Below, piece after piece: positions 1 through 61,443 of a stretch of 61,443 nt of DNA. Position 1 is the stretch's first letter. Every line of letters begins with the position of its first letter. Source of the stretch: Porticoccaceae bacterium (lineage in GTDB: Bacteria > Pseudomonadota > Gammaproteobacteria > Pseudomonadales > Porticoccaceae); NCBI GenBank assembly GCA_017858135.1, contig JAFMBY010000003.1, positions 1 to 61,443 on the forward strand, written 5' to 3'. A program made the position numbers and the translations under genes. Under the pieces are notes generated by a model. The model saw only the letters and a list, made by a program, of their open reading frames with translations, made no database searches and was not told where the DNA came from.

Positions 1-2
1 TC

Positions 3-1292
3 CGCGGTGCATTGGACTGCGGTGCCTCGACCATTAATGAAGAGATGAAAATGGCAGCGGTGCGGGCTATTGCCGATCTCGCCACCATGGAAACCTCGGA
101 CGTAGTCGCCGCAGCCTACGCCGATGAAGCGCTTAAATTTGGTCCTGAGTATCTTATTCCCAAAGCCTTTGATCCACGTCTAATTGAAGTGGTGCCAATG
201 GCAGTGGTTAAAGCGGCCATGGCGAGTGGCGTGGCGACACGTCCAATCGAAGACTTAGAGGCCTATCGCCAGACCTTGCATGAGTTTGTCAATCAAGCTG
301 GCCTGTTTATGCAGCCTATTATTGAATTGGCGAAAAAAGCTCCGGCCCGGATTGTCTACGCTGAAGGCGAAAATGACGATGTGCTGTTGGCTGTGCAGGC
401 AGTTCTGGATGAAAAGATCGCCACTCCGATCCTGATTGGCCGTCGCGCCGGTATGGAACAAAAAATTGACCGTCTCGGTCTGCGCATTGACCTCGATAAC
501 GATGTCGAAATATTTGATCCGAGTGATAATGACCGACACGAAAAATACGCGGCTTTCTATCATGAGAGCGTCGGTCGCAATGGAGTTTCTGTCGATGCAG
601 CGCGCAAAATTATGCGCGATGATCAAACCGCCATTGCTGCGGTGATGGTCGCTCGCGGCGAAGCGGATGGCTTAATCTGCGGCAAAGTGGGTCGCTTTGA
701 TTTTCATCTACGCGAAATCATGCACCTGCTCGGACCCGCCCATAAAGAACAGCTAGTGTCATCTGCAGCGGTGCTGCTAATGCCCGATGGCCCGTTATTT
801 TTGGCTGATACGGCGATGAACGTGGACCCCACTGCAGAAGAGCTGGTGAAGATAACCGAAGCCAGTATCGATCTGGTTAAGCGCTTTGGTATTGAACCGA
901 AAGTGGCTCTGCTGTCGCACTCAAACTTTGGCACCGCTAATACCGCTTCGGCACGCAAGGTACGCAGAGCTGGTGAACTGTTGCGCGATGCCCATCCGAC
1001 GCTACAAATTGATGGTGAGATGCATGTACTCAGTGCCCTGAATCCGAAATTACGCAAGACCATCTACTCGCAATCAACTCTGCAAGGTCGTGCTAATGTG
1101 CTGGTAATGCCCAATCTGGATGCCGCTAATATCGCTATGGGATTGATTCGCTCACTGACCGATGCGCTGTTGATCGGACCCTTTATCAATGGCTTTAGCA
1201 AGCCAGCCCATATTGTCATTCCATCCGTTTCGTCTCGCGGCATCTTTAATATGACCGCATTGACAGTGGCCGACATTCAGCAAAGCAAGTAG
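3..1292 (+). CDS. maeB: NADP-dependent malic enzyme, C-terminal part (5' truncated by window edge)
   Basis: This is the last 429 residues of a large malic enzyme. The frame stays open to the window edge (residues RGALDCGA precede the first possible start), so the real start lies outside. Residues 1 to about 95 complete the malic-enzyme NAD(P)-binding part, with AAYADEALKFGPEYLIPKAFDPRL-type sequence typical of MaeB. From about residue 105 to the end it matches the phosphotransacetylase-like domain fused to MaeB proteins (RIVYAEGENDDVLLA near its start). MaeB converts malate to pyruvate and CO2 with NADPH formation; the acyltransferase-like domain is regulatory in the family, responding to acetyl-CoA. 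It converges on rsmI across a hairpin-bearing gap of 66 bases. Confidence 0.93.
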   Translation, partial: RGALDCGASTINEEMKMAAVRAIADLATMETSDVVAAAYADEALKFGPEYLIPKAFDPRLIEVVPMAVVKAAMASGVATRPIEDLEAYRQTLHEFVNQAGLFMQPIIELAKKAPARIVYAEGENDDVLLAVQAVLDEKIATPILIGRRAGMEQKIDRLGLRIDLDNDVEIFDPSDNDRHEKYAAFYHESVGRNGVSVDAARKIMRDDQTAIAAVMVARGEADGLICGKVGRFDFHLREIMHLLGPAHKEQLVSSAAVLLMPDGPLFLADTAMNVDPTAEELVKITEASIDLVKRFGIEPKVALLSHSNFGTANTASARKVRRAGELLRDAHPTLQIDGEMHVLSALNPKLRKTIYSQSTLQGRANVLVMPNLDAANIAMGLIRSLTDALLIGPFINGFSKPAHIVIPSVSSRGIFNMTALTVADIQQSK

Positions 1293-1322
1293 CCGGTTAG
1301 AGCAACTCGCTCTCGGCATTGA

Positions 1323-1353
1323 AAGGACTAATCCGAATGGCGGGTTAGTCCTT
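1323..1353. terminator. Hairpin between convergent maeB and rsmI
   Basis: A 13-bp stem (1323-1335 with 1341-1353, one G-U pair) closes on a 5-base loop (1336-1340). It sits between the stops of maeB and rsmI, so it could end transcription from both sides. There is no clear run of T on either side, so intrinsic termination is not certain. Confidence 0.5.
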
Positions 1354-1358
1354 GTGGG

Positions 1359-2204
1359 TTAGCCTTTTAGGGCGAGTGCCATTTGATAAAACTGTTTTTT
1401 GTCGCCGCCGGTAATCTTGGCGGTTAGAGCAGCGGCCTTGGCTGCAGGTAATTCTGCCAACAGCAGGCGCAGAATTTTTTCACCATCGACCGATACAGTG
1501 CTGGCGGAACCTTCACTGCCAGCCAGGATCAGGACGATTTCACCACGCTGTTGATTGCTGTCTGCCGCGACTGTATTGATCAGTTCGGCGAGGGTGCCAA
1601 AGAGATAGGTCTCAAACGTTTTGCTCACCTCGCGGGCGACAAACGCACTGTGCTCGGCACCAAAAATCTCTGCGCTATCTTTTAATGTCTCTAATATTCG
1701 ATGCGGCGCCTCGTAAAACACCATCGTTTCTGGCACCGCCACAAGGTCTTGCAAAACCTTTTTGCGCTGGGTAGTTCTAGCTGGCAAGAAGCCGATAAAT
1801 CGAAATTTGTCGGTCGGCAGACCGGCAACACTGAGTGCCGCAACTGCGGCACAGGCACCGGGAATTGGAATAACCGTGACACCCTGCTGGCGCGCGGCCA
1901 GCACTAGGCGGTAGCCGGGGTCAGAAATCAGCGGTGTACCGGCGTCGGAAATTAATGCAATATCATTGCCTGCTGCCAGCCGTACAAGAATATTGTGACT
2001 GCTTTTTTTGTCGCTGTGATCATGATAGGCAATCAATGGCTTGTCGATGCGAAAATGGTCCAGCAATTTCTTGCTGTGACGGGTATCCTCGCAGGCTATG
2101 GCAGTCACTGATTGAAGAATCTCGACTGCGCGGGGTACCATATCACCCAGGTTACCTATGGGTGTGGCGACTACATACAACGTACCGGATTGATTTGAGT
2201 TCAT
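1359..2204 (-). CDS. rsmI: 16S rRNA (cytidine1402-2'-O)-methyltransferase
   Basis: RsmI (YraL) uses SAM to 2'-O-methylate C1402 in the decoding centre of 16S rRNA. The 281-residue protein has the family N-terminus LYVVATPIGNLGD at about residues 9-21, then EDTRHSKKLL and the glycine-rich ISDAGTPLISDPG segment at about 85-97 that belongs to the tetrapyrrole-methylase fold. Length and start agree with E. coli RsmI. The start codon shares two bases with that of lpoA on the other strand, so each gene's promoter and ribosome site must lie inside the other's coding sequence. The rsmI/lpoA divergent pairing is conserved in gammaproteobacteria. Confidence 0.96.
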   Translation of the reverse strand: MNSNQSGTLYVVATPIGNLGDMVPRAVEILQSVTAIACEDTRHSKKLLDHFRIDKPLIAYHDHSDKKSSHNILVRLAAGNDIALISDAGTPLISDPGYRLVLAARQQGVTVIPIPGACAAVAALSVAGLPTDKFRFIGFLPARTTQRKKVLQDLVAVPETMVFYEAPHRILETLKDSAEIFGAEHSAFVAREVSKTFETYLFGTLAELINTVAADSNQQRGEIVLILAGSEGSASTVSVDGEKILRLLLAELPAAKAAALTAKITGGDKKQFYQMALALKG

Positions 2205-4065
2205 GAATAAACGACTTTTTCTCTCGATAATTTACGCTGTGGGCATCTTAGCCTTTATCGGGGGCTGTGCGCCAACAACAACGCAAGATTCAATCACTAC
2301 CCCGCGAGTCTTAATGGCTGCTCAAGACAGTGAAACCAGCCGCTCTTTGGTGCGTCAGGCCGAGATTGCTCTCGAGCAAGCGCAGTTGACTGACCCCGCA
2401 GGCAGGGCCAGCCTGCTGTTAGATGCCGCTATTCTGTTTGCCCAAGGTGGCGATATTGCCCAGAGTCGGCAGACTCTCAAACTGATCAGTACGACTAACT
2501 TAAGCGACACATTTTTTATTGAGTACAGCTTGCTCGGATTGGAATTAGACCTTGTTAGTTTCAAGCTGGACAGCGCCAGAGAGTGGCTCGGCCAGCCACG
2601 GTTTGTGACTGTTCGATCAGCCCTCGGCATCAATTTCCAGCGGCGTATTCTCAGGCTTGAAAGCGCACTCAACGCTGCCCGGGGCGATGCCATTGCCAGC
2701 ATCGACAATCACATTCAATTGGCTGCGCTGTTCAACTCAAGAAAGATCGGCGATCAGAAATTGATTGCCGCTGTCCACGATAAAATTTGGCAGCAACTCA
2801 ATGAATTGCCATTTCAGCAGCTACAACGCACGGAGCTCGGCGATACTGGCGTGCTGGCCGGCTGGTTCGAGCTGGCCGCGTCGATGCGCTACCGACAGGC
2901 GAGTCCAGCTGCTCAGAAGAGTCTCTTTGAAGTTTGGCAAAAGCGTTGGCGAGACCACCCCGCAGCGACCATTCCTCCGTCTGTACTCAAAAACCGATCT
3001 CGCGATAATCCACCAAAGAGCATTGCGCTGTTGTTGCCTCTGCAGCAGGAGTACGAGATTCCCAGCAGCACCCTTCTCGATGGTTTTATGAGCGGCTACT
3101 ACGAAAATCTGGCTCAGGGTAGAACGGTGCCTAGCGTAGCAATCTATGACACCTCATCACGTCCCGTTTCTGATGTGTATAACCAAGCTATCGATCGCGG
3201 TGCAGAGATGGTGATTGGACCTCTGCGTCAGTCTCAGGTCGAAGAGCTAGTATCAGCGCCTGAGCTTAGGGTGCCCACGCTAACCCTTAATCGCCTGGAT
3301 ACCCAACTTGCCAACTCATCGGACAACCTTGTGCAATTTGGCCTCTCAGCACTTGATGAGGTCAACCAACTTGCCGATCAAGCCTGGCTTCAGGGACACA
3401 GCAATGTGCTGATTATCTCGCCAGACAGCGGTTGGGGAGAGCGTGCGCAGCGCCATTTTGTCGACTATTGGAACGCTAAGGGCGGAGTGGTCATTGACGC
3501 TATAACCTATCCTTCCAGCATCAATGATTTCACTAGACTACTGCAGAGACCGCTGGAAATTGATCTCAGCGAGCAGCGCGGCTTAGCTCTGCGGCGCTCG
3601 GTTAATCGCAGTCTCAGTTACACCCCGCGCCGGCGTCAGGACATAGACCTAGTGATTGTGCTCGGCTACTCTGAAAAAGTACGCCAGATAAAGCCGGCAC
3701 TGGATTTTCTCTATGCCGCGGACGTTCCAGTCTACGCCACCTCGCATATCTACAGCGGAACCCAACAGATTGAGCTAAATCGCGATCTCAGCGGCATCAA
3801 ATTTAGTGCTATGTCATGGACTCTCGATGGCCATATGCCGCGACCAATCAACCCGGATCAACGGCTGCCGACCGCCTACCGCCAACTCTATGCACTGGGT
3901 TACGATGCATTTTTATTACACGCTCTTCTCGGCGAGCTCAATAATCCTCAAGCGGTGCCAGTATTTGGTGCCACCGGCTTGCTGACTCTGAGAGATGGAG
4001 TCATAGAACGCCGCGAGAAGTGGGCGACGTTCGAAAATGGTCGCGTGATAGCAACGCAGCCTTAG
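2203..4065 (+). CDS. lpoA: Penicillin-binding protein activator, outer-membrane lipoprotein
   Basis: LpoA (YraM) is an outer-membrane lipoprotein that reaches through the periplasm to activate the peptidoglycan synthase PBP1a. The start is fixed by a lipoprotein signal: basic N-terminus, hydrophobic stretch and lipobox IGGC with the acylated Cys22. The N-terminal half (about 35-250) is helical and TPR-like. The C-terminal half, from KSIALLLPL at about 272, has the periplasmic-binding-protein-like fold of the family, including VIGPLRQSQVEEL. At 620 residues it has normal length. It leads the operon lpoA-yraN-diaA-dolP, the same order as in E. coli. Confidence 0.94.
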   Translation: MNKRLFLSIIYAVGILAFIGGCAPTTTQDSITTPRVLMAAQDSETSRSLVRQAEIALEQAQLTDPAGRASLLLDAAILFAQGGDIAQSRQTLKLISTTNLSDTFFIEYSLLGLELDLVSFKLDSAREWLGQPRFVTVRSALGINFQRRILRLESALNAARGDAIASIDNHIQLAALFNSRKIGDQKLIAAVHDKIWQQLNELPFQQLQRTELGDTGVLAGWFELAASMRYRQASPAAQKSLFEVWQKRWRDHPAATIPPSVLKNRSRDNPPKSIALLLPLQQEYEIPSSTLLDGFMSGYYENLAQGRTVPSVAIYDTSSRPVSDVYNQAIDRGAEMVIGPLRQSQVEELVSAPELRVPTLTLNRLDTQLANSSDNLVQFGLSALDEVNQLADQAWLQGHSNVLIISPDSGWGERAQRHFVDYWNAKGGVVIDAITYPSSINDFTRLLQRPLEIDLSEQRGLALRRSVNRSLSYTPRRRQDIDLVIVLGYSEKVRQIKPALDFLYAADVPVYATSHIYSGTQQIELNRDLSGIKFSAMSWTLDGHMPRPINPDQRLPTAYRQLYALGYDAFLLHALLGELNNPQAVPVFGATGLLTLRDGVIERREKWATFENGRVIATQP

Positions 4066-4092
4066 CGAGACACGACTACAGGGAATGACATT

Positions 4093-4536
4093 ATGGGGAA
4101 CAGGATAGTCCCTAGCAGCAAAAAACAGAGTTTAAGCGGCAGTGCTGCTGAGCAAATGGCACTGGATTTTTTGCGCTCTCAAGGACTGACCGTTGTGGCG
4201 AGGAACTTTCGCACACGTAGGGGCGAAATTGATCTGATTATGCTGGATAATGAAGTGTTAGTGTTTGTCGAAGTGCGCTTTCGCCAGAGCGCTGAATTTG
4301 GCTCAGCTGAGGAATCCATTACCGCTCAAAAATGTCGCCGCTTAACGGCAGCAGCCGAGGGTTATATGCAGAGTTGTAACCTCACTGAAAAAGTCATTGC
4401 GCGTTTTGACGCCATCGCGATCAGCCCCGACAGACAAGCGAATCGCAATATCCCTGGTGGTGCGAAGCGCGAAGGCAACAGAAGTTATTCGACAGGCGAG
4501 TATCGTATTACATGGATACAAAATATTTTGCAGTAG
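4093..4536 (+). CDS. yraN: YraN / UPF0102 family endonuclease-like protein
   Basis: This is a 147-residue member of the UPF0102 family, which has a restriction-endonuclease-like fold. The family core is visible: GEIDLIM at about residues 46-52, then VFVEVRFR at about 59-66, with the acidic residues and Lys/Arg arranged as in PD-(D/E)XK enzymes. An AGGGAA ribosome site precedes the ATG. It lies 27 bases after lpoA and 27 before the diaA-like gene, so it is in the same operon. The cellular role of the family is not well settled, and I assign none. Confidence 0.88.
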   Translation: MGNRIVPSSKKQSLSGSAAEQMALDFLRSQGLTVVARNFRTRRGEIDLIMLDNEVLVFVEVRFRQSAEFGSAEESITAQKCRRLTAAAEGYMQSCNLTEKVIARFDAIAISPDRQANRNIPGGAKREGNRSYSTGEYRITWIQNILQ

Positions 4537-4563
4537 CAGATAGTTAAAATAGGAATCAAGTCT

Positions 4564-5136
4564 TTGGACGCTGTGGATCAAAAGGTTTTTAACCACTTTC
4601 AAAAAATGATTGAGGCGACTATGGCCACCGGCGAAACATGTGCCGAGCCGATAGTCAGTGCGGCAGAGAAAATTGCCTCAGCACTGTTAGCAGGAAATCG
4701 TATTTTTACCTGTGGTGAAAAATCTAGCGTGTTTATCGCGCAACTGCTCAGTGATTACCTGGCACTGGGTTACGATATCGATCGTCCCGGATTTCCGTCA
4801 ATCAATCTCAACCAGTTAACTCAGCATAACTGTGACGAAGAACGCTACAACCAAGCGCTTAGCACCCACGCGGAGAGTGGCGACATTCTGGTGTTACTGA
4901 GCGCGGGAAACAGTGCGCCGCTAATGCTCAGCGCCCTGAATACTGCGGTTAACCGGGGCATGTCTATTGTCTTGGTTTCAACAGAAAATGATCACTCATT
5001 GGCCGACTCAGTGAGCTACAATGATGTTCATATTAGTGTGGCAGGGGGGACAGCTCCGCTGATCACTCAATCACAGCTACAAGTCGTTCAGAGCATCTGC
5101 GCTCTGATAGACAGCCATATTTTTGGAGGCGAATAA
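4564..5136 (+). CDS. DiaA/GmhA-type SIS-domain protein with degenerate sugar-binding loop
   Basis: The position (between yraN and dolP), length (190) and overall pattern identify this as the DiaA homologue. In E. coli DiaA binds DnaA and promotes initiation; related GmhA proteins isomerise sedoheptulose 7-phosphate. The SIS fold is seen in GDILVLLSAGNSAPLMLSAL (about residues 104-123). The normally conserved CGNGGSA loop reads CGEKSSVF here (about 50-57), so the phosphosugar site is altered. The start is TTG, with AGGAA upstream; no ATG lies closer to the family N-terminus. The stop is directly followed by the dolP start. A structural or DnaA-binding role is more likely than catalysis, by inference. 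Confidence 0.78.
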   Translation: MDAVDQKVFNHFQKMIEATMATGETCAEPIVSAAEKIASALLAGNRIFTCGEKSSVFIAQLLSDYLALGYDIDRPGFPSINLNQLTQHNCDEERYNQALSTHAESGDILVLLSAGNSAPLMLSALNTAVNRGMSIVLVSTENDHSLADSVSYNDVHISVAGGTAPLITQSQLQVVQSICALIDSHIFGGE

Positions 5137-5703
5137 ATGCGCAACACAGTCACTGCTTTATCACTCGTTTTTTTACTTTCCGGTTGCACAGCAATGGTCG
5201 ACACCGTTGTCAAAGAGCCAATTACGCCAGATCCAGGTTCATCCTCGATTGGCACCAATATCAACGATATAAAAATGGACACCTTTATTGGCGTCAATAT
5301 TAAAAAAGCCGATCGGAGATTAAAAAAATCGCACATTAATGTACATGTATACAACGCTGTTGTGCTGTTAACTGGCGAGGTGCCCACTCAGGAGCTAAAG
5401 GTACTCGCCGGAGACACTGCGCGCGCCTACACCGGTGTGCGGCAGGTTCACAATGAACTACAGGTACGTGGTAACTCGTCGATTGTTGCACGCACAAATG
5501 ATTCGTTGATCAGCGCACAGGTAGCGACCAAGTTGACCTTCGATAAAGAGATCAAGTCATCCAATATTGAAGTCACCACTGAAGACGGCGTGGTTTACCT
5601 AATGGGTAAGGTGGGACGCATCAACGCTGAAAAAGCCACAGCAATCGCCAGTAAAACAAGTGGCGTGCGCAGCGTTGTCAAAGTGTTTGAATATGTAGAC
5701 TAA
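5137..5703 (+). CDS. dolP: BON-domain outer-membrane lipoprotein DolP (YraP)
   Basis: This 188-residue lipoprotein has a signal peptide ending in lipobox LSGC (Cys17) and two BON domains at about residues 48-115 and 125-188 (the second includes VTTEDGVVYLMGKV). DolP acts in outer-membrane integrity at division sites and supports BAM. It starts immediately after the diaA-like stop and ends the operon. Its stop overlaps the stop of the convergent thiolase by 4 bases. Confidence 0.93.
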   Translation: MRNTVTALSLVFLLSGCTAMVDTVVKEPITPDPGSSSIGTNINDIKMDTFIGVNIKKADRRLKKSHINVHVYNAVVLLTGEVPTQELKVLAGDTARAYTGVRQVHNELQVRGNSSIVARTNDSLISAQVATKLTFDKEIKSSNIEVTTEDGVVYLMGKVGRINAEKATAIASKTSGVRSVVKVFEYVD

Positions 5704-6878
5704 ACTAGCTCTATGGCCATGGCGGTGCCCTCACCGCCGCCAATACAGAGACTGGCAACACCTTTTCGTCCACCATGTTGCTGCAACGCGTGAATCAATG
5801 TCACCAGGATTCTCGCACCGCTAGCACCGATGGGGTGCCCTAGAGCGCATGCACCACCGTGAACATTGAGCTTTTCGTGAGGTATGTTGAGTTCATGCAT
5901 TGCCGCCATGGCTACCACTGCAAACGCCTCATTGACTTCCCAAAGATCGACATCGTCAACTGTCCAGCCAACACGCTGCAAGGTTTTATTGATCGCTGAA
6001 ACCGGCGCGGTGGTGAACCATTCTGGCGCCTGAGCGCTCTGATCAAAGCCGTGGATTAGAGCAATCGGCTGCAAACCTCGCGCTTCTGCTTCGTCGGCCA
6101 ACATCAGTGTCAGCGCAGCCGCACCGTCAGAGATAGAGCTGGCATTGGCAGCTGTGACTGTGCCGTCTTTTTCGAAGGCGGGTTTTAACTGGGGGATTTT
6201 TTCTGGTCTGGCATTGCCCGGCTGCTCATCGGTATCGACGATCACATCGCCACGTCGAGAGGAGACGGTGACGGGAGCGATTTCCTGATTAAACCAACCG
6301 TTGTCAATCGCGGAATTGGCGCGGCGTAATGATTCAATGGCATAGGCATCCTGAAGCTCGCGACTAAAGTTATATTTATCCGCACACTTCTCAGCGAAAC
6401 AACCCATCGCGACACCTTGATAAGCATCTTGCAGACCGTCGTATTGCATATGGTCAAGCATTTGTGCGTGACCAAAGCGGTAACCTTGGCGGCCCTGAGG
6501 AATCAAATAAGGCGCGCGACTCATACTCTCCATCCCGCCTGCTATCACCGTGCTGGCCTGACCGGCACGCAGCGCATTGGAGGCCATCATCACCGCTTTC
6601 ATGGCGGAACCGCATACTTTATTAATGGTAGTGCAGGAAGTGTCTTGAGTGAGTCCAGCTGCCAGTGCTGCCTGACGCGCAGGCGCCTGACCGACACCTG
6701 CGGTTAGCACGCAACCCATCAGAACCTCATCAATCTGACTGTGTTCCAATGTCGACTTTTGCACTGCAGCGCGAATCGCGGTGGCGCCCAGTTCTGCTGC
6801 GGAAAGTGCTGACAGTGAGCCCATCATGCCACCCATTGGTGTACGTGTGGCTGACAGAATGGCGATTGGCTTAGACAT
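5700..6878 (-). CDS. Acetyl-CoA acetyltransferase (thiolase)
   Basis: This 392-residue thiolase condenses two acetyl-CoA to acetoacetyl-CoA, or runs in reverse. The acyl-accepting Cys89 sits in NKVCGSAMKA, the His motif is GGACALGHPIGASGAR near residue 345, and the second catalytic Cys lies in CIGGGEGTA near the end. This is the atoB/phaA class. An AAGGAA ribosome site precedes the ATG. No phaB or hydroxyacyl-CoA gene is adjacent; it follows sspB by 21 bases, so it may be read through from petABC-sspAB. Whether it serves polyhydroxybutyrate, fatty-acid or mevalonate metabolism cannot be told here. Confidence 0.93.
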   Translation of the reverse strand: MSKPIAILSATRTPMGGMMGSLSALSAAELGATAIRAAVQKSTLEHSQIDEVLMGCVLTAGVGQAPARQAALAAGLTQDTSCTTINKVCGSAMKAVMMASNALRAGQASTVIAGGMESMSRAPYLIPQGRQGYRFGHAQMLDHMQYDGLQDAYQGVAMGCFAEKCADKYNFSRELQDAYAIESLRRANSAIDNGWFNQEIAPVTVSSRRGDVIVDTDEQPGNARPEKIPQLKPAFEKDGTVTAANASSISDGAAALTLMLADEAEARGLQPIALIHGFDQSAQAPEWFTTAPVSAINKTLQRVGWTVDDVDLWEVNEAFAVVAMAAMHELNIPHEKLNVHGGACALGHPIGASGARILVTLIHALQQHGGRKGVASLCIGGGEGTAMAIELV

Positions 6879-6899
6879 GTGGGATTCCTTAAAGCTCGG

Positions 6900-7343
6900 C
6901 TACTTGATCACTCGCAACGCTGGCTTGATTTTTTTCGCAGCATTGTCACTTGGCAAACCTGACGTTTGATTGGACGATTTGGTTTTAACCGCTTTCGGTC
7001 CTACAGGGGGTGTCGGCGGCTTATCTGGCGACTCATGCTCGAACACCATACCCTGACCATTTTCCTGGCTGTAGATACCAATCACTGCGCTGATAGGCAC
7101 TTGAATATCAATTGGAATGCCACCAAAGCGGGTGGAGAAGGCGATAATCTCTCGATCAAGGATAAAATTGGTTACTGCTCGCGGTGCGACATTGAGAACA
7201 ATCTGTCCATCGGTGACATAATTCTGAGGCACCTCAACACCTGGATGATGGGCATCGATCACAACATAGGGTGTGCAATCGTTGTCCACAATCCAGTCGA
7301 AGAAGGCGCGCAGCAGATAAGGCCGATTGGACCGCATTTTCAT
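6900..7343 (-). CDS. sspB: ClpXP protease specificity-enhancing factor SspB
   Basis: SspB binds ssrA-tagged polypeptides left by tmRNA rescue and hands them to ClpXP. The 147-residue protein has the substrate-binding fold in its first 110 residues (RPYLLRAFFDWIVDN at the start, FGGIPIDIQVPISAV in the middle). A proline-rich linker follows, and the tail ALRVIK closely matches the ClpX-docking motif of E. coli SspB. It starts 1 base after the sspA stop, so the two are translationally coupled. smpB, the other trans-translation partner, is at 43165-43641. Confidence 0.95.
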   Translation of the reverse strand: MKMRSNRPYLLRAFFDWIVDNDCTPYVVIDAHHPGVEVPQNYVTDGQIVLNVAPRAVTNFILDREIIAFSTRFGGIPIDIQVPISAVIGIYSQENGQGMVFEHESPDKPPTPPVGPKAVKTKSSNQTSGLPSDNAAKKIKPALRVIK

Positions 7344-7344
7344 T

Positions 7345-7965
7345 TTAGTGGCGAATCTCGAGCTCGAGATCGGTCAGGCTTTCCTGAAATGAGGGCCGCT
7401 CGAACAGTCGCTCCATATAATCGTGCAGTGGTTTCACCTGACGATTGTTTGGCAAGCTGATGCCAAACTCTGGAAGACGCCATAGAATCGGCGCCAGGCA
7501 GCAATCCACCAGCGTAAACTCTTCACTCATAAAATAGGGCATGTCAGTAAATATGCTGGCAATGCTGATCAATGAGTCACGAAATTCCTTACGCGCTTCC
7601 TCAGCCTGACTGCTTTCAGGGCTGCTTTGAATCTGCGCTATCAGGGTGCACCAGTCTTTTTCGATGCGGTGTACCCAGAGTCGACTCTGAGCACGAGCGA
7701 CAGGATAGACCGGCAGCAGCGGTGGATGAGGGAAGCGCTCGTCGAGATATTCCATCACGACCTTTGACTCGTAGAGCGCCAGATCACGGTCTACCAGTGT
7801 CGGTAAGGTTCCGTAGGGGTTGGCTTCTAGAATCTCTTCAGTAATGGCGGTGGGCTCGATATCTTCAATATCAACGGTCACACCTTTTTCAGCCAAAACA
7901 ATCCGCACACGATGGCTGTATTGGCATGTTGGGTCGGAAAATAATGTCATCGACGATCGTCGCAC
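7345..7965 (-). CDS. sspA: Stringent starvation protein A (GST fold)
   Basis: SspA binds RNA polymerase and redirects transcription in stationary phase or starvation. The 206-residue protein has the glutathione-S-transferase fold. [23 protein letters not shown] at residues 6-28 matches the SspA N-terminus, followed by [19 protein letters not shown]. The start is GTG, preceded by AGAGG at a spacing of 5. It follows the petABC operon by 143 bases and precedes sspB by 1 base, as in many gammaproteobacteria. Confidence 0.95.
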
Positions 7966-8108
7966 AACAACCTCTCAATTTTTAATAGTAAGTAGGGGGC
8001 AGCTCTTCGCTACCCCAAATAGACAATCCATGCCTTTATATGGTCTGTCCTGAATAACACTATGGCCCTTGAGAAATCAATCAACGACCGTCTCACACTT
8101 GCTCAGCT

Positions 8109-10145
8109 TTAATGAATGCCTTTCCAATACTCGCGATTAAGCAGCATAACAAAGACCAGCAACAACAACAGAAATAACAGTACCATGCGGCCAATATGCT
8201 TGCGCTCTTCTGCCATGGGCTCTGCCACATAGGTCAGAAAGTTGACTAGATCATACATCGCCACGTCAAACTCTTCGGCAGTCATGCTGCCCGCCGAAGC
8301 GATATTGAAACGACCACAGGGATCGTCAAGAATATCTTCACCGCTTAAGAGATCGCGTTTTATACCGCCACTGGCTGTCAACACCGGCCCTGGCGCACAT
8401 TCTGGCAAGCCCTGCAGATCCAGCAGCACATGCGGCATACCGACATCTTTAAAGACCTTGTTGTTGACACCAAAAGGGCGACTTGGATCGGCATAAAAAT
8501 TACGCAGATAAGTGTAGACCCATTCGGACGAACGAGCCCGCGCGACCAACGTCAAATCTGGTGGCACAACACCAAACCACTCCTTGGCGCCGTCTTCAGG
8601 CATCGATATTTTCATCAGATCACCGATCTTCTGATCAGTGAAAACCATATTATCGAGCATCATCTGATTGGGAATACCAATATCGTTGGCAACGCGTTCC
8701 CAGCGAGAGTACTGAAACGAATGGCAACCCATGCAGTAGTTAACCGCCAGTTGAGCGCCACTCTGCAGTGAAGCATGGTCACGAAGATCGGCTTCAAAAG
8801 TATCACAATCGATGGTTCCACACGATTTTCCGCTCTCAGCACCCACTGCTTTAATCGGTAAAATCACCAGCAGCGCGACGATCAGCACGCCGCCCAGCGT
8901 CTTCCAAACACCAATTCCACCATCCATGGTAATGCGGTCTGGCTCAGGCCTAGTCGTCTCCATACGGGTCCAGAAGTAGATGCCAATAAAGTACGCAAAG
9001 TACAGAACAGTACAGATCTGCGCGAGCACTGTTCGTGCTGCCGTCGGCGCCTTAACACCCAAGTATCCGAGGATAATAAAGCAGGCAACAAAGACCAGAA
9101 TCGCAGCGCGGCTGATGTTGCCTTTATACCGCATTGAGCGCACCGGACTGCGGTCCAACCAGGGCAGCACAAACAGAATCGCGATCGCCGCAGCCATGGT
9201 AATAAAACCACCGAGCTTGTCGGGAACCGCACGCAGCATTGAGTAGTAAGGGGTGAAATACCAAACCGGTGCAATATGCTCTGGAGTCTTCAACGAGTTG
9301 GCAATCTCAAAGTTTGCATACTCTAAGAAGTAGCCACCCATCTCTGGCATAAAGAACAGGATCGCGCAGAACACAAATAGGAACACAACGATGGGCACTA
9401 GATCGTGAATAACGAAATAAGGGTAGAACGGAAGGCCGTCAATCGGATTGCCGTTTTCATCTTTGTACTTTTTGATGCTGACGCCGTCTGGGTTATTAGA
9501 ACCCACGTCGTGCAACGCGATAATGTGCATCACCACCAGCGCAATCAAGATGATTGGCATCGCCACCACATGCAGAGACATAAACCGATTCAGGGTAATA
9601 CCAGAGATTAGATAATCACCACGAATCCATTGCACGACATCTTCACCAACCACCGGAATAGCGCCAAACAGCGAAATAATCACCTGCGCGCCCCAGTAGG
9701 ACATCTGCCCCCATGGCAATACATAACCGAGGAATGCCTCGGCCATTAGCACCACATAAATGGTCATGCCGAAGATCCACACCAGCTCGCGAGGCGCTTT
9801 GTAAGAGCCATAGATCAAGCCGCGGTACATGTGCAGGTAGACCACAACAAAGAACGCGGACGCACCGGTAGAGTGGGCATAGCGGATAATCCAACCCATA
9901 TCAACATCGCGCATTATGTATTCAACAGAGGCAAACGCCTGCTCTGCAGAACCCTGATAGCTCATCAACAACCAGACACCCGTCACCAGCTGAATAACCA
10001 GGACCACCATCGACAGTACGCCGAAGTAGTACCAAAAGTTGAAGTTCTTTGGCGCATAGTACTCGGCCATATGCCGATTCCACTCGCGCTTCAGCGTAGG
10101 CATACGCGAATCTAACCACTCAGCAAAAGCTGCTGCTTTACTCAT
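8109..10145 (-). CDS. Cytochrome b / cytochrome c1 fusion protein of the bc1 complex
   Basis: One uninterrupted 678-residue frame carries both cytochrome subunits of complex III. Residues 1-406 are cytochrome b: haem-b ligands His91/His105 and His192/His207 have the family spacing, and the Qo motif is PVWY at 293-296. Residues 407-678 are cytochrome c1. An internal hydrophobic signal segment ends in AVGA at about 436, followed by haem-c motif CMGCH at 471-475, the likely axial Met in GMPHVL, and a C-terminal membrane anchor. Most gammaproteobacteria, including Pseudomonas, encode petB and petC separately at about 403 and 260 residues. The fused arrangement recalls fbcH of Bradyrhizobium, where signal peptidase cuts the polyprotein. 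It overlaps petA by one base. Confidence 0.95.
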   Translation of the reverse strand: MSKAAAFAEWLDSRMPTLKREWNRHMAEYYAPKNFNFWYYFGVLSMVVLVIQLVTGVWLLMSYQGSAEQAFASVEYIMRDVDMGWIIRYAHSTGASAFFVVVYLHMYRGLIYGSYKAPRELVWIFGMTIYVVLMAEAFLGYVLPWGQMSYWGAQVIISLFGAIPVVGEDVVQWIRGDYLISGITLNRFMSLHVVAMPIILIALVVMHIIALHDVGSNNPDGVSIKKYKDENGNPIDGLPFYPYFVIHDLVPIVVFLFVFCAILFFMPEMGGYFLEYANFEIANSLKTPEHIAPVWYFTPYYSMLRAVPDKLGGFITMAAAIAILFVLPWLDRSPVRSMRYKGNISRAAILVFVACFIILGYLGVKAPTAARTVLAQICTVLYFAYFIGIYFWTRMETTRPEPDRITMDGGIGVWKTLGGVLIVALLVILPIKAVGAESGKSCGTIDCDTFEADLRDHASLQSGAQLAVNYCMGCHSFQYSRWERVANDIGIPNQMMLDNMVFTDQKIGDLMKISMPEDGAKEWFGVVPPDLTLVARARSSEWVYTYLRNFYADPSRPFGVNNKVFKDVGMPHVLLDLQGLPECAPGPVLTASGGIKRDLLSGEDILDDPCGRFNIASAGSMTAEEFDVAMYDLVNFLTYVAEPMAEERKHIGRMVLLFLLLLLVFVMLLNREYWKGIH

Positions 10146-10750
10146 TACGCAATCTCCGCATCAATTCCGATAATAATAATGTCGTCTGACTCATACGAAT
10201 GGGGGGGAACTTCAAGATTGGTTGGCGCAGGTACGCCGGCAAAAACCCGTCCCGAGAGATCAAATTTAGAACCGTGACAGGGGCAGAAAAAACCGCCCAA
10301 CCAAGAGTCACCACCAAGATCAACCGCACCCACGTCGGGTCGATACATTGGCGCGCAACCGAGGTGCGTACACAGACCGACCAACACCAGGTACTCTTCA
10401 CGACCAGCTTGGGTTCGGGCCGAGCCACTTACATAGCTCGGCTGAGAAGCCGCTTCTGAGTCCGCATCCCTTAAGATACTGGTATCAATATCAGCAATGG
10501 CCGCTAGAGACTCTGGCGTGCGGCGCACGATATAAACTGGCTTACCGCGCCACTCGACAACCAGACGAGCGCCTGACTCAAGTTTGGAAATATTAATTTT
10601 AACCGGAGCGCCAGCAGCTTTGGCTTTGGCGCTGGGTTGCCAGGATGAGACAAAAGGTACTGCCGCACCGACTACACCTGCACCACCCACAACAGAGGTA
10701 GCACCAAGCAAAAATCGGCGGCGACTATGGTTGATACCGTCATTGGTCAT
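10145..10750 (-). CDS. petA: Ubiquinol-cytochrome c reductase Rieske iron-sulfur subunit
   Basis: This is the Rieske protein of the bc1 complex. It passes electrons from ubiquinol at the Qo site to cytochrome c1. The 201-residue protein has a twin-arginine signal (SRRRFLLG at 9-16) whose hydrophobic segment stays as a membrane anchor. The 2Fe-2S ligands are Cys127/His129 in CTHLGC and Cys156/His159 in CPCHGS; Cys132 and Cys158 form the usual disulfide. It is first in the operon, and its TAA shares one base with the ATG of the cytochrome fusion. Confidence 0.96.
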   Translation of the reverse strand: MTNDGINHSRRRFLLGATSVVGGAGVVGAAVPFVSSWQPSAKAKAAGAPVKINISKLESGARLVVEWRGKPVYIVRRTPESLAAIADIDTSILRDADSEAASQPSYVSGSARTQAGREEYLVLVGLCTHLGCAPMYRPDVGAVDLGGDSWLGGFFCPCHGSKFDLSGRVFAGVPAPTNLEVPPHSYESDDIIIIGIDAEIA

Positions 10751-10901
10751 GACGTTCTCCCTAAAGGCAAAATTGGATGTTCAAACATGCGGATTCGCAT
10801 GCAATTAAAATTGGCGCTGCATAGTAACGGAAGGCGAAAATATAAGCAACCAGAGAGTTGTAGAAAAATAGGTTAACGTATTGTTTTTTAAGGCAAAAAA
10901 A

Positions 10902-10923
10902 AGCCCGACTCACGAGTCGGGCT
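10902..10923 (-). terminator. Rho-independent terminator after rplM-rpsI
   Basis: A perfect 9-bp GC-rich stem (10902-10910 with 10915-10923) closes on a 4-base loop. On the minus strand it is followed by a run of seven T, so it should end the rplM-rpsI transcript. The plus-strand side also has a T-rich flank. It isolates petA, about 150 bases further on, which needs its own promoter in 10751-10900. Confidence 0.92.
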
Positions 10924-10942
10924 TTTCTTTTTCGCGTTGATC

Positions 10943-11335
10943 TTAACGCTTGGAGAACTGTGGACGCTTACGTGCTTTGTGCAGCCCCACTTTCTTACGC
11001 TCAACCTGTCTCGCATCACGGGTTAAGAACCCAGCTTTGCGCAGTGGTGAACGAAGATTTTCATCGTACTGAAGCAAGGCGCGGGCAATACCGTGACGGA
11101 TTGCACCAGCCTGACCAAAGTTGCCACCACCATTAACAGTGACTTTAAGATCGAACTTGTCGACCAAGTCAACAATCTCAAATGGCTGACGAACAATCAT
11201 TCGCGCCACTTCACGACCGAAGTAAACATCGATCGCGCGATCGTTAATAGAAATTTTGCCGTTTCCTGGAGTAAGGAAAACGCGAGCTGCTGACGTCTTG
11301 CGACGACCAGTACCGTAAAATTGAGTTTCTGCCAT
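10943..11335 (-). CDS. rpsI: 30S ribosomal protein S9
   Basis: S9 is a small-subunit head protein whose C-terminal tail reaches the P-site tRNA. The 130-residue protein begins [20 protein letters not shown] and ends in the basic tail [12 protein letters not shown], both diagnostic. It is the second gene of the rplM-rpsI operon, 15 bases after rplM, and is followed by a strong terminator. Confidence 0.98.
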
Positions 11336-11350
11336 GATAATCGCTGTCCG

Positions 11351-11779
11351 TTACAGTTCTAGAACTTGAGGCTGCTGCGCTGTATGAGGATGCTCATTAC
11401 CAGCGTAGACCTTAAGTTTTCTAAACATTTCCCGACCAAGTGGTCCGCGTGGCAACATGCCTTTCACCGCTGACTGAATAACACGCTCAGGCGCTTTATC
11501 AATCAACTTGTCAAAAGTGATGTCCTTCAGACCACCGGGATAACCGGTGTGAGAGTAATACGTTTTCTGTGTGGCCTTGTTGCCAGTCACACCAATTTTT
11601 TCGGCGTTAACCACGACGATGTAATCGCCGGTATCAACGTGAGGTGTATATTCTGGCTTGTGCTTACCACGCAAGCGTGTCGCCAATTCCACTGCCAAAC
11701 GACCCAGGGTTTTACCCTCGGCGTCTACGATATACCAATCACGTTCAACTGATTCTGCTTTAGCGCTATATGTTTTCAT
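11351..11779 (-). CDS. rplM: 50S ribosomal protein L13
   Basis: L13 is an early-assembly large-subunit protein. The start was chosen at 11779 (MKTYSAKAE) because this gives the normal 142 residues and an AGGATAAG ribosome site lies directly upstream. The frame is open for 29 more codons, but that extension has no family similarity and covers the promoter. Diagnostic segments are [31 protein letters not shown] and [10 protein letters not shown]. Confidence 0.97.
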
Positions 11780-11821
11780 CTTATCCTGCCTGGCTTTGGG
11801 GGATCCCAAAAAAGGGTGCGA

Positions 11822-11850
11822 ATTGTAATGATCGCCCGCCCCTATTACAA
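11822..11850 (-). promoter_or_regulatory. Candidate sigma70 promoter of rplM-rpsI inside a dyad
   Basis: Read on the minus strand, TTGTAA (11845-11850) is followed after 17 bases by TACAAT (11822-11827). This leaves a leader of roughly 35 bases before rplM. The -35 and -10 are arms of an inverted repeat (TTGTAAT/ATTACAA), so a dimeric regulator or a bidirectional promoter is conceivable. Confidence 0.5.
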
Positions 11851-11890
11851 GAGGGGATTTGAGCAAAATGAAAGTTTTTTACTGAGGCCA

Positions 11891-12988
11891 TTACGGACGG
11901 TGTGGACGGGCCAAATACTCACGGCTCTGCATTTCCAATAATCGACTCTCCGTGCGCTGAAACTCGAAGCTCAAACGCCCGTCATGATAGAGCTCATGCA
12001 TTGGCGCGGCAGCGGTTATCGCCAACTTAACGCTGCGATCATAGAACTCATCGACCAGATTGATAAAGCGTCGTGCGGCATCTTCATTGCCGACGGTAAA
12101 TATTGGCACATTGGTAATCACCACCGAGTGGAACTCGCGCGCCACCTCGATATAGTCGTTTTGACTGCGCGGACCTTCGCAGATTGCCGCAAAGTCAAAC
12201 CACACTATGTCCTCAGCCACCTTGCGCGCGGGAATCCGCCGTCCCTCAATATCCAGATCAACATTGAGCTTTATCTCACCCTCAACGGCCACTAGGCTGT
12301 CAAAAGTTGCCCCTATTGCCTGCTCCGCGAGATCACCCAACGGTGCATAGTAGAGCTCAGCCTGCTCCAGTGCGCGCAGTCGATAGTCCTGCCCTCCATC
12401 CACGTTGATCACCTGACAGTGCTTGTTGAGCAAGGCAATGGCTGGCAAGAAGCGTTGCCGTTGAAGGCCGTCACGATAGAGCAGATCAGGGATGATATTA
12501 GATGTTGCAACCAGGGTCACACCGCGCTGAAAGAGACCTTCCAACAATCTTGCGAGAATCATGGCGTCGGTAATATCACTGACAAAAAATTCATCAAAGC
12601 AGACCACCTGTGTCTCTTGTGCGATTGATTCAGCAACCACATCGAGAGGATTAACCTGCCCTTTCAAGCGCTCTAAATCCTGGTGGACACGGCGCATAAA
12701 GCGGTGAAAGTGAATCCGCATCTTGTTGTCAAAAGGCAGGCTCTCGTAGAAGCTATCCATCAAATAGGTCTTGCCTCGACCAACCCCTCCCCAGAAATAG
12801 AGGCCTGTTTCGGGTATCCGCGCAGGGCGCAAAATTTTCGCCAGCAGACCGCCTTTTTTACGCTGATTGCGTTTTACCAACCGAGAAAATAGCTCGTCTA
12901 GCTGTTCGACTGCATCAGCTTGAGCTTTATCTGCAACAAAGCCCTGTTTGGCTAGATCATTTTGATAGCGTTGTTTTGGGGTTAACAT
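11891..12988 (-). CDS. zapE: Cell division protein ZapE (AFG1-like ATPase)
   Basis: ZapE is a P-loop ATPase of the AFG1 family that acts on the Z-ring. Walker A is GGVGRGKT at 67-74, Walker B is VVCFDEFFVSD near 147, and the segment LVATSNIIPDLLYRDGLQR is typical of the family. At 365 residues it has normal length. It lies divergent from the zapG/yhcB gene and beside rplM, as in E. coli. The 210-base gap to zapG must hold both promoters, but I see no strong consensus there. Confidence 0.94.
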   Translation of the reverse strand: MLTPKQRYQNDLAKQGFVADKAQADAVEQLDELFSRLVKRNQRKKGGLLAKILRPARIPETGLYFWGGVGRGKTYLMDSFYESLPFDNKMRIHFHRFMRRVHQDLERLKGQVNPLDVVAESIAQETQVVCFDEFFVSDITDAMILARLLEGLFQRGVTLVATSNIIPDLLYRDGLQRQRFLPAIALLNKHCQVINVDGGQDYRLRALEQAELYYAPLGDLAEQAIGATFDSLVAVEGEIKLNVDLDIEGRRIPARKVAEDIVWFDFAAICEGPRSQNDYIEVAREFHSVVITNVPIFTVGNEDAARRFINLVDEFYDRSVKLAITAAAPMHELYHDGRLSFEFQRTESRLLEMQSREYLARPHRP

Positions 12989-13198
12989 CGGATATGGTAG
13001 GATCGTCGAGTAAAGGCAGACTTTAACTAGCGCGACGTCCTAAGACAACTGAAAATAATAACCAGTTTCACCTCGACGACATCAGAAACCGGAGCAAAGA
13101 CATAAATTAGTTGTCGGTTTAGCGGATAAAAGCGTTGATTCAGCAAGCGCCTTTGGCGACACTAAAGATGTTTACCGATTTAAGTATGGGAGAGTACT

Positions 13199-13717
13199 TT
13201 GATAACTTTGACCTCAATTCTGATTGCCGCGGCGTTTTTTCTGATCGGTGCTGGTGTAGGTCACCTTTTCTCAAGGAAGGTCGACAGCAGCGACAAATCA
13301 GTGCGCAATCTTGAAAAAAAGCTTGCCCAGTCTGAACAAGAACTCAGACGCTATCAGCAACAGGTCACCGAGCACTTTATGACCGCCTCTCATCTGACTG
13401 GCAATGTCGCTCAGAGCTATCGACAGATTCACGAACATCTCGCATCAAGCGCCATGCGTTTGGCAAGCCCCGAGGTGGGCAGACAGATACTCAAAGCGGG
13501 CGGCGTTGATTTTGGCTTGCTTGATGCCGACGGCAATCCACTAATTGATATCACTGATATTGAAGTTCCTCGAGACTATGCTCCCAGTGTTCCCGGCGGG
13601 ATTTTAAGAGAAGACTACGGCCTGCGTGACGCGGAACAGAAGCAAGCCGATGTAGAGTCTTCCTCTGACACTGTGGACAATGAAGATGAGAGCGACCCCA
13701 CGCAAAGCGTAGCATAA
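13199..13717 (+). CDS. zapG: YhcB/ZapG family (DUF1043) inner-membrane protein
   Basis: This 172-residue protein has one N-terminal membrane segment (about 3-22) and a coiled coil (about 33-62). The family block VTEHFMTASHLTGNVAQSY follows, and the tail is acidic and probably disordered. DUF1043 proteins such as E. coli YhcB influence division and envelope growth. The start is TTG, with GGGAGA about 6 bases upstream. Its place next to zapE supports the call. Confidence 0.85.
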   Translation: MITLTSILIAAAFFLIGAGVGHLFSRKVDSSDKSVRNLEKKLAQSEQELRRYQQQVTEHFMTASHLTGNVAQSYRQIHEHLASSAMRLASPEVGRQILKAGGVDFGLLDADGNPLIDITDIEVPRDYAPSVPGGILREDYGLRDAEQKQADVESSSDTVDNEDESDPTQSVA

Positions 13718-13756
13718 CGCCCCCCCATCACTTCAGCGCAAGCAAGGAGGTTTGCG

Positions 13757-14527
13757 GTGGCAGGATTGCCTTATTACGCCGCACTTATGCAGGCGTCTCA
13801 AAACCTACTCCCGGGCAGCTGCAGCTTATGCCGCGGTTCGCTAACGCGCTTCGATAACGCGCTGTGTCAATACTGTATCGCCGAACTACCGCGGCTGACA
13901 ACCAGTTGCCAGCGCTGCGCGGTGCCGCTTGCCAGTAATTTAATTTGCGCTGCGTGTCAGTTGACAGCGCCGGTTTTTCGTCGCTGTATCGCGGCCTTTC
14001 GCTACCAGCCGCCGATCAGCAGCATTATCGTGCGCTTGAAGAGCGACCCCTATGTAGCCGAACTGCAACAACTCAGCGCCGTGTTGGCAGAGCGCATCAC
14101 AGTGACTTATCGAGAGGCGCAACAAGTCATTCCACAGGTGGTAATCCCCCTGCCCTTACACTGGCTGAAAATGACCCGCCGCGGCTTTAATCAAAGCCAT
14201 ATCCTGTGCCAATTGCTGAGCAAGCATTTTTCCCGCCAGCACAACACAGCACTCAACCTGCGCACCGATATCTGCAGGCGCATCGCACAGGGACAAGCGC
14301 AACATCTGCTGAGTGCCAAACAGCGCCTGAGCGGCATTAAAAATGCTTTTATCGCAGAGCAACCGGTGAACGTCAGTTTAAAAGGATTATCAGTGGCGGT
14401 AGTGGACGATGTTGTGACGACCGGTGCTACCGCAAACAGTGTTGCGGCAGCACTGCTGCGAGCTGGGGTTAAAGATGTGGATATTTGGTGTCTGGCAAGA
14501 ACAAGCTGGAATAATTCGGCAGGGTGA
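13757..14527 (+). CDS. comF: ComF family phosphoribosyltransferase-like protein
   Basis: This is a 256-residue ComF-family protein. The N-terminal part (about 20-75) has CxxC pairs (CSLCRG, CQYC, CQRC, CAAC) of a zinc-ribbon type. The C-terminal part has the PRPP-binding motif VAVVDDVVTTGAT at about 213-225. ComF is needed for DNA uptake in Haemophilus and Bacillus; in many other bacteria (GntX) its role is not clear. GTG start with AAGGAGG 6 bases upstream. It is followed 6 bases later by cysE. Confidence 0.88.
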   Translation: MAGLPYYAALMQASQNLLPGSCSLCRGSLTRFDNALCQYCIAELPRLTTSCQRCAVPLASNLICAACQLTAPVFRRCIAAFRYQPPISSIIVRLKSDPYVAELQQLSAVLAERITVTYREAQQVIPQVVIPLPLHWLKMTRRGFNQSHILCQLLSKHFSRQHNTALNLRTDICRRIAQGQAQHLLSAKQRLSGIKNAFIAEQPVNVSLKGLSVAVVDDVVTTGATANSVAAALLRAGVKDVDIWCLARTSWNNSAG

Positions 14528-14533
14528 CTCAGA

Positions 14534-15337
14534 ATGCGGGTCATGAATTTATCTCCCACAAAACCAGACTCTATCTGGCAACAGATCTACCGCGAAGCGC
14601 AATCTGCAGCCCATGACGAGCCCGTCCTCGCAGACTTCTTTCAAGTTACAATACTCGACCACGATAACCTTGGCGACGCACTCAGCTGTCATCTGGCCAA
14701 TAAACTAGCCAGCAATGAAGCGCCTGCGTCCCTGCTGCGCACTGTCATGGATCGGGCATTTTCGACGCCAGACATTATCCACGCAGTCGCAGCAGATATT
14801 GTCGCCACCGTTAAGCGAGACTCAGCATGCAACCTGCATCTTACGCCATTCCTCTACTTTAAAGGTTTTCTCTCCTTACAGTCCTACCGCGCCGCGCACC
14901 AGCTCTGGGCTGAAGGGCGTCAATCGCTGGCCCTGCTTCTGCAGCACAGAATCTCACTGACATTTGCTGTCGATATACATCCGGCAGCTCGTATTGGCAG
15001 CGGCTTGTTGATCGATCACGCTACCGGCTTAGTGATTGGCGAAACCGCGGTGATTGAAGACTGCGTATCAATCATGCAGTCGGTCACACTCGGCGGCACC
15101 GGAAAGACATCAGGCGATCGTCACCCAAAGATTCGCAAGGGCGTACTGATTGGTCCGGGGGCAAAAATACTCGGCAATATTGAAGTGGGCGAAGGCGCAA
15201 TGGTTGCTGCATCCAGCGTGGTATTGAAATCTGTACCGGCGCATGCGGTGGTCGCTGGTGTACCGGCCTCGGTGGTTGGCGACGCGCGCAGTGAGGAGCC
15301 CTCTCAGGCCATGGATCACTACTTTAAGTGTGATTAA
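14534..15337 (+). CDS. cysE: Serine O-acetyltransferase (copy 1)
   Basis: CysE makes O-acetylserine from serine and acetyl-CoA, the entry to cysteine synthesis. The 267-residue protein has the helical N-terminal domain and left-handed beta-helix hexapeptide repeats. The catalytic segment is DIHPAARIGSGLLIDHATG, then IGETAVIEDCVSIMQSVTLGGTGK. The C-terminus is ...MDHYFKCD. It lacks the terminal Ile that E. coli CysE inserts into CysK, so complex formation with cysteine synthase may differ. ATG at 14534 (GGGTGA 6 bases upstream) or at 14543 is possible. Its stop overlaps that of epmA by 4 bases. A second copy is at 24114-24905. Confidence 0.95.
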   Translation: MRVMNLSPTKPDSIWQQIYREAQSAAHDEPVLADFFQVTILDHDNLGDALSCHLANKLASNEAPASLLRTVMDRAFSTPDIIHAVAADIVATVKRDSACNLHLTPFLYFKGFLSLQSYRAAHQLWAEGRQSLALLLQHRISLTFAVDIHPAARIGSGLLIDHATGLVIGETAVIEDCVSIMQSVTLGGTGKTSGDRHPKIRKGVLIGPGAKILGNIEVGEGAMVAASSVVLKSVPAHAVVAGVPASVVGDARSEEPSQAMDHYFKCD

Positions 15338-16284
15338 CAGCGACCCCAGCTGAACGGTATAACCTGATCAATAGAATCGGCGGCGTCTATCTGCATTAAC
15401 AATCGATCAACACCGATCGCTACACCGGCGCACTCGGGAAGGCCTGCGTGCATTGCCGCCAGCAGGCGATTGTCAGCGGCGACAGCGCACTTGCCAGATT
15501 GCTGGCGCAGGCGCTGATCTTCGTCAAACCGAGCGGCCTGTTCTTGCGCATCAGTAAGCTCACAGTAGCCATTGGCTAGTTCAACGCGGTTTAAAAATGC
15601 TTCGAAACGTCGACTAATGCGACGCCCCTGACTGTCGTCATCACATTTCGCCAAGGCTGACTGACAGGCGGGATAGTCGTAGACCAGCACCAGACCATCG
15701 CCTAATTGCGGCTCGACAAGCACACTGAACAAGAGGTCCAGGCAATTAGCGCGAGTCTCTTCTGCCCATGCCGGGGAACTGGCAGTAACAGCCAGACTCT
15801 GCAGAGAGGACAATTCGACAAGATGAGGATCAATCTGTAAATGCTCGAGAAACACATCCGCATAGCTAATTCGACGAACAGACGTCTCTGGCAGTAGCAT
15901 AGCAATCAGCTCTGCCACTTCATCCATTAACTGATGCTCGTCCCAGCCGCAGCGGTACCATTCCAATAGTGTAAATTCGGGATTGTGCCGACTGCCACTC
16001 TCGCCACTGCGAAAGGCCTTGCCAAGACTAAAGATATCACCACTGCCCGCCGCCAGCAGCCGCTTCATAAAATATTCGGGAGAGGTTTGTAAATAGCCGG
16101 TGACGCCAGCATTGTCGGCAACGATACTGTCAATGTTGTGATCGCTCACCGTTGCTGTAGACAGTAACGGTACATCGACTTCCATCACCTGACGCTGAGC
16201 AAAAAAACGCCGCAGCTCAGCGAGAAGCTGGCTACGCTGACGCAAAGTGCTGAGGCTAACGCCAGGTTGCCAGGGGTTTATCAA
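15334..16284 (-). CDS. epmA: EF-P--(R)-beta-lysine ligase
   Basis: EpmA (PoxA/GenX) is a truncated class II lysyl-tRNA-synthetase-like enzyme that attaches beta-lysine to elongation factor P. At 316 residues it has only the catalytic core. Motifs visible are VDVPLLSTATVSDHNIDS, LQTSPEYFMKRLLAAGSGDIFSLGKAFRSGESG and, near the end, GVAIGVDRLLMQ. There is no anticodon-binding domain. The start is TTG; I see no ATG that fits. It follows its substrate gene efp by 23 bases. The aminomutase gene epmB is not in this window. Confidence 0.94.
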   Translation of the reverse strand: MINPWQPGVSLSTLRQRSQLLAELRRFFAQRQVMEVDVPLLSTATVSDHNIDSIVADNAGVTGYLQTSPEYFMKRLLAAGSGDIFSLGKAFRSGESGSRHNPEFTLLEWYRCGWDEHQLMDEVAELIAMLLPETSVRRISYADVFLEHLQIDPHLVELSSLQSLAVTASSPAWAEETRANCLDLLFSVLVEPQLGDGLVLVYDYPACQSALAKCDDDSQGRRISRRFEAFLNRVELANGYCELTDAQEQAARFDEDQRLRQQSGKCAVAADNRLLAAMHAGLPECAGVAIGVDRLLMQIDAADSIDQVIPFSWGRC

Positions 16285-16307
16285 AATAGATCAACGCTGT
16301 TCACAGC

Positions 16308-16880
16308 CTATTTGCCGCTGACGCGCCCCTGATATTCTCCGGTGCGCGTATCGACCTTTACAATCTCTCCCTGATCGAGGAAAAGAGGCACCTTCACGAC
16401 TGCACCGGTGATTAATTTGGCTGGCTTGCTGCCACCCTGAGCGGTGTCACCGCGCAGACCAGGATCGGTCTCAACGATCTCCAGCTCAACGTGGTTCGGC
16501 GGCGTAACGGACAGCGGCGCCCCGTTGTAGAGGGTGACAACACACATATCCTGCTCACTGAGCCAAATTAGCGCATCACCGACAGCTTTCTCGTTCGCCT
16601 GATGCTGCTCAAACGTATCTGGCTCCATAAAATACCAAAAGTCGCCATCGTTGTAGAGATACTGCATATCAGTATCCATAACGTCAGCAGCTTCCAGTGA
16701 CTCACCTGATTTAAAGGTCTTTTCTAAAACCCGAGCGGTCTTAAGATTGCGTAACTTAACTCGGTTAAAGGCCTGACCCTTACCTGGTTTTACAAACTCA
16801 TTTTCCAAGATGGAACAAGGATCACCGTCGAGCATTACTTTTAACCCGGAGCGGAATTCGTTGGTTGAGTAGTTTGCCAT
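16308..16880 (-). CDS. efp: Elongation factor P
   Basis: EF-P rescues ribosomes stalled at polyproline. The start at 16880 (MANYSTNEF) was preferred over an 18-codon upstream extension because it matches the family N-terminus and gives 190 residues. The modified lysine is Lys34 in KPGKGQAF, consistent with beta-lysylation by the adjacent epmA. Three beta-barrel domains are present; the C-terminus is ...[12 protein letters not shown]. The 234 bases upstream (16881-17114) are AT-rich and shared with the divergent PilZ-like gene. Confidence 0.97.
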
Positions 16881-17114
16881 TGCTATGTCGTCTCGATTGT
16901 CTAAAAAGGCCGCTATGATACCCGAACTTCCCACCGATTAGAGCAGTTTGTCTTAGCGCCGAGTAAATTTTTTCATCTGTTTTAATTAATTCGTTATTGA
17001 ATCAGCGCGACTGAGCGAGAAAATTGACTACACTTAAATACAACGAAAAGGATAAAAAAGCCTCAATCGATCCCAAAAGATACTTGGGGCGCATGTTAAT
17101 AACAACTCATCAGG

Positions 17115-18809
17115 ATGATTTTCAGATTAACTCTTATGTGCCCCGCTCCAGATAATAATATTGCAGCACTGCTGAGCCTTGTAAAGCCACCTATTGCCGA
17201 CAAACTGGTGCCTGAGACAAACGCTGAGCTATTCGATAGACAATCCACAGAGCAATGGATTGAAACTCTATCGACGACTAACTTCGCAATCAATGCAATC
17301 CAACTGTATCGAGTGCTGCCATCCGTTACCCAGCTTGATAATCAGCCACAGATCAAGATGGAAATTCTCGACAGTCTGATGCCGACGGTCCTCAAGTCAA
17401 TTGAAGCGTTGGTACAGAACCAGCTTAACCAAGACACCGCCAAAGCTATCTCCCTCGGTCAAGCATTGGCCAAACGACTGTTTGAAGGCTATAAACTGGT
17501 CATTTTTCAACTCGGGCACACACTAAAATCTGAAAGCGAAAACAACCGCGAGGAGGAAGCTGCGGTTTTAGATATCGCCAAAACGATTCTTAATGCCTGC
17601 ACACTTCTCAGCAAAATCCAACTGAACAGTCTCAGCCATTACCTGCAACAACCGGCTTATTTCTGGCGCGAACTTCACACGCTTTATTTGCTTGCAGAAC
17701 GGCTTGGAGTAGCCAGCAAAGATCTTTCAAATAGCTTGGGATTCGACACATCAATAAAAAACGTTTACATAAAATTGCTGCTTTTTAGCTGCACAAGACC
17801 CAACCATTTTTCACATTATGAGATGCGCTTTGTTTATCGTGAGCTAGAATTTTGGTCGTCCTTTGCCGATATTCATCGTGGCGGAAAAAGCGGGCTTTTC
17901 ACGGTGGACCCTTCAAGTAATCACGGTGCCGTCTACACTGATGAATGTGAAAAACATCATGGCATTATCACTCTCGATACATCCAATCTGGTGCGCTTCT
18001 TAAACAGCCTGATTGCTGACAGCAGCAATACACTATTTTCTGATCGCGTTTCGCAACGTGTGATTAAGGATCTCATCAAGCAGTGGGGGAAGAAAATAAA
18101 ACGTCAGGAGACTCATATCAAAGATCATGCGCAACTGTCAGTTACGCATGGATTAACCTCCGCTGTGTGCATGCTGTCGAGAACAGACTGCTTTGAGAAA
18201 TTCCTCAGATTATGCGGGCAGACATCACCAAGAAAAGAACACGTAAACAGCGGCCTTAGGCGCGAAGAGGATGCCTGGGGAACAATATTTGAGACCTTAA
18301 ATGGCCATCCAGACGACCCGATCATCTTTACACCAACAGACAAGAAAAATAATCGGCTAGAGGTAGTTTATGGGGTACGTTCAAATGTTAGCTTAAGCGG
18401 CGCCTGCATCGAACTAGCCAATAAAACAGTGCAACCGCAGCCTGGTGAGCTTATTGCCATTCGCTCAAAAGGTGACAATCAATGGATGGCGGGTATTGTC
18501 CGCTGGAAGCATATTTCCCCCTCACTCAACACCATTTGTGGCGTGCAATTTCCGGCTCGCTACTGTACGCCGGCAGCTATTCGCATTACTCCGCGTGGGC
18601 CGAATTCAGACTGCCAGTTTTTACAATCCATCATTCTTTCAAAGACAAGTGATCTCAGCGAAGGCGTCACATTGTTGTGCCCGCCTCTGCGCTACACTGA
18701 AGGCTGCAAAATCTTTATTGTCACGCCGGTGCAAAACAGCACAGCATTATTAGGCGAAGAACTTGAAACCACTGAACATCTGTCGCATTTCAAAATAACC
18801 TTTTATTGA
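17115..18809 (+). CDS. Hypothetical protein with possible C-terminal PilZ-like domain, paired with fimX
   Basis: I do not recognise this 564-residue protein by name. It is soluble and largely helical, with no signal peptide. The last 150 residues contain NVSLSG at 424-429, fitting the (D/N)xSxxG part of the c-di-GMP-binding PilZ motif. An Arg-rich RxxxR partner is not clear: RLEVVYGVR lies just before. A beta-rich stretch with WMAGIVRWKH follows. Its stop is 20 bases before the fimX-like gene, so the two are co-transcribed. P. aeruginosa also has an uncharacterised gene (PA4958) just before fimX. By inference it is an output partner of the FimX-like protein. ATG 17136 is an alternative start. 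Confidence 0.6.
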   Translation: MIFRLTLMCPAPDNNIAALLSLVKPPIADKLVPETNAELFDRQSTEQWIETLSTTNFAINAIQLYRVLPSVTQLDNQPQIKMEILDSLMPTVLKSIEALVQNQLNQDTAKAISLGQALAKRLFEGYKLVIFQLGHTLKSESENNREEEAAVLDIAKTILNACTLLSKIQLNSLSHYLQQPAYFWRELHTLYLLAERLGVASKDLSNSLGFDTSIKNVYIKLLLFSCTRPNHFSHYEMRFVYRELEFWSSFADIHRGGKSGLFTVDPSSNHGAVYTDECEKHHGIITLDTSNLVRFLNSLIADSSNTLFSDRVSQRVIKDLIKQWGKKIKRQETHIKDHAQLSVTHGLTSAVCMLSRTDCFEKFLRLCGQTSPRKEHVNSGLRREEDAWGTIFETLNGHPDDPIIFTPTDKKNNRLEVVYGVRSNVSLSGACIELANKTVQPQPGELIAIRSKGDNQWMAGIVRWKHISPSLNTICGVQFPARYCTPAAIRITPRGPNSDCQFLQSIILSKTSDLSEGVTLLCPPLRYTEGCKIFIVTPVQNSTALLGEELETTEHLSHFKITFY

Positions 18810-18828
18810 ATTACGCAAAAAACCAAGG

Positions 18829-20928
18829 ATGAGCACTTTTATGCGCCCCGATGAACCACTGCATATTCTAATCGTCGATAAATCAAATGATGAGGCCAAT
18901 CGCTTTATTAGTATTTTGCGCAGCGCCGACTTTCTGGTCGAGGCACAGCTTGTGACAACCGAAGAACAGCTGCAGAAATATATCTCCATGCGCAATTGGG
19001 ATCTTTTGCTGGCCGGACAAAATTACACCACGATTCCCACACAAAATATTTTCCGACGCATACGCCGTGCGGAGAGAGATGTGCCGGTCATCTTAATTAG
19101 CCCTAAATATGACCCAAAAAGTCTTGTCGAAGGGTTGCGGTTTGGCGCGGTTGACGTGGTAGTAGAAGATCAAGACCAACATTTAATCAAGGTTGTCGAG
19201 CGATCATTACAAGGGATTCAAGAACGTCGCCAATCGCGGGAATTGGAGCGCAAACTGGCACTAGCCGAAAAGCGCGCTCACCACCTGATGGATATTTCCC
19301 GATTTCCAATCGCAATTGTCAAGGAGGGCACTTACGTCTATGCCAATGATGCCTGCGCCACTATCTTTGGTTTTGCCAACCCAGATGAGATGCTCTGCCT
19401 ACCGGTTATAGACAACATTGCCGCTCGAGATCGTGAAAAACTCAAGGCTTACATGGTGCCTCTGGATTTATCCGATGAAATCATGCCTTTCGAAGCAGTT
19501 GTAAAAACGCAAGATGCCAGCGACAAAGAGACAGATGCCTTCCTCGAGATCCATCAGATTCAATATGATAGCGAACCGGCTCTGCAGTTTACCATCAACA
19601 AAGACAAACTTTTCGAAGCAACCATGGCCCATAGTGAAGAGCAAAAGAAAGCTGAATACAGCGCCATTCAGCCCAACTTTGTCTATGAGCTGATTAGCCG
19701 CGGAATTAGCCGTTCAGTTCAGAGTGGACAAGATTGCATGCTGTTAGAGGTGCAAGTAGATCGTTTTAGCCAGCTAAAAGAGGACCTCGGTATTGCCAAA
19801 GCCGAAAAAATCGCCCATGCACTGGTGATGTTTGTCGTGCAACTATTTGACCACAATCTTGACTGCGGCAGAATTTCAGAAAACCGTTTTATCATTGTGC
19901 TGCCCGAGACGACGGAGGAAAAAGTAGTCGACATAGGAGGCAATATTGCTCACCAAATCAGTCAAAAAGTATTTGATCTGGACGATGAGAGTTTTTCACT
20001 GACCAGTTCAATCGGCATCACGGTTCTCAATGAAAATGTTTCTTCTGTTGAGCGCGCCCTTGAGCGCAGTGACGAGGCAATTTCTGCCTTACGTGGGGAA
20101 AATCAAGTGGGCAATGGTGTCAGATTTTATATTCCCGATATTCACTCCGAGGAGATATCAACCGGTGAGGCGGTAGTGATCACTGCCAAAAGTCTGCTTA
20201 GCAAGGATGCCTTTTCTATTCGCTACCAACCCATCGTGGCCTTGATTGATGGAGGCAGTGGCAGGGAGTACTACGAAGTCATATTAGGTATCAATGAGAG
20301 TGTCCCGGCAAGTGAAATACCCGAGGACTTTATCAGCAATCTATTTAAATCCGAGATAGCCGCAGAAGTTGATCGATGGGTAATTGGTCAGGCTCTAAGC
20401 TCTTTGACCGAGAAACTTAAAACCAACCCTGAGACCCAGTTATTTCTCAATGTCAGCGCCAAATCATTTGCCGATAGCGATTTTTTACCCTGGCTACAAA
20501 AAGCCTTGGACGAGTCTAAATTGCCCGCTAATGCATTGATTTTCCAATTCCGCGAAATAGATGCAGTACGTTATCTGAATCAGGCAGCGGCGTTCTGCGA
20601 GCAGATGAAAAAGTCTCAGGGACAGGTCGCCATCAGTAACTTTGGTCTCGCTATCAACCCGCTTAAAACTCTGCAGCGAATTAAAGCTGACTTTGTTAAA
20701 GTCGACCGAACGATCGTTGAAAAGCTCGCCACCGGCGGTCAGGGTAAAGAAGATTTTCAGAAAATCATGGGAGGTATGACTGGAACAGGTGTCGATGTCA
20801 TCGTACCATTTGTAGAGAAAGCCACGATTATGCCGACACTTTGGCAGCAAGGTGTGCGCTATATTCAGGGCCACTATGTCCACCGGCCGTCATTTTCAAT
20901 GGACTACGATTTCTCAGAGGGCCTTTAA
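18829..20928 (+). CDS. fimX: FimX-like protein: REC-PAS-GGDEF-EAL with all catalytic motifs degenerate
   Basis: The 699-residue protein has four domains: receiver-like (about 10-130), PAS (about 145-260), GGDEF-like (about 285-435) and EAL-like (about 450-695). The receiver lacks the phospho-acceptor Asp (DLLLAGQNY). The GGDEF signature is replaced by SENRF. EAL reads EVI, and the metal-binding DDFG motif reads SNFG, while NVS and QGHYVHRP of the nucleotide pocket remain. This is the FimX pattern: in P. aeruginosa FimX binds c-di-GMP through an inactive EAL domain and controls type IV pilus assembly and twitching. The neighbour serB and the upstream gene match the Pseudomonas order. ATG 18841 is an alternative start. 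Confidence 0.82.
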   Translation: MSTFMRPDEPLHILIVDKSNDEANRFISILRSADFLVEAQLVTTEEQLQKYISMRNWDLLLAGQNYTTIPTQNIFRRIRRAERDVPVILISPKYDPKSLVEGLRFGAVDVVVEDQDQHLIKVVERSLQGIQERRQSRELERKLALAEKRAHHLMDISRFPIAIVKEGTYVYANDACATIFGFANPDEMLCLPVIDNIAARDREKLKAYMVPLDLSDEIMPFEAVVKTQDASDKETDAFLEIHQIQYDSEPALQFTINKDKLFEATMAHSEEQKKAEYSAIQPNFVYELISRGISRSVQSGQDCMLLEVQVDRFSQLKEDLGIAKAEKIAHALVMFVVQLFDHNLDCGRISENRFIIVLPETTEEKVVDIGGNIAHQISQKVFDLDDESFSLTSSIGITVLNENVSSVERALERSDEAISALRGENQVGNGVRFYIPDIHSEEISTGEAVVITAKSLLSKDAFSIRYQPIVALIDGGSGREYYEVILGINESVPASEIPEDFISNLFKSEIAAEVDRWVIGQALSSLTEKLKTNPETQLFLNVSAKSFADSDFLPWLQKALDESKLPANALIFQFREIDAVRYLNQAAAFCEQMKKSQGQVAISNFGLAINPLKTLQRIKADFVKVDRTIVEKLATGGQGKEDFQKIMGGMTGTGVDVIVPFVEKATIMPTLWQQGVRYIQGHYVHRPSFSMDYDFSEGL

Positions 20929-20992
20929 ATCGCCGTCCAATCCGCCGATAAATAGGTAGCACCTAATCAGGCGCACACGACCAGAGCGGATG

Positions 20993-22213
20993 CTAATCAA
21001 GCACAAGAGTGTCCTTATCGCTATAGCCCAGCAGATAGAGAATGCCATCCAAACCGAGATTAGAAATTGACTGCTTTGCCGATGCCTTAACCAAAGGCTT
21101 GGCGCGGAAGGCAATACCGAGACCGGCGATACTCAGCATCGGCAAATCATTAGCACCATCACCCACCGCGATAACTTGTTGCAGTTTTAAACCTTCCCGC
21201 TGAGCAATCTGACGCAACAACTCCGCCTTGCGCTGGCCATCAATAATCTCGCCAGATACCAAGCCAGTGACCATACCATGCTCAATATCTAACTGATTGG
21301 CGTAGACATAATCAACCCCCAAACGCTGCTGTAAATACTCACCAAAGAAGGTAAAGCCACCAGAGACAATTGCTGTTTTATAACCTAACTTCTTCAGCGT
21401 GGATATAAGATGCTCGGCTCCCTCATTCAATGTAAGACGCTCCGCCACCGACTGCAGGACGCTGGCATCTAGCCCTTTGAGCAGCGCCATGCGCTGAGTG
21501 AAACTTTCCTTAAAATCGAGCTCACCCTGCATCGCAGCTTCAGTAATCGCCGCGACCTGATCACCAACACCCGCCTCATGGGCCAGCTCATCAATGACTT
21601 CAGCATCAATCAGCGTCGAGTCCATATCGAACACCACCAGGCGGCGATTGCGACGAAAAATATTATCCTCCTGATAGGCGATATCAATATCGTAGGTACT
21701 GGCCAATTCCAGCAGTGCACTCTTAAACTGCACCGCATCCTTGGGCTCGCCGCGCACGGAGAACTCGACACAGGCACGCCCCAGCTGCCCACTTTCATTG
21801 AGTTTGATGCGACCAGACAAGCGTACAATTTTATCAATATTAAGACCGTACTCACTGGTTACCTTGGCGACTGCTGCCAGATGTTGGGCATCAATCTTAC
21901 GCGCCAGTAGCGTTACGATGTAACGCGACTTACCCTGCTGTTCAACCCAGTGCTGATAGCGTTGCTCCGTGATTGGCGAGAATATCACCTGCATATCGAG
22001 GGCCAGAAGACTGCTTTTCACGCCATTGATTAGCGCCGCAGAATCTTCGCTCCGCGGCACCGCGGCGAGGATACCGAGGTTGAGCTGATCGTGGATGACC
22101 GCCTGACCGATATCCAGCACAGTGACCTCAAAGCTCGACAGCACTTCTGTAACAACACTTGTCACACCAGGCTTATCTTGCCCCGACACATTTATCAGTA
22201 ATATATCTTTCAC
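20993..22213 (-). CDS. serB: Phosphoserine phosphatase SerB with N-terminal ACT domains
   Basis: SerB performs the last step of serine synthesis. The 406-residue protein has two ACT-like regions (about 1-75 and 90-180), then the HAD core. The nucleophile motif is VVFDMDSTLID at about 193-203, the Ser motif is IVSGGFTFFGEYL near 285, and the Lys/Asp motif is AVGDGANDLPMLSIAGLGIAF near 345. The long ACT-bearing form is typical of Pseudomonas-type SerB. Its product feeds CysE (two copies here). It is divergent from the AhpA/YtjB-like gene, as in E. coli and Pseudomonas. Confidence 0.94.
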   Translation of the reverse strand: MKDILLINVSGQDKPGVTSVVTEVLSSFEVTVLDIGQAVIHDQLNLGILAAVPRSEDSAALINGVKSSLLALDMQVIFSPITEQRYQHWVEQQGKSRYIVTLLARKIDAQHLAAVAKVTSEYGLNIDKIVRLSGRIKLNESGQLGRACVEFSVRGEPKDAVQFKSALLELASTYDIDIAYQEDNIFRRNRRLVVFDMDSTLIDAEVIDELAHEAGVGDQVAAITEAAMQGELDFKESFTQRMALLKGLDASVLQSVAERLTLNEGAEHLISTLKKLGYKTAIVSGGFTFFGEYLQQRLGVDYVYANQLDIEHGMVTGLVSGEIIDGQRKAELLRQIAQREGLKLQQVIAVGDGANDLPMLSIAGLGIAFRAKPLVKASAKQSISNLGLDGILYLLGYSDKDTLVLD

Positions 22214-22322
22214 AGAGTTCGGCCATAGTTATTTTTAAGGCGGCTATTATATAAAAGCCGAGGGAATAGGATAGAATACGCGGCAAATAAATTTCAATCA
22301 GACGCTACTCAAGGACTTCGGG

Positions 22323-23522
22323 ATGCATCGCCAATATTCCATGGCTAAAAAATTGCCCGCGGTGGTAGTGTCTCTGTGTCTTCTGTTTGGCCTGCTCAGT
22401 TGGGCACTGCTATACAGCCACGCCAGCGCACTCAGCCAGAAAACTGTCCAGGAAAAAGGCAAGCTTACCATCAATCAGCTTGCCGAACTGGTGCGCGCTC
22501 CGTTATTCAATAGTGACACCATCAGCATTCAGGCGGCATTGCAAAAGGTCACCGAAGACAAAATAATTCTCAATGCCAGCGTCTATGATGTCGATGGCCA
22601 GCTCATTGCGCAGAGTAAAAAGGCATCACCCGACAGCGCCATTGCGATTCACTTCAGCCACGATATCGCCCTTCAAGATACTCAGGCGGGTAGAGTCCTC
22701 ATCAGTGTTGACAGCCAACCCATCAATCAGCGCTTTAGTCGAGCTGTCGGCAACTGGATGTTATTGTGGGCGCTTTTTACACTTCTCAGCACTTATGGCT
22801 GCTATCGCTATGCGGAAGAACTATCTCGACGCCTGCGTCTGATGACCAATCGGCTGCCAGGCAGTTCTGAAACACCGGGCGATGAAATAGCCGCCCTTGA
22901 ACTTCGCCTGCAACCGCTACTGTCAAAAAGTACCGATGAGGAAATCTCCGATGCTGACTATTATTGCTCACTGATTACCGCGACGATCAAAAATCGCCGC
23001 CGCCTTGAAAGCCAGCTCAATCGTCAGAATATCACCCAGCTTTTCGAAAAAATTGACTACTGCACACTGCGGACTCTGGAGCTATATGGTGGCCAGCGCA
23101 TAGAGGGGGGTAATGGCCACATCAATTTTTACATCCGCTCGACGCAGCTGTCAAAGCAACACCTGCTGATCTGCTTAATGGCAGTCTATTCTCTGCAACA
23201 ACTGCTTGAGCGGCTCTCGCAAGAGATCGGCGTCGATCTGGAAATTTGCTGGACACTATGCAGCCAAAACCTGCCGGCTACTCCATTGTTCCGTCATCAT
23301 GAAGGACTCGACACACTGAAAACCTCGGCAGCAAGTCTGGCTAATGAACTACAGGAAGGCGCGATTGCAGTGCAATCTGCGGAGTTTGATATTGAGCAAC
23401 TGTCATCTATTGCCCGCTTTCTACCCTTTAAAGAGGACTGTTTCATACTGCAGGGATTCCCTGAGGGGCGACAACTTCTGCTCGAGAAGCAGATTCAACA
23501 TCTAGTGGCAATCTGCCTCTAG
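22323..23522 (+). CDS. AhpA/YtjB family inner-membrane protein
   Basis: This 399-residue protein has two membrane segments (about 14-32 and 140-158) flanking a periplasmic domain of about 105 residues, and a cytoplasmic C-terminal region. This is the topology of the Smp/YtjB/AhpA family encoded opposite serB in many gammaproteobacteria. The periplasmic part (NASVYDVDGQLIAQSKK) resembles small sensor-type domains. The function of the family is poorly known, and no catalytic motif is visible. Confidence 0.72.
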   Translation: MHRQYSMAKKLPAVVVSLCLLFGLLSWALLYSHASALSQKTVQEKGKLTINQLAELVRAPLFNSDTISIQAALQKVTEDKIILNASVYDVDGQLIAQSKKASPDSAIAIHFSHDIALQDTQAGRVLISVDSQPINQRFSRAVGNWMLLWALFTLLSTYGCYRYAEELSRRLRLMTNRLPGSSETPGDEIAALELRLQPLLSKSTDEEISDADYYCSLITATIKNRRRLESQLNRQNITQLFEKIDYCTLRTLELYGGQRIEGGNGHINFYIRSTQLSKQHLLICLMAVYSLQQLLERLSQEIGVDLEICWTLCSQNLPATPLFRHHEGLDTLKTSAASLANELQEGAIAVQSAEFDIEQLSSIARFLPFKEDCFILQGFPEGRQLLLEKQIQHLVAICL

Positions 23523-23544
23523 CAACAGACTCTCCAAGCAAAAT

Positions 23545-24045
23545 CTACTCCAAAGCTAGATCTGAGGTATCCAGATCCAGCGGCTCAATAGGCGGTAACT
23601 CAGAGGCTTCAATCATATTGCTGCCAACCGGCTCTAACACCAATTGATCCAGCGGATACACTGGCAATGCGTCAGCCTCGACCTGATCAACGGCATCGCT
23701 CACGTAGGCACCCAGCGGAGCCATAGATAGTGGCTGATTATGCGCTCTATCTTGGGTTGTCGGCTCCGTTGTATTGGCGACAATCGTAGCGATAGCGCCA
23801 ACCTCGGATAGCTGCTGAAGTATACGTTCTGCCGTGACTTTGTCGACGCCGCGTTTCATGCGCATCACGGACCCTGAAAACAGTTGATCTGCGGCGGCGG
23901 CATCGAGTTTAAAACGCTCTGCAACACGTCGCTTTACCTCATCCAACCTGTTGCCGGGTACAATATCACCTCGAAATAACAGATCAAACCTATCGGCTGG
24001 CGTGACACTACCAGCATGAAGAATATCTTTGTCCCTGTCGGTCAT
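23545..24045 (-). CDS. Hypothetical protein with small N-terminal domain and disordered acidic tail
   Basis: This is a 166-residue protein of unknown function. Residues about 18-90 (DLLFRGDIVPGNRLDEVKRR, then LFSGSVMRMKRGVDKVTAE) resemble a short alpha/beta domain found at the N-terminus of various proteobacterial membrane proteins. The remainder is rich in Pro, Glu, Asp and Leu, and probably unstructured, ending PLDLDTSDLALE. There is no signal or membrane segment. It lies between the AhpA-like gene and cysE copy 2, and may be co-transcribed after the latter. Confidence 0.65.
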   Translation of the reverse strand: MTDRDKDILHAGSVTPADRFDLLFRGDIVPGNRLDEVKRRVAERFKLDAAAADQLFSGSVMRMKRGVDKVTAERILQQLSEVGAIATIVANTTEPTTQDRAHNQPLSMAPLGAYVSDAVDQVEADALPVYPLDQLVLEPVGSNMIEASELPPIEPLDLDTSDLALE

Positions 24046-24113
24046 AGTTCAACGTCCTGTTTGCTTTATGGTTAAAGAGCGACGGACTGACCAGCAAGCT
24101 AACGAAGCATTAT

Positions 24114-24905
24114 TTAATCAGGACTGTCACTCAGATTCTGATTCATCTCGAGAGCTGGCTCTGCCTCTCTTGGCGCGCCGACAATTTTGGCCGGCACCCC
24201 CGCTACGGTGACATGGGCGGGTACAGATTCAAGTACCAGACTGCCAGCACCGACTTTCACGCCGTCTCCCACCAAGACGTTGCCGAGTATTTTAGCGCCT
24301 GCAGAAATCATCACACCATTGCCAATTGTTGGATGCCGACTGCCGCTAACACATCCAGTACCTCCCAATGTCACTGAATGCAAAATGGACACGTTGTCGC
24401 CCACTATCGCCGTTTCGCCAATGACCAGCCCAGTGGCGTGATCAATCATAATTCCACAGCCTAACCTAGCGCCGGGATGGATATCGACGGCAAACACTTC
24501 GGATATCTGACTTTGGAAATACAGCGCTAAAACAGTACGCCCCTGTAGCCACAACCAATGCGACACCCGATGTAACTGCAATGCCTGAAAACCTTTGAAG
24601 TAAAGTATAGGCATAAAATGGTTCTCACAAGCCGGGTCGCGTTCAAAGCTCGCATTGATATCCGTGCTAGCTGCGTCACAGATCGATGCATCAGATTGCA
24701 TTGCCTCGGCAATCACTGTGGCGACAACCTCAGCAGAAACCACTGAGCTGTGCAGCGGTTGCGACAGATTAAAACACAGTGCTTGCGGGAGACTCTGGTG
24801 ACGGAGAATCGCGGCCGCAAAAAACTCGCTCATCAGCGGATCCTGAACCACGGCGTCGCGCGCCTCAGCACAAATTGTTTGCCACAGCGGGTCGTTCGCA
24901 ATCAT
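24114..24905 (-). CDS. cysE: Serine O-acetyltransferase (copy 2)
   Basis: This is a second full-length CysE of 263 residues. The catalytic beta-helix is intact: DIHPGARLGCGIMIDHATG, then VIGETAIVGDNVSILHSVTLGGTG, then GVPAKIVG. Compared with copy 1 it shares the helical N-terminus (MIANDPLWQTICAEARDAV) but differs in the tail, which ends ...NQNLSDSPD. The terminal Ile for docking to cysteine synthase is again absent. Two CysE isoforms could differ in feedback inhibition by cysteine, but that is inference. It starts 23 bases after the M15 peptidase stop on the same strand. Confidence 0.93.
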   Translation of the reverse strand: MIANDPLWQTICAEARDAVVQDPLMSEFFAAAILRHQSLPQALCFNLSQPLHSSVVSAEVVATVIAEAMQSDASICDAASTDINASFERDPACENHFMPILYFKGFQALQLHRVSHWLWLQGRTVLALYFQSQISEVFAVDIHPGARLGCGIMIDHATGLVIGETAIVGDNVSILHSVTLGGTGCVSGSRHPTIGNGVMISAGAKILGNVLVGDGVKVGAGSLVLESVPAHVTVAGVPAKIVGAPREAEPALEMNQNLSDSPD

Positions 24906-24928
24906 CTATCGTCTTTCCTGTTTATGCA

Positions 24929-25669
24929 TTAGCCATGGACTCGAATATAACGCTGATACAGCTCATCCAGATGCTCGAGCACGATCTCTTTGTAAACAAT
25001 ATCGGCCGTTGCTAATCGCTCAGCGAGCACATCAACCGTTAATTGTGCCGCATAGACGTCTGCCACTGGCCGATAACTGATATGCCAGCGCTCGGGCGCA
25101 ATGCCGCCCCAGTCTTTTGCATAGGGCCGATAAAAATCACCGCCGCTGATCAATTCAACTGCGGTCTCAGCCTCAAACACAGTGTCGAGCCAGTCGTGTA
25201 ACGGCGCAAAGACGCCACCGCCATCGACTTCCTCGGGGACCAGCTGAACCCGGTAACTGGCATCCACCGCAGCGGCATCATAGATATCAAAATCTGTGCC
25301 CCAATGATGTCGCGAGGCACCGGGGAGCGCAGACCAACGCATAACCGCCTGCACCTGTTGCCACTCAGTCAATAGTGTTAAATCGAGACGGACGCCATTA
25401 TCAGCATAGACCGGACGCAGACCGAGCATCTTGTCATTCCAAATTTTTAACTGGCGATCAAAGCTGCGAAAACTGCTACACAATTGCAGATCAAAGCCCT
25501 GTTCGGCTGCGAGCTGGCGGAGCTCTAAGAGAGGTTTCGCTGCAGCAGCATGGACCAGGAAAGTAGTCGACGAAGGCGCTTTTTGGCCATCGCTGACAGA
25601 CCACTCCACAAGATGTGTGTGAGAGCTGCCTGTTAGCTGTTTGGTGTCGGTATTGAGATGATCATGCAT
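24929..25669 (-). CDS. M15-family (VanY-type) D,D-carboxypeptidase-like protein
   Basis: This 246-residue protein has the LAS/M15 peptidase pattern. SRHHWGTDFDIYD at about 115-127 supplies the first zinc His and Asp, and ERWHISYRP at about 205-213 supplies the last zinc His. CSSFRSFDRQLKIWNDK near 64 matches the conserved VanY N-terminal block. Such enzymes trim peptidoglycan peptides. I see no clear signal peptide, so export is uncertain. It lies upstream of cysE copy 2 on the same strand. A hairpin of AGGGGG/CCCCCT arms (25706-25735) lies in its 5' region. Confidence 0.82.
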   Translation of the reverse strand: MHDHLNTDTKQLTGSSHTHLVEWSVSDGQKAPSSTTFLVHAAAAKPLLELRQLAAEQGFDLQLCSSFRSFDRQLKIWNDKMLGLRPVYADNGVRLDLTLLTEWQQVQAVMRWSALPGASRHHWGTDFDIYDAAAVDASYRVQLVPEEVDGGGVFAPLHDWLDTVFEAETAVELISGGDFYRPYAKDWGGIAPERWHISYRPVADVYAAQLTVDVLAERLATADIVYKEIVLEHLDELYQRYIRVHG

Positions 25670-25845
25670 AGTGGTGTTTATACCTGCGCAACAACCGATA
25701 AGTAAAGGGGGATTTATTCGTCCTCATAGCCCCCTGGCGAAATACTTTGGGATAAACTGGTGATCAGCATTGAAAATAGCGAGTTCGCCCACAACTCATT
25801 AAAAGTAGTAGATTGACCAACAATCAAGCAAAAGAGGTGTTACAC

Positions 25846-26739
25846 GTGTTTAGGATAGGTTTGTTTCTTGTTACCAATCTGGCAATTATTGTCGTTGCCA
25901 GCATTTCCCTGAGCCTGTTAGGTGTCAGTGGCATACTCGCCGACAATGGTGTCGATCTAAATTTACAGTCACTGCTGATATTCTGCGCCGTGTTTGGGTT
26001 TCTCGGTTCATTTGTCTCACTGCTGCTGTCCAAATTTATGGCTAAAAGGTCGACCGGAACAAAAATCATCCAGCAACCGCAGAGTGAAGATGAGCGCTGG
26101 TTGCTGCAAACAGTGTCAGATCTAGCTGGCAAAGCGGGAATCGGAATGCCGCAAGTCGGTATCTTTCCCGCCCAACAGTCCAATGCCTTCGCCACCGGAT
26201 GGAATAGAAATAACGCGCTGGTTGCGGTGAGTGCAGGGCTGTTGCAACGCTTTGATCGCGATGAGGCTCGCGCCGTGTTAGCCCATGAAATAGGCCATGT
26301 TGCCAACGGCGACATGATAACCTTGAGCCTGGTTCAGGGTGTGGTAAATACGTTCGTTATGTTTTTTGCGCGCATTATTGGCTTTTTTGTCGATCGGGTG
26401 GTGCTTAAAAATGAACGCGGTTTAGGCATGGGCTATTGGATTACCACAATTGTCGCAGAAATATTTCTCGGCATTCTCGCTTCCACTATCGTTATGTGGT
26501 TCTCGCGTCGTCGTGAATTTCGCGCCGATGCCGCTGGCGCCTCACTGGCTGGCCGCAGCGCTATGATTAATGCGTTACGCAAGCTACAGCAGGAGACCAC
26601 AGCCCATGTCGAAAACCAGATGCCTGACACAATGACTGCTTTTGGTATTTCTTCTGGCTGGAAACAGCGCTCGTCGAGACTGTTTATGACCCACCCACCT
26701 CTGGAAGAACGAATCGAGGCGCTGCGCTTTGGACAATAG
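25846..26739 (+). CDS. htpX: Membrane zinc protease HtpX
   Basis: HtpX is an M48 metalloprotease that degrades misfolded inner-membrane proteins. GTG at 25846 was chosen because [16 protein letters not shown] then matches the family N-terminus, AGAGGTG lies 6-7 bases upstream, and 297 residues is the usual length. An upstream TTG would add 11 codons. Two N-terminal membrane segments are followed by [14 protein letters not shown] (HExxH), two further hydrophobic segments and FRADAAGA with the third ligand. It overlaps the next gene by 11 bases. Confidence 0.95.
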
Positions 26740-27148
26740 TACACAACAGCAAATTAGTTTAGTCGAGCGCGACTATTTTCTCTGTCGACTCAGCGACCTC
26801 GACGAGTTGCAAAGTATTGAGCTTGAGATTGATGAACGCAAACTATTCGCCATTCGCGAGGACAACCAACTCTACGCCTATTGGAATAGCTGTCCGCATA
26901 TGGGTATTCCGCTCAATTGGATGCCAGGAAAGTTTCTCGATCTGGATGGCGCACTACTGCAGTGCTCAGCTCATGGTGCGCTATTTCAGATTGATAACGG
27001 CGAATGTATCGGCGGCCCCTGCGTGGGCGATCACTTGTCAAAAATAGTTTTAAGACAGCAAGACGATCAGTATTTTATCGCTGCAGACCAACCTTTACCT
27101 GCCCCATTGGTCAACTTGCGCGCCGCCGCGCTGCGCGATCTCGATTAG
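26729..27148 (+). CDS. Small Rieske-type [2Fe-2S] protein
   Basis: This is a 139-residue stand-alone Rieske protein. Ligands are Cys and His in [10 protein letters not shown] (about 52-61) and CSAHGALF (about 77-84), the pattern of nitrite-reductase-small-subunit and ferredoxin-type Rieske proteins. It lacks the disulfide cysteines of bc1 Rieske proteins and any membrane anchor. The TTG start lies inside the end of htpX, implying translational coupling; a later start is possible. No oxygenase or reductase partner is adjacent, so the electron-transfer partner is unknown. It converges on sfsA with a 4-base overlap. Confidence 0.85.
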
Positions 27149-27849
27149 AGTACCAATCGCAACGGACGCTGCAAGCTAATGTCATTGTCGGCCAGATCCG
27201 CTTGCCAGGCGACCACCTCAACGCCGACGGCCAACGCTTTGGATAAAGTCTCGGCGTAGAGGGGATCAATATGAGCGGCGATAGAAACCTCATCGACACC
27301 ACTCAACTGCACGCAAAAAAATAGAACGGCTCGGTGGCCCTCAGCCACCATGGCCATCAGTTCACGCAAATGTTTGGCCCCACGGGACGTCACCGCATCG
27401 GGAAACTGTGCCCTGCCACTGCCGCAATCCAGGGTCACATTTTTGACCTCAACGTAGCAGCATCCAGCCTCACCTTCGAGCAACAGGTCGATACGACTTT
27501 TCTCGTCACCATAGCGGACCTCACTGCGGATAGCAGTGTAACCGCGCAACTGCGGAACACGATCGTTCTCGATAGCATCTCTCACCAGATGATTAGGTCT
27601 AGCGGTATTGACCCCGGCCAAATTACCAAATGCGCTGGTGACAATTTCCAAGGTACCAGCCAACTTGCGTTTGGGATTATTCGACAGTGAGTACCAGCAA
27701 GCAGAGCCTTCCACCTGACAGTTTTGCATTGAGCCGGTATTGGCACAGTGGACGGTGATCAGCTCACCATCTGCCGTGCGGATATCGGTAAAGAAGCGTT
27801 TATAACGTTTAACAAAGGTACCGCGTAACAGCGGAGGAGTAATTTCCAT
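27145..27849 (-). CDS. sfsA: SfsA family DNA/RNA-binding nuclease-like protein
   Basis: SfsA was named for its effect on maltose metabolism in E. coli; structurally it combines an OB-fold with a nuclease-like domain. The 234-residue protein has the family blocks VKRYKRFFTDIRTADGELITVHCANTG (start), YGDEKSRIDLLLEG and CYVEVKNVTL (PD-(D/E)XK-like), FPDAVTSRGAKHL and HIDPLYAETL. It is divergent from dksA, as in E. coli. Confidence 0.94.
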   Translation of the reverse strand: MEITPPLLRGTFVKRYKRFFTDIRTADGELITVHCANTGSMQNCQVEGSACWYSLSNNPKRKLAGTLEIVTSAFGNLAGVNTARPNHLVRDAIENDRVPQLRGYTAIRSEVRYGDEKSRIDLLLEGEAGCCYVEVKNVTLDCGSGRAQFPDAVTSRGAKHLRELMAMVAEGHRAVLFFCVQLSGVDEVSIAAHIDPLYAETLSKALAVGVEVVAWQADLADNDISLQRPLRLVL

Positions 27850-28047
27850 CGAATTATTTTCAGTCTTAAAGTGGCAATGTTTGTCAATTATGTTATGAAT
27901 ATAGAATGTTAAAAAGTGGCCATGGATAAACCTGTGCTTTCATTTCAACATCAACATTAGCGCTCAACGATTTTAACCCTAATTGCTCGCTAATTGACCA
28001 TAGATGCAGCGAAAAACGTTTATATGACGACCAAAGGTAAATTTCAC

Positions 28048-28076
28048 TTGAAAAATTGGCCCAATATCTCTATAAA
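28048..28076 (+). promoter_or_regulatory. Sigma70 promoter of dksA
   Basis: TTGAAA (28048-28053), a 17-base spacer and TATAAA (28071-28076) form a near-consensus promoter. Transcription should begin near 28083, giving a leader of about 40 bases before dksA. The remaining part of the 275-base sfsA-dksA gap holds nothing else I can assign. Confidence 0.75.
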
Positions 28077-28124
28077 CGCACGTCCTATATTTTGGGCTCT
28101 GAAATTTAACTGTGGACTTTAGGG

Positions 28125-28598
28125 ATGGCAACAGTAACAAAAAAATCTAAGCCTGCATCAAAGTCAGATGCTAGCGGATCGAAAACACTTCATGGTCTTT
28201 CCCCCTATGTGGAGAAGAAAAATGAAGAGTACATGAATGAAAAGCAGCGCGAACACTTTAAAGAGATTCTCAAGGCATGGCGCAGTGAGTTGATGGAAGA
28301 AGTGGACCGCACCGTGATGCACATGAAGGATGAAGCGGCAAATTTTCCTGATCCTGCCGACCGTGCTACTCAAGAAGAAGAATTCAGCCTCGAATTGCGC
28401 ACCCGTGACCGCGAGCGTAAATTGATCAAGAAGATCGACAAAACGCTTGTGCGTGTCGAAGAAGACGATTATGGCTTCTGCGATCAGTGCGGTGTTGATA
28501 TCGGCATTCGCAGACTTGAAGCGCGCCCGACCGCCGACCTCTGTGTTGACTGCAAAACGCTCGATGAAATCAAAGAAAAGCAGATAACCGGCGGCTAA
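28125..28598 (+). CDS. dksA: RNA polymerase-binding transcription factor DksA
   Basis: DksA binds the RNA polymerase secondary channel and potentiates ppGpp. The 157-residue protein has a Ser/Lys-rich N-terminal extension, a coiled coil with tip motif DPADRA (about 72-77) and a four-Cys zinc finger (CDQC and CVDC). An imperfect 22-base palindrome covers the stop codon (28588-28609). gluQ follows, as in E. coli and Pseudomonas. Confidence 0.97.
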
Positions 28599-28746
28599 TT
28601 AGCCGTCGGCTCAGCTACTGTTCAGTATTCAGTGACGAATATTAAGTGCGTAACATTAAGCGCCTAGGTAATCAGTCTGACGCTCTTTTGCTTTTCTGTC
28701 CTGCAGTCAGTCAGTGACGTCCCCGCGCACTGCAACGGGTAAATCG

Positions 28747-29658
28747 ATGAAACCCTCAGCCTATATTGGCCGCTTTGCACCCTCTCCGACCGGACCTCTG
28801 CATTTTGGCTCATTGGTTTGTGCACTGGCCAGTTTCCTCGATGCGCGCCATCATCATGGCAAATGGCTGGTCAGAATTGAAGATTTAGACCCACCTCGCG
28901 AACTCAGCGGCGCTACCACAACCATTCTCAAGCAACTCGAGTCTCACGGTCTGTGGTGGGATGGTGATTTACTCTATCAAAGCCAGCGTAGTGAAGCCTA
29001 TCGAGCGGCATTGACGCAGCTGCAAGATGACGGTTTGACCTACACTTGTGACTGCAATCGTCAACGTATCGCCGAGCTCGGTGGCCTTTACGATGGTCAC
29101 TGTCGCCAGCGCGAGGTCTCTTCTGAATCAGCTATTCGTCTGCGACTACCTGACCGCGATAGTGACTCAGAAATCACTTTCGATGATTTGATCATGGGGC
29201 CTTACAGACAAAATCTCGACAGCGACGTTGGCGACTTTGTTATCAAACGCCGCGATGGCTTAATCTCTTATCAACTTGCTGTAACGGTCGACGACTATTT
29301 TCAGAGGGTTAGCCATATTATCCGCGGTGCAGACTTGCTCGATTCCACTCCTCGACAGCTCTACTTGCAACGCTGTTTAGGCTTCTTCAGTGCCGACACA
29401 GCGCCAATGCAGTACGCTCATGTACCCCTGGCAATCAATGCTGAGGGACAAAAGCTCAGCAAACAAAATCATGCACCAGCAGTCATCTCCGGCAGTGAAT
29501 CAAAGAGCCTGTGGCAAGCTCTCAAATGGCTGCAACAGGCACCCCCGAGTGAGCTACAAAGCGACAGTGTCGAAAATATCCTCAACTGGGCAACAGCCAA
29601 TTGGTCGATCGCTAACATCCCCACCAAAATGGCGGTTGCAGCACCCAGTTACGTCTAA
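28747..29658 (+). CDS. gluQ: Glutamyl-Q tRNA(Asp) synthetase
   Basis: This enzyme attaches glutamate to queuosine 34 of tRNA(Asp). It is a truncated glutamyl-tRNA synthetase. The HIGH-like motif is PSPTGPLHFGSL and the KMSKS-like motif is KLSKQN. A zinc site is formed by CDCNRQR, Tyr and CRQR, and there is no anticodon domain. ATG 28747 (303 residues, starting MKPSAYIGRFAPSPTG) was chosen over a GTG 11 codons earlier, because it fits the family N-terminus. Confidence 0.94.
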   Translation: MKPSAYIGRFAPSPTGPLHFGSLVCALASFLDARHHHGKWLVRIEDLDPPRELSGATTTILKQLESHGLWWDGDLLYQSQRSEAYRAALTQLQDDGLTYTCDCNRQRIAELGGLYDGHCRQREVSSESAIRLRLPDRDSDSEITFDDLIMGPYRQNLDSDVGDFVIKRRDGLISYQLAVTVDDYFQRVSHIIRGADLLDSTPRQLYLQRCLGFFSADTAPMQYAHVPLAINAEGQKLSKQNHAPAVISGSESKSLWQALKWLQQAPPSELQSDSVENILNWATANWSIANIPTKMAVAAPSYV

Positions 29659-29741
29659 TCAGAAGGCAGGTTTGCTTTGCCGGGCAAGCTTGCATACCAT
29701 CGCCGTTATCACACCGTTATGTCTTACCGACGAGTCCGCAA

Positions 29742-29918
29742 ATGCTTAACTACCGATTGGTTGCCGTTTTAATCTTTCTCAGCAGCGTCGCTGTGCCCTT
29801 GGCATCAAGATGGGCAATAGAACCTCAAGGTAGTTGGTTTAGACCGTTTGTAGTCTGGGCACTGATCGTCTTCGCCGCCTATATTCTGCAGCGCCACAGG
29901 AAAACCGATGAATCTTGA
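29742..29918 (+). CDS. Small membrane protein in the CbrX position, overlapping cbrA
   Basis: This 58-residue ORF has two hydrophobic segments (about 5-22 and 36-49) and a basic end (LQRHRKTDES). It lies between gluQ and cbrA and overlaps cbrA by 11 bases. Pseudomonas has a small gene, cbrX, in this place, translationally coupled to cbrA. I assign the role by position only, because such a short sequence cannot be matched by eye. Coupling is supported by cbrA's AGGA ribosome site lying within the small ORF. Confidence 0.7.
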   Translation: MLNYRLVAVLIFLSSVAVPLASRWAIEPQGSWFRPFVVWALIVFAAYILQRHRKTDES

Positions 29919-32766
29919 TGTAGCGACCATTGCGTTTGGGTTCATAATTGCCGGCGTACTCTGCTCATATCTGCTGTCCAGATACGGTGGCGCCAACAGC
30001 CGCAACCTGATTTTGGTGCTGGCCCTATTTGCTGGTACTGGAGCGCTGCTTGCCACAGGCACTATCGAGATGGCCGGCCGCTATGGTTTTAGCGCACTGT
30101 TAGCACTGTTTGCCTTTACCATGGTGTTTCTCTTCTCACCGCTGATTTTTTACCCGATCCGCAGGCTCAATGAGATTATCCGCTTTGCCTCACTGATCGA
30201 TTTCCTGACCTTTCGTTTTCGCGGCAAAACTGTTGGGATAATTGCCTGCAGTGGTCTGCTAATAGCCACAGTTCCCCTATTTCTGGCACAGTACTTAGCA
30301 CTCTCTTCTGTGCATGATTTTCTTTTTGATGGCAACAAATGGTTGTTTAGGTTAGGTATTGTTTCCACCATTATCATCATTAACTGGAGTGCAATTAAAC
30401 ATGGCATGGCGCGAAATCTGCGCTGGGTAATGGCGGCGGCAGGACTGCTAATGCTGTTAGCATTAACCACCTCTGCACTGGCTTCTGTCACTTCGATTTT
30501 TGGTGGTATTGGAGAAATGAATCAGTGGGTTGTCAGTAGTGGTCAGAGATTGATTGTGCAACGAATGGATTCCTCCTACAGCCTCTTTGTTATTTTTCTC
30601 GCGGCAAGCTTCGCGCTACCGGTCAATTTTAGCATTGTCATCTCAGAGCATATCTCCGACAACCAAGCCAGCGTTACCGCTTGGGCATACCCTCTACTGA
30701 TGTTATTGGCGAGTATTCCAATCTTCCCGCTACTGTGGTCTGGTATTGCCGTGCAATCGGCATCGCCTCTACAAGACTATCTGTTTGCAATTCCAGCTTT
30801 TACTCAACATCCAGTCGCAGCAGGACTTGGTGCTGCGAGCATTGTTCTGGCGGCCATTGCGCTGCTCTGCAATATGTCGACCATGCTCGCCAAAATGGTG
30901 CTCAACAGCACTGTCTTGCCGACTAAAGTATTCCATCAACAGCCAAACTTAAGCCGTTGGATCGATCTTCGCCTGCTGGCCATTTCAACCGGACTCATTA
31001 TTGTCTGCGCGCTGCTCAGCCCCATTATCAAATCACGCAGCATCACCGACTTATACCTCGTCGGCTTTGCTGGACTGGCCCAACTAACGCCCGGCATGCT
31101 GGCCTCGATTTATCTGCCGAAAATCAATCGCAATGGATTTATTGCCGGACTGCTTGGCGGGCTGTCAATATGGTTGGTGACACTGGCACTGCCGATGCTA
31201 TTTGGCGACTGGAGTTGGAAGCTCCCTGGAACCGAGACTATCCTGACTTTTGGTATGCAAAGTTGGGAAATATGGGCCTTTGAAGCACTCATGGTGAATA
31301 TTTTCCTCTGCACCGTTTTTTCCATACTCAGCCACATGGACAGAGAACAGGAGTCATTTGCCAGACTCTGCATGGTGGACAATATCTATATCCCTGCCCG
31401 TGTCCAGCTCCGTCACAACTCAGTGGAACAAATGCGGCTCAGCTTACGCAGCTTGCTCGGTGACGAAGCTGACGGGGAGATCGATCGAGCACTCAGCAGT
31501 CTCGATCTCGATGGCAGCGAGACTAAACCAGCGGCGCTACGGAAAATTCGCGACAGATTGAACTCGGCTCTGACACTGCGCTTTGGTGTGCTCGCTGCTT
31601 ATAGAATTATGGAGGAGGCACTGCCGCTGCTGACACCCGCGCGCCAGGAGCCCGATGATATCTATCTGATCGAATCTGTACTCGCCATTCAAGGGGACCG
31701 ACTTACCGGTATCGCCAGCGAGCTGAATAAGCTGCGTATGCATCACCGCGAAATTCTCGACAACCTGCCGATTGGCATTATTGCTTTAGGACAGGGCGGC
31801 GAGATTATTAAATGGAATAGCACGATGGCGCATTACACCGGCATTGACGGGGATATGGCCGCCGGTAGTCTCATCAATGACCTGCCGGAGCCCTGGCGTT
31901 CAGCCATCGCAACATTTTTAAATGAAGACGACTGGAGTAAAGACAGTCTGGAACTGGAATTGGCAGGAAAAACACACTGGTTTAGCCTGCAAAAGTCTGT
32001 CGATAACAGCAGCGATCATGATTTGATACTGCTGGTTGAAGATCAGACCCAATCAGTGCTCTTGACGCAAAATTACATTAGCAATGAACGCTTGGCGTCA
32101 GTGGGCCGGCTGGCCGCAGGTGTTGCCCATGAGATAGGCAATCCGGTAACCGGAATTGCCTGTATCGCGCAGAATTTGCAGCACGAGACAGAAGCCGCTG
32201 AAATAGCAAACTCTGCACAGCTTATTCTCTCTCAGACTGACCGTATCAACGTGATCGTTCAATCGTTGATCAATTTCTCTCGCGGTGATCAGGCCTATAA
32301 CAACCAATTGCAGTCAGTGTGCGCGCGCGATGTCGTGGAAGAAGCCATACAACTGCTCAGTCTGACCAAGCCGCAATACAGAGAGCAATTTATCTGCACG
32401 CTCGATGCTACTCTGTATGTTGCCGGTGACCACCGTCAACTGGTGCAGATATTTGTCAATCTTTTAAGCAACGCCCGCGATGCGTCGCCTGATAACAGCC
32501 CAATTGAGATCAGTGCCAAGCGCCAAGATCAGTCGTTGACAATCATGGTCAGCGACCGTGGTAGTGGTATTCACAGCAGTATAGAGGACCGTATGTTCGA
32601 ACCCTTCGTGACCTCAAAAGAGCCCGGGGAAGGCACCGGACTGGGGCTTTGGGTGGTGTTTAATCTAGTCAAAAATCTCGGTGGTGAGATCAGCCTGACA
32701 AGTCCGGCGATTAACAGCGATTGCGGGACAACCGTCGAGCTCGTTTTCAACTTGCACAGCGATTAA
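29908..32766 (+). CDS. cbrA: CbrA: histidine kinase fused to an SLC5-type transporter domain
   Basis: CbrA of Pseudomonas senses carbon/nitrogen balance and can transport histidine. The 952-residue protein has about 13 membrane segments in residues 1-500 with the sodium-solute-symporter (SLC5) pattern. A linker and PAS domain follow (about 610-720; ILDNLPIGIIALGQGGEIIKWN), then the HisKA domain with His741 in GVAHEIGNP, N-box NLLSNARDAS, and G-boxes DRGSGI and GTGLGLWVV. ATG 29908 has AGGA upstream at spacing 7-8 and overlaps the small cbrX-like ORF. cbrB follows after 75 bases. Confidence 0.93.
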   Translation: MNLDVATIAFGFIIAGVLCSYLLSRYGGANSRNLILVLALFAGTGALLATGTIEMAGRYGFSALLALFAFTMVFLFSPLIFYPIRRLNEIIRFASLIDFLTFRFRGKTVGIIACSGLLIATVPLFLAQYLALSSVHDFLFDGNKWLFRLGIVSTIIIINWSAIKHGMARNLRWVMAAAGLLMLLALTTSALASVTSIFGGIGEMNQWVVSSGQRLIVQRMDSSYSLFVIFLAASFALPVNFSIVISEHISDNQASVTAWAYPLLMLLASIPIFPLLWSGIAVQSASPLQDYLFAIPAFTQHPVAAGLGAASIVLAAIALLCNMSTMLAKMVLNSTVLPTKVFHQQPNLSRWIDLRLLAISTGLIIVCALLSPIIKSRSITDLYLVGFAGLAQLTPGMLASIYLPKINRNGFIAGLLGGLSIWLVTLALPMLFGDWSWKLPGTETILTFGMQSWEIWAFEALMVNIFLCTVFSILSHMDREQESFARLCMVDNIYIPARVQLRHNSVEQMRLSLRSLLGDEADGEIDRALSSLDLDGSETKPAALRKIRDRLNSALTLRFGVLAAYRIMEEALPLLTPARQEPDDIYLIESVLAIQGDRLTGIASELNKLRMHHREILDNLPIGIIALGQGGEIIKWNSTMAHYTGIDGDMAAGSLINDLPEPWRSAIATFLNEDDWSKDSLELELAGKTHWFSLQKSVDNSSDHDLILLVEDQTQSVLLTQNYISNERLASVGRLAAGVAHEIGNPVTGIACIAQNLQHETEAAEIANSAQLILSQTDRINVIVQSLINFSRGDQAYNNQLQSVCARDVVEEAIQLLSLTKPQYREQFICTLDATLYVAGDHRQLVQIFVNLLSNARDASPDNSPIEISAKRQDQSLTIMVSDRGSGIHSSIEDRMFEPFVTSKEPGEGTGLGLWVVFNLVKNLGGEISLTSPAINSDCGTTVELVFNLHSD

Positions 32767-32841
32767 ACGGCCCTGGCGACTTGTGTCGAGCATGCTTCAG
32801 GGTAACAATACAAAATCCCACAGTGACAACCCAAACCACCT

Positions 32842-34134
32842 ATGAGTAATATGCCGAAAACAAATCAGATCTTGATTGTCGAAGACGAAGAGATCATCCG
32901 TAAGTCTTTGTGCAAGTTGCTTGAGCGACATGGCTACGGCGTCTGTGAAGCGGTGAGTATCAAGGCGGCTCGTGAGACCTTTGTGCTTGACAACTTTTCG
33001 CTGATCATCAGCGACCTTCGCCTGCCGGGACAACTGGGAACGGATCTCATCAAAATGGTCGCTCCGGTGCCAGTTTTGATCATGACCAGCTATGCCAGCT
33101 TGCGCTCCGCCGTGGATACTATGCGCCAGGGCGCAGTCGACTATATTTCCAAACCCTTTGATCACGACGAGATGATGGTTGCCGTGCGGCGCATTCTCAA
33201 TGCATCACAGAAAAATGCTACGACAGCCACGATCTCGCTGCAGACGCCATCCTTGTTAGGCTCGAGTGAAGCGATCAAGAAAGTGACTCGCCTGATCTCC
33301 AAGGTCGCAGCTTCAGACCTGCCTATATTAATTCAGGGAGAAACCGGCAGTGGCAAATCTGCCGTTGCCATGGCGATACACAACACCAGAAAATGCAGTG
33401 ACAAGGCATTTATCAGTATTGATTGCGCGGGTATCAAAGAGAGTGAGCTGGTCACTCAGCTCGGCACGAGCGATCTCTCAGTTACTGTTTTTCTCAATAA
33501 TATTGGCGAGTTACCCCTGTCACTACAGCCCCATCTCCTGAGACATATACAGCGCAGCAACTGCAGTTTTATCTGCTCTACTGACCAAGATCTGGAACAC
33601 CTCTGTCAGGGTGGTCTATTTCGCAAAGATCTCTACTACCAGATTAATGTTGTCAGCATAACCATGCCGCCCCTGAGACAGCGCAGCGAGGATATTCCGC
33701 TGATAGCAAACGCGATACTGGCCCAGCTTAGTGATAGCCATCGGGAATTGAGCGAAGACGGCAGAAAAGCACTGGCCAACTACCACTGGCCGGGCAACCT
33801 GCTACAGCTTAAAAATACTCTACAGCAGGCGGCGATACTGGCCTCTGAAGATACACCGATTGACGCGGAACAACTTGGCCTCAGTGATCTGCCCTTAAAT
33901 CCCTATCAGGAGTCAGATTCAGTTCGCAGCACTTTATCAATCAATCAAGTTGACGATGCTCCAGCGGGCCTGTCTCTGGAGGACTATTTCACTCGTTTTG
34001 TATTGGAAAACCAGGAAAATATGAGCGAAACAGATCTTGCTAAAAAGCTTGGAATAAGTCGCAAGAGTCTCTGGGAGCGGCGCAACAAACTGGGTATTAG
34101 CCGGAAAAAGGGTGATGAGCTGGTCAACGACTGA
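32842..34134 (+). CDS. cbrB: CbrB-type response regulator with eroded AAA+ domain (no GAFTGA)
   Basis: The 430-residue protein has a receiver domain (1-120; Asp58 in SDLRLPG, Lys in SKPFDHDE), an AAA+ region (about 140-340) and a Fis-type HTH. The C-terminal block LEDYFTRFVLENQENMSETDLA, then LGISRKSLWERR, is the CbrB signature. Walker A is present (GETGSGKS, 166-173). The loop that should carry GAFTGA is absent, and Walker B reads FLNNI (217-221), with Asn-Asn for Asp-Glu. The sensor I region is also shortened. It is about 45 residues shorter than Pseudomonas CbrB. It should still receive phosphate and bind DNA, but not remodel sigma54 holoenzyme. Confidence 0.92.
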   Translation: MSNMPKTNQILIVEDEEIIRKSLCKLLERHGYGVCEAVSIKAARETFVLDNFSLIISDLRLPGQLGTDLIKMVAPVPVLIMTSYASLRSAVDTMRQGAVDYISKPFDHDEMMVAVRRILNASQKNATTATISLQTPSLLGSSEAIKKVTRLISKVAASDLPILIQGETGSGKSAVAMAIHNTRKCSDKAFISIDCAGIKESELVTQLGTSDLSVTVFLNNIGELPLSLQPHLLRHIQRSNCSFICSTDQDLEHLCQGGLFRKDLYYQINVVSITMPPLRQRSEDIPLIANAILAQLSDSHRELSEDGRKALANYHWPGNLLQLKNTLQQAAILASEDTPIDAEQLGLSDLPLNPYQESDSVRSTLSINQVDDAPAGLSLEDYFTRFVLENQENMSETDLAKKLGISRKSLWERRNKLGISRKKGDELVND

Positions 34135-34146
34135 CGAAGTGTTTCG

Positions 34147-34190
34147 AAAAGTAATACTTTTGCCAAGGAAAATAGCCCAAAGGTACTTTT
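34147..34190 (+). promoter_or_regulatory. Two dyads upstream of the candidate CrcZ-like RNA
   Basis: AAAAGT-AAT-ACTTTT (34147-34161) is a perfect inverted repeat. A second, shorter and related element, AAAGGTACTTTT, is at 34179-34190. Their centres are about 30 bases apart, close to three helical turns, and the second ends just before the -35 box at 34193. They are plausible binding sites for a dimeric activator such as CbrB, by inference. Confidence 0.45.
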
Positions 34191-34192
34191 CT

Positions 34193-34220
34193 TTGAATGA
34201 ATAGAGTAATTGTTTACAAT
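34193..34220 (+). promoter_or_regulatory. Candidate sigma70 promoter of the CrcZ-like RNA
   Basis: TTGAAT (34193-34198), a 16-base spacer and TACAAT (34215-34220) form a good sigma70 promoter. The -10 lies in a small palindrome (ATTGT-TT-ACAAT, 34209-34220). I searched the same stretch for a sigma54 -24/-12 element (GG-N10-GC) and found none. Confidence 0.5.
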
Positions 34221-34226
34221 CGTCCC

Positions 34227-34380
34227 TCGGAGCTTTTGGCTTTGATCATAATAATAAAAAATAATAATAATAATTCTTGGATGGATGTAAAAAGAGTGTC
34301 CGGTCGGCTCTAGATTTTGATCTAAAGTGCGTACTGAAGGACCATTGAGGGGGGCTGCCTTAGGGCAACCCCTTATTTCA
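34227..34380 (+). ncRNA. Candidate CrcZ-like Hfq-sequestering small RNA
   Basis: The cbrB-pcnB gap is 369 bases and has no ORF of note. It contains a run of AAU/AAA triplets from about 34248 to 34274, the A-A-N pattern bound by the Hfq distal face with Crc in Pseudomonas. A hairpin follows (TAGAT/ATCTA, 34311-34324), then a terminator hairpin (34351-34372). With the promoter above this gives an RNA of about 150 nt. P. aeruginosa crcZ occupies exactly this place but is longer and sigma54-driven. The bases from 34381 to 34503 hold only a possible pcnB -10 (TATAAC, 34477-34482). Confidence 0.6.
34351..34380 (+). terminator. Terminator of the CrcZ-like RNA
   Basis: The stem pairs 34351-34359 with 34364-34372 (eight pairs and one C-A mismatch) around a 4-base loop, followed by TTATTTCATT. 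The T-run is interrupted, so read-through into pcnB is possible. Confidence 0.6.
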
Positions 34381-34503
34381 TTCTGAATAGAGCCTAATTG
34401 CTGTTATCACCAAACTCACCTGGGACATTGCTTTAGTCTCCCGTCGACATCTTTCCTCTGTTAAACTCTCGGTTCTTATAACAACCTAATCGGCACCCAC
34501 TTA

Positions 34504-35865
34504 ATGCTGGACCGCATAAGTAGATTTTTCAAAAGAGATAAAGCCTCCCATCGCTCTACAGGTCGCCGTGTCTTTGGTGATGGAGAACACAGCCTGTCTC
34601 CAGAAATGATCAATCGTGATGCCTTTAAAGTTATCGACGTTTTACAAAAAGCTGGATTTGAAGCCTATATAGTGGGCGGCTGTGTACGCGACCTGCTGAT
34701 TGGCTTAAAGCCTAAGGACTTTGACGTAGCAACCAGCGCTAAGCCCTGGGAAGTCAAAGAACTGTTTCGCCGCTCACGAATTATTGGCCGACGCTTTCAA
34801 ATCGTTCATGTTCAGTTTGGCCGCGAGATAATCGAAGTCACGACGTTTAGATCCAATAGCAGCCAGACAAGCGGTAAAAATCATCGCCAGCAGACGGACA
34901 GCGGAATGCTTACGCGAGACAATGTATTTGGCTCCGTAGAGGAAGATGCCTCGCGCCGCGACCTGACCGTCAATGCCCTCTACTACGATCCCAGTGACAA
35001 CAGCATCCATGATTTTACCAATGGTCTTGACGATATAGACGATCAGATAATTCGTATTATTGGCGACCCGGAAACCCGCTTTCGCGAAGACCCAGTGCGG
35101 CTATTAAGGGTGGCGCGATTCGCAGCAAAGCTTGGTTTTAACATAGACTCTGACACCGCAAATCCGATGAAACATCGCGCGGCGGATTTGCAGCAAGTTT
35201 CGCCACCACGATTGTTTGACGAAACACTTAAACTATTTATGAGTGGTCAGGGCTTAGACACATTTAAGCTATTAGTCGAGCACAACCTGTTTGATTATAT
35301 TGTTCCCCAGCTGGCACCCATGCTCAACGATCAGCAGGGAATACCGATGAAGCTGGTGTCTCAGGCACTGATCAATACCGACAAACGGATTGAAACCTCA
35401 CAGCGCGTGACGCCGGCCTTTATTTACGCCGCCCTACTCTGGCCCGCGGTGCAAAGACTGGCTAGAAATTACGAAAAAAATGGCAACTCACCCCCCTATG
35501 CCTTGAGCAAGGCGGCTGGGGAAATTATTGTCAACCAGATTCCAGTCACCGCTATCCCCAAGCGCTTCACCATTCCCATGCGCGAGATCTGGGATTTACA
35601 ATTGCACTTGCGTCGCCGGGGCGGCACTCGCGCCCAGCGCCTAGTCGAGCATCCACGGTTTAGAGCAGCCTATGATTTTGTTTTACTGCGCGAGCAAGCA
35701 GGTGAGGATCTCGGTGGACTCGGCGAGTGGTGGACGGCCTATCAGCAGGCCGATCATGAAAACCGCCAGACCATGGCTGATGAGGTTATGGCCAGTGACC
35801 GCGGACCCAAAAAACGTCGGCGACGACGCAGCGGCGGTAAACCTGCGGCGGACCCTGCTCGCTAA
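34504..35865 (+). CDS. pcnB: Poly(A) polymerase I
   Basis: PcnB adds poly(A) tails that mark RNAs for decay. The 453-residue protein has the class II nucleotidyltransferase core GGCVRDLLIG and KDFDVATSAKP (catalytic Asp pair), the REIIEVTTFR strand, RRDLTVNALYYD and the RNA-binding REDPVRLLR region. The basic tail PKKRRRRRSGGK is typical of bacterial poly(A) polymerases. There is no obvious Shine-Dalgarno at the ATG. Its TAA shares a base with the ATG of folK. Confidence 0.95.
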   Translation: MLDRISRFFKRDKASHRSTGRRVFGDGEHSLSPEMINRDAFKVIDVLQKAGFEAYIVGGCVRDLLIGLKPKDFDVATSAKPWEVKELFRRSRIIGRRFQIVHVQFGREIIEVTTFRSNSSQTSGKNHRQQTDSGMLTRDNVFGSVEEDASRRDLTVNALYYDPSDNSIHDFTNGLDDIDDQIIRIIGDPETRFREDPVRLLRVARFAAKLGFNIDSDTANPMKHRAADLQQVSPPRLFDETLKLFMSGQGLDTFKLLVEHNLFDYIVPQLAPMLNDQQGIPMKLVSQALINTDKRIETSQRVTPAFIYAALLWPAVQRLARNYEKNGNSPPYALSKAAGEIIVNQIPVTAIPKRFTIPMREIWDLQLHLRRRGGTRAQRLVEHPRFRAAYDFVLLREQAGEDLGGLGEWWTAYQQADHENRQTMADEVMASDRGPKKRRRRRSGGKPAADPAR

Positions 35866-36353
35866 TGGCTGAAGTCTATATTGCCCTCGGCAGCAATCTG
35901 GATCAGCCTCACAAGCAGCTAGACAGCGCCCTTGAAAGTCTGGCGTTGCATGCCGATATTGACTTAATCGCCGTCTCAAGCCGCTATCAGACACCACCCA
36001 TTGGCCCACAGCAACCTGACTTTATCAATTCGGCGGCAAAGCTCGGTACCGATTTATCGCCCGAGGCGCTACTCGATGCACTGCAAGCAATAGAGCATCA
36101 GCAAAATCGTCAACGCAGCGTTCACTGGGGCCCGCGAACTCTGGATCTGGATATTCTGCTCTACGGTGATCTCGTGCTCGATACGCCGCGTTTAACCATC
36201 CCTCATGCACTGATGACTGAACGCGCATTTGTTCTGGTCCCCCTGGCAGACCTCAATAGTCACTTAGCACTACCGAGTGGAGAAACCGTCATCGAACTAT
36301 TGGCAAACTGCTCTCAGCAAGGTATCGTCAAATTAGAGTCCGGTCATCTGTAA
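35865..36353 (+). CDS. folK: 2-amino-4-hydroxy-6-hydroxymethyldihydropteridine pyrophosphokinase
   Basis: HPPK transfers pyrophosphate from ATP to the pterin in folate synthesis. The 162-residue protein begins EVYIALGSNL and contains the active-site signature RSVHWGPRTLDLDILLYGD (about 85-103), followed by LTIPHALMTERAFVLVPL. It is coupled to pcnB by a one-base overlap. This pcnB-folK pair is widely conserved. Confidence 0.96.
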   Translation: MAEVYIALGSNLDQPHKQLDSALESLALHADIDLIAVSSRYQTPPIGPQQPDFINSAAKLGTDLSPEALLDALQAIEHQQNRQRSVHWGPRTLDLDILLYGDLVLDTPRLTIPHALMTERAFVLVPLADLNSHLALPSGETVIELLANCSQQGIVKLESGHL

Positions 36354-36415
36354 AGACCACTAAATTCGATCACAAAGTTCGATCACTATAGCAACGCTGT
36401 TTTTTGGAGCGCAAA

Positions 36416-37102
36416 GTGGAACAAACAATTCTCAGCGAATTTAATATCGACCTATCTACCGTCTCAATCCCGCAATACATTGCAATAGAAGGGCCAATTG
36501 GCATTGGTAAAACAACGCTGGCCAAGCGCCTAGCCAACTCCTTCAACTACGAAACACTCCTCGAGGATGCCGAGGAAAACCCGTTTCTCGAGCGCTTTTA
36601 TCAAGACCGTCGCAGCAATGCGCTGCCGACCCAACTGTTTTTTCTTTTTCAGCGCATGCGCAAACTACAGAATTTGCGTCAGGGGGATATTTTCCAGCAG
36701 GTACGAATCTCGGATTTCCTAATCGAAAAAGACCCACTGTTTGCAAAAATAACGCTGGATGACGATGAGTTTCGTCTCTATCAAAATGTGTATGACAACA
36801 TTATTACCGATCTCCCCAAACCCGATCTGGTTGTCTATTTACAAGCGCCGACGGAGACGCTTTACGAGCGTGTGCAACGGCGCGGTGCTGCCAGTGAAAA
36901 AACTATCGAACTAGGCTACCTGCAACAACTCAATGACGCCTACACGCAATTTTTCTATTACTACGATGACACACCGCTATTAATCGTCAATACCGAAGCG
37001 ATCAATCTGGCTGATGGTGAACACGACTATCACAACCTCGTCACCTATATGTTGCAGATCAGCTCCGGACGGCATTACTACAATCCTCACCCACTCCAGT
37101 AA
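36416..37102 (+). CDS. Deoxynucleoside kinase (dGK/dAK-type)
   Basis: This enzyme phosphorylates deoxynucleosides for salvage. GTG at 36416 was chosen because GGAG lies 6 bases upstream; this gives 228 residues. P-loop: IAIEGPIGIGKTTLAKRLA. The LID region has PDLVVYLQAPTETLYERVQRRG, where Arg residues close over ATP, and the substrate loop has ENPFLERFYQD. The exact substrate (dA, dG or dC) cannot be read from sequence. It sits between folK and panB. Confidence 0.87.
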   Translation: MEQTILSEFNIDLSTVSIPQYIAIEGPIGIGKTTLAKRLANSFNYETLLEDAEENPFLERFYQDRRSNALPTQLFFLFQRMRKLQNLRQGDIFQQVRISDFLIEKDPLFAKITLDDDEFRLYQNVYDNIITDLPKPDLVVYLQAPTETLYERVQRRGAASEKTIELGYLQQLNDAYTQFFYYYDDTPLLIVNTEAINLADGEHDYHNLVTYMLQISSGRHYYNPHPLQ

Positions 37103-37151
37103 AACCGTTATAATCTCTCGATCGACACGCTATTGAGGCGAAATCAGCACT

Positions 37152-37943
37152 ATGAAAACAACAACGATTAGCAATCTTGCAGTCATGAAAGCCAACGGTG
37201 AAAAATTCGCCGTGATCACTGCCTACGACTTTACCTTCTCCAAGCTGATAGAGAATGCCGGTATTGAAGTCGTCCTGGTCGGCGACTCGCTGGGCAATGT
37301 GATTCAAGGCTGTGACAGCACCATACCCGTAACCATCGATGACATGGCCTACCATACTGCTGCCGTTAAGCGCGGCAACAATCGTGCGCTGTTGATCACC
37401 GATATGCCCTTTATGTCCTACGCCACAGAAATGCAGGCGCTGGATAATGCTGCAATATTGATGCAAGCGGGGGCACAGATGGTCAAACTCGAGGGCGGTG
37501 CATGGCTGGCAGATACAGTTCATCTGCTCAGTGAACGCGGCATTCCGGTCTGCGGTCATGTCGGTCTAACCCCGCAGTCTGTGCACAAATTAGGCGGATA
37601 TAAAGTACAGGGCAAAGAGGATCAGGCCGCGGAACAGATGATTGCCGACGCCCAAGCCTTGGAACAGGCTGGTGCCGAACTGATCGTTGTCGAGTGTGTT
37701 CCTTCAGCCCTTGGCAAGCAGCTCTCTGACGCCCTGGCAATTCCGGTTGTTGGCATTGGCGCGGGGCCGGATACAGACGCTCAGGTGTTGGTACTGCATG
37801 ATATGCTTGGCATCTCGCAGCGTCTGCCACGCTTCTCGAAAAATTTCCTTGGTGATGAAGTCAGTATTCAGGAAGCCATAACCGCCTATGGAAATGCCGT
37901 GCGCAGCGGCACGTTTCCCGCACCAGAACACTGTTTCAAATAG
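37152..37943 (+). CDS. panB: 3-methyl-2-oxobutanoate hydroxymethyltransferase
   Basis: PanB uses methylene-tetrahydrofolate to make ketopantoate, the first committed step to pantothenate and CoA. The 263-residue protein carries KFAVITAYDFTFSKL, LVGDSLGNVIQG (metal and substrate Asp), DMPFMSY, KLEGG, GIPVCGHVGLTPQ and GIGAGPDTDAQVLV. panC, which often follows panB directly, is absent here; glutathione peroxidase follows instead. Confidence 0.97.
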   Translation: MKTTTISNLAVMKANGEKFAVITAYDFTFSKLIENAGIEVVLVGDSLGNVIQGCDSTIPVTIDDMAYHTAAVKRGNNRALLITDMPFMSYATEMQALDNAAILMQAGAQMVKLEGGAWLADTVHLLSERGIPVCGHVGLTPQSVHKLGGYKVQGKEDQAAEQMIADAQALEQAGAELIVVECVPSALGKQLSDALAIPVVGIGAGPDTDAQVLVLHDMLGISQRLPRFSKNFLGDEVSIQEAITAYGNAVRSGTFPAPEHCFK

Positions 37944-37988
37944 ATTGCGACCCAACTGAGAACAATAAGACAGCGAGAAAATAAACTC

Positions 37989-38474
37989 ATGAGTAACAAC
38001 CAATCAATTTATGACTTTACTGTTGCAGATAGCAGCGGCAATCCTGTGTCATTAGAAGACTATCGCGGCAAGGTGCTGCTGATAGTCAATACCGCCAGCA
38101 AGTGTGGATTTACACCCCAGTACACTCAGCTGCAGGAACTCTATGATCAATACAGCGATCGCGACTTCGTGGTGCTGGCACTGCCCTGCAACCAGTTTGG
38201 CGCTCAGGAGCCGGGGACCAATGCCGAGGTTCAGGAGTTTTGTCAGCTTAACTACGGTCTCAGTTTCCCAGTAATGGGCAAGGTAGATGTCAATGGCAAA
38301 AGTCAGCACGCTCTCTACGCTTTCCTAAAAAGCCAGGCAGGCGGCGTGCTCAACAGCAGCATTAAATGGAACTTCACCAAGTTTTTGATCAATCGCCAAG
38401 GTGATGTGGTCAAGCGCTACGCGCCAATCCGCAAGCCCAACGCGATTGCAGCGGATATCGAAAAACTGCTTTAG
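37989..38474 (+). CDS. gpx: Glutathione peroxidase family thiol peroxidase (Cys type)
   Basis: This 161-residue protein reduces peroxides. The peroxidatic residue is Cys39 in NTASKCGFTPQ (selenocysteine in animals), followed by LALPCNQFGAQEPG with the catalytic Gln, and later IKWNFTKFLI with Trp and Asn. A second Cys is available at LPCNQ, so the reductant may be thioredoxin rather than glutathione. There is no signal peptide. Its stop overlaps that of the symporter by 4 bases. Confidence 0.93.
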   Translation: MSNNQSIYDFTVADSSGNPVSLEDYRGKVLLIVNTASKCGFTPQYTQLQELYDQYSDRDFVVLALPCNQFGAQEPGTNAEVQEFCQLNYGLSFPVMGKVDVNGKSQHALYAFLKSQAGGVLNSSIKWNFTKFLINRQGDVVKRYAPIRKPNAIAADIEKLL

Positions 38475-39880
38475 TCGAGCTCAGCTTCAGCGAGTTTTTC
38501 GCGACGCAATTTAGCGAAATACTCTTTGGCAGCACTATTGACCTTGGGTGCCAAAACCAAGGTTGAGATCATGGTAGGAATTGCCATCGTCGCATAGGTG
38601 CCTAAAATCAAACCATTGACGATATCCATCGAGACTACCGCGCCGACCACGATCAAACTGATATAGATCGGCGTGTAGTAGTGCTGGCGCTCGGCACCAA
38701 AGAGGAACCCTGCACACTTAACGCCATAGAACCACATACTCACCATGGTGCTAAAACTCAACAAGCCCACCATGATCAGCAGCAGATAGATTCCGGTCAC
38801 CGGGAATACCTGCTCAATTGCACGTGCGGTCAAGGTCACACCCTCGAGGCCGGCATCACTCTGCCACACACCGGTCAATAAAATAATCAATGCCGTGCAG
38901 GTGCAGACAAGCAGGGTATCGACGACTGGGCCAATCATGGCAACTATGCCCTCTCTAATTGGCTGTGTCGTCTTCACCGCACCATGCGCCAATGACTCAG
39001 TACCAATGCCGGCTTCGTTGGAGAACGCGCCGCGGCGAACACCAATCATAATCGCCGCACCGACTGACCCTCCCGCTGCCGCCTCGCCGGTAAAGGCATC
39101 GGTAACAATCAGCAAAAACACCGCCGGAATATCACTGCTGTAGGTATAGAGCACAACGGCGGTCATACCAAGATAGAGAATGACCATGGTCGGCACCAGA
39201 CGCACGGTTAAACGACCAATTCTTTCAATGCGTCCCATTACCACCAATGTGACTAGCGCCGCGACCGTTGCACTGGCGATAACATCAAACGTGAAATGCT
39301 GCTCGCTAGTCGCCCAACCCGCCGGGATCGCCACACTATCGCGCAGCAATTGAATAAACTGATTGGCCTGGAAAATAGGCAGTGCGCCAATCATACAGGC
39401 CACCGCAAACAGCGCCGCCAGCGGGTACCAGCGCTTACCCATACCCTGCATTATCACGTACATGGGTCCACCGCGCAGAATGCCAAGAGAGTCGTGACCG
39501 CGAAACATTACGGACAGTGACGCCGTGTAAAACTTTGTCGCCACGCCAACGATAGCGGTGACCCACATCCAGAACACCGCACCGGGGCCGCCAATGCTAA
39601 TCGCAATCGCAACGCCGGCAATATTGCCCAAACCAAGAGTGCCAGAGAGCGCCGTGGCCAGCGCCTGCGAATGAGGAATATGCCCGGGGTCATTGGGGTC
39701 ACTGTACTTGCCACGGAGCAGATCAACGGCATGGCCAAAATATCTGTAGGGCTGCAAGCGTGAATAGATCATAAAAAATAGGCCGCCGCCGACTAGCAAC
39801 ACCACCAACGGCGTGCTCCACATCAAATCTGCCCAGGCATTAAGAAAAGTTTCAATTTGTTTGAGAGTGTTGTCAGTCAT
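38471..39880 (-). CDS. Alanine/glycine:cation symporter (AgcS family)
   Basis: This is a 469-residue inner-membrane protein with about 11 membrane segments. Family features include ATALSGTLGLGNIAGVAIAISIGGPGAVFWMW and RRGAFSNEAGIGTESLAHGAVKTTQP, the AgcS sodium-alanine signature. It takes up alanine or glycine with Na+ (or H+). It is downstream of fur on the same strand, but a terminator separates them. Confidence 0.93.
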   Translation of the reverse strand: MTDNTLKQIETFLNAWADLMWSTPLVVLLVGGGLFFMIYSRLQPYRYFGHAVDLLRGKYSDPNDPGHIPHSQALATALSGTLGLGNIAGVAIAISIGGPGAVFWMWVTAIVGVATKFYTASLSVMFRGHDSLGILRGGPMYVIMQGMGKRWYPLAALFAVACMIGALPIFQANQFIQLLRDSVAIPAGWATSEQHFTFDVIASATVAALVTLVVMGRIERIGRLTVRLVPTMVILYLGMTAVVLYTYSSDIPAVFLLIVTDAFTGEAAAGGSVGAAIMIGVRRGAFSNEAGIGTESLAHGAVKTTQPIREGIVAMIGPVVDTLLVCTCTALIILLTGVWQSDAGLEGVTLTARAIEQVFPVTGIYLLLIMVGLLSFSTMVSMWFYGVKCAGFLFGAERQHYYTPIYISLIVVGAVVSMDIVNGLILGTYATMAIPTMISTLVLAPKVNSAAKEYFAKLRREKLAEAELD

Positions 39881-39907
39881 TACTTTTATTATTCTTTTTA
39901 GACAGAG

Positions 39908-39933
39908 AAAAAAGCGCGGTCAGAGACCGCAGC
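39908..39933 (-). terminator. Rho-independent terminator of fur
   Basis: On the minus strand a GCGGTC/GACCGC stem (39916-39921 with 39925-39930, loop of 3, extended by a GC pair across one bulge) is followed by six T at 39908-39913. It lies between fur and the AgcS gene, so the latter needs its own promoter. Confidence 0.85.
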
Positions 39934-39951
39934 GCGGCAAACGGATTAAGC

Positions 39952-40356
39952 CTATTTTGGTTTTACATAGAGAACCAAGCTGTGGCCGACCAATGCATAG
40001 CCCTTCTGCGCGGCGATGCGTTCCTGTAGCTTTTCTATTTCGGCATCGTGAAATTCAATCACCTTTCCGGTTTCTGTGCAGACCATATGATCATGGTGCT
40101 CACCGCGATCGATCTCATAAATTGCCGGGCCATTGTCAAAATTGTGGCGCTCGACCAACCCAGCGGCCTCAAATTGAGTCAACACACGGTAGACCGTGGC
40201 AATGCCAACATCGCCGTCAGAATCACGCAAAGCTTGGTAAATATCTTCCGCCGTCATATGGCGATCACTGCAGTTTTCGAGAATCTGTAAGATCTTAATT
40301 CTCGGCAGTGTCACCTTAAGGCCGACTTTTTTTAGTTCTTGATCTTCTAGAGTCAT
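39952..40356 (-). CDS. fur: Ferric uptake regulator
   Basis: Fur represses iron-uptake genes when bound to Fe2+. The 134-residue protein has the winged-helix domain (LKVTLPRIKILQIL, GIATVYRVLTQFEAAGLV) and the metal-binding region HHDHMVC, then GKVIEFHD. The CxxC structural zinc pair of E. coli Fur is lacking (only one Cys remains), as in Pseudomonas Fur. It is divergent from bamE over 70 bases, the conserved fur-omlA arrangement. Confidence 0.97.
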   Translation of the reverse strand: MTLEDQELKKVGLKVTLPRIKILQILENCSDRHMTAEDIYQALRDSDGDVGIATVYRVLTQFEAAGLVERHNFDNGPAIYEIDRGEHHDHMVCTETGKVIEFHDAEIEKLQERIAAQKGYALVGHSLVLYVKPK

Positions 40357-40426
40357 GCTTAGCCCTTCTCTATGCTAGTCGCTTTGGGTATTATCCCCAT
40401 TCGCACAACCAACGGGAACCCCACAC

Positions 40427-40789
40427 ATGCGAATACTTCTGATTTGTCTGATAAGTTTATCGCTTCTTACCACAGGCTGTAGCTGGTTGAAATTCCCAGG
40501 GGTACACAAAGTCGCTATCCAGCAAGGCAATATCGTCGATCAGGAAATGATTGATAAGCTGCGGCCTGGAATGACCAAGTCCCAAGTTCGTTTTGTGCTC
40601 GGCACCCCCTTAGTGGCGGATACCTTTGACCAATCGCGCTGGGACTACTATTTCAGTCGTATTTCATCGGAGGGCAAAAAGACTCAGGAGCAGGTGACCA
40701 TTTTCTTCGATAATGACGATAAACTCGAGCGCATGACCGGCGACTATCTGCCCAGTGCAGCGTTGGCCCCAAAGCCCCGCTCGGAGTAG
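40427..40789 (+). CDS. bamE: Outer-membrane assembly lipoprotein BamE (OmlA)
   Basis: BamE is a small lipoprotein of the BAM complex that inserts beta-barrels. The 120-residue precursor has lipobox TTGC (Cys18), then GNIVDQEMIDKLRPGMTKSQV, VLGTPLVADTF and RWDYYFS, the family core. Its last 19 bases, including the stop, are repeated in tandem just downstream (40771-40808). Confidence 0.95.
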   Translation: MRILLICLISLSLLTTGCSWLKFPGVHKVAIQQGNIVDQEMIDKLRPGMTKSQVRFVLGTPLVADTFDQSRWDYYFSRISSEGKKTQEQVTIFFDNDDKLERMTGDYLPSAALAPKPRSE

Positions 40790-40808
40790 AAAGCCCCGCT
40801 CGGAGTAG
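40771..40808 (+). repeat. Perfect 19-base tandem duplication across the bamE stop
   Basis: The unit beginning AAAGCCCCGC and ending GGAGTAG is present at 40771-40789 and again at 40790-40808, with no mismatch. The first copy encodes the last residues and stop of BamE; the second is untranslated. The lack of divergence suggests a recent slippage duplication. Confidence 0.95.
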
Positions 40809-40873
40809 ACAGCGCCTTCAGGAAAAAGAGCTGCGCAAGGTTAACAAGCCAAACCGCAGCCTAAGCTGACAAT

Positions 40874-41209
40874 TTAAGTATCTGCTTTCTGCTGCTTGAG
40901 CTTAGCCTCTTCGGCCCGGCGCCGTCTCACCTCCTTCGGATCAGCAATAAGGGGGCGGTAAATCTCCACACGGTCGCGCTCTTGCAGCAGATATTCACGC
41001 GGCCCAGCCAAACCCTTGGTACCCAAGACCTGCGAGAAAATGCCCATTTTGCAGCCAGTCAAATCAATCTCCGGAAAGCTTTGCAAAATGCCGGACTGCT
41101 CAACCGCTTGATAGGCCGTGGTACCCTCAGCTACGCTCAGTTGAATTAACTTTTGTTTTTCAGGCAGCCCATAAACCACTTCCACCACAATCATTTTATT
41201 GTCAGTCAT
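40874..41209 (-). CDS. rnfH: RnfH family protein (RatB-like, ubiquitin-fold)
   Basis: This is a 111-residue beta-grasp protein of the RnfH family. MIVVEVVYGLPEKQKLIQLSVAEG at the start and VEIYRPLIADPKEVRRRRAEEAK at the end are close to E. coli RatB. ATG 41209 was chosen: GGGA lies about 6 bases upstream, and it leaves the small overlap with ratA typical of this pair. The molecular role is not settled. Confidence 0.9.
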   Translation of the reverse strand: MTDNKMIVVEVVYGLPEKQKLIQLSVAEGTTAYQAVEQSGILQSFPEIDLTGCKMGIFSQVLGTKGLAGPREYLLQERDRVEIYRPLIADPKEVRRRRAEEAKLKQQKADT

Positions 41210-41645
41210 TTGTATTCCCATAGACTTGATCAGCGCGGCGGCAGAGCGAATCGACAAGATCATTGGCCATACTCGAAAACAATCTGGACGCCGCCATACC
41301 CAATGCCATGCTGTTAAATTCGAATTCCAAATCGAGACTCACTTTGCAAGCCTCTGCACTGAGCGCCTTGAAGGTCCAAACCCCCCGTAAACGTTTAAAG
41401 GGCCCATCTTCCAGATTCATTTCAATGCTGGTTGGTGCGCTCAACGCATTCCTGGTCATAAAACTGGTCTTGACTCCAGCCTTCTTTAAATCGAGTCGCG
41501 CCACCATTGTCTGGTCGCTCTGCTCAAATACTTTAGCGCCGTGACAGCCGTCCATAAACAGCGGATAACTGGCGACATCGTTGACCAAGTCAAACATCGA
41601 CTGATCAGAGTGCATCACCAGAGCCGAGCGCTGAACCTTATTCAA
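41202..41645 (-). CDS. ratA: RatA / Coq10-type START-domain protein
   Basis: This protein is 147 residues from a TTG start at 41645. GAGG lies 5 bases before it, and the resulting N-terminus (LNKVQRSALVMHSDQSMFDLVNDV) lines up with E. coli RatA. The frame is open for 23 more codons into the symporter gene, which I reject. Other blocks are YPLFMDGCHGAKV, SIEMNLEDGPFKRLRG and ACKVSLDLEFEF. RatA was reported to block 50S-30S joining in E. coli, but the fold is that of Coq10 ubiquinone-binding proteins, so a lipid/quinone role is also possible. Confidence 0.9.
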   Translation of the reverse strand: MNKVQRSALVMHSDQSMFDLVNDVASYPLFMDGCHGAKVFEQSDQTMVARLDLKKAGVKTSFMTRNALSAPTSIEMNLEDGPFKRLRGVWTFKALSAEACKVSLDLEFEFNSMALGMAASRLFSSMANDLVDSLCRRADQVYGNTND

Positions 41646-41667
41646 AGCAACCTCATTTAATTCGACC

Positions 41668-43041
41668 TCAGGAAAAGAACTTGTCGTAGATGCCGGTGAC
41701 AAACACAGCGGCAATTGCCACGGGTGCCAAATATCTCAATACAAAACGCCAGCACTGCATAACCCATGGCGACGTGCCCTGCATCTCATCGTCGACAAAT
41801 TGATCTTTCATCACGAAGCCGACAAACAGCGCGATCAGCAGTCCAGACAGCGGCAACATAACATTGGATGTCAGGAAGTCCAGAAAGTCGAAGAAAGTAA
41901 ATCCGGCGACCGTTGAATCGGCCCATATATTAAATGAGAACACACTTCCCAAACCCAACACCCAAGTGCCACTAGCAACCAGCAGGTTGGCCTGAATTCG
42001 TGTCATATTTTTCGATTCAATTAACCAGGCAACCCCGGGCTCAAGCAGCGAAATGGCCGAACTCCAAGCCGCAATAGTCACCAGAACAAAAAACACCGAG
42101 CCAATTAACAGTCCGCCGGGCATATTGCCAAAGGCCACTGGCAGGCTGATAAACATCAAGCCAGGGCCGGCGCTAGGTTCGATACCTGGCGTCGCAAAGA
42201 CAATCGGAAAAATCACCAAGCCCGAGATAATTGCCACCAAACTATCAAAAAAGGCCACCGTTAAAATGGTTTTGCCAATGTTCGCGTTCTGCGGCATATA
42301 GGCGCCATAGGCCATAATCGCCCCCATACCAATGCTCAGCGTAAAGAAGGCCTGCCCCATGGCTTCGAGCATGCCGCGGCCGGTTAAGGCTGCAAAATCA
42401 ACGGTAAATAAGAAGTCCCAGCCGGCCTGAAAGTTACCGCGGAAAAAGCTGAATCCGAGCAGCACAACTAACATAATGAACAGCAGTGGCATAAGGATTT
42501 CAACGGCAACACCGAGACCTTTTTTAACACCGCCGACCACAACGCCAACACAGAGCAGCAGAAATATTGTCTGCCAAAACACCAGGCGCGTGGGATCGGC
42601 TAGCAGCGCGCCAAAGACGTCGGCGGCCACTTCACCAGTGGCTCCGCGCAGCTCTCCGGAGGCCATGGCAAAGATATAATCCAGCGCCCAACCAGCAATC
42701 ACTGCATAAAATGAAATAATCAGCATGCCCGCCACAACGCCGAGCCAACCAATATGGCGCCACGCGGAGTGCACACCGCTCTCAGCGACCAGTTCGCGCA
42801 TCGAGTTGATCGGGCTCTGGCGGCCGCGACGGCCAATGGCCACTTCGGCCATCATCACCGGTACACCAATGGCTAAAATACAGGCGATGTAGGCGAGCAC
42901 AAATGCGCCGCCACCGTTGTTACCGGCCACATAGGGAAATTTCCACATATTGCCAAGACCCACCGCTGAGCCGGTGGCCGCCATAATAAACGTCCAGCGA
43001 CTAGACCAAGTCCCATGCATGCCTTTTTGTTGCAAGCCCAT
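41668..43041 (-). CDS. Sodium-dependent transporter, NSS family
   Basis: This is a 457-residue membrane protein of the neurotransmitter:sodium symporter family (LeuT fold). The signature GSAVGLGNMWKFPY at about 24-37 contains the first sodium and substrate site in the unwound helix 1; about 12 membrane segments follow. The substrate is probably an amino acid. Its end is 22 bases from the ratA start on the same strand. Confidence 0.93.
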   Translation of the reverse strand: MGLQQKGMHGTWSSRWTFIMAATGSAVGLGNMWKFPYVAGNNGGGAFVLAYIACILAIGVPVMMAEVAIGRRGRQSPINSMRELVAESGVHSAWRHIGWLGVVAGMLIISFYAVIAGWALDYIFAMASGELRGATGEVAADVFGALLADPTRLVFWQTIFLLLCVGVVVGGVKKGLGVAVEILMPLLFIMLVVLLGFSFFRGNFQAGWDFLFTVDFAALTGRGMLEAMGQAFFTLSIGMGAIMAYGAYMPQNANIGKTILTVAFFDSLVAIISGLVIFPIVFATPGIEPSAGPGLMFISLPVAFGNMPGGLLIGSVFFVLVTIAAWSSAISLLEPGVAWLIESKNMTRIQANLLVASGTWVLGLGSVFSFNIWADSTVAGFTFFDFLDFLTSNVMLPLSGLLIALFVGFVMKDQFVDDEMQGTSPWVMQCWRFVLRYLAPVAIAAVFVTGIYDKFFS

Positions 43042-43164
43042 AAGCTACCCTCAAATCTGAAACAGAATTGTAACGCTATCGCCAAAGTGATCCTAATTAA
43101 AAAGCGTTTAATGGCTGCGCATTTGTTTATGATAAATAGACCAGCGGACGTATAATCGGCAGCT

Positions 43165-43641
43165 ATGACAAAAAAGAAACCAAAAGCCCAATCCAGCACC
43201 ATCGCTCTCAACAAGAAGGCGAAGCACAACTATTTCCTTGAACAAAAATTTGAGGCTGGGATTGCGCTGATGGGCTGGGAAGTGAAGAGCCTGCGCGAGG
43301 GAAAGGTCAATCTAACCGATACTTATGTGTTACTGCAAAATGGCGAGGCCTGGCTAATCGGCACTAATATCACGCCTCTGCCAACCGCCTCGACACATTA
43401 TGTCACCGAGCCTATCCGCTCGCGTAAGCTGCTACTCAATCGCCGCGAGCTCGACAAACTTGAGGCCGGCGTTAACCAAAAGGGTCATACCTGCGTTTGC
43501 ACCGCCATGTATTGGAAAAATCACCTGATTAAGGTGGAGATCGCGCTGGCTAAAGGCAAGGCTGACTTCGATAAGCGCAACGACGATAAAGAGCGCGACT
43601 GGGATCGTCAGAAACAGAGGATTATGCGTCACTCTGCGTAA
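43165..43641 (+). CDS. smpB: SsrA-binding protein SmpB
   Basis: SmpB brings tmRNA to stalled ribosomes. The 158-residue protein has [41 protein letters not shown] and the basic tail [20 protein letters not shown], all diagnostic. The tmRNA gene ssrA, often close by, is not seen in the window. SspB (6900-7343) handles the tagged products. Confidence 0.97.
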
Positions 43642-43648
43642 CAGCCCG

Positions 43649-44437
43649 ATGTCTAAACCACTCTCACCATTTGCCACTCCTGCCCTTATCAAAGAAGGGT
43701 TTAACCTGCTCTGGCATCCAGATATTCGCTGGCTGGTAATACTTCCAGTACTGATCAATATTGCCTTATTCAGCGCAGTAACGTGGACTGCGGGGCTTTG
43801 GCTCAGCGACTGGCTAGACTGGTTGATCAGCCTAGTACCAGAATGGCTACAGTGGTTAGTGTGGATTATCTGGCTGCTGTTTGCCCTGCTGGCCCTGGTG
43901 ATTTACGGTTTTACTTTTACCCTGATCGCCAATTTTCTTGGCTCACCATTCTATGGAATTATCGTTGAGCGTGTTATTGCAATTGAGCGCGGTGATAGGG
44001 CTCGGAGTCACGCATCGACCGCCGCGCTATTGGCCACAGCGTGGCGCAGCTTTCGCCGCGAAATACAGATCATCGGCTATATGCTACCGCGAACCCTGGG
44101 CGTCACTCTGGTAACTTTGGTTGTCAGCTTTATGCCGATAATCAATATTGTCGCGCCGTTGATTGCCGGCAGTTGGGCAGCGTGGTCACTGGCAATCCAG
44201 TATTTTGACTATCCGGCGGATAACGATCAGATTATGTTCGCAGAGGTAAAAGAGCGCGCCCGAGAGCAGCGATTATTGTCACTGAGCTTTGGATTATCGG
44301 CGCTGGTTGCAGCAGCCATTCCGCTGATCAACCTGCTGCTGTTACCTGCCAGCGTGATCGGTGGTAGCCTATTGTGGTGCCGAGAGTATGCTGATGTGCA
44401 GAATGATAATGGCGCAGCAGAGCGCTGCGCCAGCTGA
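43649..44437 (+). CDS. cysZ: Sulfate transporter CysZ (EI24 family)
   Basis: CysZ imports sulfate for cysteine synthesis. The 262-residue protein has four long hydrophobic helices and family blocks GFNLLWHPDIRWLVILPVLIN, NFLGSPFYGIIVERV and WSLAIQYFDYPADN. It starts 7 bases after smpB. With two cysE genes in the window, cysteine assimilation is well represented. It nearly abuts rhlB, with one base between the stops. Confidence 0.9.
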   Translation: MSKPLSPFATPALIKEGFNLLWHPDIRWLVILPVLINIALFSAVTWTAGLWLSDWLDWLISLVPEWLQWLVWIIWLLFALLALVIYGFTFTLIANFLGSPFYGIIVERVIAIERGDRARSHASTAALLATAWRSFRREIQIIGYMLPRTLGVTLVTLVVSFMPIINIVAPLIAGSWAAWSLAIQYFDYPADNDQIMFAEVKERAREQRLLSLSFGLSALVAAAIPLINLLLLPASVIGGSLLWCREYADVQNDNGAAERCAS

Positions 44438-44438
44438 G

Positions 44439-46013
44439 TTAATCGGCAGTGCTAGCAGGCTTTGGATCTGCGGCATCGCCACCTTCGGTGGGGCTGAGAT
44501 CTGATTGCTCTGCCATGGCTTGCGGCTCTGCTACGGCTTGCGGCTCTGCTGACACATCGGCTGCGACCGCCTTCCTAATATCTTTCGGCGCCTCGAGTTG
44601 AATCTCTTGTTGTGCCTCTTGTTGCATTTGAGCCGGCGTATCCTTAACGGACTTATTGACAACCTCTTTTTTGGCCACGGGCGGTTTGCGAGCCGGGGCT
44701 GGTGCCTCAGTCAGCAATGATTCATCTGGCATAGTGCAGGATAATTTCATATCCAGCAGTTTCTCAATCGGCTCGAGTAAAAATGCATCATCTTCACAGG
44801 CAAAGCTTATCGAGATACCAGTCTGCCCTGCGCGACCCGTGCGACCGATACGATGCACATAATCTTCGGGCTCCTCTGGCAGCGTAAAGTTGACCACATG
44901 GCTGACGCCATTAACGTGAATACCGCGCCCTGCAACATCAGTGGCAACCATTACTTTTATGCCGCCATTCTTGAACGCTTCGAGTGTTTTCATGCGCCGA
45001 TTTTGCGGCACGTCACCGGCTATTAATCCAACCTTGAAACCCTGTTTCTTTAAACGCTCATACAGCGTTCGACAGATATCACGACGGTTAGCAAACACCA
45101 TCACGCTATCAACATCTTCACTGCGGAGAATATTTTGCAGCAGGGCAAATTTTTCACTGGCAGTGGTAATAAATATCTTCTGCTCTACCGTGTCAGTAGC
45201 GACGCGCTCGGGCTCCATCTCAAGCTTGACCGGCTTATCAGTCCACTGCTCAGATAGGCGCATCACATCATCGGTAAAGGTTGCTGAAAACAACAGTGTT
45301 TGACGATCTTCCTTGGGCGGCGTTGAGCGCACCAAGCGCCGCACTTGCGGGATAAAACCCATGTCCAGCATACGGTCTGCTTCATCGATAACCAGCACTT
45401 CCACCTGGTCGAGGTGAACATCTTTATTGCTGGCAAAATCCAACAGCCGTCCTGGCGTCCCGACCAGAATGTCACAGTGGGAGCGGTTGATTTTTTGCAG
45501 CTGTTTAGCATAGTCCATGCCACCGACTAAGGTGTGCACTTTGAGGTCTGTATGCTGCACCAACTGTTCCGCATCTTCACCAATCTGAATCGCCAACTCA
45601 CGAGTTGGTGCCAAAATTAGCGCTCGTGCTTCACCAATATATCGTTCATCTTCAACCGGATACTTGAGTAGATCGCTGATAATACTAATTAAAAAAGCGG
45701 CGGTCTTACCTGTACCAGTCTGCGCCTTGCCGACCATATCGTGGCCGCGTAATGTATGCGGAAGCGATGCGCCCTGAATAGGTGTGCAGTATTCAAAACC
45801 GGCACTCTGAACACCACGCAGCAGCGGAAGTGGCAGATCGAAATCATGAAAGCGGGCCTTGCCCTCTTGCACTTCGACGACAAATTGATCGGCACTCCAT
45901 GCCTTGCTGCTATTACGACCACGGCCGCGACCACGGCGCTTAGGGCCCCGAGCAGAAGAATTATTTTTTTCGTTATCAGATGATGGAGTCGATGTAGGGA
46001 TATTTTCAGTCAA
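44439..46013 (-). CDS. rhlB: DEAD-box ATP-dependent RNA helicase, RhlB-like
   Basis: The 524-residue helicase has a basic N-terminus ([12 protein letters not shown]), a Q motif ([11 protein letters not shown]), Walker [23 protein letters not shown] and [10 protein letters not shown]. The core resembles RhlB, which works with the RNA degradosome. The last 85 residues are low-complexity, rich in Ala, Glu, Gln and Pro, with an EPQA(V/M)AE repeat encoded by an 18-base DNA repeat (44517-44550). Such tails often tether helicases to RNase E. An inverted repeat lies about 50 bases before its start. Confidence 0.88.
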
Positions 46014-46061
46014 GGTTTGGCACGCATGTTGGACAGTGATTTAACACCAGATTAAATACAT

Positions 46062-46093
46062 ACGACGTTTATGAAATGGTTCTTAAACGTCGT
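46062..46093. repeat. 10-bp inverted repeat in the rhlB 5' region
   Basis: ACGACGTTTA at 46062-46071 and TAAACGTCGT at 46084-46093 are perfectly complementary, with 12 bases between. Pairing continues weakly outward. In the rhlB mRNA it would form a hairpin ending 48 bases before the ATG; in DNA it could be an operator. Confidence 0.7.
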
Positions 46094-46126
46094 GTGTACA
46101 TATTTTCGCGCCGAGTGTAGCAGAAT

Positions 46127-46170
46127 TGTCGGCTAGCCGTTGGGTTTAATAACCCAACGGCTAGCCGACA
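46127..46170. repeat. Perfect 20-bp hairpin between doxX and rhlB
   Basis: Bases 46127-46146 and 46151-46170 are perfect inverted repeats with a TAAT loop. Each arm contains the self-complementary core CGGCTAGCCG. It lies 11 bases beyond the doxX stop, so it may end the doxX transcript, although no T-run follows on either strand. Confidence 0.85.
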
Positions 46171-46180
46171 GCCAAGAGAG

Positions 46181-46831
46181 TTATCGCGGAATACCCTGCA
46201 GTCGCCTCGACAGCCAGTAATCGAGGCTAAACCAACGGCCAGCGCCGGTAAAGAGAAGCACCAAAAGCATAATGAAATACGTCGCGGCAAATTCAATTCC
46301 ATTATTGAGAATCACGAAAGACCCCCTCTCGGTCAGCCAACTATAGTTGCCATGCTGCTTCAGCAGCGATCGTGCCGCCTCTAACCGCTCGCCGACACCC
46401 ACACTATTTTCAAGGCTTCGCTCGGCAGCCGGTATACCTAACATGGCGACGACTTTCGCCGTACTGGTATCCGGATCTCCTGGTGCGATGGCAAACCAAC
46501 CATTGTTCCAGTGGGCGGTACCAGCGGCCACTAGCATGGTAAACATCAATGGAATTGTCACCAATCTGGTGGCAACACCTAGCAGCAAGGCTAAGCCGCC
46601 AATCAATTCAGCGCTAGCGGCAAGCAGCACCATTAAACCGGGTAGCGGCAGGCCCAGCCCCCAATCGGGGTTGCCAAACCAGGCAACCATATCGTCCCAG
46701 TTAGCAAATTTATGTAAGCCCACACCAATAAACACTGGCGCCAGATAGAGGCGCAAAGCCAAGGGCCCAAGCCAGTCAATATAGCTGAGTTTTGAGAGTA
46801 ATAGGTTGTATAGGGAAACCAAGCGCTGCAT
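46181..46831 (-). CDS. DoxX family membrane protein
   Basis: This is a 216-residue protein with four membrane segments and the DoxX pattern: LRLYLAPVFIGVGLHKFANW, LVLLAASAELIGGLALLLG-type helix 2, and LFTMLVAA. ATG 46831 was chosen because AAGGAG lies 8 bases upstream; a GTG three codons earlier overlaps that site. A soluble loop of about 55 residues sits between helices 3 and 4. DoxX proteins are linked to thiosulfate/redox or membrane stress functions in various bacteria; none is shown here. Confidence 0.85.
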   Translation of the reverse strand: MQRLVSLYNLLLSKLSYIDWLGPLALRLYLAPVFIGVGLHKFANWDDMVAWFGNPDWGLGLPLPGLMVLLAASAELIGGLALLLGVATRLVTIPLMFTMLVAAGTAHWNNGWFAIAPGDPDTSTAKVVAMLGIPAAERSLENSVGVGERLEAARSLLKQHGNYSWLTERGSFVILNNGIEFAATYFIMLLVLLFTGAGRWFSLDYWLSRRLQGIPR

Positions 46832-47007
46832 GTTAATCACTCCTTTGATTGTTTTAGGATTTATTCCTGCGGCGGATTAGATCGCCGGTCGGCGAAAAAA
46901 TTCCAAGCCTCAAAAACAAACATATATTCCGCAAATACGCTGCGTTTTTACTCGCTTTGCGATGGTCATTCAACGAGAATAAACGATTAAAGCCATTTGT
47001 GCCCAAA

Positions 47008-48390
47008 ATGCTGTCCAACCATATCAAACACTCCGCATTTATAAAAAATGCAACGTTACTCTGGTCCCTCGCCGGCCCCCTAATTTTAGGGCAAGTGGCG
47101 GTGGTTGGCATGACCGTGACCGATATTTATATGGCCGGTCAGGTAGGCGCAGACTCCCTCGCCGCGGTGCAGTTGGGCGGAAGCATCTGGTCGATTATCA
47201 ATCTCATTGTAATAGGCATAATGATCGGCAACAGTCCGATTATCGGCAACCACTGGGGTGCGGGCAACCGGCATTTGGTGCGCTTCCAGTTTCAGCAGGC
47301 ACTCTGGCTAGCAGTGCCAGTGGGTCTTATCGTTAACTGCGCCATACTCTTTGGCATCTATATACTCGGCCGTTTGGATATACCTTACGAAGTCTATGAT
47401 ATCGGTCGCCGCTATCTAATGCCTTTTCTGATCACCGGTCTAATGTTCCCGGCATTTTTTGCTTTTCGCAGCACCTTCGAAGGTATGGGCGATATCCGCC
47501 CGGTTATGGTGTTTAACGGCGCCGCTTTCTTCCTCAATATTGCTCTCGACTATGCCCTGGTGTTCGGCAAGTTTGGCCTTCCGGCCATGGGTGCCGAAGG
47601 CGCTGCCTGGGCCACCGCGATTGTGATGACCTTTCTGCTGATCTGCATGGCGATCTACGCTCAGCGCTCACACACCATGCGCGCGTTAAAACTCTACAGT
47701 GAGTTTGCCCGCGCCAATGTCGCAGCAATTGTTAATATCTTGCGACTGGGAGTGCCTATCGCCTTAAATATTGCTGCCGAAATAAGCTTTTTCGCGATTA
47801 TCCCGCTACTGATCGCCCATCTCGGATCCGATGTTGTCGGCGCTCATGCTATCGCCATCAATATTGATTCACTGGCATTTATGATTCCTCTAGGCATGGC
47901 TCAGGCACTGACTATTAAGGTCTCGCATGCGGAGGGAGCCGGCGATCCAAGACTGGCACGGCGCTTTTGCCTGGTGGGCTTCAAACTGGTGTTTATGCTG
48001 GGGCTAATAATGGCGGCAGTCAAAATCAGCTTGCGCAGCGATTTTGCCAGCTGGTTTAGCCCAGATCCCAATGTGCAGATGATTGCGACCAACCTGTTCT
48101 TTTTCGCTGCCGCGTTGGGCTCGGTGGACTGTTTGCAAATGGCCGCCAGCGGCGCACTGCGCGGCTATAAAGATGTGCGCATGCCACTGCTGATTCAGGT
48201 CGTGGCTTTTTGGGGTATCGCCTTCCCTATCGCCTACTCACTGGCGCTGACCGATTTCTGGGGAGAGCCACTGGGCGTCTATGGGTTTTGGATAGGCACC
48301 ATAATCGGCGCATCCTGCGCCGGAATCGGCTTGATCAGTCGTTGGAATATCGTCTCGCGGCGCAGAATTCAGGCGTTGGCGACTCTATAG
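47008..48390 (+). CDS. MATE family efflux transporter (NorM-like)
   Basis: This multidrug/toxin antiporter has 12 membrane segments in two similar halves. The first half starts LLWSLAGPLILGQVAVVGMTVTDIYMAG, the second LRLGVPIALNIAAEISFFAI, both characteristic. ATG 47008 gives 460 residues. In-frame TTG 46957 or GTG 46999 are possible starts; none has a good ribosome site. The 3' end overlaps prmC by 22 bases. Confidence 0.9.
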   Translation: MLSNHIKHSAFIKNATLLWSLAGPLILGQVAVVGMTVTDIYMAGQVGADSLAAVQLGGSIWSIINLIVIGIMIGNSPIIGNHWGAGNRHLVRFQFQQALWLAVPVGLIVNCAILFGIYILGRLDIPYEVYDIGRRYLMPFLITGLMFPAFFAFRSTFEGMGDIRPVMVFNGAAFFLNIALDYALVFGKFGLPAMGAEGAAWATAIVMTFLLICMAIYAQRSHTMRALKLYSEFARANVAAIVNILRLGVPIALNIAAEISFFAIIPLLIAHLGSDVVGAHAIAINIDSLAFMIPLGMAQALTIKVSHAEGAGDPRLARRFCLVGFKLVFMLGLIMAAVKISLRSDFASWFSPDPNVQMIATNLFFFAAALGSVDCLQMAASGALRGYKDVRMPLLIQVVAFWGIAFPIAYSLALTDFWGEPLGVYGFWIGTIIGASCAGIGLISRWNIVSRRRIQALATL

Positions 48391-49211
48391 CGACCGAGAG
48401 TCAAACGCTCGAGACCATTCAGATCGCGGTGCGTCTCAGTCAAGCTAAACCCGGCCTCAACAAACAGCTCACGTACTGCCGCGCCCTGTTCGAAACCATG
48501 TTCAACCAAGAGCCAGCCGCCATCGCTTAGATAAGCCACGCTCTGCGCGCACAGCAGCCGCAAATCGTCTAACCCGTCACTACCAGAGACCAGGGCTGAG
48601 GCGGGCTCAAAACGCACATCACCCTGACTAAGATGGGGGTCGCTGGCTTCAATATAGGGCGGATTGCTAACAATGATATCAAAGCGCTGTTGGGGAATGG
48701 CTGCAAACCAATTGCTGGCAAAGATAGTCACGTTATCCAACTGGTGTTGCTGACGGTTGCGCTCAGCCAGAGCCACCGCGTCTGATTCGACGTCGACGGC
48801 ACAGATCTGCCACTGACTGCGCTCAGTGGCCAGAGCCAGTGCAATAGCGCCGGTGCCTGTCCCTAGATCGAGGACGCTAGCCTGCTCGGGAACCGACAAA
48901 CCGAGCGCAACCTCCACTAGCAACTCTGTTTCCGGACGCGGGATAAGTGTTGCTGCGGAGACGGTTAAATCGAGACTCCAAAATCCTTGAGTGCCAATTA
49001 GATAGGCAACTGGCTCACCCTCAACTCGTCGCTGCACCAGCGCTTCATACTGCTCAAGCTGCGCACTGTTAACGGGTCGATCGGGCCAGGTTTTTAAGAA
49101 ACTCCGCGTCACCCCCAACACGTGACAGAGCAACAATTCGCTATCCAGTTGCGACGACTCGCTGCGATAATTGGCCTTAACCGCAGATTGCAGTAACTGA
49201 CTAATAATCAT
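48369..49211 (-). CDS. prmC: Peptide chain release factor N5-glutamine methyltransferase
   Basis: PrmC (HemK) methylates the Gln of the GGQ motif in release factors. The 280-residue protein has a helical N-terminus, then [31 protein letters not shown] motif [16 protein letters not shown] and catalytic NPPY in [13 protein letters not shown]. It overlaps its substrate gene prfA by 4 bases (ATGA), so they are coupled. Confidence 0.96.
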
Positions 49212-50293
49212 CCGTCGGACAAACTGGCCAGCTGCTCCGCCTGGAACTCACTGACCAGAGGCTGAATCACTTCATCGAGGGAACCCTCCATCACCTCGCC
49301 AAGTTTGTACAGTGTCAGATTAATGCGATGATCCGTGACCCGTCCTTGGGGAAAGTTGTAGGTCCGGATACGCTCTGAGCGATCGCCGCTACCAACCAGA
49401 TTTTTGCGCTGATCGGACTGTTCCTTGGCGGCGGCTTCATCTTGGGCAGCATTTAATCGAGCCTGGAGAACAGACATCGCTTTGGCGCGATTTTTATGCT
49501 GCGAGCGCTCGTCCTGACATTCAACGACGAGACCGGTGGGCAAGTGAGTGAGGCGAATGGCTGAGTCGGTTTTGTTGACGTGCTGACCACCTGAACCCGA
49601 GGCGCGGAAGGTATCCACTCTCAGATCGCCTTTGTTGATCTCAATAGCGTCCTGCTCATCTGCTTCCGCCATCACCGCCACGGTGCAAGCTGAGGTGTGG
49701 ATTCGACCTTGTGATTCGGTATCGGGAACACGCTGCACGCGATGGGCACCAGACTCAAATTTGAGTTTAGAGTAGACCCCCTGACCGACAATGCGGACGA
49801 TAATCTCTTTGTAACCGCCGTGGTCGCCGCTATTCTCGCTAATGACCTCAACCTTCCAGCGTTGCGTCTCAGCATAGCGACTGTACATACGAAACAGATC
49901 GCCAGCAAAAATGGCCGCTTCATCACCACCAGTTCCTGCGCGAATCTCGAGAAAGACGTTTCTCGAATCCTTGGCATCTTTGGGCAGCAGTAGCTTTTGA
50001 AGCTCCAGCTCAAACTGATCGCGCTGAGATTCGCCGCTGCGCACTTCCTCTTCCGCCATGTCGCGCATATCGGGGTCGGCGTCCTTGAGCAGCAGCTTAG
50101 CCTCTTCAATATTGTCAACGACCGCCTGATAGCCGCGATAGGTTTTAACCAGTGATTCAAGTTCGGCATACTCTTTTGACAGCTCGCGAAAACGATTTTG
50201 GTCGCTGATAATGTCGCCATCACTGAGGAGCGCGCCAACCTCTTCATAGCGTTCAGAGAGATGATCTAACTTCGAGAGAATTGATGCTTTCAT
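49208..50293 (-). CDS. prfA: Peptide chain release factor 1
   Basis: RF1 ends translation at UAA and UAG. The 361-residue protein has [22 protein letters not shown], the codon-recognition tripeptide region [21 protein letters not shown] (PDT in place of the common PAT/PVT), and the catalytic GGQ in [11 protein letters not shown]. It lies between hemA and prmC, the usual hemA-prfA-prmC order; the gap to hemA is 86 bases. Confidence 0.97.
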
Positions 50294-50379
50294 AAATATC
50301 CATGTTTGGTTTATTCGCTGATTCAGCGCGGTAAAAGTTGAATTTTTGAGGATCTAACAGGTTTGTGGTTTGAGCGGCG

Positions 50380-51636
50380 CTAACGTTTTTTGTCCAAACC
50401 AAACAGATCGTTGGTGGCATCAATAGTATCATCGCGCCCCTCTTCACCGGCCTGCTTGAGACGGGTGGTCGGTTTGTGCATCAACTTGTTGGTCAGGTTG
50501 CGTGCCAGCGTGGCGATAACTGATTCGGAGTCCTGACCTCGTTGCAATGCCTGCATGGCCTTACCAACCTCTTCATCGCGGATTTTTTCAACGCTGTTAC
50601 GGAAAGCTCGAATGGTATCGACAGCCGCCAGTGAACGCTGCTGGCGTGACCAGCCGTCCGCCTCCTGATCAATAATACCCTGCGCCAAATCGGCGGCGCT
50701 CTGCCGAGCGCGAACATTGTCCTGAATCACTTCCTGTAAATCATCCACGGTATACAGATAAACGTCATCGAGCATTTCGACTTCCGGTTCAATGTCGCGA
50801 GGCACGGCAATATCAACCATAAAGATCGGCTTGCGCTTACGCTTTTTCAGTGCCGATTCCACAGCCCCTTTACCGAGAACTGGCAGTTGGCTGGCGGTGG
50901 ATGAAATAACAATGTCCGCCTGCGGTAGATGATCGTGAATATCCGACAAGAGAATAGCTTCGGCGGAAAAATCAGCAGCCAACTCTTGGGCGCGACTGAG
51001 CGTTCGATTGGCAACCGTAATCGAGCCAATCTGCTTATCATGCAAATGTCGCGCAACCAGCTCAATGGTCTCACCTGCGCCAATCAATAATGCGTGAGCC
51101 TGTTTTAGATCGGCAAAAATCTGCTCGGCAAGACTCACTGAGGCGTAGGCAACAGAGACTGGATTTTGACCAATGGCCGTCTCCGAGCGGACGCGCTTGG
51201 CGGCGGCAAACGCGCACTGAAAGGCCTGATTAAGATAGCTTGAGACCGTCCCAGCCTCACGGCCAACGGCGTAGGCCGACTTGATCTGGCCAAAAATTTG
51301 CGGCTCACCCAGCACCAGCGAGTCCAGCCCGCTGGCAACGCACATAATATGGCGCACGGCCTGCTGGTCACGGTAACAATAGTAGCAATCGCGCAACTGC
51401 TCAACGGTCAGACCTTTGTGCTCAGCCAGCCAACTGAGTAACTGCTCGTCACTGACCTCACCGTGGAAATAGATTTCAGTGCGATTACAGGTAGACAGCA
51501 GAGCAATTTCACCACCACCAAGCTGATTGAGCGCCTGTTGCAGAGACTCGACAACCATTTCGGGGGCAAAGGCAACGCGACCGCGAAGATCCACGGAAGC
51601 CGTTGTATGATTGATACCAAATGCCAGAATACCCAT
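50380..51636 (-). CDS. hemA: Glutamyl-tRNA reductase
   Basis: HemA reduces glutamyl-tRNA to glutamate-1-semialdehyde, the first step of haem synthesis in the C5 pathway. The 418-residue protein has the catalytic Cys50 in LLSTCNRTEIY, GLDSLVLGEPQIFGQIK, the NADPH-binding ALLIGAGETIELVARHL and a C-terminal dimerisation helix. It is divergent from the TPR lipoprotein gene over 215 bases, where a GACTGG/CCAGTC inverted repeat is the only structure I see. Confidence 0.96.
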   Translation of the reverse strand: MGILAFGINHTTASVDLRGRVAFAPEMVVESLQQALNQLGGGEIALLSTCNRTEIYFHGEVSDEQLLSWLAEHKGLTVEQLRDCYYCYRDQQAVRHIMCVASGLDSLVLGEPQIFGQIKSAYAVGREAGTVSSYLNQAFQCAFAAAKRVRSETAIGQNPVSVAYASVSLAEQIFADLKQAHALLIGAGETIELVARHLHDKQIGSITVANRTLSRAQELAADFSAEAILLSDIHDHLPQADIVISSTASQLPVLGKGAVESALKKRKRKPIFMVDIAVPRDIEPEVEMLDDVYLYTVDDLQEVIQDNVRARQSAADLAQGIIDQEADGWSRQQRSLAAVDTIRAFRNSVEKIRDEEVGKAMQALQRGQDSESVIATLARNLTNKLMHKPTTRLKQAGEEGRDDTIDATNDLFGLDKKR

Positions 51637-51851
51637 TGTGACTATGCTATTCGTCTCTCTGCTGCTTGCTAAATTATGCGTCTATACTCAGAATCAAGGG
51701 TCTTTAGTTTTCGACGAACTGACTGGCGAGAGATTTTACACCAGTCTGGCCAGCATAATCAGAAATACCCGAAAAAAAGGATATTGTTGGATTGCGCCCT
51801 AATCTTTTAGCTAAATGATGGTCATAACCCACGTATTTCCCGAAAAAGAAT

Positions 51852-53642
51852 ATGATGAAACTAGCCAAGCTTATCTGCATAGTTCCCTCTGCTATTAGCC
51901 TATCTCTGCTGCTAACAGCTTGTGTCTCTGCACCCAATATGGAACAGCAGTCTCAGCCTGCTGCGGTAACCAATGGTGCAACTGAATCAGCACAGAGCGT
52001 TGCCCTGACGAGCAGGCCCTTCCCCGAAGACGCTCTCTACCAGCTGTTGGTCGCTGATGTTGCGCTGACCCGCGGCCAGTTTAAGACTGCCTTGGAAAAC
52101 TATCTGAGTCAGGCGCGTCTGACCCGCGATGTCGGCATTATTCAATTGACTAACAGTATCGCTTCCCACCAGCGTGATGCTGGCGCCATCTTGGAGACAG
52201 CCGAGCTGTGGCTAGACGTACAGCCAAATCAGCCGCTGGCTCACCATGCTGCTCTGCAAGCCTATGCGCTACATAACAGACCCTTTGACGCGCTGCAGCA
52301 AGGTTATTGGCTGTATCGCAACGAGAATGATATTGAGGCCTTTCTGGCGGTCACCGCAATCAGCGAAGGCCGCAAGAAAACGCTTATTCCAGAGCTTATA
52401 GAAGCCTATCGAGCACTACCCCTAAGTGCAGAAAAACAACCTTTAGCCGAACTGGCCGCGGCAATTTTGTACCGCGAGAGCGGCGATCTCGACAGCGCGG
52501 CGCAGACAGCAAGAGATTTTTTAACGCTGGTGCCAGACAATGAGCGTGGCCTACTGCTGTTGGCTCAAGTGCTACATCAGCAGGATAATATTGATGCCGC
52601 CGCGGACCTGCTTGCAGATGCGCTGCGGCGCGTCCCCGAGAAGCGTAATGTGCGACTCCAGTATGCGCGCTTTTTAACCCTTATCGATCGACCTCAGGCG
52701 ATTGTTCAGTTTGAGCTGTTGCGCAAAGACAATGCCAATGATCAGCAAATAAACTTTCTGCTCGCGCTGCTCTACCTCAACCAAGGCGATGAAAATCTGG
52801 CGCTGACACTCTTCCAGCAAGCGACCAATGATCCAGGTATGGCTGCAGATGCGCATTTTCATCTCGCAACCATCGCTGAGCGCCATAGCAATTTTGCCAC
52901 TGCACTACAGCACTACCAGCAGGTCAGGTTTGGTCGCAATTACCTCTCTGCCGCATCGCGCGCAGCAAGTTTGTTGGTCTATCAATTCAATATTGATGCG
53001 GCACAGCGTTATCTGCAACGATTACGCAAAGAGCAGCCCGGCCAGTCTGCCGCGTTAATTCAAGTGGAGTCGAACTTATTGGTCAGCAACAACCAGAATG
53101 AACAGGCGCTCAATATTCTCAGTAGTGCCTTGCAGACGCATCCCAATGACGCGCAATTGCTCTATGCGCGTTCGATGGTGGCGGAGCTTGAAAACAACTT
53201 TGCTCTCGCCGAGCAGGATCTGCGTGCCCTTCTGGCACTGGACGAAAACAACTCAACAGCCCTTAATGCGCTCGGCTATACCATGATTCTGCATACCGAT
53301 CGCCTTGAGGAAGCCTACACATTAATCAAGCGTGCCTATCTACTGAACCCGGGAGATCCTGCCATTATCGACAGTATGGGCTGGGTGCTATTTGTCATGG
53401 GAGAGGCCGAACAGGCGCTGCCCCATCTGGAGAAGGCCATGACTATTATGCCCGACCCGGAAGTTGCCGCTCACCTCGGCGAGGTGCAGTGGGTTCTCGG
53501 CGACCGGCAAGCGGCTCTGCAAACCTGGAATCAAGGTCTCACTCAAACACCTGGCCATCGAACCATTAAGAGCACCATGCAACGCCTCGGCGCGGACCCG
53601 CGCACTGAACACCAAGAATTTAATACAGAGCAAAGTCAGTGA
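51852..53642 (+). CDS. TPR-repeat lipoprotein upstream of lolB
   Basis: This 596-residue lipoprotein has lipobox LTAC (Cys24) and then about a dozen tetratricopeptide repeats through to the end; examples are LGYTMILHTDRLEEAYTLIKRA and MGWVLFVMGEAEQALPHLEKA. A TPR protein of this size before lolB is conserved in Pseudomonas-type genomes. It is probably anchored in the outer membrane as a protein-interaction scaffold; the function is unknown. Its TGA overlaps the lolB GTG start by 4 bases. Confidence 0.87.
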   Translation: MMKLAKLICIVPSAISLSLLLTACVSAPNMEQQSQPAAVTNGATESAQSVALTSRPFPEDALYQLLVADVALTRGQFKTALENYLSQARLTRDVGIIQLTNSIASHQRDAGAILETAELWLDVQPNQPLAHHAALQAYALHNRPFDALQQGYWLYRNENDIEAFLAVTAISEGRKKTLIPELIEAYRALPLSAEKQPLAELAAAILYRESGDLDSAAQTARDFLTLVPDNERGLLLLAQVLHQQDNIDAAADLLADALRRVPEKRNVRLQYARFLTLIDRPQAIVQFELLRKDNANDQQINFLLALLYLNQGDENLALTLFQQATNDPGMAADAHFHLATIAERHSNFATALQHYQQVRFGRNYLSAASRAASLLVYQFNIDAAQRYLQRLRKEQPGQSAALIQVESNLLVSNNQNEQALNILSSALQTHPNDAQLLYARSMVAELENNFALAEQDLRALLALDENNSTALNALGYTMILHTDRLEEAYTLIKRAYLLNPGDPAIIDSMGWVLFVMGEAEQALPHLEKAMTIMPDPEVAAHLGEVQWVLGDRQAALQTWNQGLTQTPGHRTIKSTMQRLGADPRTEHQEFNTEQSQ

Positions 53643-54244
53643 TCAGAGCAAGCTTATTGCTAGCAATCATCACTCTGGGCGCCTGCACCTTGCAGCCGCA
53701 GCCACTGCCCTCAGGCAGTTGGCAAGCCTACCAATCTCGAGTATCGCAACTCAACGACTGGACTCTCGCCGGCAAGCTGGGCTTCCGCGCACCAGACAAC
53801 GGTGGCAGTGCAACGCTGAACTGGATGCAGCGACAAAACAACTATCGACTGCGACTCTCTGGCCCCTTTGGTGCCGGCAGTGCGCAGATTGATGGCAATA
53901 GTCAATTAGCCGAAATGCGCTATGACGATAAGATTTACCGTCAGACACCTGAGCAACTGGCCGAGCAACTCACAGGAGTCCCTCTACCGGTCAGTGCACT
54001 CAGCTGGTGGGCGCGCGGTGTGCCGTCACCATCACAACCGCTGGCCACTGCACTAGCCACCAGCCCGGATGGTTATGCCAGTGGTTTTGACCAGGCCGGC
54101 TGGCAGCTTTCCTTCAGTCACTTTAAACAGACCGATGCCGGTCACTTGCCCGGCAAAATAACCGGCACCCACACATCTAGTGAGGGTAGGAGCTACTCGT
54201 TTAAGCTGCTAATATCGAGCTGGAGCTTTCTCGAAGAAGAATAA
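53639..54244 (+). CDS. lolB: Outer-membrane lipoprotein receptor LolB
   Basis: LolB accepts lipoproteins from LolA and inserts them into the outer membrane. The 201-residue precursor has lipobox LGAC (Cys16), then WTLAGKLGFRAPDNGGSATLNWMQRQNNYRLRLSGPFGAGS-type beta strands, and WWARGVPSP. The GTG start overlaps the preceding stop. ispE follows after 7 bases, as usual. The window's own lipoproteins LpoA, DolP, BamE and the TPR protein are its likely clients. Confidence 0.94.
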   Translation: MIRASLLLAIITLGACTLQPQPLPSGSWQAYQSRVSQLNDWTLAGKLGFRAPDNGGSATLNWMQRQNNYRLRLSGPFGAGSAQIDGNSQLAEMRYDDKIYRQTPEQLAEQLTGVPLPVSALSWWARGVPSPSQPLATALATSPDGYASGFDQAGWQLSFSHFKQTDAGHLPGKITGTHTSSEGRSYSFKLLISSWSFLEEE

Positions 54245-54251
54245 CCTGACC

Positions 54252-55121
54252 ATGATGTCATCGATCACCCTCTCGGCACCGCCGAAAATCAACCTGTTTT
54301 TGCATATCACAGGGCAGCGCCATGATGGCTACCACAATTTGCAGACTCTCTTTCAATTGTTAGATGGCGGTGATCAGCTGACATTTACCGTAACTGACAA
54401 TCCAGCCATTAAATTATCTCCGCAGATTCAGGGCGTTGACGAAGCGGATAATTTAATCGTCCGCGCAGCCAAGATCCTGCAAGACAAAACCAACTGTTCT
54501 CAGGGCTGTTCGATTGTTCTCGACAAAAATTTACCCATGGGCGCTGGTCTCGGCGGTGGCAGTAGCAATGCAGCGACGACCCTGTTGGGGCTCAATGCAC
54601 TCTGGCACTGTGGCTTGTCAATCTCAGAACTGGCAGAAATGGGTGCCAGACTGGGTGCAGATGTACCCGTATTTGTCGAGGGTTATAGCGCCTTCGCCGA
54701 AGGTATTGGTGATCGCCTGACTGCCTTCGATATTGCCGAATGCTGGTATTTAATTATTACGCCCGCTTGCAGCGTGCCAACAGCAGAAATTTTTTCACAT
54801 CCTCAATTGACAAGGCACTCGCCACCCATCAAAATACGCGCCCTCTCAGAGGAGCAGTACAGGAACGACTGCCAGGCTATTGTCGAAAAACTCTACCCGC
54901 AGGTTAAAGAGGCGGTTGAGTGGCTTATGAACTATGGCAAGCCAATGATGACAGGGACTGGAGCTAGTGTGTTTTGCCGCTGTGCAAGTGAAGCTGAAGC
55001 CAACAAGGTTTTAGCCGAAGTGCCACAGCACTGGAGTGCATTTGTCGCGCGAGGCGTTAATCGCTCGCAAGTGCATCAGCAATTGAGAGAGTTTTTTACT
55101 GGGGCGTGGCCAAGTGGTTAA
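54252..55121 (+). CDS. ispE: 4-diphosphocytidyl-2-C-methyl-D-erythritol kinase
   Basis: IspE is a GHMP kinase of the MEP isoprenoid pathway. The 289-residue protein has PPKINLFLHITGQRHDGYHNL, the ATP loop PMGAGLGGGSSNAA and the C-terminal MTGTGASVF. The last residues (TGAWPSG) and the TAA stop are encoded by the 5' part of the tRNA-Gln gene (overlap 55100-55121). RNase P cleavage of a joint transcript would therefore remove the stop codon from the ispE message. Confidence 0.95.
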   Translation: MMSSITLSAPPKINLFLHITGQRHDGYHNLQTLFQLLDGGDQLTFTVTDNPAIKLSPQIQGVDEADNLIVRAAKILQDKTNCSQGCSIVLDKNLPMGAGLGGGSSNAATTLLGLNALWHCGLSISELAEMGARLGADVPVFVEGYSAFAEGIGDRLTAFDIAECWYLIITPACSVPTAEIFSHPQLTRHSPPIKIRALSEEQYRNDCQAIVEKLYPQVKEAVEWLMNYGKPMMTGTGASVFCRCASEAEANKVLAEVPQHWSAFVARGVNRSQVHQQLREFFTGAWPSG

Positions 55122-55175
55122 GGCATCGGGTTTTGATCCCGACACTCGGAGGTTCGAATCCTCCCGCCCCAGCCA
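55100..55175 (+). tRNA. tRNA-Gln (anticodon TTG)
   Basis: It folds as a full cloverleaf with an encoded CCA end. The acceptor stem pairs 55100-55106 with 55165-55171, the discriminator is G55172 and CCA is at 55173-55175. The anticodon loop 55131-55137 gives TTG at 55133-55135. Position between ispE and prs is conserved in gammaproteobacteria. I see no promoter directly upstream, so it is probably processed from the lolB-ispE transcript. Confidence 0.96.
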
Positions 55176-55205
55176 TATCTTATTATGAATACCAGGAAAA
55201 ATGAC

Positions 55206-56147
55206 GTGGCACGATTAATGGTCTTCTCCGGGAATGCAAACCTGGAACTAGCAAACGAAATCGCCCGCACATTGGGAATCCCACTGGGTAATGCAGGTGT
55301 CTCACTATTTTCCGACGGTGAAATCAATATCGAGATCCGCGAGAATGTCCGCGGCAATGATGTATTTGTCGTTCAGCCGACCTGCGCACCGACCAATCGT
55401 CATCTAATGGAACTGATATTCATGATCGACGCACTGCGTCGGGCCTCTGCAGGCCGTATTACCGCGGTTGTGCCCTACTTCGGTTACGCCCGCCAAGATC
55501 GTCGCGTGCGTTCAGTGCGCGTGCCAATTAGCGCCAAAGTTGTCGCCGACATGCTCTCTAATGCGGGCGTCGATCGAGTACTGACCGTCGACTTGCACGC
55601 AGAACAAATTCAGGGGTTCTTCAACTGTACGGTTGATAATGTCTACGGTGCGCCGGTATTGCTCGGCGATATCGAACGTCAAAACTACTCTAACCTGCAA
55701 GTGGTTTCACCCGATGTTGGCGGTGTGGTGCGTGCCCGAGCCGTAGCCAAGCAACTCGACTGTGATCTGGCCATTATTGATAAACGCCGCCCGTCTTCCA
55801 ATCAGAGTGAAGTGATGAACCTGATCGGTGAAGTGGATGGTCGCACCTGTGTTTTAGTCGACGACATCGTGGATACCGCAGGCACTCTTTGTAAAGCCGC
55901 CGAAGCACTGAAGAAAAATGGCGCGACAAAGGTTGTCGCCTATGCCACTCATGCGGTGTTATCCGGCAGTGCAATCGATAATATTAAAAACTCGCAGTTA
56001 GACGAACTGGTTGTCACCAACAGTATTCCACTGCGCGATGATGCTAAAAAATGCGGCAAAATTCGCACCCTTTCACTGGGTAAGTTACTCGGCGAGTCCG
56101 TGCGTCGCATTAGCAATGAAGAATCTATCAGCGCAATGTTCGACTAA
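55206..56147 (+). CDS. prs: Ribose-phosphate pyrophosphokinase
   Basis: Prs makes PRPP for nucleotide, His and Trp synthesis. GTG 55206 was chosen: AGGA lies 8 bases upstream and the product has the usual 313 residues. An in-frame ATG at 55185 would need its ribosome site inside tRNA-Gln. Motifs are [37 protein letters not shown] and the PRPP loop [13 protein letters not shown]. Confidence 0.96.
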
Positions 56148-56239
56148 CAGCTTGCGCTGTTGCAACTGCCTTATTTCGAGGCAATAAACTCCGTTTCAGG
56201 TCTGGTCGCGGTCTGTCTCGGCACAACTAGGAGACAATT

Positions 56240-56890
56240 ATGTCTACTGATTTTACATTACACGCGAAGGGTCGTGAGGATACAGGGAAAGGTGCGAGCC
56301 GCCGCCTGCGTCGTCTGGCTGCAGAAATACCGGCAATTGTTTATGGTGGCAAGAAAGATCCAGCACAGATCAAGCTAAACCATAAAGACGTAGTAAAGGC
56401 GCTGGAAAACGAAGCGTTTTACTCACACATTATTGCCTTAGACGTAGATGGTTCATCTGAAGATGTGATTCTTAAAGACGTTCAGCGTCATCCAGCCAAG
56501 CCCGTTATCTTGCATATGGATTTCCTGCGCGTAAACAAGACTACTCAGCTGCAAACCAAAGCACCAATTCACTTTATCAACGAAGATATCTGTGCCGGCG
56601 TTAAAGTGGGTGGCGGTATTATTGCCCACACCATGACTGAACTGGACATTACCTGCCTGCCGCAAGATCTGCCTGAGTATATTGAAGTTGATATGTCGGC
56701 AGTCGAAGTTGGTCAAACATTGCATATCTCTGACCTTGTTTTACCTAAAGGTGTTGAGAGTGTTGCACTGAGCCATGGCGCTGACCACGATCTGCCAGTT
56801 GTTACTGTGAACAAGTCAAAAGCAGCTTCTGCTGACGACGAAGGCACAGAGGCTGCATCTAGCGAAGATGGAGCGGCAAGCGAAGAGTAA
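56240..56890 (+). CDS. rplY: 50S ribosomal protein L25 (CTC form)
   Basis: L25 binds 5S rRNA. This 216-residue version has the N-terminal L25 domain (about 1-95; AKGREDTGKGASRRLRR) and the C-terminal TL5/CTC beta domain, then an acidic Ala/Glu/Ser tail. AGGAG precedes the ATG. It sits between prs and pth, the usual order. Confidence 0.95.
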   Translation: MSTDFTLHAKGREDTGKGASRRLRRLAAEIPAIVYGGKKDPAQIKLNHKDVVKALENEAFYSHIIALDVDGSSEDVILKDVQRHPAKPVILHMDFLRVNKTTQLQTKAPIHFINEDICAGVKVGGGIIAHTMTELDITCLPQDLPEYIEVDMSAVEVGQTLHISDLVLPKGVESVALSHGADHDLPVVTVNKSKAASADDEGTEAASSEDGAASEE

Positions 56891-56926
56891 TCTTCCTTAA
56901 CTTGCCCGCCTGAGTAGGCCCTGACA

Positions 56927-57514
56927 TTGGATACGCCCGTAGAATTAATCGTAGGGCTGGGAAACCCCGGCCAAAACTATGAACGGACGCGTCACAATGC
57001 CGGGGCCGACTTGGTTCTGGAGTTGGCAAAATCTCATCACGTCGAGCTGAAACACGAAGCGAAATTCTTTGGTGACACTGTCAAGATCACTATCGACAAT
57101 CGCGATGTAAGACTGCTGATACCGACTACATTTATGAACCGCAGTGGTCAGTCGGTAGCGGCTCTGGCACGCTTTTACCAAGTGCCTGTAGAAGCGATTT
57201 TGGTGGTTCACGATGAGCTCGACCTGCCTCCCGGCGCGGCGCGTTATAAGAAAGGTGGCGGCCATGGCGGCCACAATGGCCTGCGGGATATTATTCAGAG
57301 CCTAGGTAACAACAAAGACTTTGCACGCCTGAGAATTGGCATTGGCCACCCGGGTAATGCGCGTCAGGTAGCCGACTATGTGTTGAAAAAAGCCTCGCCG
57401 TCAGACCAACAACTGATTTTAAATAGCATAGATGATGCACTGCGCACCCTGCCTCTGGCCCTTAATGGTCAGTGGGAGCGCGCCATGACTGCACTGCATA
57501 CTGCGCAACTGTAA
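56927..57514 (+). CDS. pth: Peptidyl-tRNA hydrolase
   Basis: Pth recycles peptidyl-tRNA dropped from ribosomes. The 195-residue protein has [20 protein letters not shown] with the catalytic His, then TFMNRSG and [13 protein letters not shown]. The start is TTG; no ATG or GTG gives a better fit. It lies 36 bases after rplY and 28 before ychF. Confidence 0.96.
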
Positions 57515-57542
57515 CGCTAGACACTAGCACAAGGAATTTACC

Positions 57543-58634
57543 ATGGGTTTTAACTGCGGAATTGTCGGCTTACCTAATGTGGGCAAATCAACCCTGTTTA
57601 ACGCATTGACCAAAGCCGGTATCAGCGCGGAAAACTTCCCATTTTGCACCATTGAGCCGAATACGGGTGTTGTGCCGATTCCCGATCCTCGCCAGGATTT
57701 AATCTCCGAGATCGTTAAGCCTGAGCGCATCGTTCCCACCAGCATGGAATTTGTCGATATTGCCGGTCTGGTAGCCGGTGCCTCTAAAGGTGAAGGTCTG
57801 GGCAACCAGTTTCTCGCCACTATTCGCGAGACCGACGCGATAGCGCACGTGGTGCGTTGTTTCGATGATGAAAACGTGATTCATGTGGAAGGCACCATCA
57901 GTCCACCAGACGATATCGATGTCATTAATACTGAGCTGGCCCTCGCTGATCTAGAAAGTGTCGAGAAGGCAATACTGCGAGCAGCAAAAGCGGCCAAGGG
58001 CAAAGACCAAGATGCCGTTGCCTTGAAGGCAGTAGCAGAAAAGATTCTTCCCCACCTCAATGAAGCTAAGCCGCTGCGTTCGTTCGCACTGACTGACGAA
58101 GAGCTAACCGTACTCAAGCCACTGAGCCTGTTAACGTTGAAGCCGACTATGTATATCGCCAATGTCGATGAAGAGGGCTTTGAAAACAACCCTTACCTTG
58201 ATGCAGTGATGGCAATAGCGGCAGCGGAAGGCTCGGTCGTGGTGCCAATCTGCAATAAGCTCGAAGCGGAAATTAGTGAACTCGAAGATGACGAAAAAGC
58301 CGAATTCCTCGAAGAGATGGGTATGCAGGAACCGGGGCTCAATCGGGTAATTCGCGCAGGCTACAACTTGCTGGGCCTGCAAACCTACTTTACCGCTGGC
58401 GTGAAAGAAGTTCGCGCCTGGACCATCCCGGTTGGCGCAACTGCGCCGCAGAGCGCCGGTAAAATCCACACCGATTTTGAGAAAGGGTTTATCCGCGCCG
58501 AAATTATCGGTTATGACGACTACATCGCCGGCAATGGCGAGCAGGGAGCAAAAGACGCCGGCAAGTGGCGCTTGGAAGGCAAGGACTATATCGTCAAGGA
58601 TGGCGACGTTATCCACTTCCGCTTTAATGTCTAG
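57543..58634 (+). CDS. ychF: Redox-regulated ATPase YchF (Obg family)
   Basis: YchF is an Obg-family P-loop protein that hydrolyses ATP and binds ribosomes. The 363-residue protein has [18 protein letters not shown] (P-loop), [22 protein letters not shown], a coiled-coil domain, CNKLEAEI in place of the G4 NKxD motif, and a C-terminal TGS domain ([13 protein letters not shown], then [16 protein letters not shown]). AAGGAA lies upstream of the ATG. Confidence 0.96.
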
Positions 58635-58640
58635 CCCCTT

Positions 58641-59570
58641 ATGAGCCTGGTTTCCGGGCGCTGGAAGCTGGGGCTTCTGCTGGCACTGACCACCGCCAGC
58701 CTGTGGGGTGTACTGCCAATCGCTCTGAAAGGAGTCATGGCAACTCTGGATCCAATTACCACCACATTTTTCCGCTTCGCTCTGGCGGCACTGCTGTTGA
58801 CGCCCTACATCGTTTTGCGCAGTAGACGCTCGGGAAAAGCGGCTATGCTCAGTCGATCGCAATCACCACGGCTTCTCCTACAGCTGCTCGCTGCCGGACT
58901 GCTGTTAGTGGCAAATTATGCTCTGTATATCCTCGGCCTAGAAAGAACCACCGCCGAAGCGGCTCAGCTGATGATCCAAGCGGCTCCCATGCTGTTATTG
59001 CTCAGTGGCGTCTGGCTCTTTGGCGAACGTCTTTCAAGGCGTCAATGGCTGGGGGTGCTCGCATTCGTCTCGGGTCTTGGACTATTTTTTTACCCGCGTT
59101 TCTATGATGTGTTTATTGCCCAAAATGCCTATGGCATAGGTATTATGATGATTTTTTTGGCAGCAGTGTTCTGGGCCGGTTACGCCATACTGCAAAAATT
59201 TCTGCTGCAAGCATTGACCTCTCAAGAAACCATGCTGGTATTTTACTGGATAGGGACGCTGGCCTTCTTGCCCTTTTCCGACTTCTCCACCCTGCCCCAG
59301 CTCTCCGCCGTGCAATGGGCTCTGCTGATATTCTGTGGCCTCAATACCCTTATTGCCTATGGTAGCTTTGCCGAAGCAATGGTGCATATCGAGGCCTCGA
59401 AAGTGAGTGCGATTTTAGCGCTTACTCCACTGATTACCGTTAGCACAGTGCATTTAATCCCCATCGCAGGGCTCGTCGTAGAACCCGTAACGATGCTGAC
59501 CCTGTTCGGCGCCATACTTGTTGTCGGTGGCTCCATGACCACAGCACTGAGTAAGGTCAACCCTAAATAA
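58641..59570 (+). CDS. DMT-superfamily transporter (EamA type)
   Basis: This 309-residue membrane protein has about ten membrane segments in two EamA repeats (about 15-150 and 165-300). Each begins with the usual small-residue-rich helix and contains motifs such as LERTTAEAAQLMIQAAPMLLLL and HIEASKVSAILALTPLITV. Such proteins export metabolites or amino acids; the substrate is unknown. It starts 6 bases after ychF, probably as part of the same transcript. Confidence 0.88.
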   Translation: MSLVSGRWKLGLLLALTTASLWGVLPIALKGVMATLDPITTTFFRFALAALLLTPYIVLRSRRSGKAAMLSRSQSPRLLLQLLAAGLLLVANYALYILGLERTTAEAAQLMIQAAPMLLLLSGVWLFGERLSRRQWLGVLAFVSGLGLFFYPRFYDVFIAQNAYGIGIMMIFLAAVFWAGYAILQKFLLQALTSQETMLVFYWIGTLAFLPFSDFSTLPQLSAVQWALLIFCGLNTLIAYGSFAEAMVHIEASKVSAILALTPLITVSTVHLIPIAGLVVEPVTMLTLFGAILVVGGSMTTALSKVNPK

Positions 59571-59585
59571 CTTGCGGACATAGCC

Positions 59586-60785
59586 ATGCTTAAAAAATTC
59601 GTTATCTCTATGAGCGCCATTGTCGTTATTGGACTCGGCATCATCGCCGTGAAGATTCCAGGGGGACTGACTGGCTCCTGGGTGATGATTAGCGCCGTAA
59701 CCGGTCTCAATACAGCGCAGGCGTCGAGCGACATGGCAGCGTCGAACTTCGAACTCGCAGACGGCTTTAGCGTCAACCTGTTTGCCGGAGAGCTCGATGG
59801 CCCGCGCTTTATGCTGGTCAGCGAAAGTCAGGATATTATTGTCAGTTTCACTAAAATCGGTCAGATAGCGGTGCTAAGAGATCTCGACAGCGATGGAATT
59901 GCCGATTCCACAGAGGTATTAATCAGTGATCTTAACGATCCTCAGGGGTTAGCCTTTGACGGCGACTGGCTCTACTTCAGCGAGCGCGACAAAGTCAGCA
60001 AAGTCCGCTTTGATCATAAAACAGGGGCGCTTATTGGCACGCCTGAAACAGTGATCGCCGACCTCCCCTTTGGTCACCCGCACCGCTCGCACAATGCTAA
60101 AGCACTCGGCATTTCCCCTAATCGCAAGCTGCATATCAACGTCGGCTCACCATGCAATATCTGCGAACCGGAAGACCCGCGTTACTCGGCAATGTTGCGA
60201 GCCGAACTCGACGGCACGGATATGGTTATTTTTGCCAGCGGACTGCGCAATAGCATCGGCTTTGACTGGGCGCCCTGGTCTGGCGAACTATTCGCCACCG
60301 TCAATGCCAGAGATATGCTCGGCGATGACTTTCCACCGGACGAACTTAATTTAATTACCGAGGGTGGCTTTTATGGCTGGCCCTACTACCACGGCGATAA
60401 TGTCCCCGACCCCGAATTTGGTGATCAGCGCCCCGATCTATTGGACTCAGCGATAACACCGGCATTTAAATTTAACCCGCACAATGCACCTCTCGGCATC
60501 CACTTCCTCAACCATACTGACACTCTGCCTGAACAGTTCAACAGATCCGCACTGGTCGCCCTGCATGGCTCCTGGAACCGCTCAAGCTTAGATGGATACA
60601 AAGTGATTGCCTTGCAATGGAACGACCAGGGAGAGATCCATAGTCGCGACTTTATGACTGGGTTCCTCAGCCCCCAAGGCGTTATCGGCCGGCCAGTGGA
60701 TATTGCTGAAAACCGCAGTGGGGATCTCTATATCTCAGATGATTTAGCCGGCAGGATTTATCGGGTCAGCTATCAACGCAAATGA
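59586..60785 (+). CDS. Sorbosone-dehydrogenase-like PQQ-type beta-propeller protein
   Basis: This 399-residue exported or membrane-anchored protein has an N-terminal hydrophobic segment (about 5-24). A six-bladed propeller of the L-sorbosone dehydrogenase / soluble glucose dehydrogenase class follows: LAFDGDWLYFSERDKVSKVRF, HRSHNAKALGISPNRKLHINVGSPCNICEPED, GLRNSIGFDWAPWSGELFATVNARD, GGFYGWPYYHG and ALHGSWNRS. The cofactor in relatives is PQQ, but binding is not proven here; the substrate is unknown. Confidence 0.85.
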   Translation: MLKKFVISMSAIVVIGLGIIAVKIPGGLTGSWVMISAVTGLNTAQASSDMAASNFELADGFSVNLFAGELDGPRFMLVSESQDIIVSFTKIGQIAVLRDLDSDGIADSTEVLISDLNDPQGLAFDGDWLYFSERDKVSKVRFDHKTGALIGTPETVIADLPFGHPHRSHNAKALGISPNRKLHINVGSPCNICEPEDPRYSAMLRAELDGTDMVIFASGLRNSIGFDWAPWSGELFATVNARDMLGDDFPPDELNLITEGGFYGWPYYHGDNVPDPEFGDQRPDLLDSAITPAFKFNPHNAPLGIHFLNHTDTLPEQFNRSALVALHGSWNRSSLDGYKVIALQWNDQGEIHSRDFMTGFLSPQGVIGRPVDIAENRSGDLYISDDLAGRIYRVSYQRK

Positions 60786-60857
60786 GTGACAGGACTAAAA
60801 CAGAGCTAAAGCAGAACTTAAAAAGATTAAAGGCATGACCAGAATAGAGAGGCCCCA

Positions 60858-61008
60858 TAAAAAGAACCTCTGACCGACATCTATCGCCACTGCCGCCTGT
60901 CTTTAAGATCAACACCTAGTATAAACACAGAGACTTCTGGACATCTCGGCTTAACCAATAGCAAACCATGTTGATCCAGACAGTTTTGACACACCCCGGT
61001 CAGAGGCT
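60858..61008 (-). ncRNA. Candidate free-standing structured RNA, about 150 nt
   Basis: The 442-base gap between the propeller gene and tRNA-Met has no coding signal but has nested inverted repeats. CCTCTGACCG (60867-60876) pairs with 60997-61006; CTGTCT (60897-60902) with 60978-60983; GATCAACA (60907-60914) with 60969-60976. Together these give 24 perfect pairs in a rod closed at both ends. On the minus strand a promoter lies just before the 5' arm and TTCTTTTT follows the 3' arm. I recognise no known family; the topology resembles 6S RNA, but the sequence does not. The opposite strand folds equally well, so orientation is inferred. Confidence 0.55.
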
Positions 61009-61014
61009 TTTCTC

Positions 61015-61042
61015 ATTATGGGACAGTTTTCGATACAGTTAA
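61015..61042 (-). promoter_or_regulatory. Candidate promoter of the structured RNA
   Basis: On the minus strand TTAACT (61037-61042), a 16-base spacer and CATAAT (61015-61020) predict a start near 61008, right at the 5' arm of the closing helix. Confidence 0.45.
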
Positions 61043-61161
61043 TGACACACCTAACACTATAGAAAATCGAGACCTAGATTTGACTAAAGTGTGACGAACC
61101 TCACATCAAAAAGCGCAACCGCTCCACCACCTGCTTTGGCGACAAAGGCTCACGCAAGCTA

Positions 61162-61190
61162 TTGACAAATCCCGCATCTGTAGCCAAAAT
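61162..61190 (+). promoter_or_regulatory. Promoter of tRNA-Met with GC-rich discriminator
   Basis: A consensus TTGACA (61162-61167), a 17-base spacer and CAAAAT (61185-61190) are followed by GCGCGCCCC. A GC-rich discriminator is typical of stable-RNA promoters repressed by ppGpp and DksA. Confidence 0.7.
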
Positions 61191-61227
61191 GCGCGCCCCT
61201 AGTTCAGGGTCTTTGTTGTTTTTCTAT

Positions 61228-61304
61228 GGCTACGTAGCTCAGTTGGTTAGAGCACAGCATTCATAATGCTGGGGTCGGTGGTTCAAGTCCACCCGTAGCT
61301 ACCA
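61228..61304 (+). tRNA. tRNA-Met (elongator, anticodon CAT)
   Basis: This is a full cloverleaf with encoded CCA (61302-61304). The acceptor stem pairs 61228-61234 with 61294-61300 (first pair G-U) and the anticodon CAT is at 61262-61264 within loop TTCATAA. The 5' half matches the E. coli elongator tRNA-Met closely. An initiator would lack the first pair and have three G-C pairs before the loop; tRNA-Ile2 differs in the acceptor stem. Confidence 0.95.
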
Positions 61305-61443
61305 TAAATCTTATTAAAATCAGCGCACTACATAAATCAATCTCCGCCCTCCTAGAGGATAAAAATCACTTACCTAGCTGGGCAACCGGTGAGCAACCTC
61401 AAAGGCTCAGGCTTATTCAAAACATTGATTTAAATAACCCACA
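61305..61443. other. 3' flank of tRNA-Met, no feature seen
   Basis: These 139 bases after tRNA-Met run to the window edge. I see no tRNA, ORF or terminator with a T-run in them. Whether further tRNAs follow cannot be told. Confidence 0.5.

Follow-up and report, generated by a model that had tools for sequence, protein, structure and literature searches.

In Pseudomonas and Azotobacter, the small RNA CrcZ is encoded between cbrB and pcnB and, as reported in PMC4063720, binds the distal face of Hfq via (ARN)n motifs, thereby titrating this protein. The corresponding gap in a Porticoccaceae bacterium raises the question of whether an RNA of this kind persists where its sigma54 activator has been altered; a preliminary description had proposed a CrcZ-type RNA rewired to sigma70. 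The window (the whole stretch of 61,443 nt that was analysed) is contig 33 of a draft genome of 2.44 Mb with 96.5% completeness. Here cbrA and cbrB are followed by a gap of 369 nt and pcnB. The name CbrA rests on the position of this gene ahead of cbrB, and no transporter domain was matched in its product by Pfam at E<=1e-3. The features of the locus are as follows.

29908-32766, plus strand: cbrA, sensor histidine kinase with PAS, HisKA and HATPase_c domains (open reading frame, Pfam).
32842-34134, plus strand: cbrB, encoding a response regulator that combines a receiver domain with a C-terminal HTH (aligned to 14 further CbrB proteins).
34140-34156, no strand assigned: CbrB-like half-site pair TGTTTC-N5-GTAATA, each half matching at 5/6 positions, centred about 79 nt before the predicted RNA start.
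34193-34220, plus strand: sigma70-like promoter, with -35 TTGAAT at 34193-34198, a spacing of 16 nt and -10 TACAAT at 34215-34220 (promoter scan; TTGNNN-16-TANAAT in many relatives).
34227-34379, plus strand: putative small RNA gene of about 153 nt (start predicted from the -10 element; match to covariance model R1).
34227-34245, plus strand: 5' hairpin (predicted fold; sequence variable among relatives).
34248-34275, plus strand: (ARN)n tract, an AAU/AAA run and candidate Hfq distal-face site (motif count, conservation).
34279-34287, plus strand: GGATGGATG, a conserved motif placed in a predicted loop in the window (alignment, fold, conservation).
34298-34342, plus strand: 3' stem-loop (fold and covariation).
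34349-34379, plus strand: intrinsic-terminator-like hairpin and U-rich tail (fold; helix 5 of alignment A2).
34455-34467, plus strand: CCTCTGTTAAACT, a promoter-like element ahead of pcnB that RNA-less relatives have retained.
34504-35865, plus strand: pcnB, poly(A) polymerase (TIGR01942, 529.8 bits against a cut-off of 305.65).

The RNA gene thus reads, from its upstream end, as sigma70-like promoter, 5' hairpin, (ARN)n tract, GGATGGAT, 3' stem and terminator. Promoter and triplet run lie where the preliminary description had put them, and its hairpins, terminator and RNA length of about 150 nt agree with the predicted fold; the absence of GG-N10-GC that it reported holds for the sequence upstream of the RNA, but the sole such element of the gap sits within the terminator. 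The promoter-like match (9/12; a scan of 801 nt gave four such sites against 1.3 expected) is, in the window alone, weak evidence. ARN triplets in runs of at least three number 14 in the gap as opposed to a mean of 3.9, a count reached by 3/2000 dinucleotide shuffles; the tract is single, long and interrupted (two runs of four, longest in-frame run of six) and does not form six separate motifs, CrcZ being marked by several A-rich (ARN)n motifs with n>=4. By itself, the window RNA shows an unexceptional fold (z -1.09; 28/200 shuffles fold equally well), and structural support therefore comes from covariation in relatives, not from this fold alone. The terminator-like stem covers 34349-34374 and its tail ends in UUAUUUC; no terminator was reported by a mechanical scan of this region of the window, a miss that the imperfect T run probably explains.

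The gaps of 14 relatives show the same order of elements (L013 is shortened by a contig end). Among nine close loci, conservation is limited to the promoter, the CbrB-like site and the RNA: the mean pairwise identity is 0.89 for the ARN tract, 0.90 for GGATGGATTGCG, 0.98 for GAACCATTGA, 0.77 for the terminator and 0.73 each for the -35/-10 elements and the CbrB-like site, whereas the upstream spacers reach 0.37-0.40 and the sequence beyond the terminator 0.18. Set beside the spacers, these values place the RNA far above chance, and the suspicion that the triplet run might be a chance microsatellite is not borne out. R1, a covariance model built from 14 sequences including the window, was applied to 112 family genomes and matched 68/112 at E<=1e-3 (42/70 good genomes); its match in the window, itself one of the 14, spans 34229-34377 (E 1.7e-17). 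At 70 of its 71 places, which were examined with the omission of a contig-end fragment (G054:C107), pcnB was found directly downstream, within about 0.6 kb, in 69 cases, and the remaining one lies at a contig end. Seven more genomes carry the RNA on reading of the gap: G094, G066 and G067 (R1 E-values of 2e-4, 3e-4 and 3e-3), G005, G097 and G069 (0.003, 0.03 and 0.08), and G004, in which it was recognised by eye only, R1 having no match up to E 10. The covariation search suggested earlier for this gap yielded, over 62 matches, 233 double-change cells compared with 68.8 after shuffling and 29-55 after sliding, and 89.2% of cells paired, figures which are flattered by the fitting of the alignment to the structure. 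In the terminator helix (helix 5 of A2), 99.3% of cells are paired and both-side changes occur in 9/9 pairs. We consider the RNA gene in the cbrB-pcnB gap to be almost certainly real.

Variants of the arrangement were also observed. Six cbrB-less genomes of genus g11 carry a tandem extra copy of the RNA upstream of pcnB (L113, L116, L117, L118, L127 and L137), the copy in L117 being weak (E 0.02). In L020 and L024 (~4312-4620), which belong to more distant MAGs with a CbrB of 43% identity, cbrB is followed by TTGGCAYRYATCATGC and an A-rich, terminator-ended stretch; pcnB was not found within the examined locus.

The closest named relatives of the window CbrB are found in records labelled Porticoccaceae/SAR92, namely HTCC2207 (69% identity), MOLA455 (70%), H231 (55%) and H921 (53%). 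The RNA is present in the genomes named H231 and H921; it is absent from HTCC2207, MOLA455 and their kin, which together make up nine genomes from the sister group nearest to the window and have gaps of 92-169 nt. The triplet run is among the most conserved parts of the RNA where this is kept, but these nine close relatives lack the whole RNA. They retain a GAFTGA-less cbrB and a CTCTGTTAAACT-like element before pcnB, and a whole-genome scan with R1 (E<=1e-3) did not detect the RNA at any other location in these nine.

The proposal of a rewired promoter depends on the state of CbrB, whose earlier description as altered is substantiated by the alignment: the protein has a deletion in place of the GAFTGA loop and, at Walker B, VFLNN in place of the LFLDE of others. 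PF00158 matches the window CbrB with 95.9 bits and in two pieces, as compared to 249.1 bits for Pseudomonas-type CbrB; no GAFTGA-like motif was found in it, and the combination of GAFTGA and an intact Walker B that marks a sigma54-EBP is missing. Retained are the Asp of the receiver motif SDLRLPG, which we take to be the phospho-acceptor (receiver PF00072, E 6e-21), and the conserved C-terminal HTH.

Across genomes, GAFTGA CbrB occurs in genera g4, g7, g9, g10, g12 and g13 (GSFTGA in G005), in which a TGGCAY...GC site precedes the RNA. A sigma54 site at >=8/10 matches is present in 15/15 genomes with GAFTGA CbrB and in 2/57 without it (CbrB decayed, AAA+ lost or cbrB absent), the chance level being 93/15,000 base shuffles; the two are G016, in which the site is misplaced at -63, and G096, a real exception. 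The sigma70-like pattern TTG-N18..20-TANNNT, seen in 7.9% of shuffles, is found in 0/15 genomes with GAFTGA CbrB and in 41/57 without it, and is absent in 16/57. Both sets of 57 include cbrB-less genomes and they differ by one genome (G096/G108): the sigma54 table omits G004 (disrupted CbrB frame), G108 (contig beginning at the RNA) and G031 (without a pcnB row), while the sigma70 count takes in G108 and omits G096, G004 and G031. This distribution, a sigma54 site in sister genera with GAFTGA CbrB and a sigma70-like pattern where GAFTGA is lost, supports the proposed rewiring. In a PcnB tree (quick search, SH-aLRT support only), genera g1 (that of the window), g8 and g14 form one clade of 55 rows with a support of 98, and GAFTGA CbrB was not found among these rows. 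Losses of AAA+ and of cbrB are recurrent within the clade and are also seen outside it in g5/g11, G080/G084 and G096. The association of CbrB state with promoter type gives a Fisher p of 1e-13, which ignores kinship; few independent changes underlie it (four per trait), and by independent pairs (three well-supported: two agree, none opposes, one shows no difference) it is not significant.

Where cbrB is absent (20 genomes), the RNA persists, and the longest frame ahead of it is gluQ-like at its C-terminus, as judged by eye. The CbrB C-terminus was not found elsewhere in these 20 genomes, one weak match in G084 being another protein. G079 and G084 gave weak CbrB matches, as did G074 with a second one (E 2e-5 to 5e-4); these were likewise excluded, since size and identity mark them as other proteins. 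Two single cases may be mentioned here. G096 (L128) has a CbrB without the entire AAA+ domain, yet a 9-of-10 sigma54 site and CbrB half-sites at the RNA. In the cbrB-less G084 (L135), TTGACA was seen by eye in place of the ancestral -24 TTGGCA, which looks like the conversion of a sigma54 element into a sigma70 -35.

A further trace of CbrB is provided by its half-sites, given for P. putida as TGTTAC and GTAACA (PMC6296734); several relatives of the window read TGTTTC-N5-GTAACA at the CbrB-like site. Over 63 loci (a locus was omitted if it had <60 nt upstream or if no ORF lay within 500 nt), exact half-sites compare with base-shuffle expectations as 23 to 1.05 for GAFTGA CbrB (11/11 genomes), 16 to 1.93 for GAFTGA-less CbrB (12/25), 2 to 0.45 where AAA+ is lost (1/8) and 2 to 1.74 where cbrB is absent (2/19). 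No exact half-site is present in 13/25 genomes with GAFTGA-less CbrB, the window among them. As the half-sites persist in part of the clade, this part seemingly remains under CbrB; for the window RNA itself, the chances of control by CbrB appear evenly balanced.

The partner proteins named in the preliminary description, Hfq and Crc, fared differently: hfq is present in the window's genome, along with rpoN and csrA, but Crc was not found there or in the clade. PF03372 has two matches in this genome, exonuclease III and an 844-residue frame, both of which are un-Crc-like in identity or size. With a Pseudomonas-type Crc as query (best PDB matches 2myi, then 4jg3), relatives of 37-47% identity were detected in 38/112 genomes, all outside the clade (38/46); five aligned ones have Crc-like changes in common at the positions we take to be catalytic. 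Within g1, g8 and g14, drafts included, the count is 0/66; the only matches there, at 25-30%, presumably represent exonuclease III, by analogy with the genome of the window. It was likewise not found in 8/46 genomes outside the clade. Hence, only Hfq remains of the Hfq/Crc pair in the window's clade. Hfq is encoded in 107/112 genomes and 70/70 good genomes and rpoN has the same counts, the misses being drafts of 64-88% completeness. A loss of sigma54 itself was considered and rejected, since rpoN is kept; promoter and activator changed instead.

How closely is this RNA related to CrcZ? The Pseudomonas-type genome G390 has the order cbrB, GTAACA/TGTTAC sites, TTGGCACGCACCCTGC, CrcZ and pcnB, and this shared cbrB-RNA-pcnB order supports the designation as CrcZ-type. 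RF01675 (gathering cut-off 95 bits) has no match in the window, and none up to E 10 in 34100-34520; Rfam gave two tRNAs only at gathering score, together with three matches far below cut-off around the RNA. In eight sister loci, RF01675 found nothing at E<=1 in seven and scored 18 bits (cut-off 95) in the eighth. Conversely, R1 did not match ten RF01675 CrcZ loci, so that no direct sequence bridge joins both RNA types. On 24 further loci, R1 reached E 0.003-0.08 in three sister loci (L187, L190 and L191) and in L169 of another family, the remaining ones being at E 0.14 or worse. Searched against 390 genomes of the order, R2, a model built from 62 family sequences, matched 17. The window's family accounts for 13; the four outside it (f16, f22, f28 and f29) also adjoin cbrB and/or pcnB, and no Pseudomonas-type (f21) genome was matched. 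RF01675 matched 59/293 genomes of the order, 14 above cut-off (11 of f21 and 3 of f2). Among 20 loci hand-picked across several families out of 67 RF01675 places, 19/20 adjoin cbrB and/or pcnB and 19/20 show a sigma54-like site close to where the RNA begins; several of these RNAs are short and carry CCTGGATGGGG ahead of the terminator. Several families share a TGGATGG-like motif, located downstream of the ARN tract and ahead of the 3' stem or terminator (window 34279-34287; L160-L169). Loci of the type cbrB-sigma54-RNA-pcnB are thus present in several families of the order, beyond Pseudomonas and its close relatives, outside which the preliminary description knew of no described CrcZ analogue.

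CrcZ, a sequestering RNA for Hfq/Crc that lifts carbon catabolite repression, and the window RNA are alike in the cbrB-pcnB position, the (ARN)n content and an own terminator, and the locus is very probably orthologous to that of CrcZ. The sigma54 promoter and CbrB half-sites of CrcZ are shared by the window's sister genera; the window RNA differs by its sigma70-like promoter, a GAFTGA-less CbrB, Crc not being found and the lack of an RF01675 match. It measures about 153 nt with one long tract, compared to about 400 nt in CrcZ and six tracts in that of P. aeruginosa, which points to a smaller sponge. Lacking two defining features (RF01675 score and sigma54 promoter), the RNA is not counted as a CrcZ member; as far as sequence can tell, it would work like CrcZ from the same locus. 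The CbrA-CbrB system resembles the known one in that the sensor kinase precedes the response regulator and that the CbrB receiver and C-terminal HTH are well kept, but the window CbrB is without the sigma54-contact loop and Walker B, and some relatives of the window are without the whole AAA+ domain or cbrB altogether. On balance, the reading that we find reasonably probable is that of an Hfq-sequestering RNA of CrcZ lineage, predicted to be transcribed by sigma70 polymerase and to act independently of Crc. That the RNA binds Hfq appears likely with good confidence; that a decoy is its main role seems somewhat less assured, though still rather probable.

Class II Hfq-dependent sRNAs, for example ChiX, also bear ARN motifs. 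The window RNA could be one of these, its ARN tract lying on the distal face while GGATGGAT(TGC) pairs with target mRNAs, CrcZ ancestry having supplied merely promoter and place. An ARN tract within the RNA itself and a terminator are shared with this class, and GGATGGATTGCG, which would be superfluous for a pure sponge, is conserved as strongly as the ARN tract in the nine close loci, with a similar CCTGGATGGGG recurring in other families. Nevertheless, the motif is altered within the family (GTTTGATTGCG in G026, TTGATGAGTTGC in G087) while the ARN tract is retained, and the RNA, unlike class II sRNAs, sits at a CrcZ-type locus without a known pairing target; we deem this explanation unlikely. 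Clearly more doubtful is a putative dual sponge, in which GGA motifs would sequester CsrA beside the capture of Hfq: csrA is encoded, the window RNA has GGAUGGAUG in a predicted loop, and two close GGA occur in 33/70 RNAs and one in 25/70, but 12/70 have none in the counted stretch. Slightly less probable again is that the sequence is no separate gene but belongs to a neighbouring message, either as a pcnB leader or attenuator or as a 3' end of the cbrB transcript. The position between cbrB and pcnB would suit it, and read-through into crcZ from the cbrB promoter has been reported in Pseudomonas (PMC8871633); the RNA, however, has promoter-like and terminator elements of its own that are conserved, persists in genomes without cbrB, and in genomes that lack it pcnB still has a promoter-like element to itself. 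A chance A-rich spacer, to which the base composition of the gap and the modest fold z might point, is refuted by conservation and covariation and can practically be dismissed.

For the Hfq-sequestering RNA, the following course is envisaged. Polymerase with sigma70 would start near 34227 and stop at the terminator, giving an RNA of about 153 nt whose long unstructured A-R-N tract would bind the distal face of Hfq; Hfq drawn off A-rich ribosome-binding sites may then render less preferred carbon sources usable. The ancestral RNA would have been switched on by CbrB through sigma54 and have worked beside Crc. In the window's clade, we infer, CbrB lost the GAFTGA loop, the promoter turned sigma70-type and Crc was lost, for which reason the RNA is proposed to act now on Hfq alone, while CbrB, with receiver and DNA-binding domains retained, probably modulates the sigma70 promoter by way of the -79 site. 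The dismantling of CbrB in one marine Pseudomonadales clade may have gone stepwise, from the GAFTGA loop to the AAA+ domain and finally the gene. That a decoy RNA has in this manner outlived its own regulators and sequesters Hfq by itself is a scenario towards which we lean slightly.

If true, the GAFTGA-less CbrB would be a former sigma54 activator that regulates a sigma70 promoter via the same DNA half-sites. CbrAB has been said to be exclusive to Pseudomonadaceae (PMC6296734, PMC8871633); as opposed to the uniqueness to Pseudomonas and Azotobacter claimed there, the present sequences point to an older and wider CbrAB system of the order, in which forms midway between two sigma factors still exist for a single RNA. 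Transcripts of cbrAB were reported in a marine metatranscriptome (PMC5073097), according to which cbrAB-like genes have already been seen in sea water. In the literature searched (titles and abstract openings, with few subscription papers), no description of a window-type RNA or of a sigma70 CrcZ was encountered. SAR92-clade bacteria are common coastal carbon recyclers, and a comparison of H231 and H921, with the RNA, to HTCC2207 and MOLA455, without it, would bear on the role of a Crc-free Hfq decoy.

Elsewhere in the window, a second ARN-rich stretch at 8141-8201 was set aside, being antisense to the end of a cytochrome gene. The region 8109-10145 (minus strand) holds a single frame of 678 aa that, by eye, resembles cytochrome b fused to cytochrome c1.
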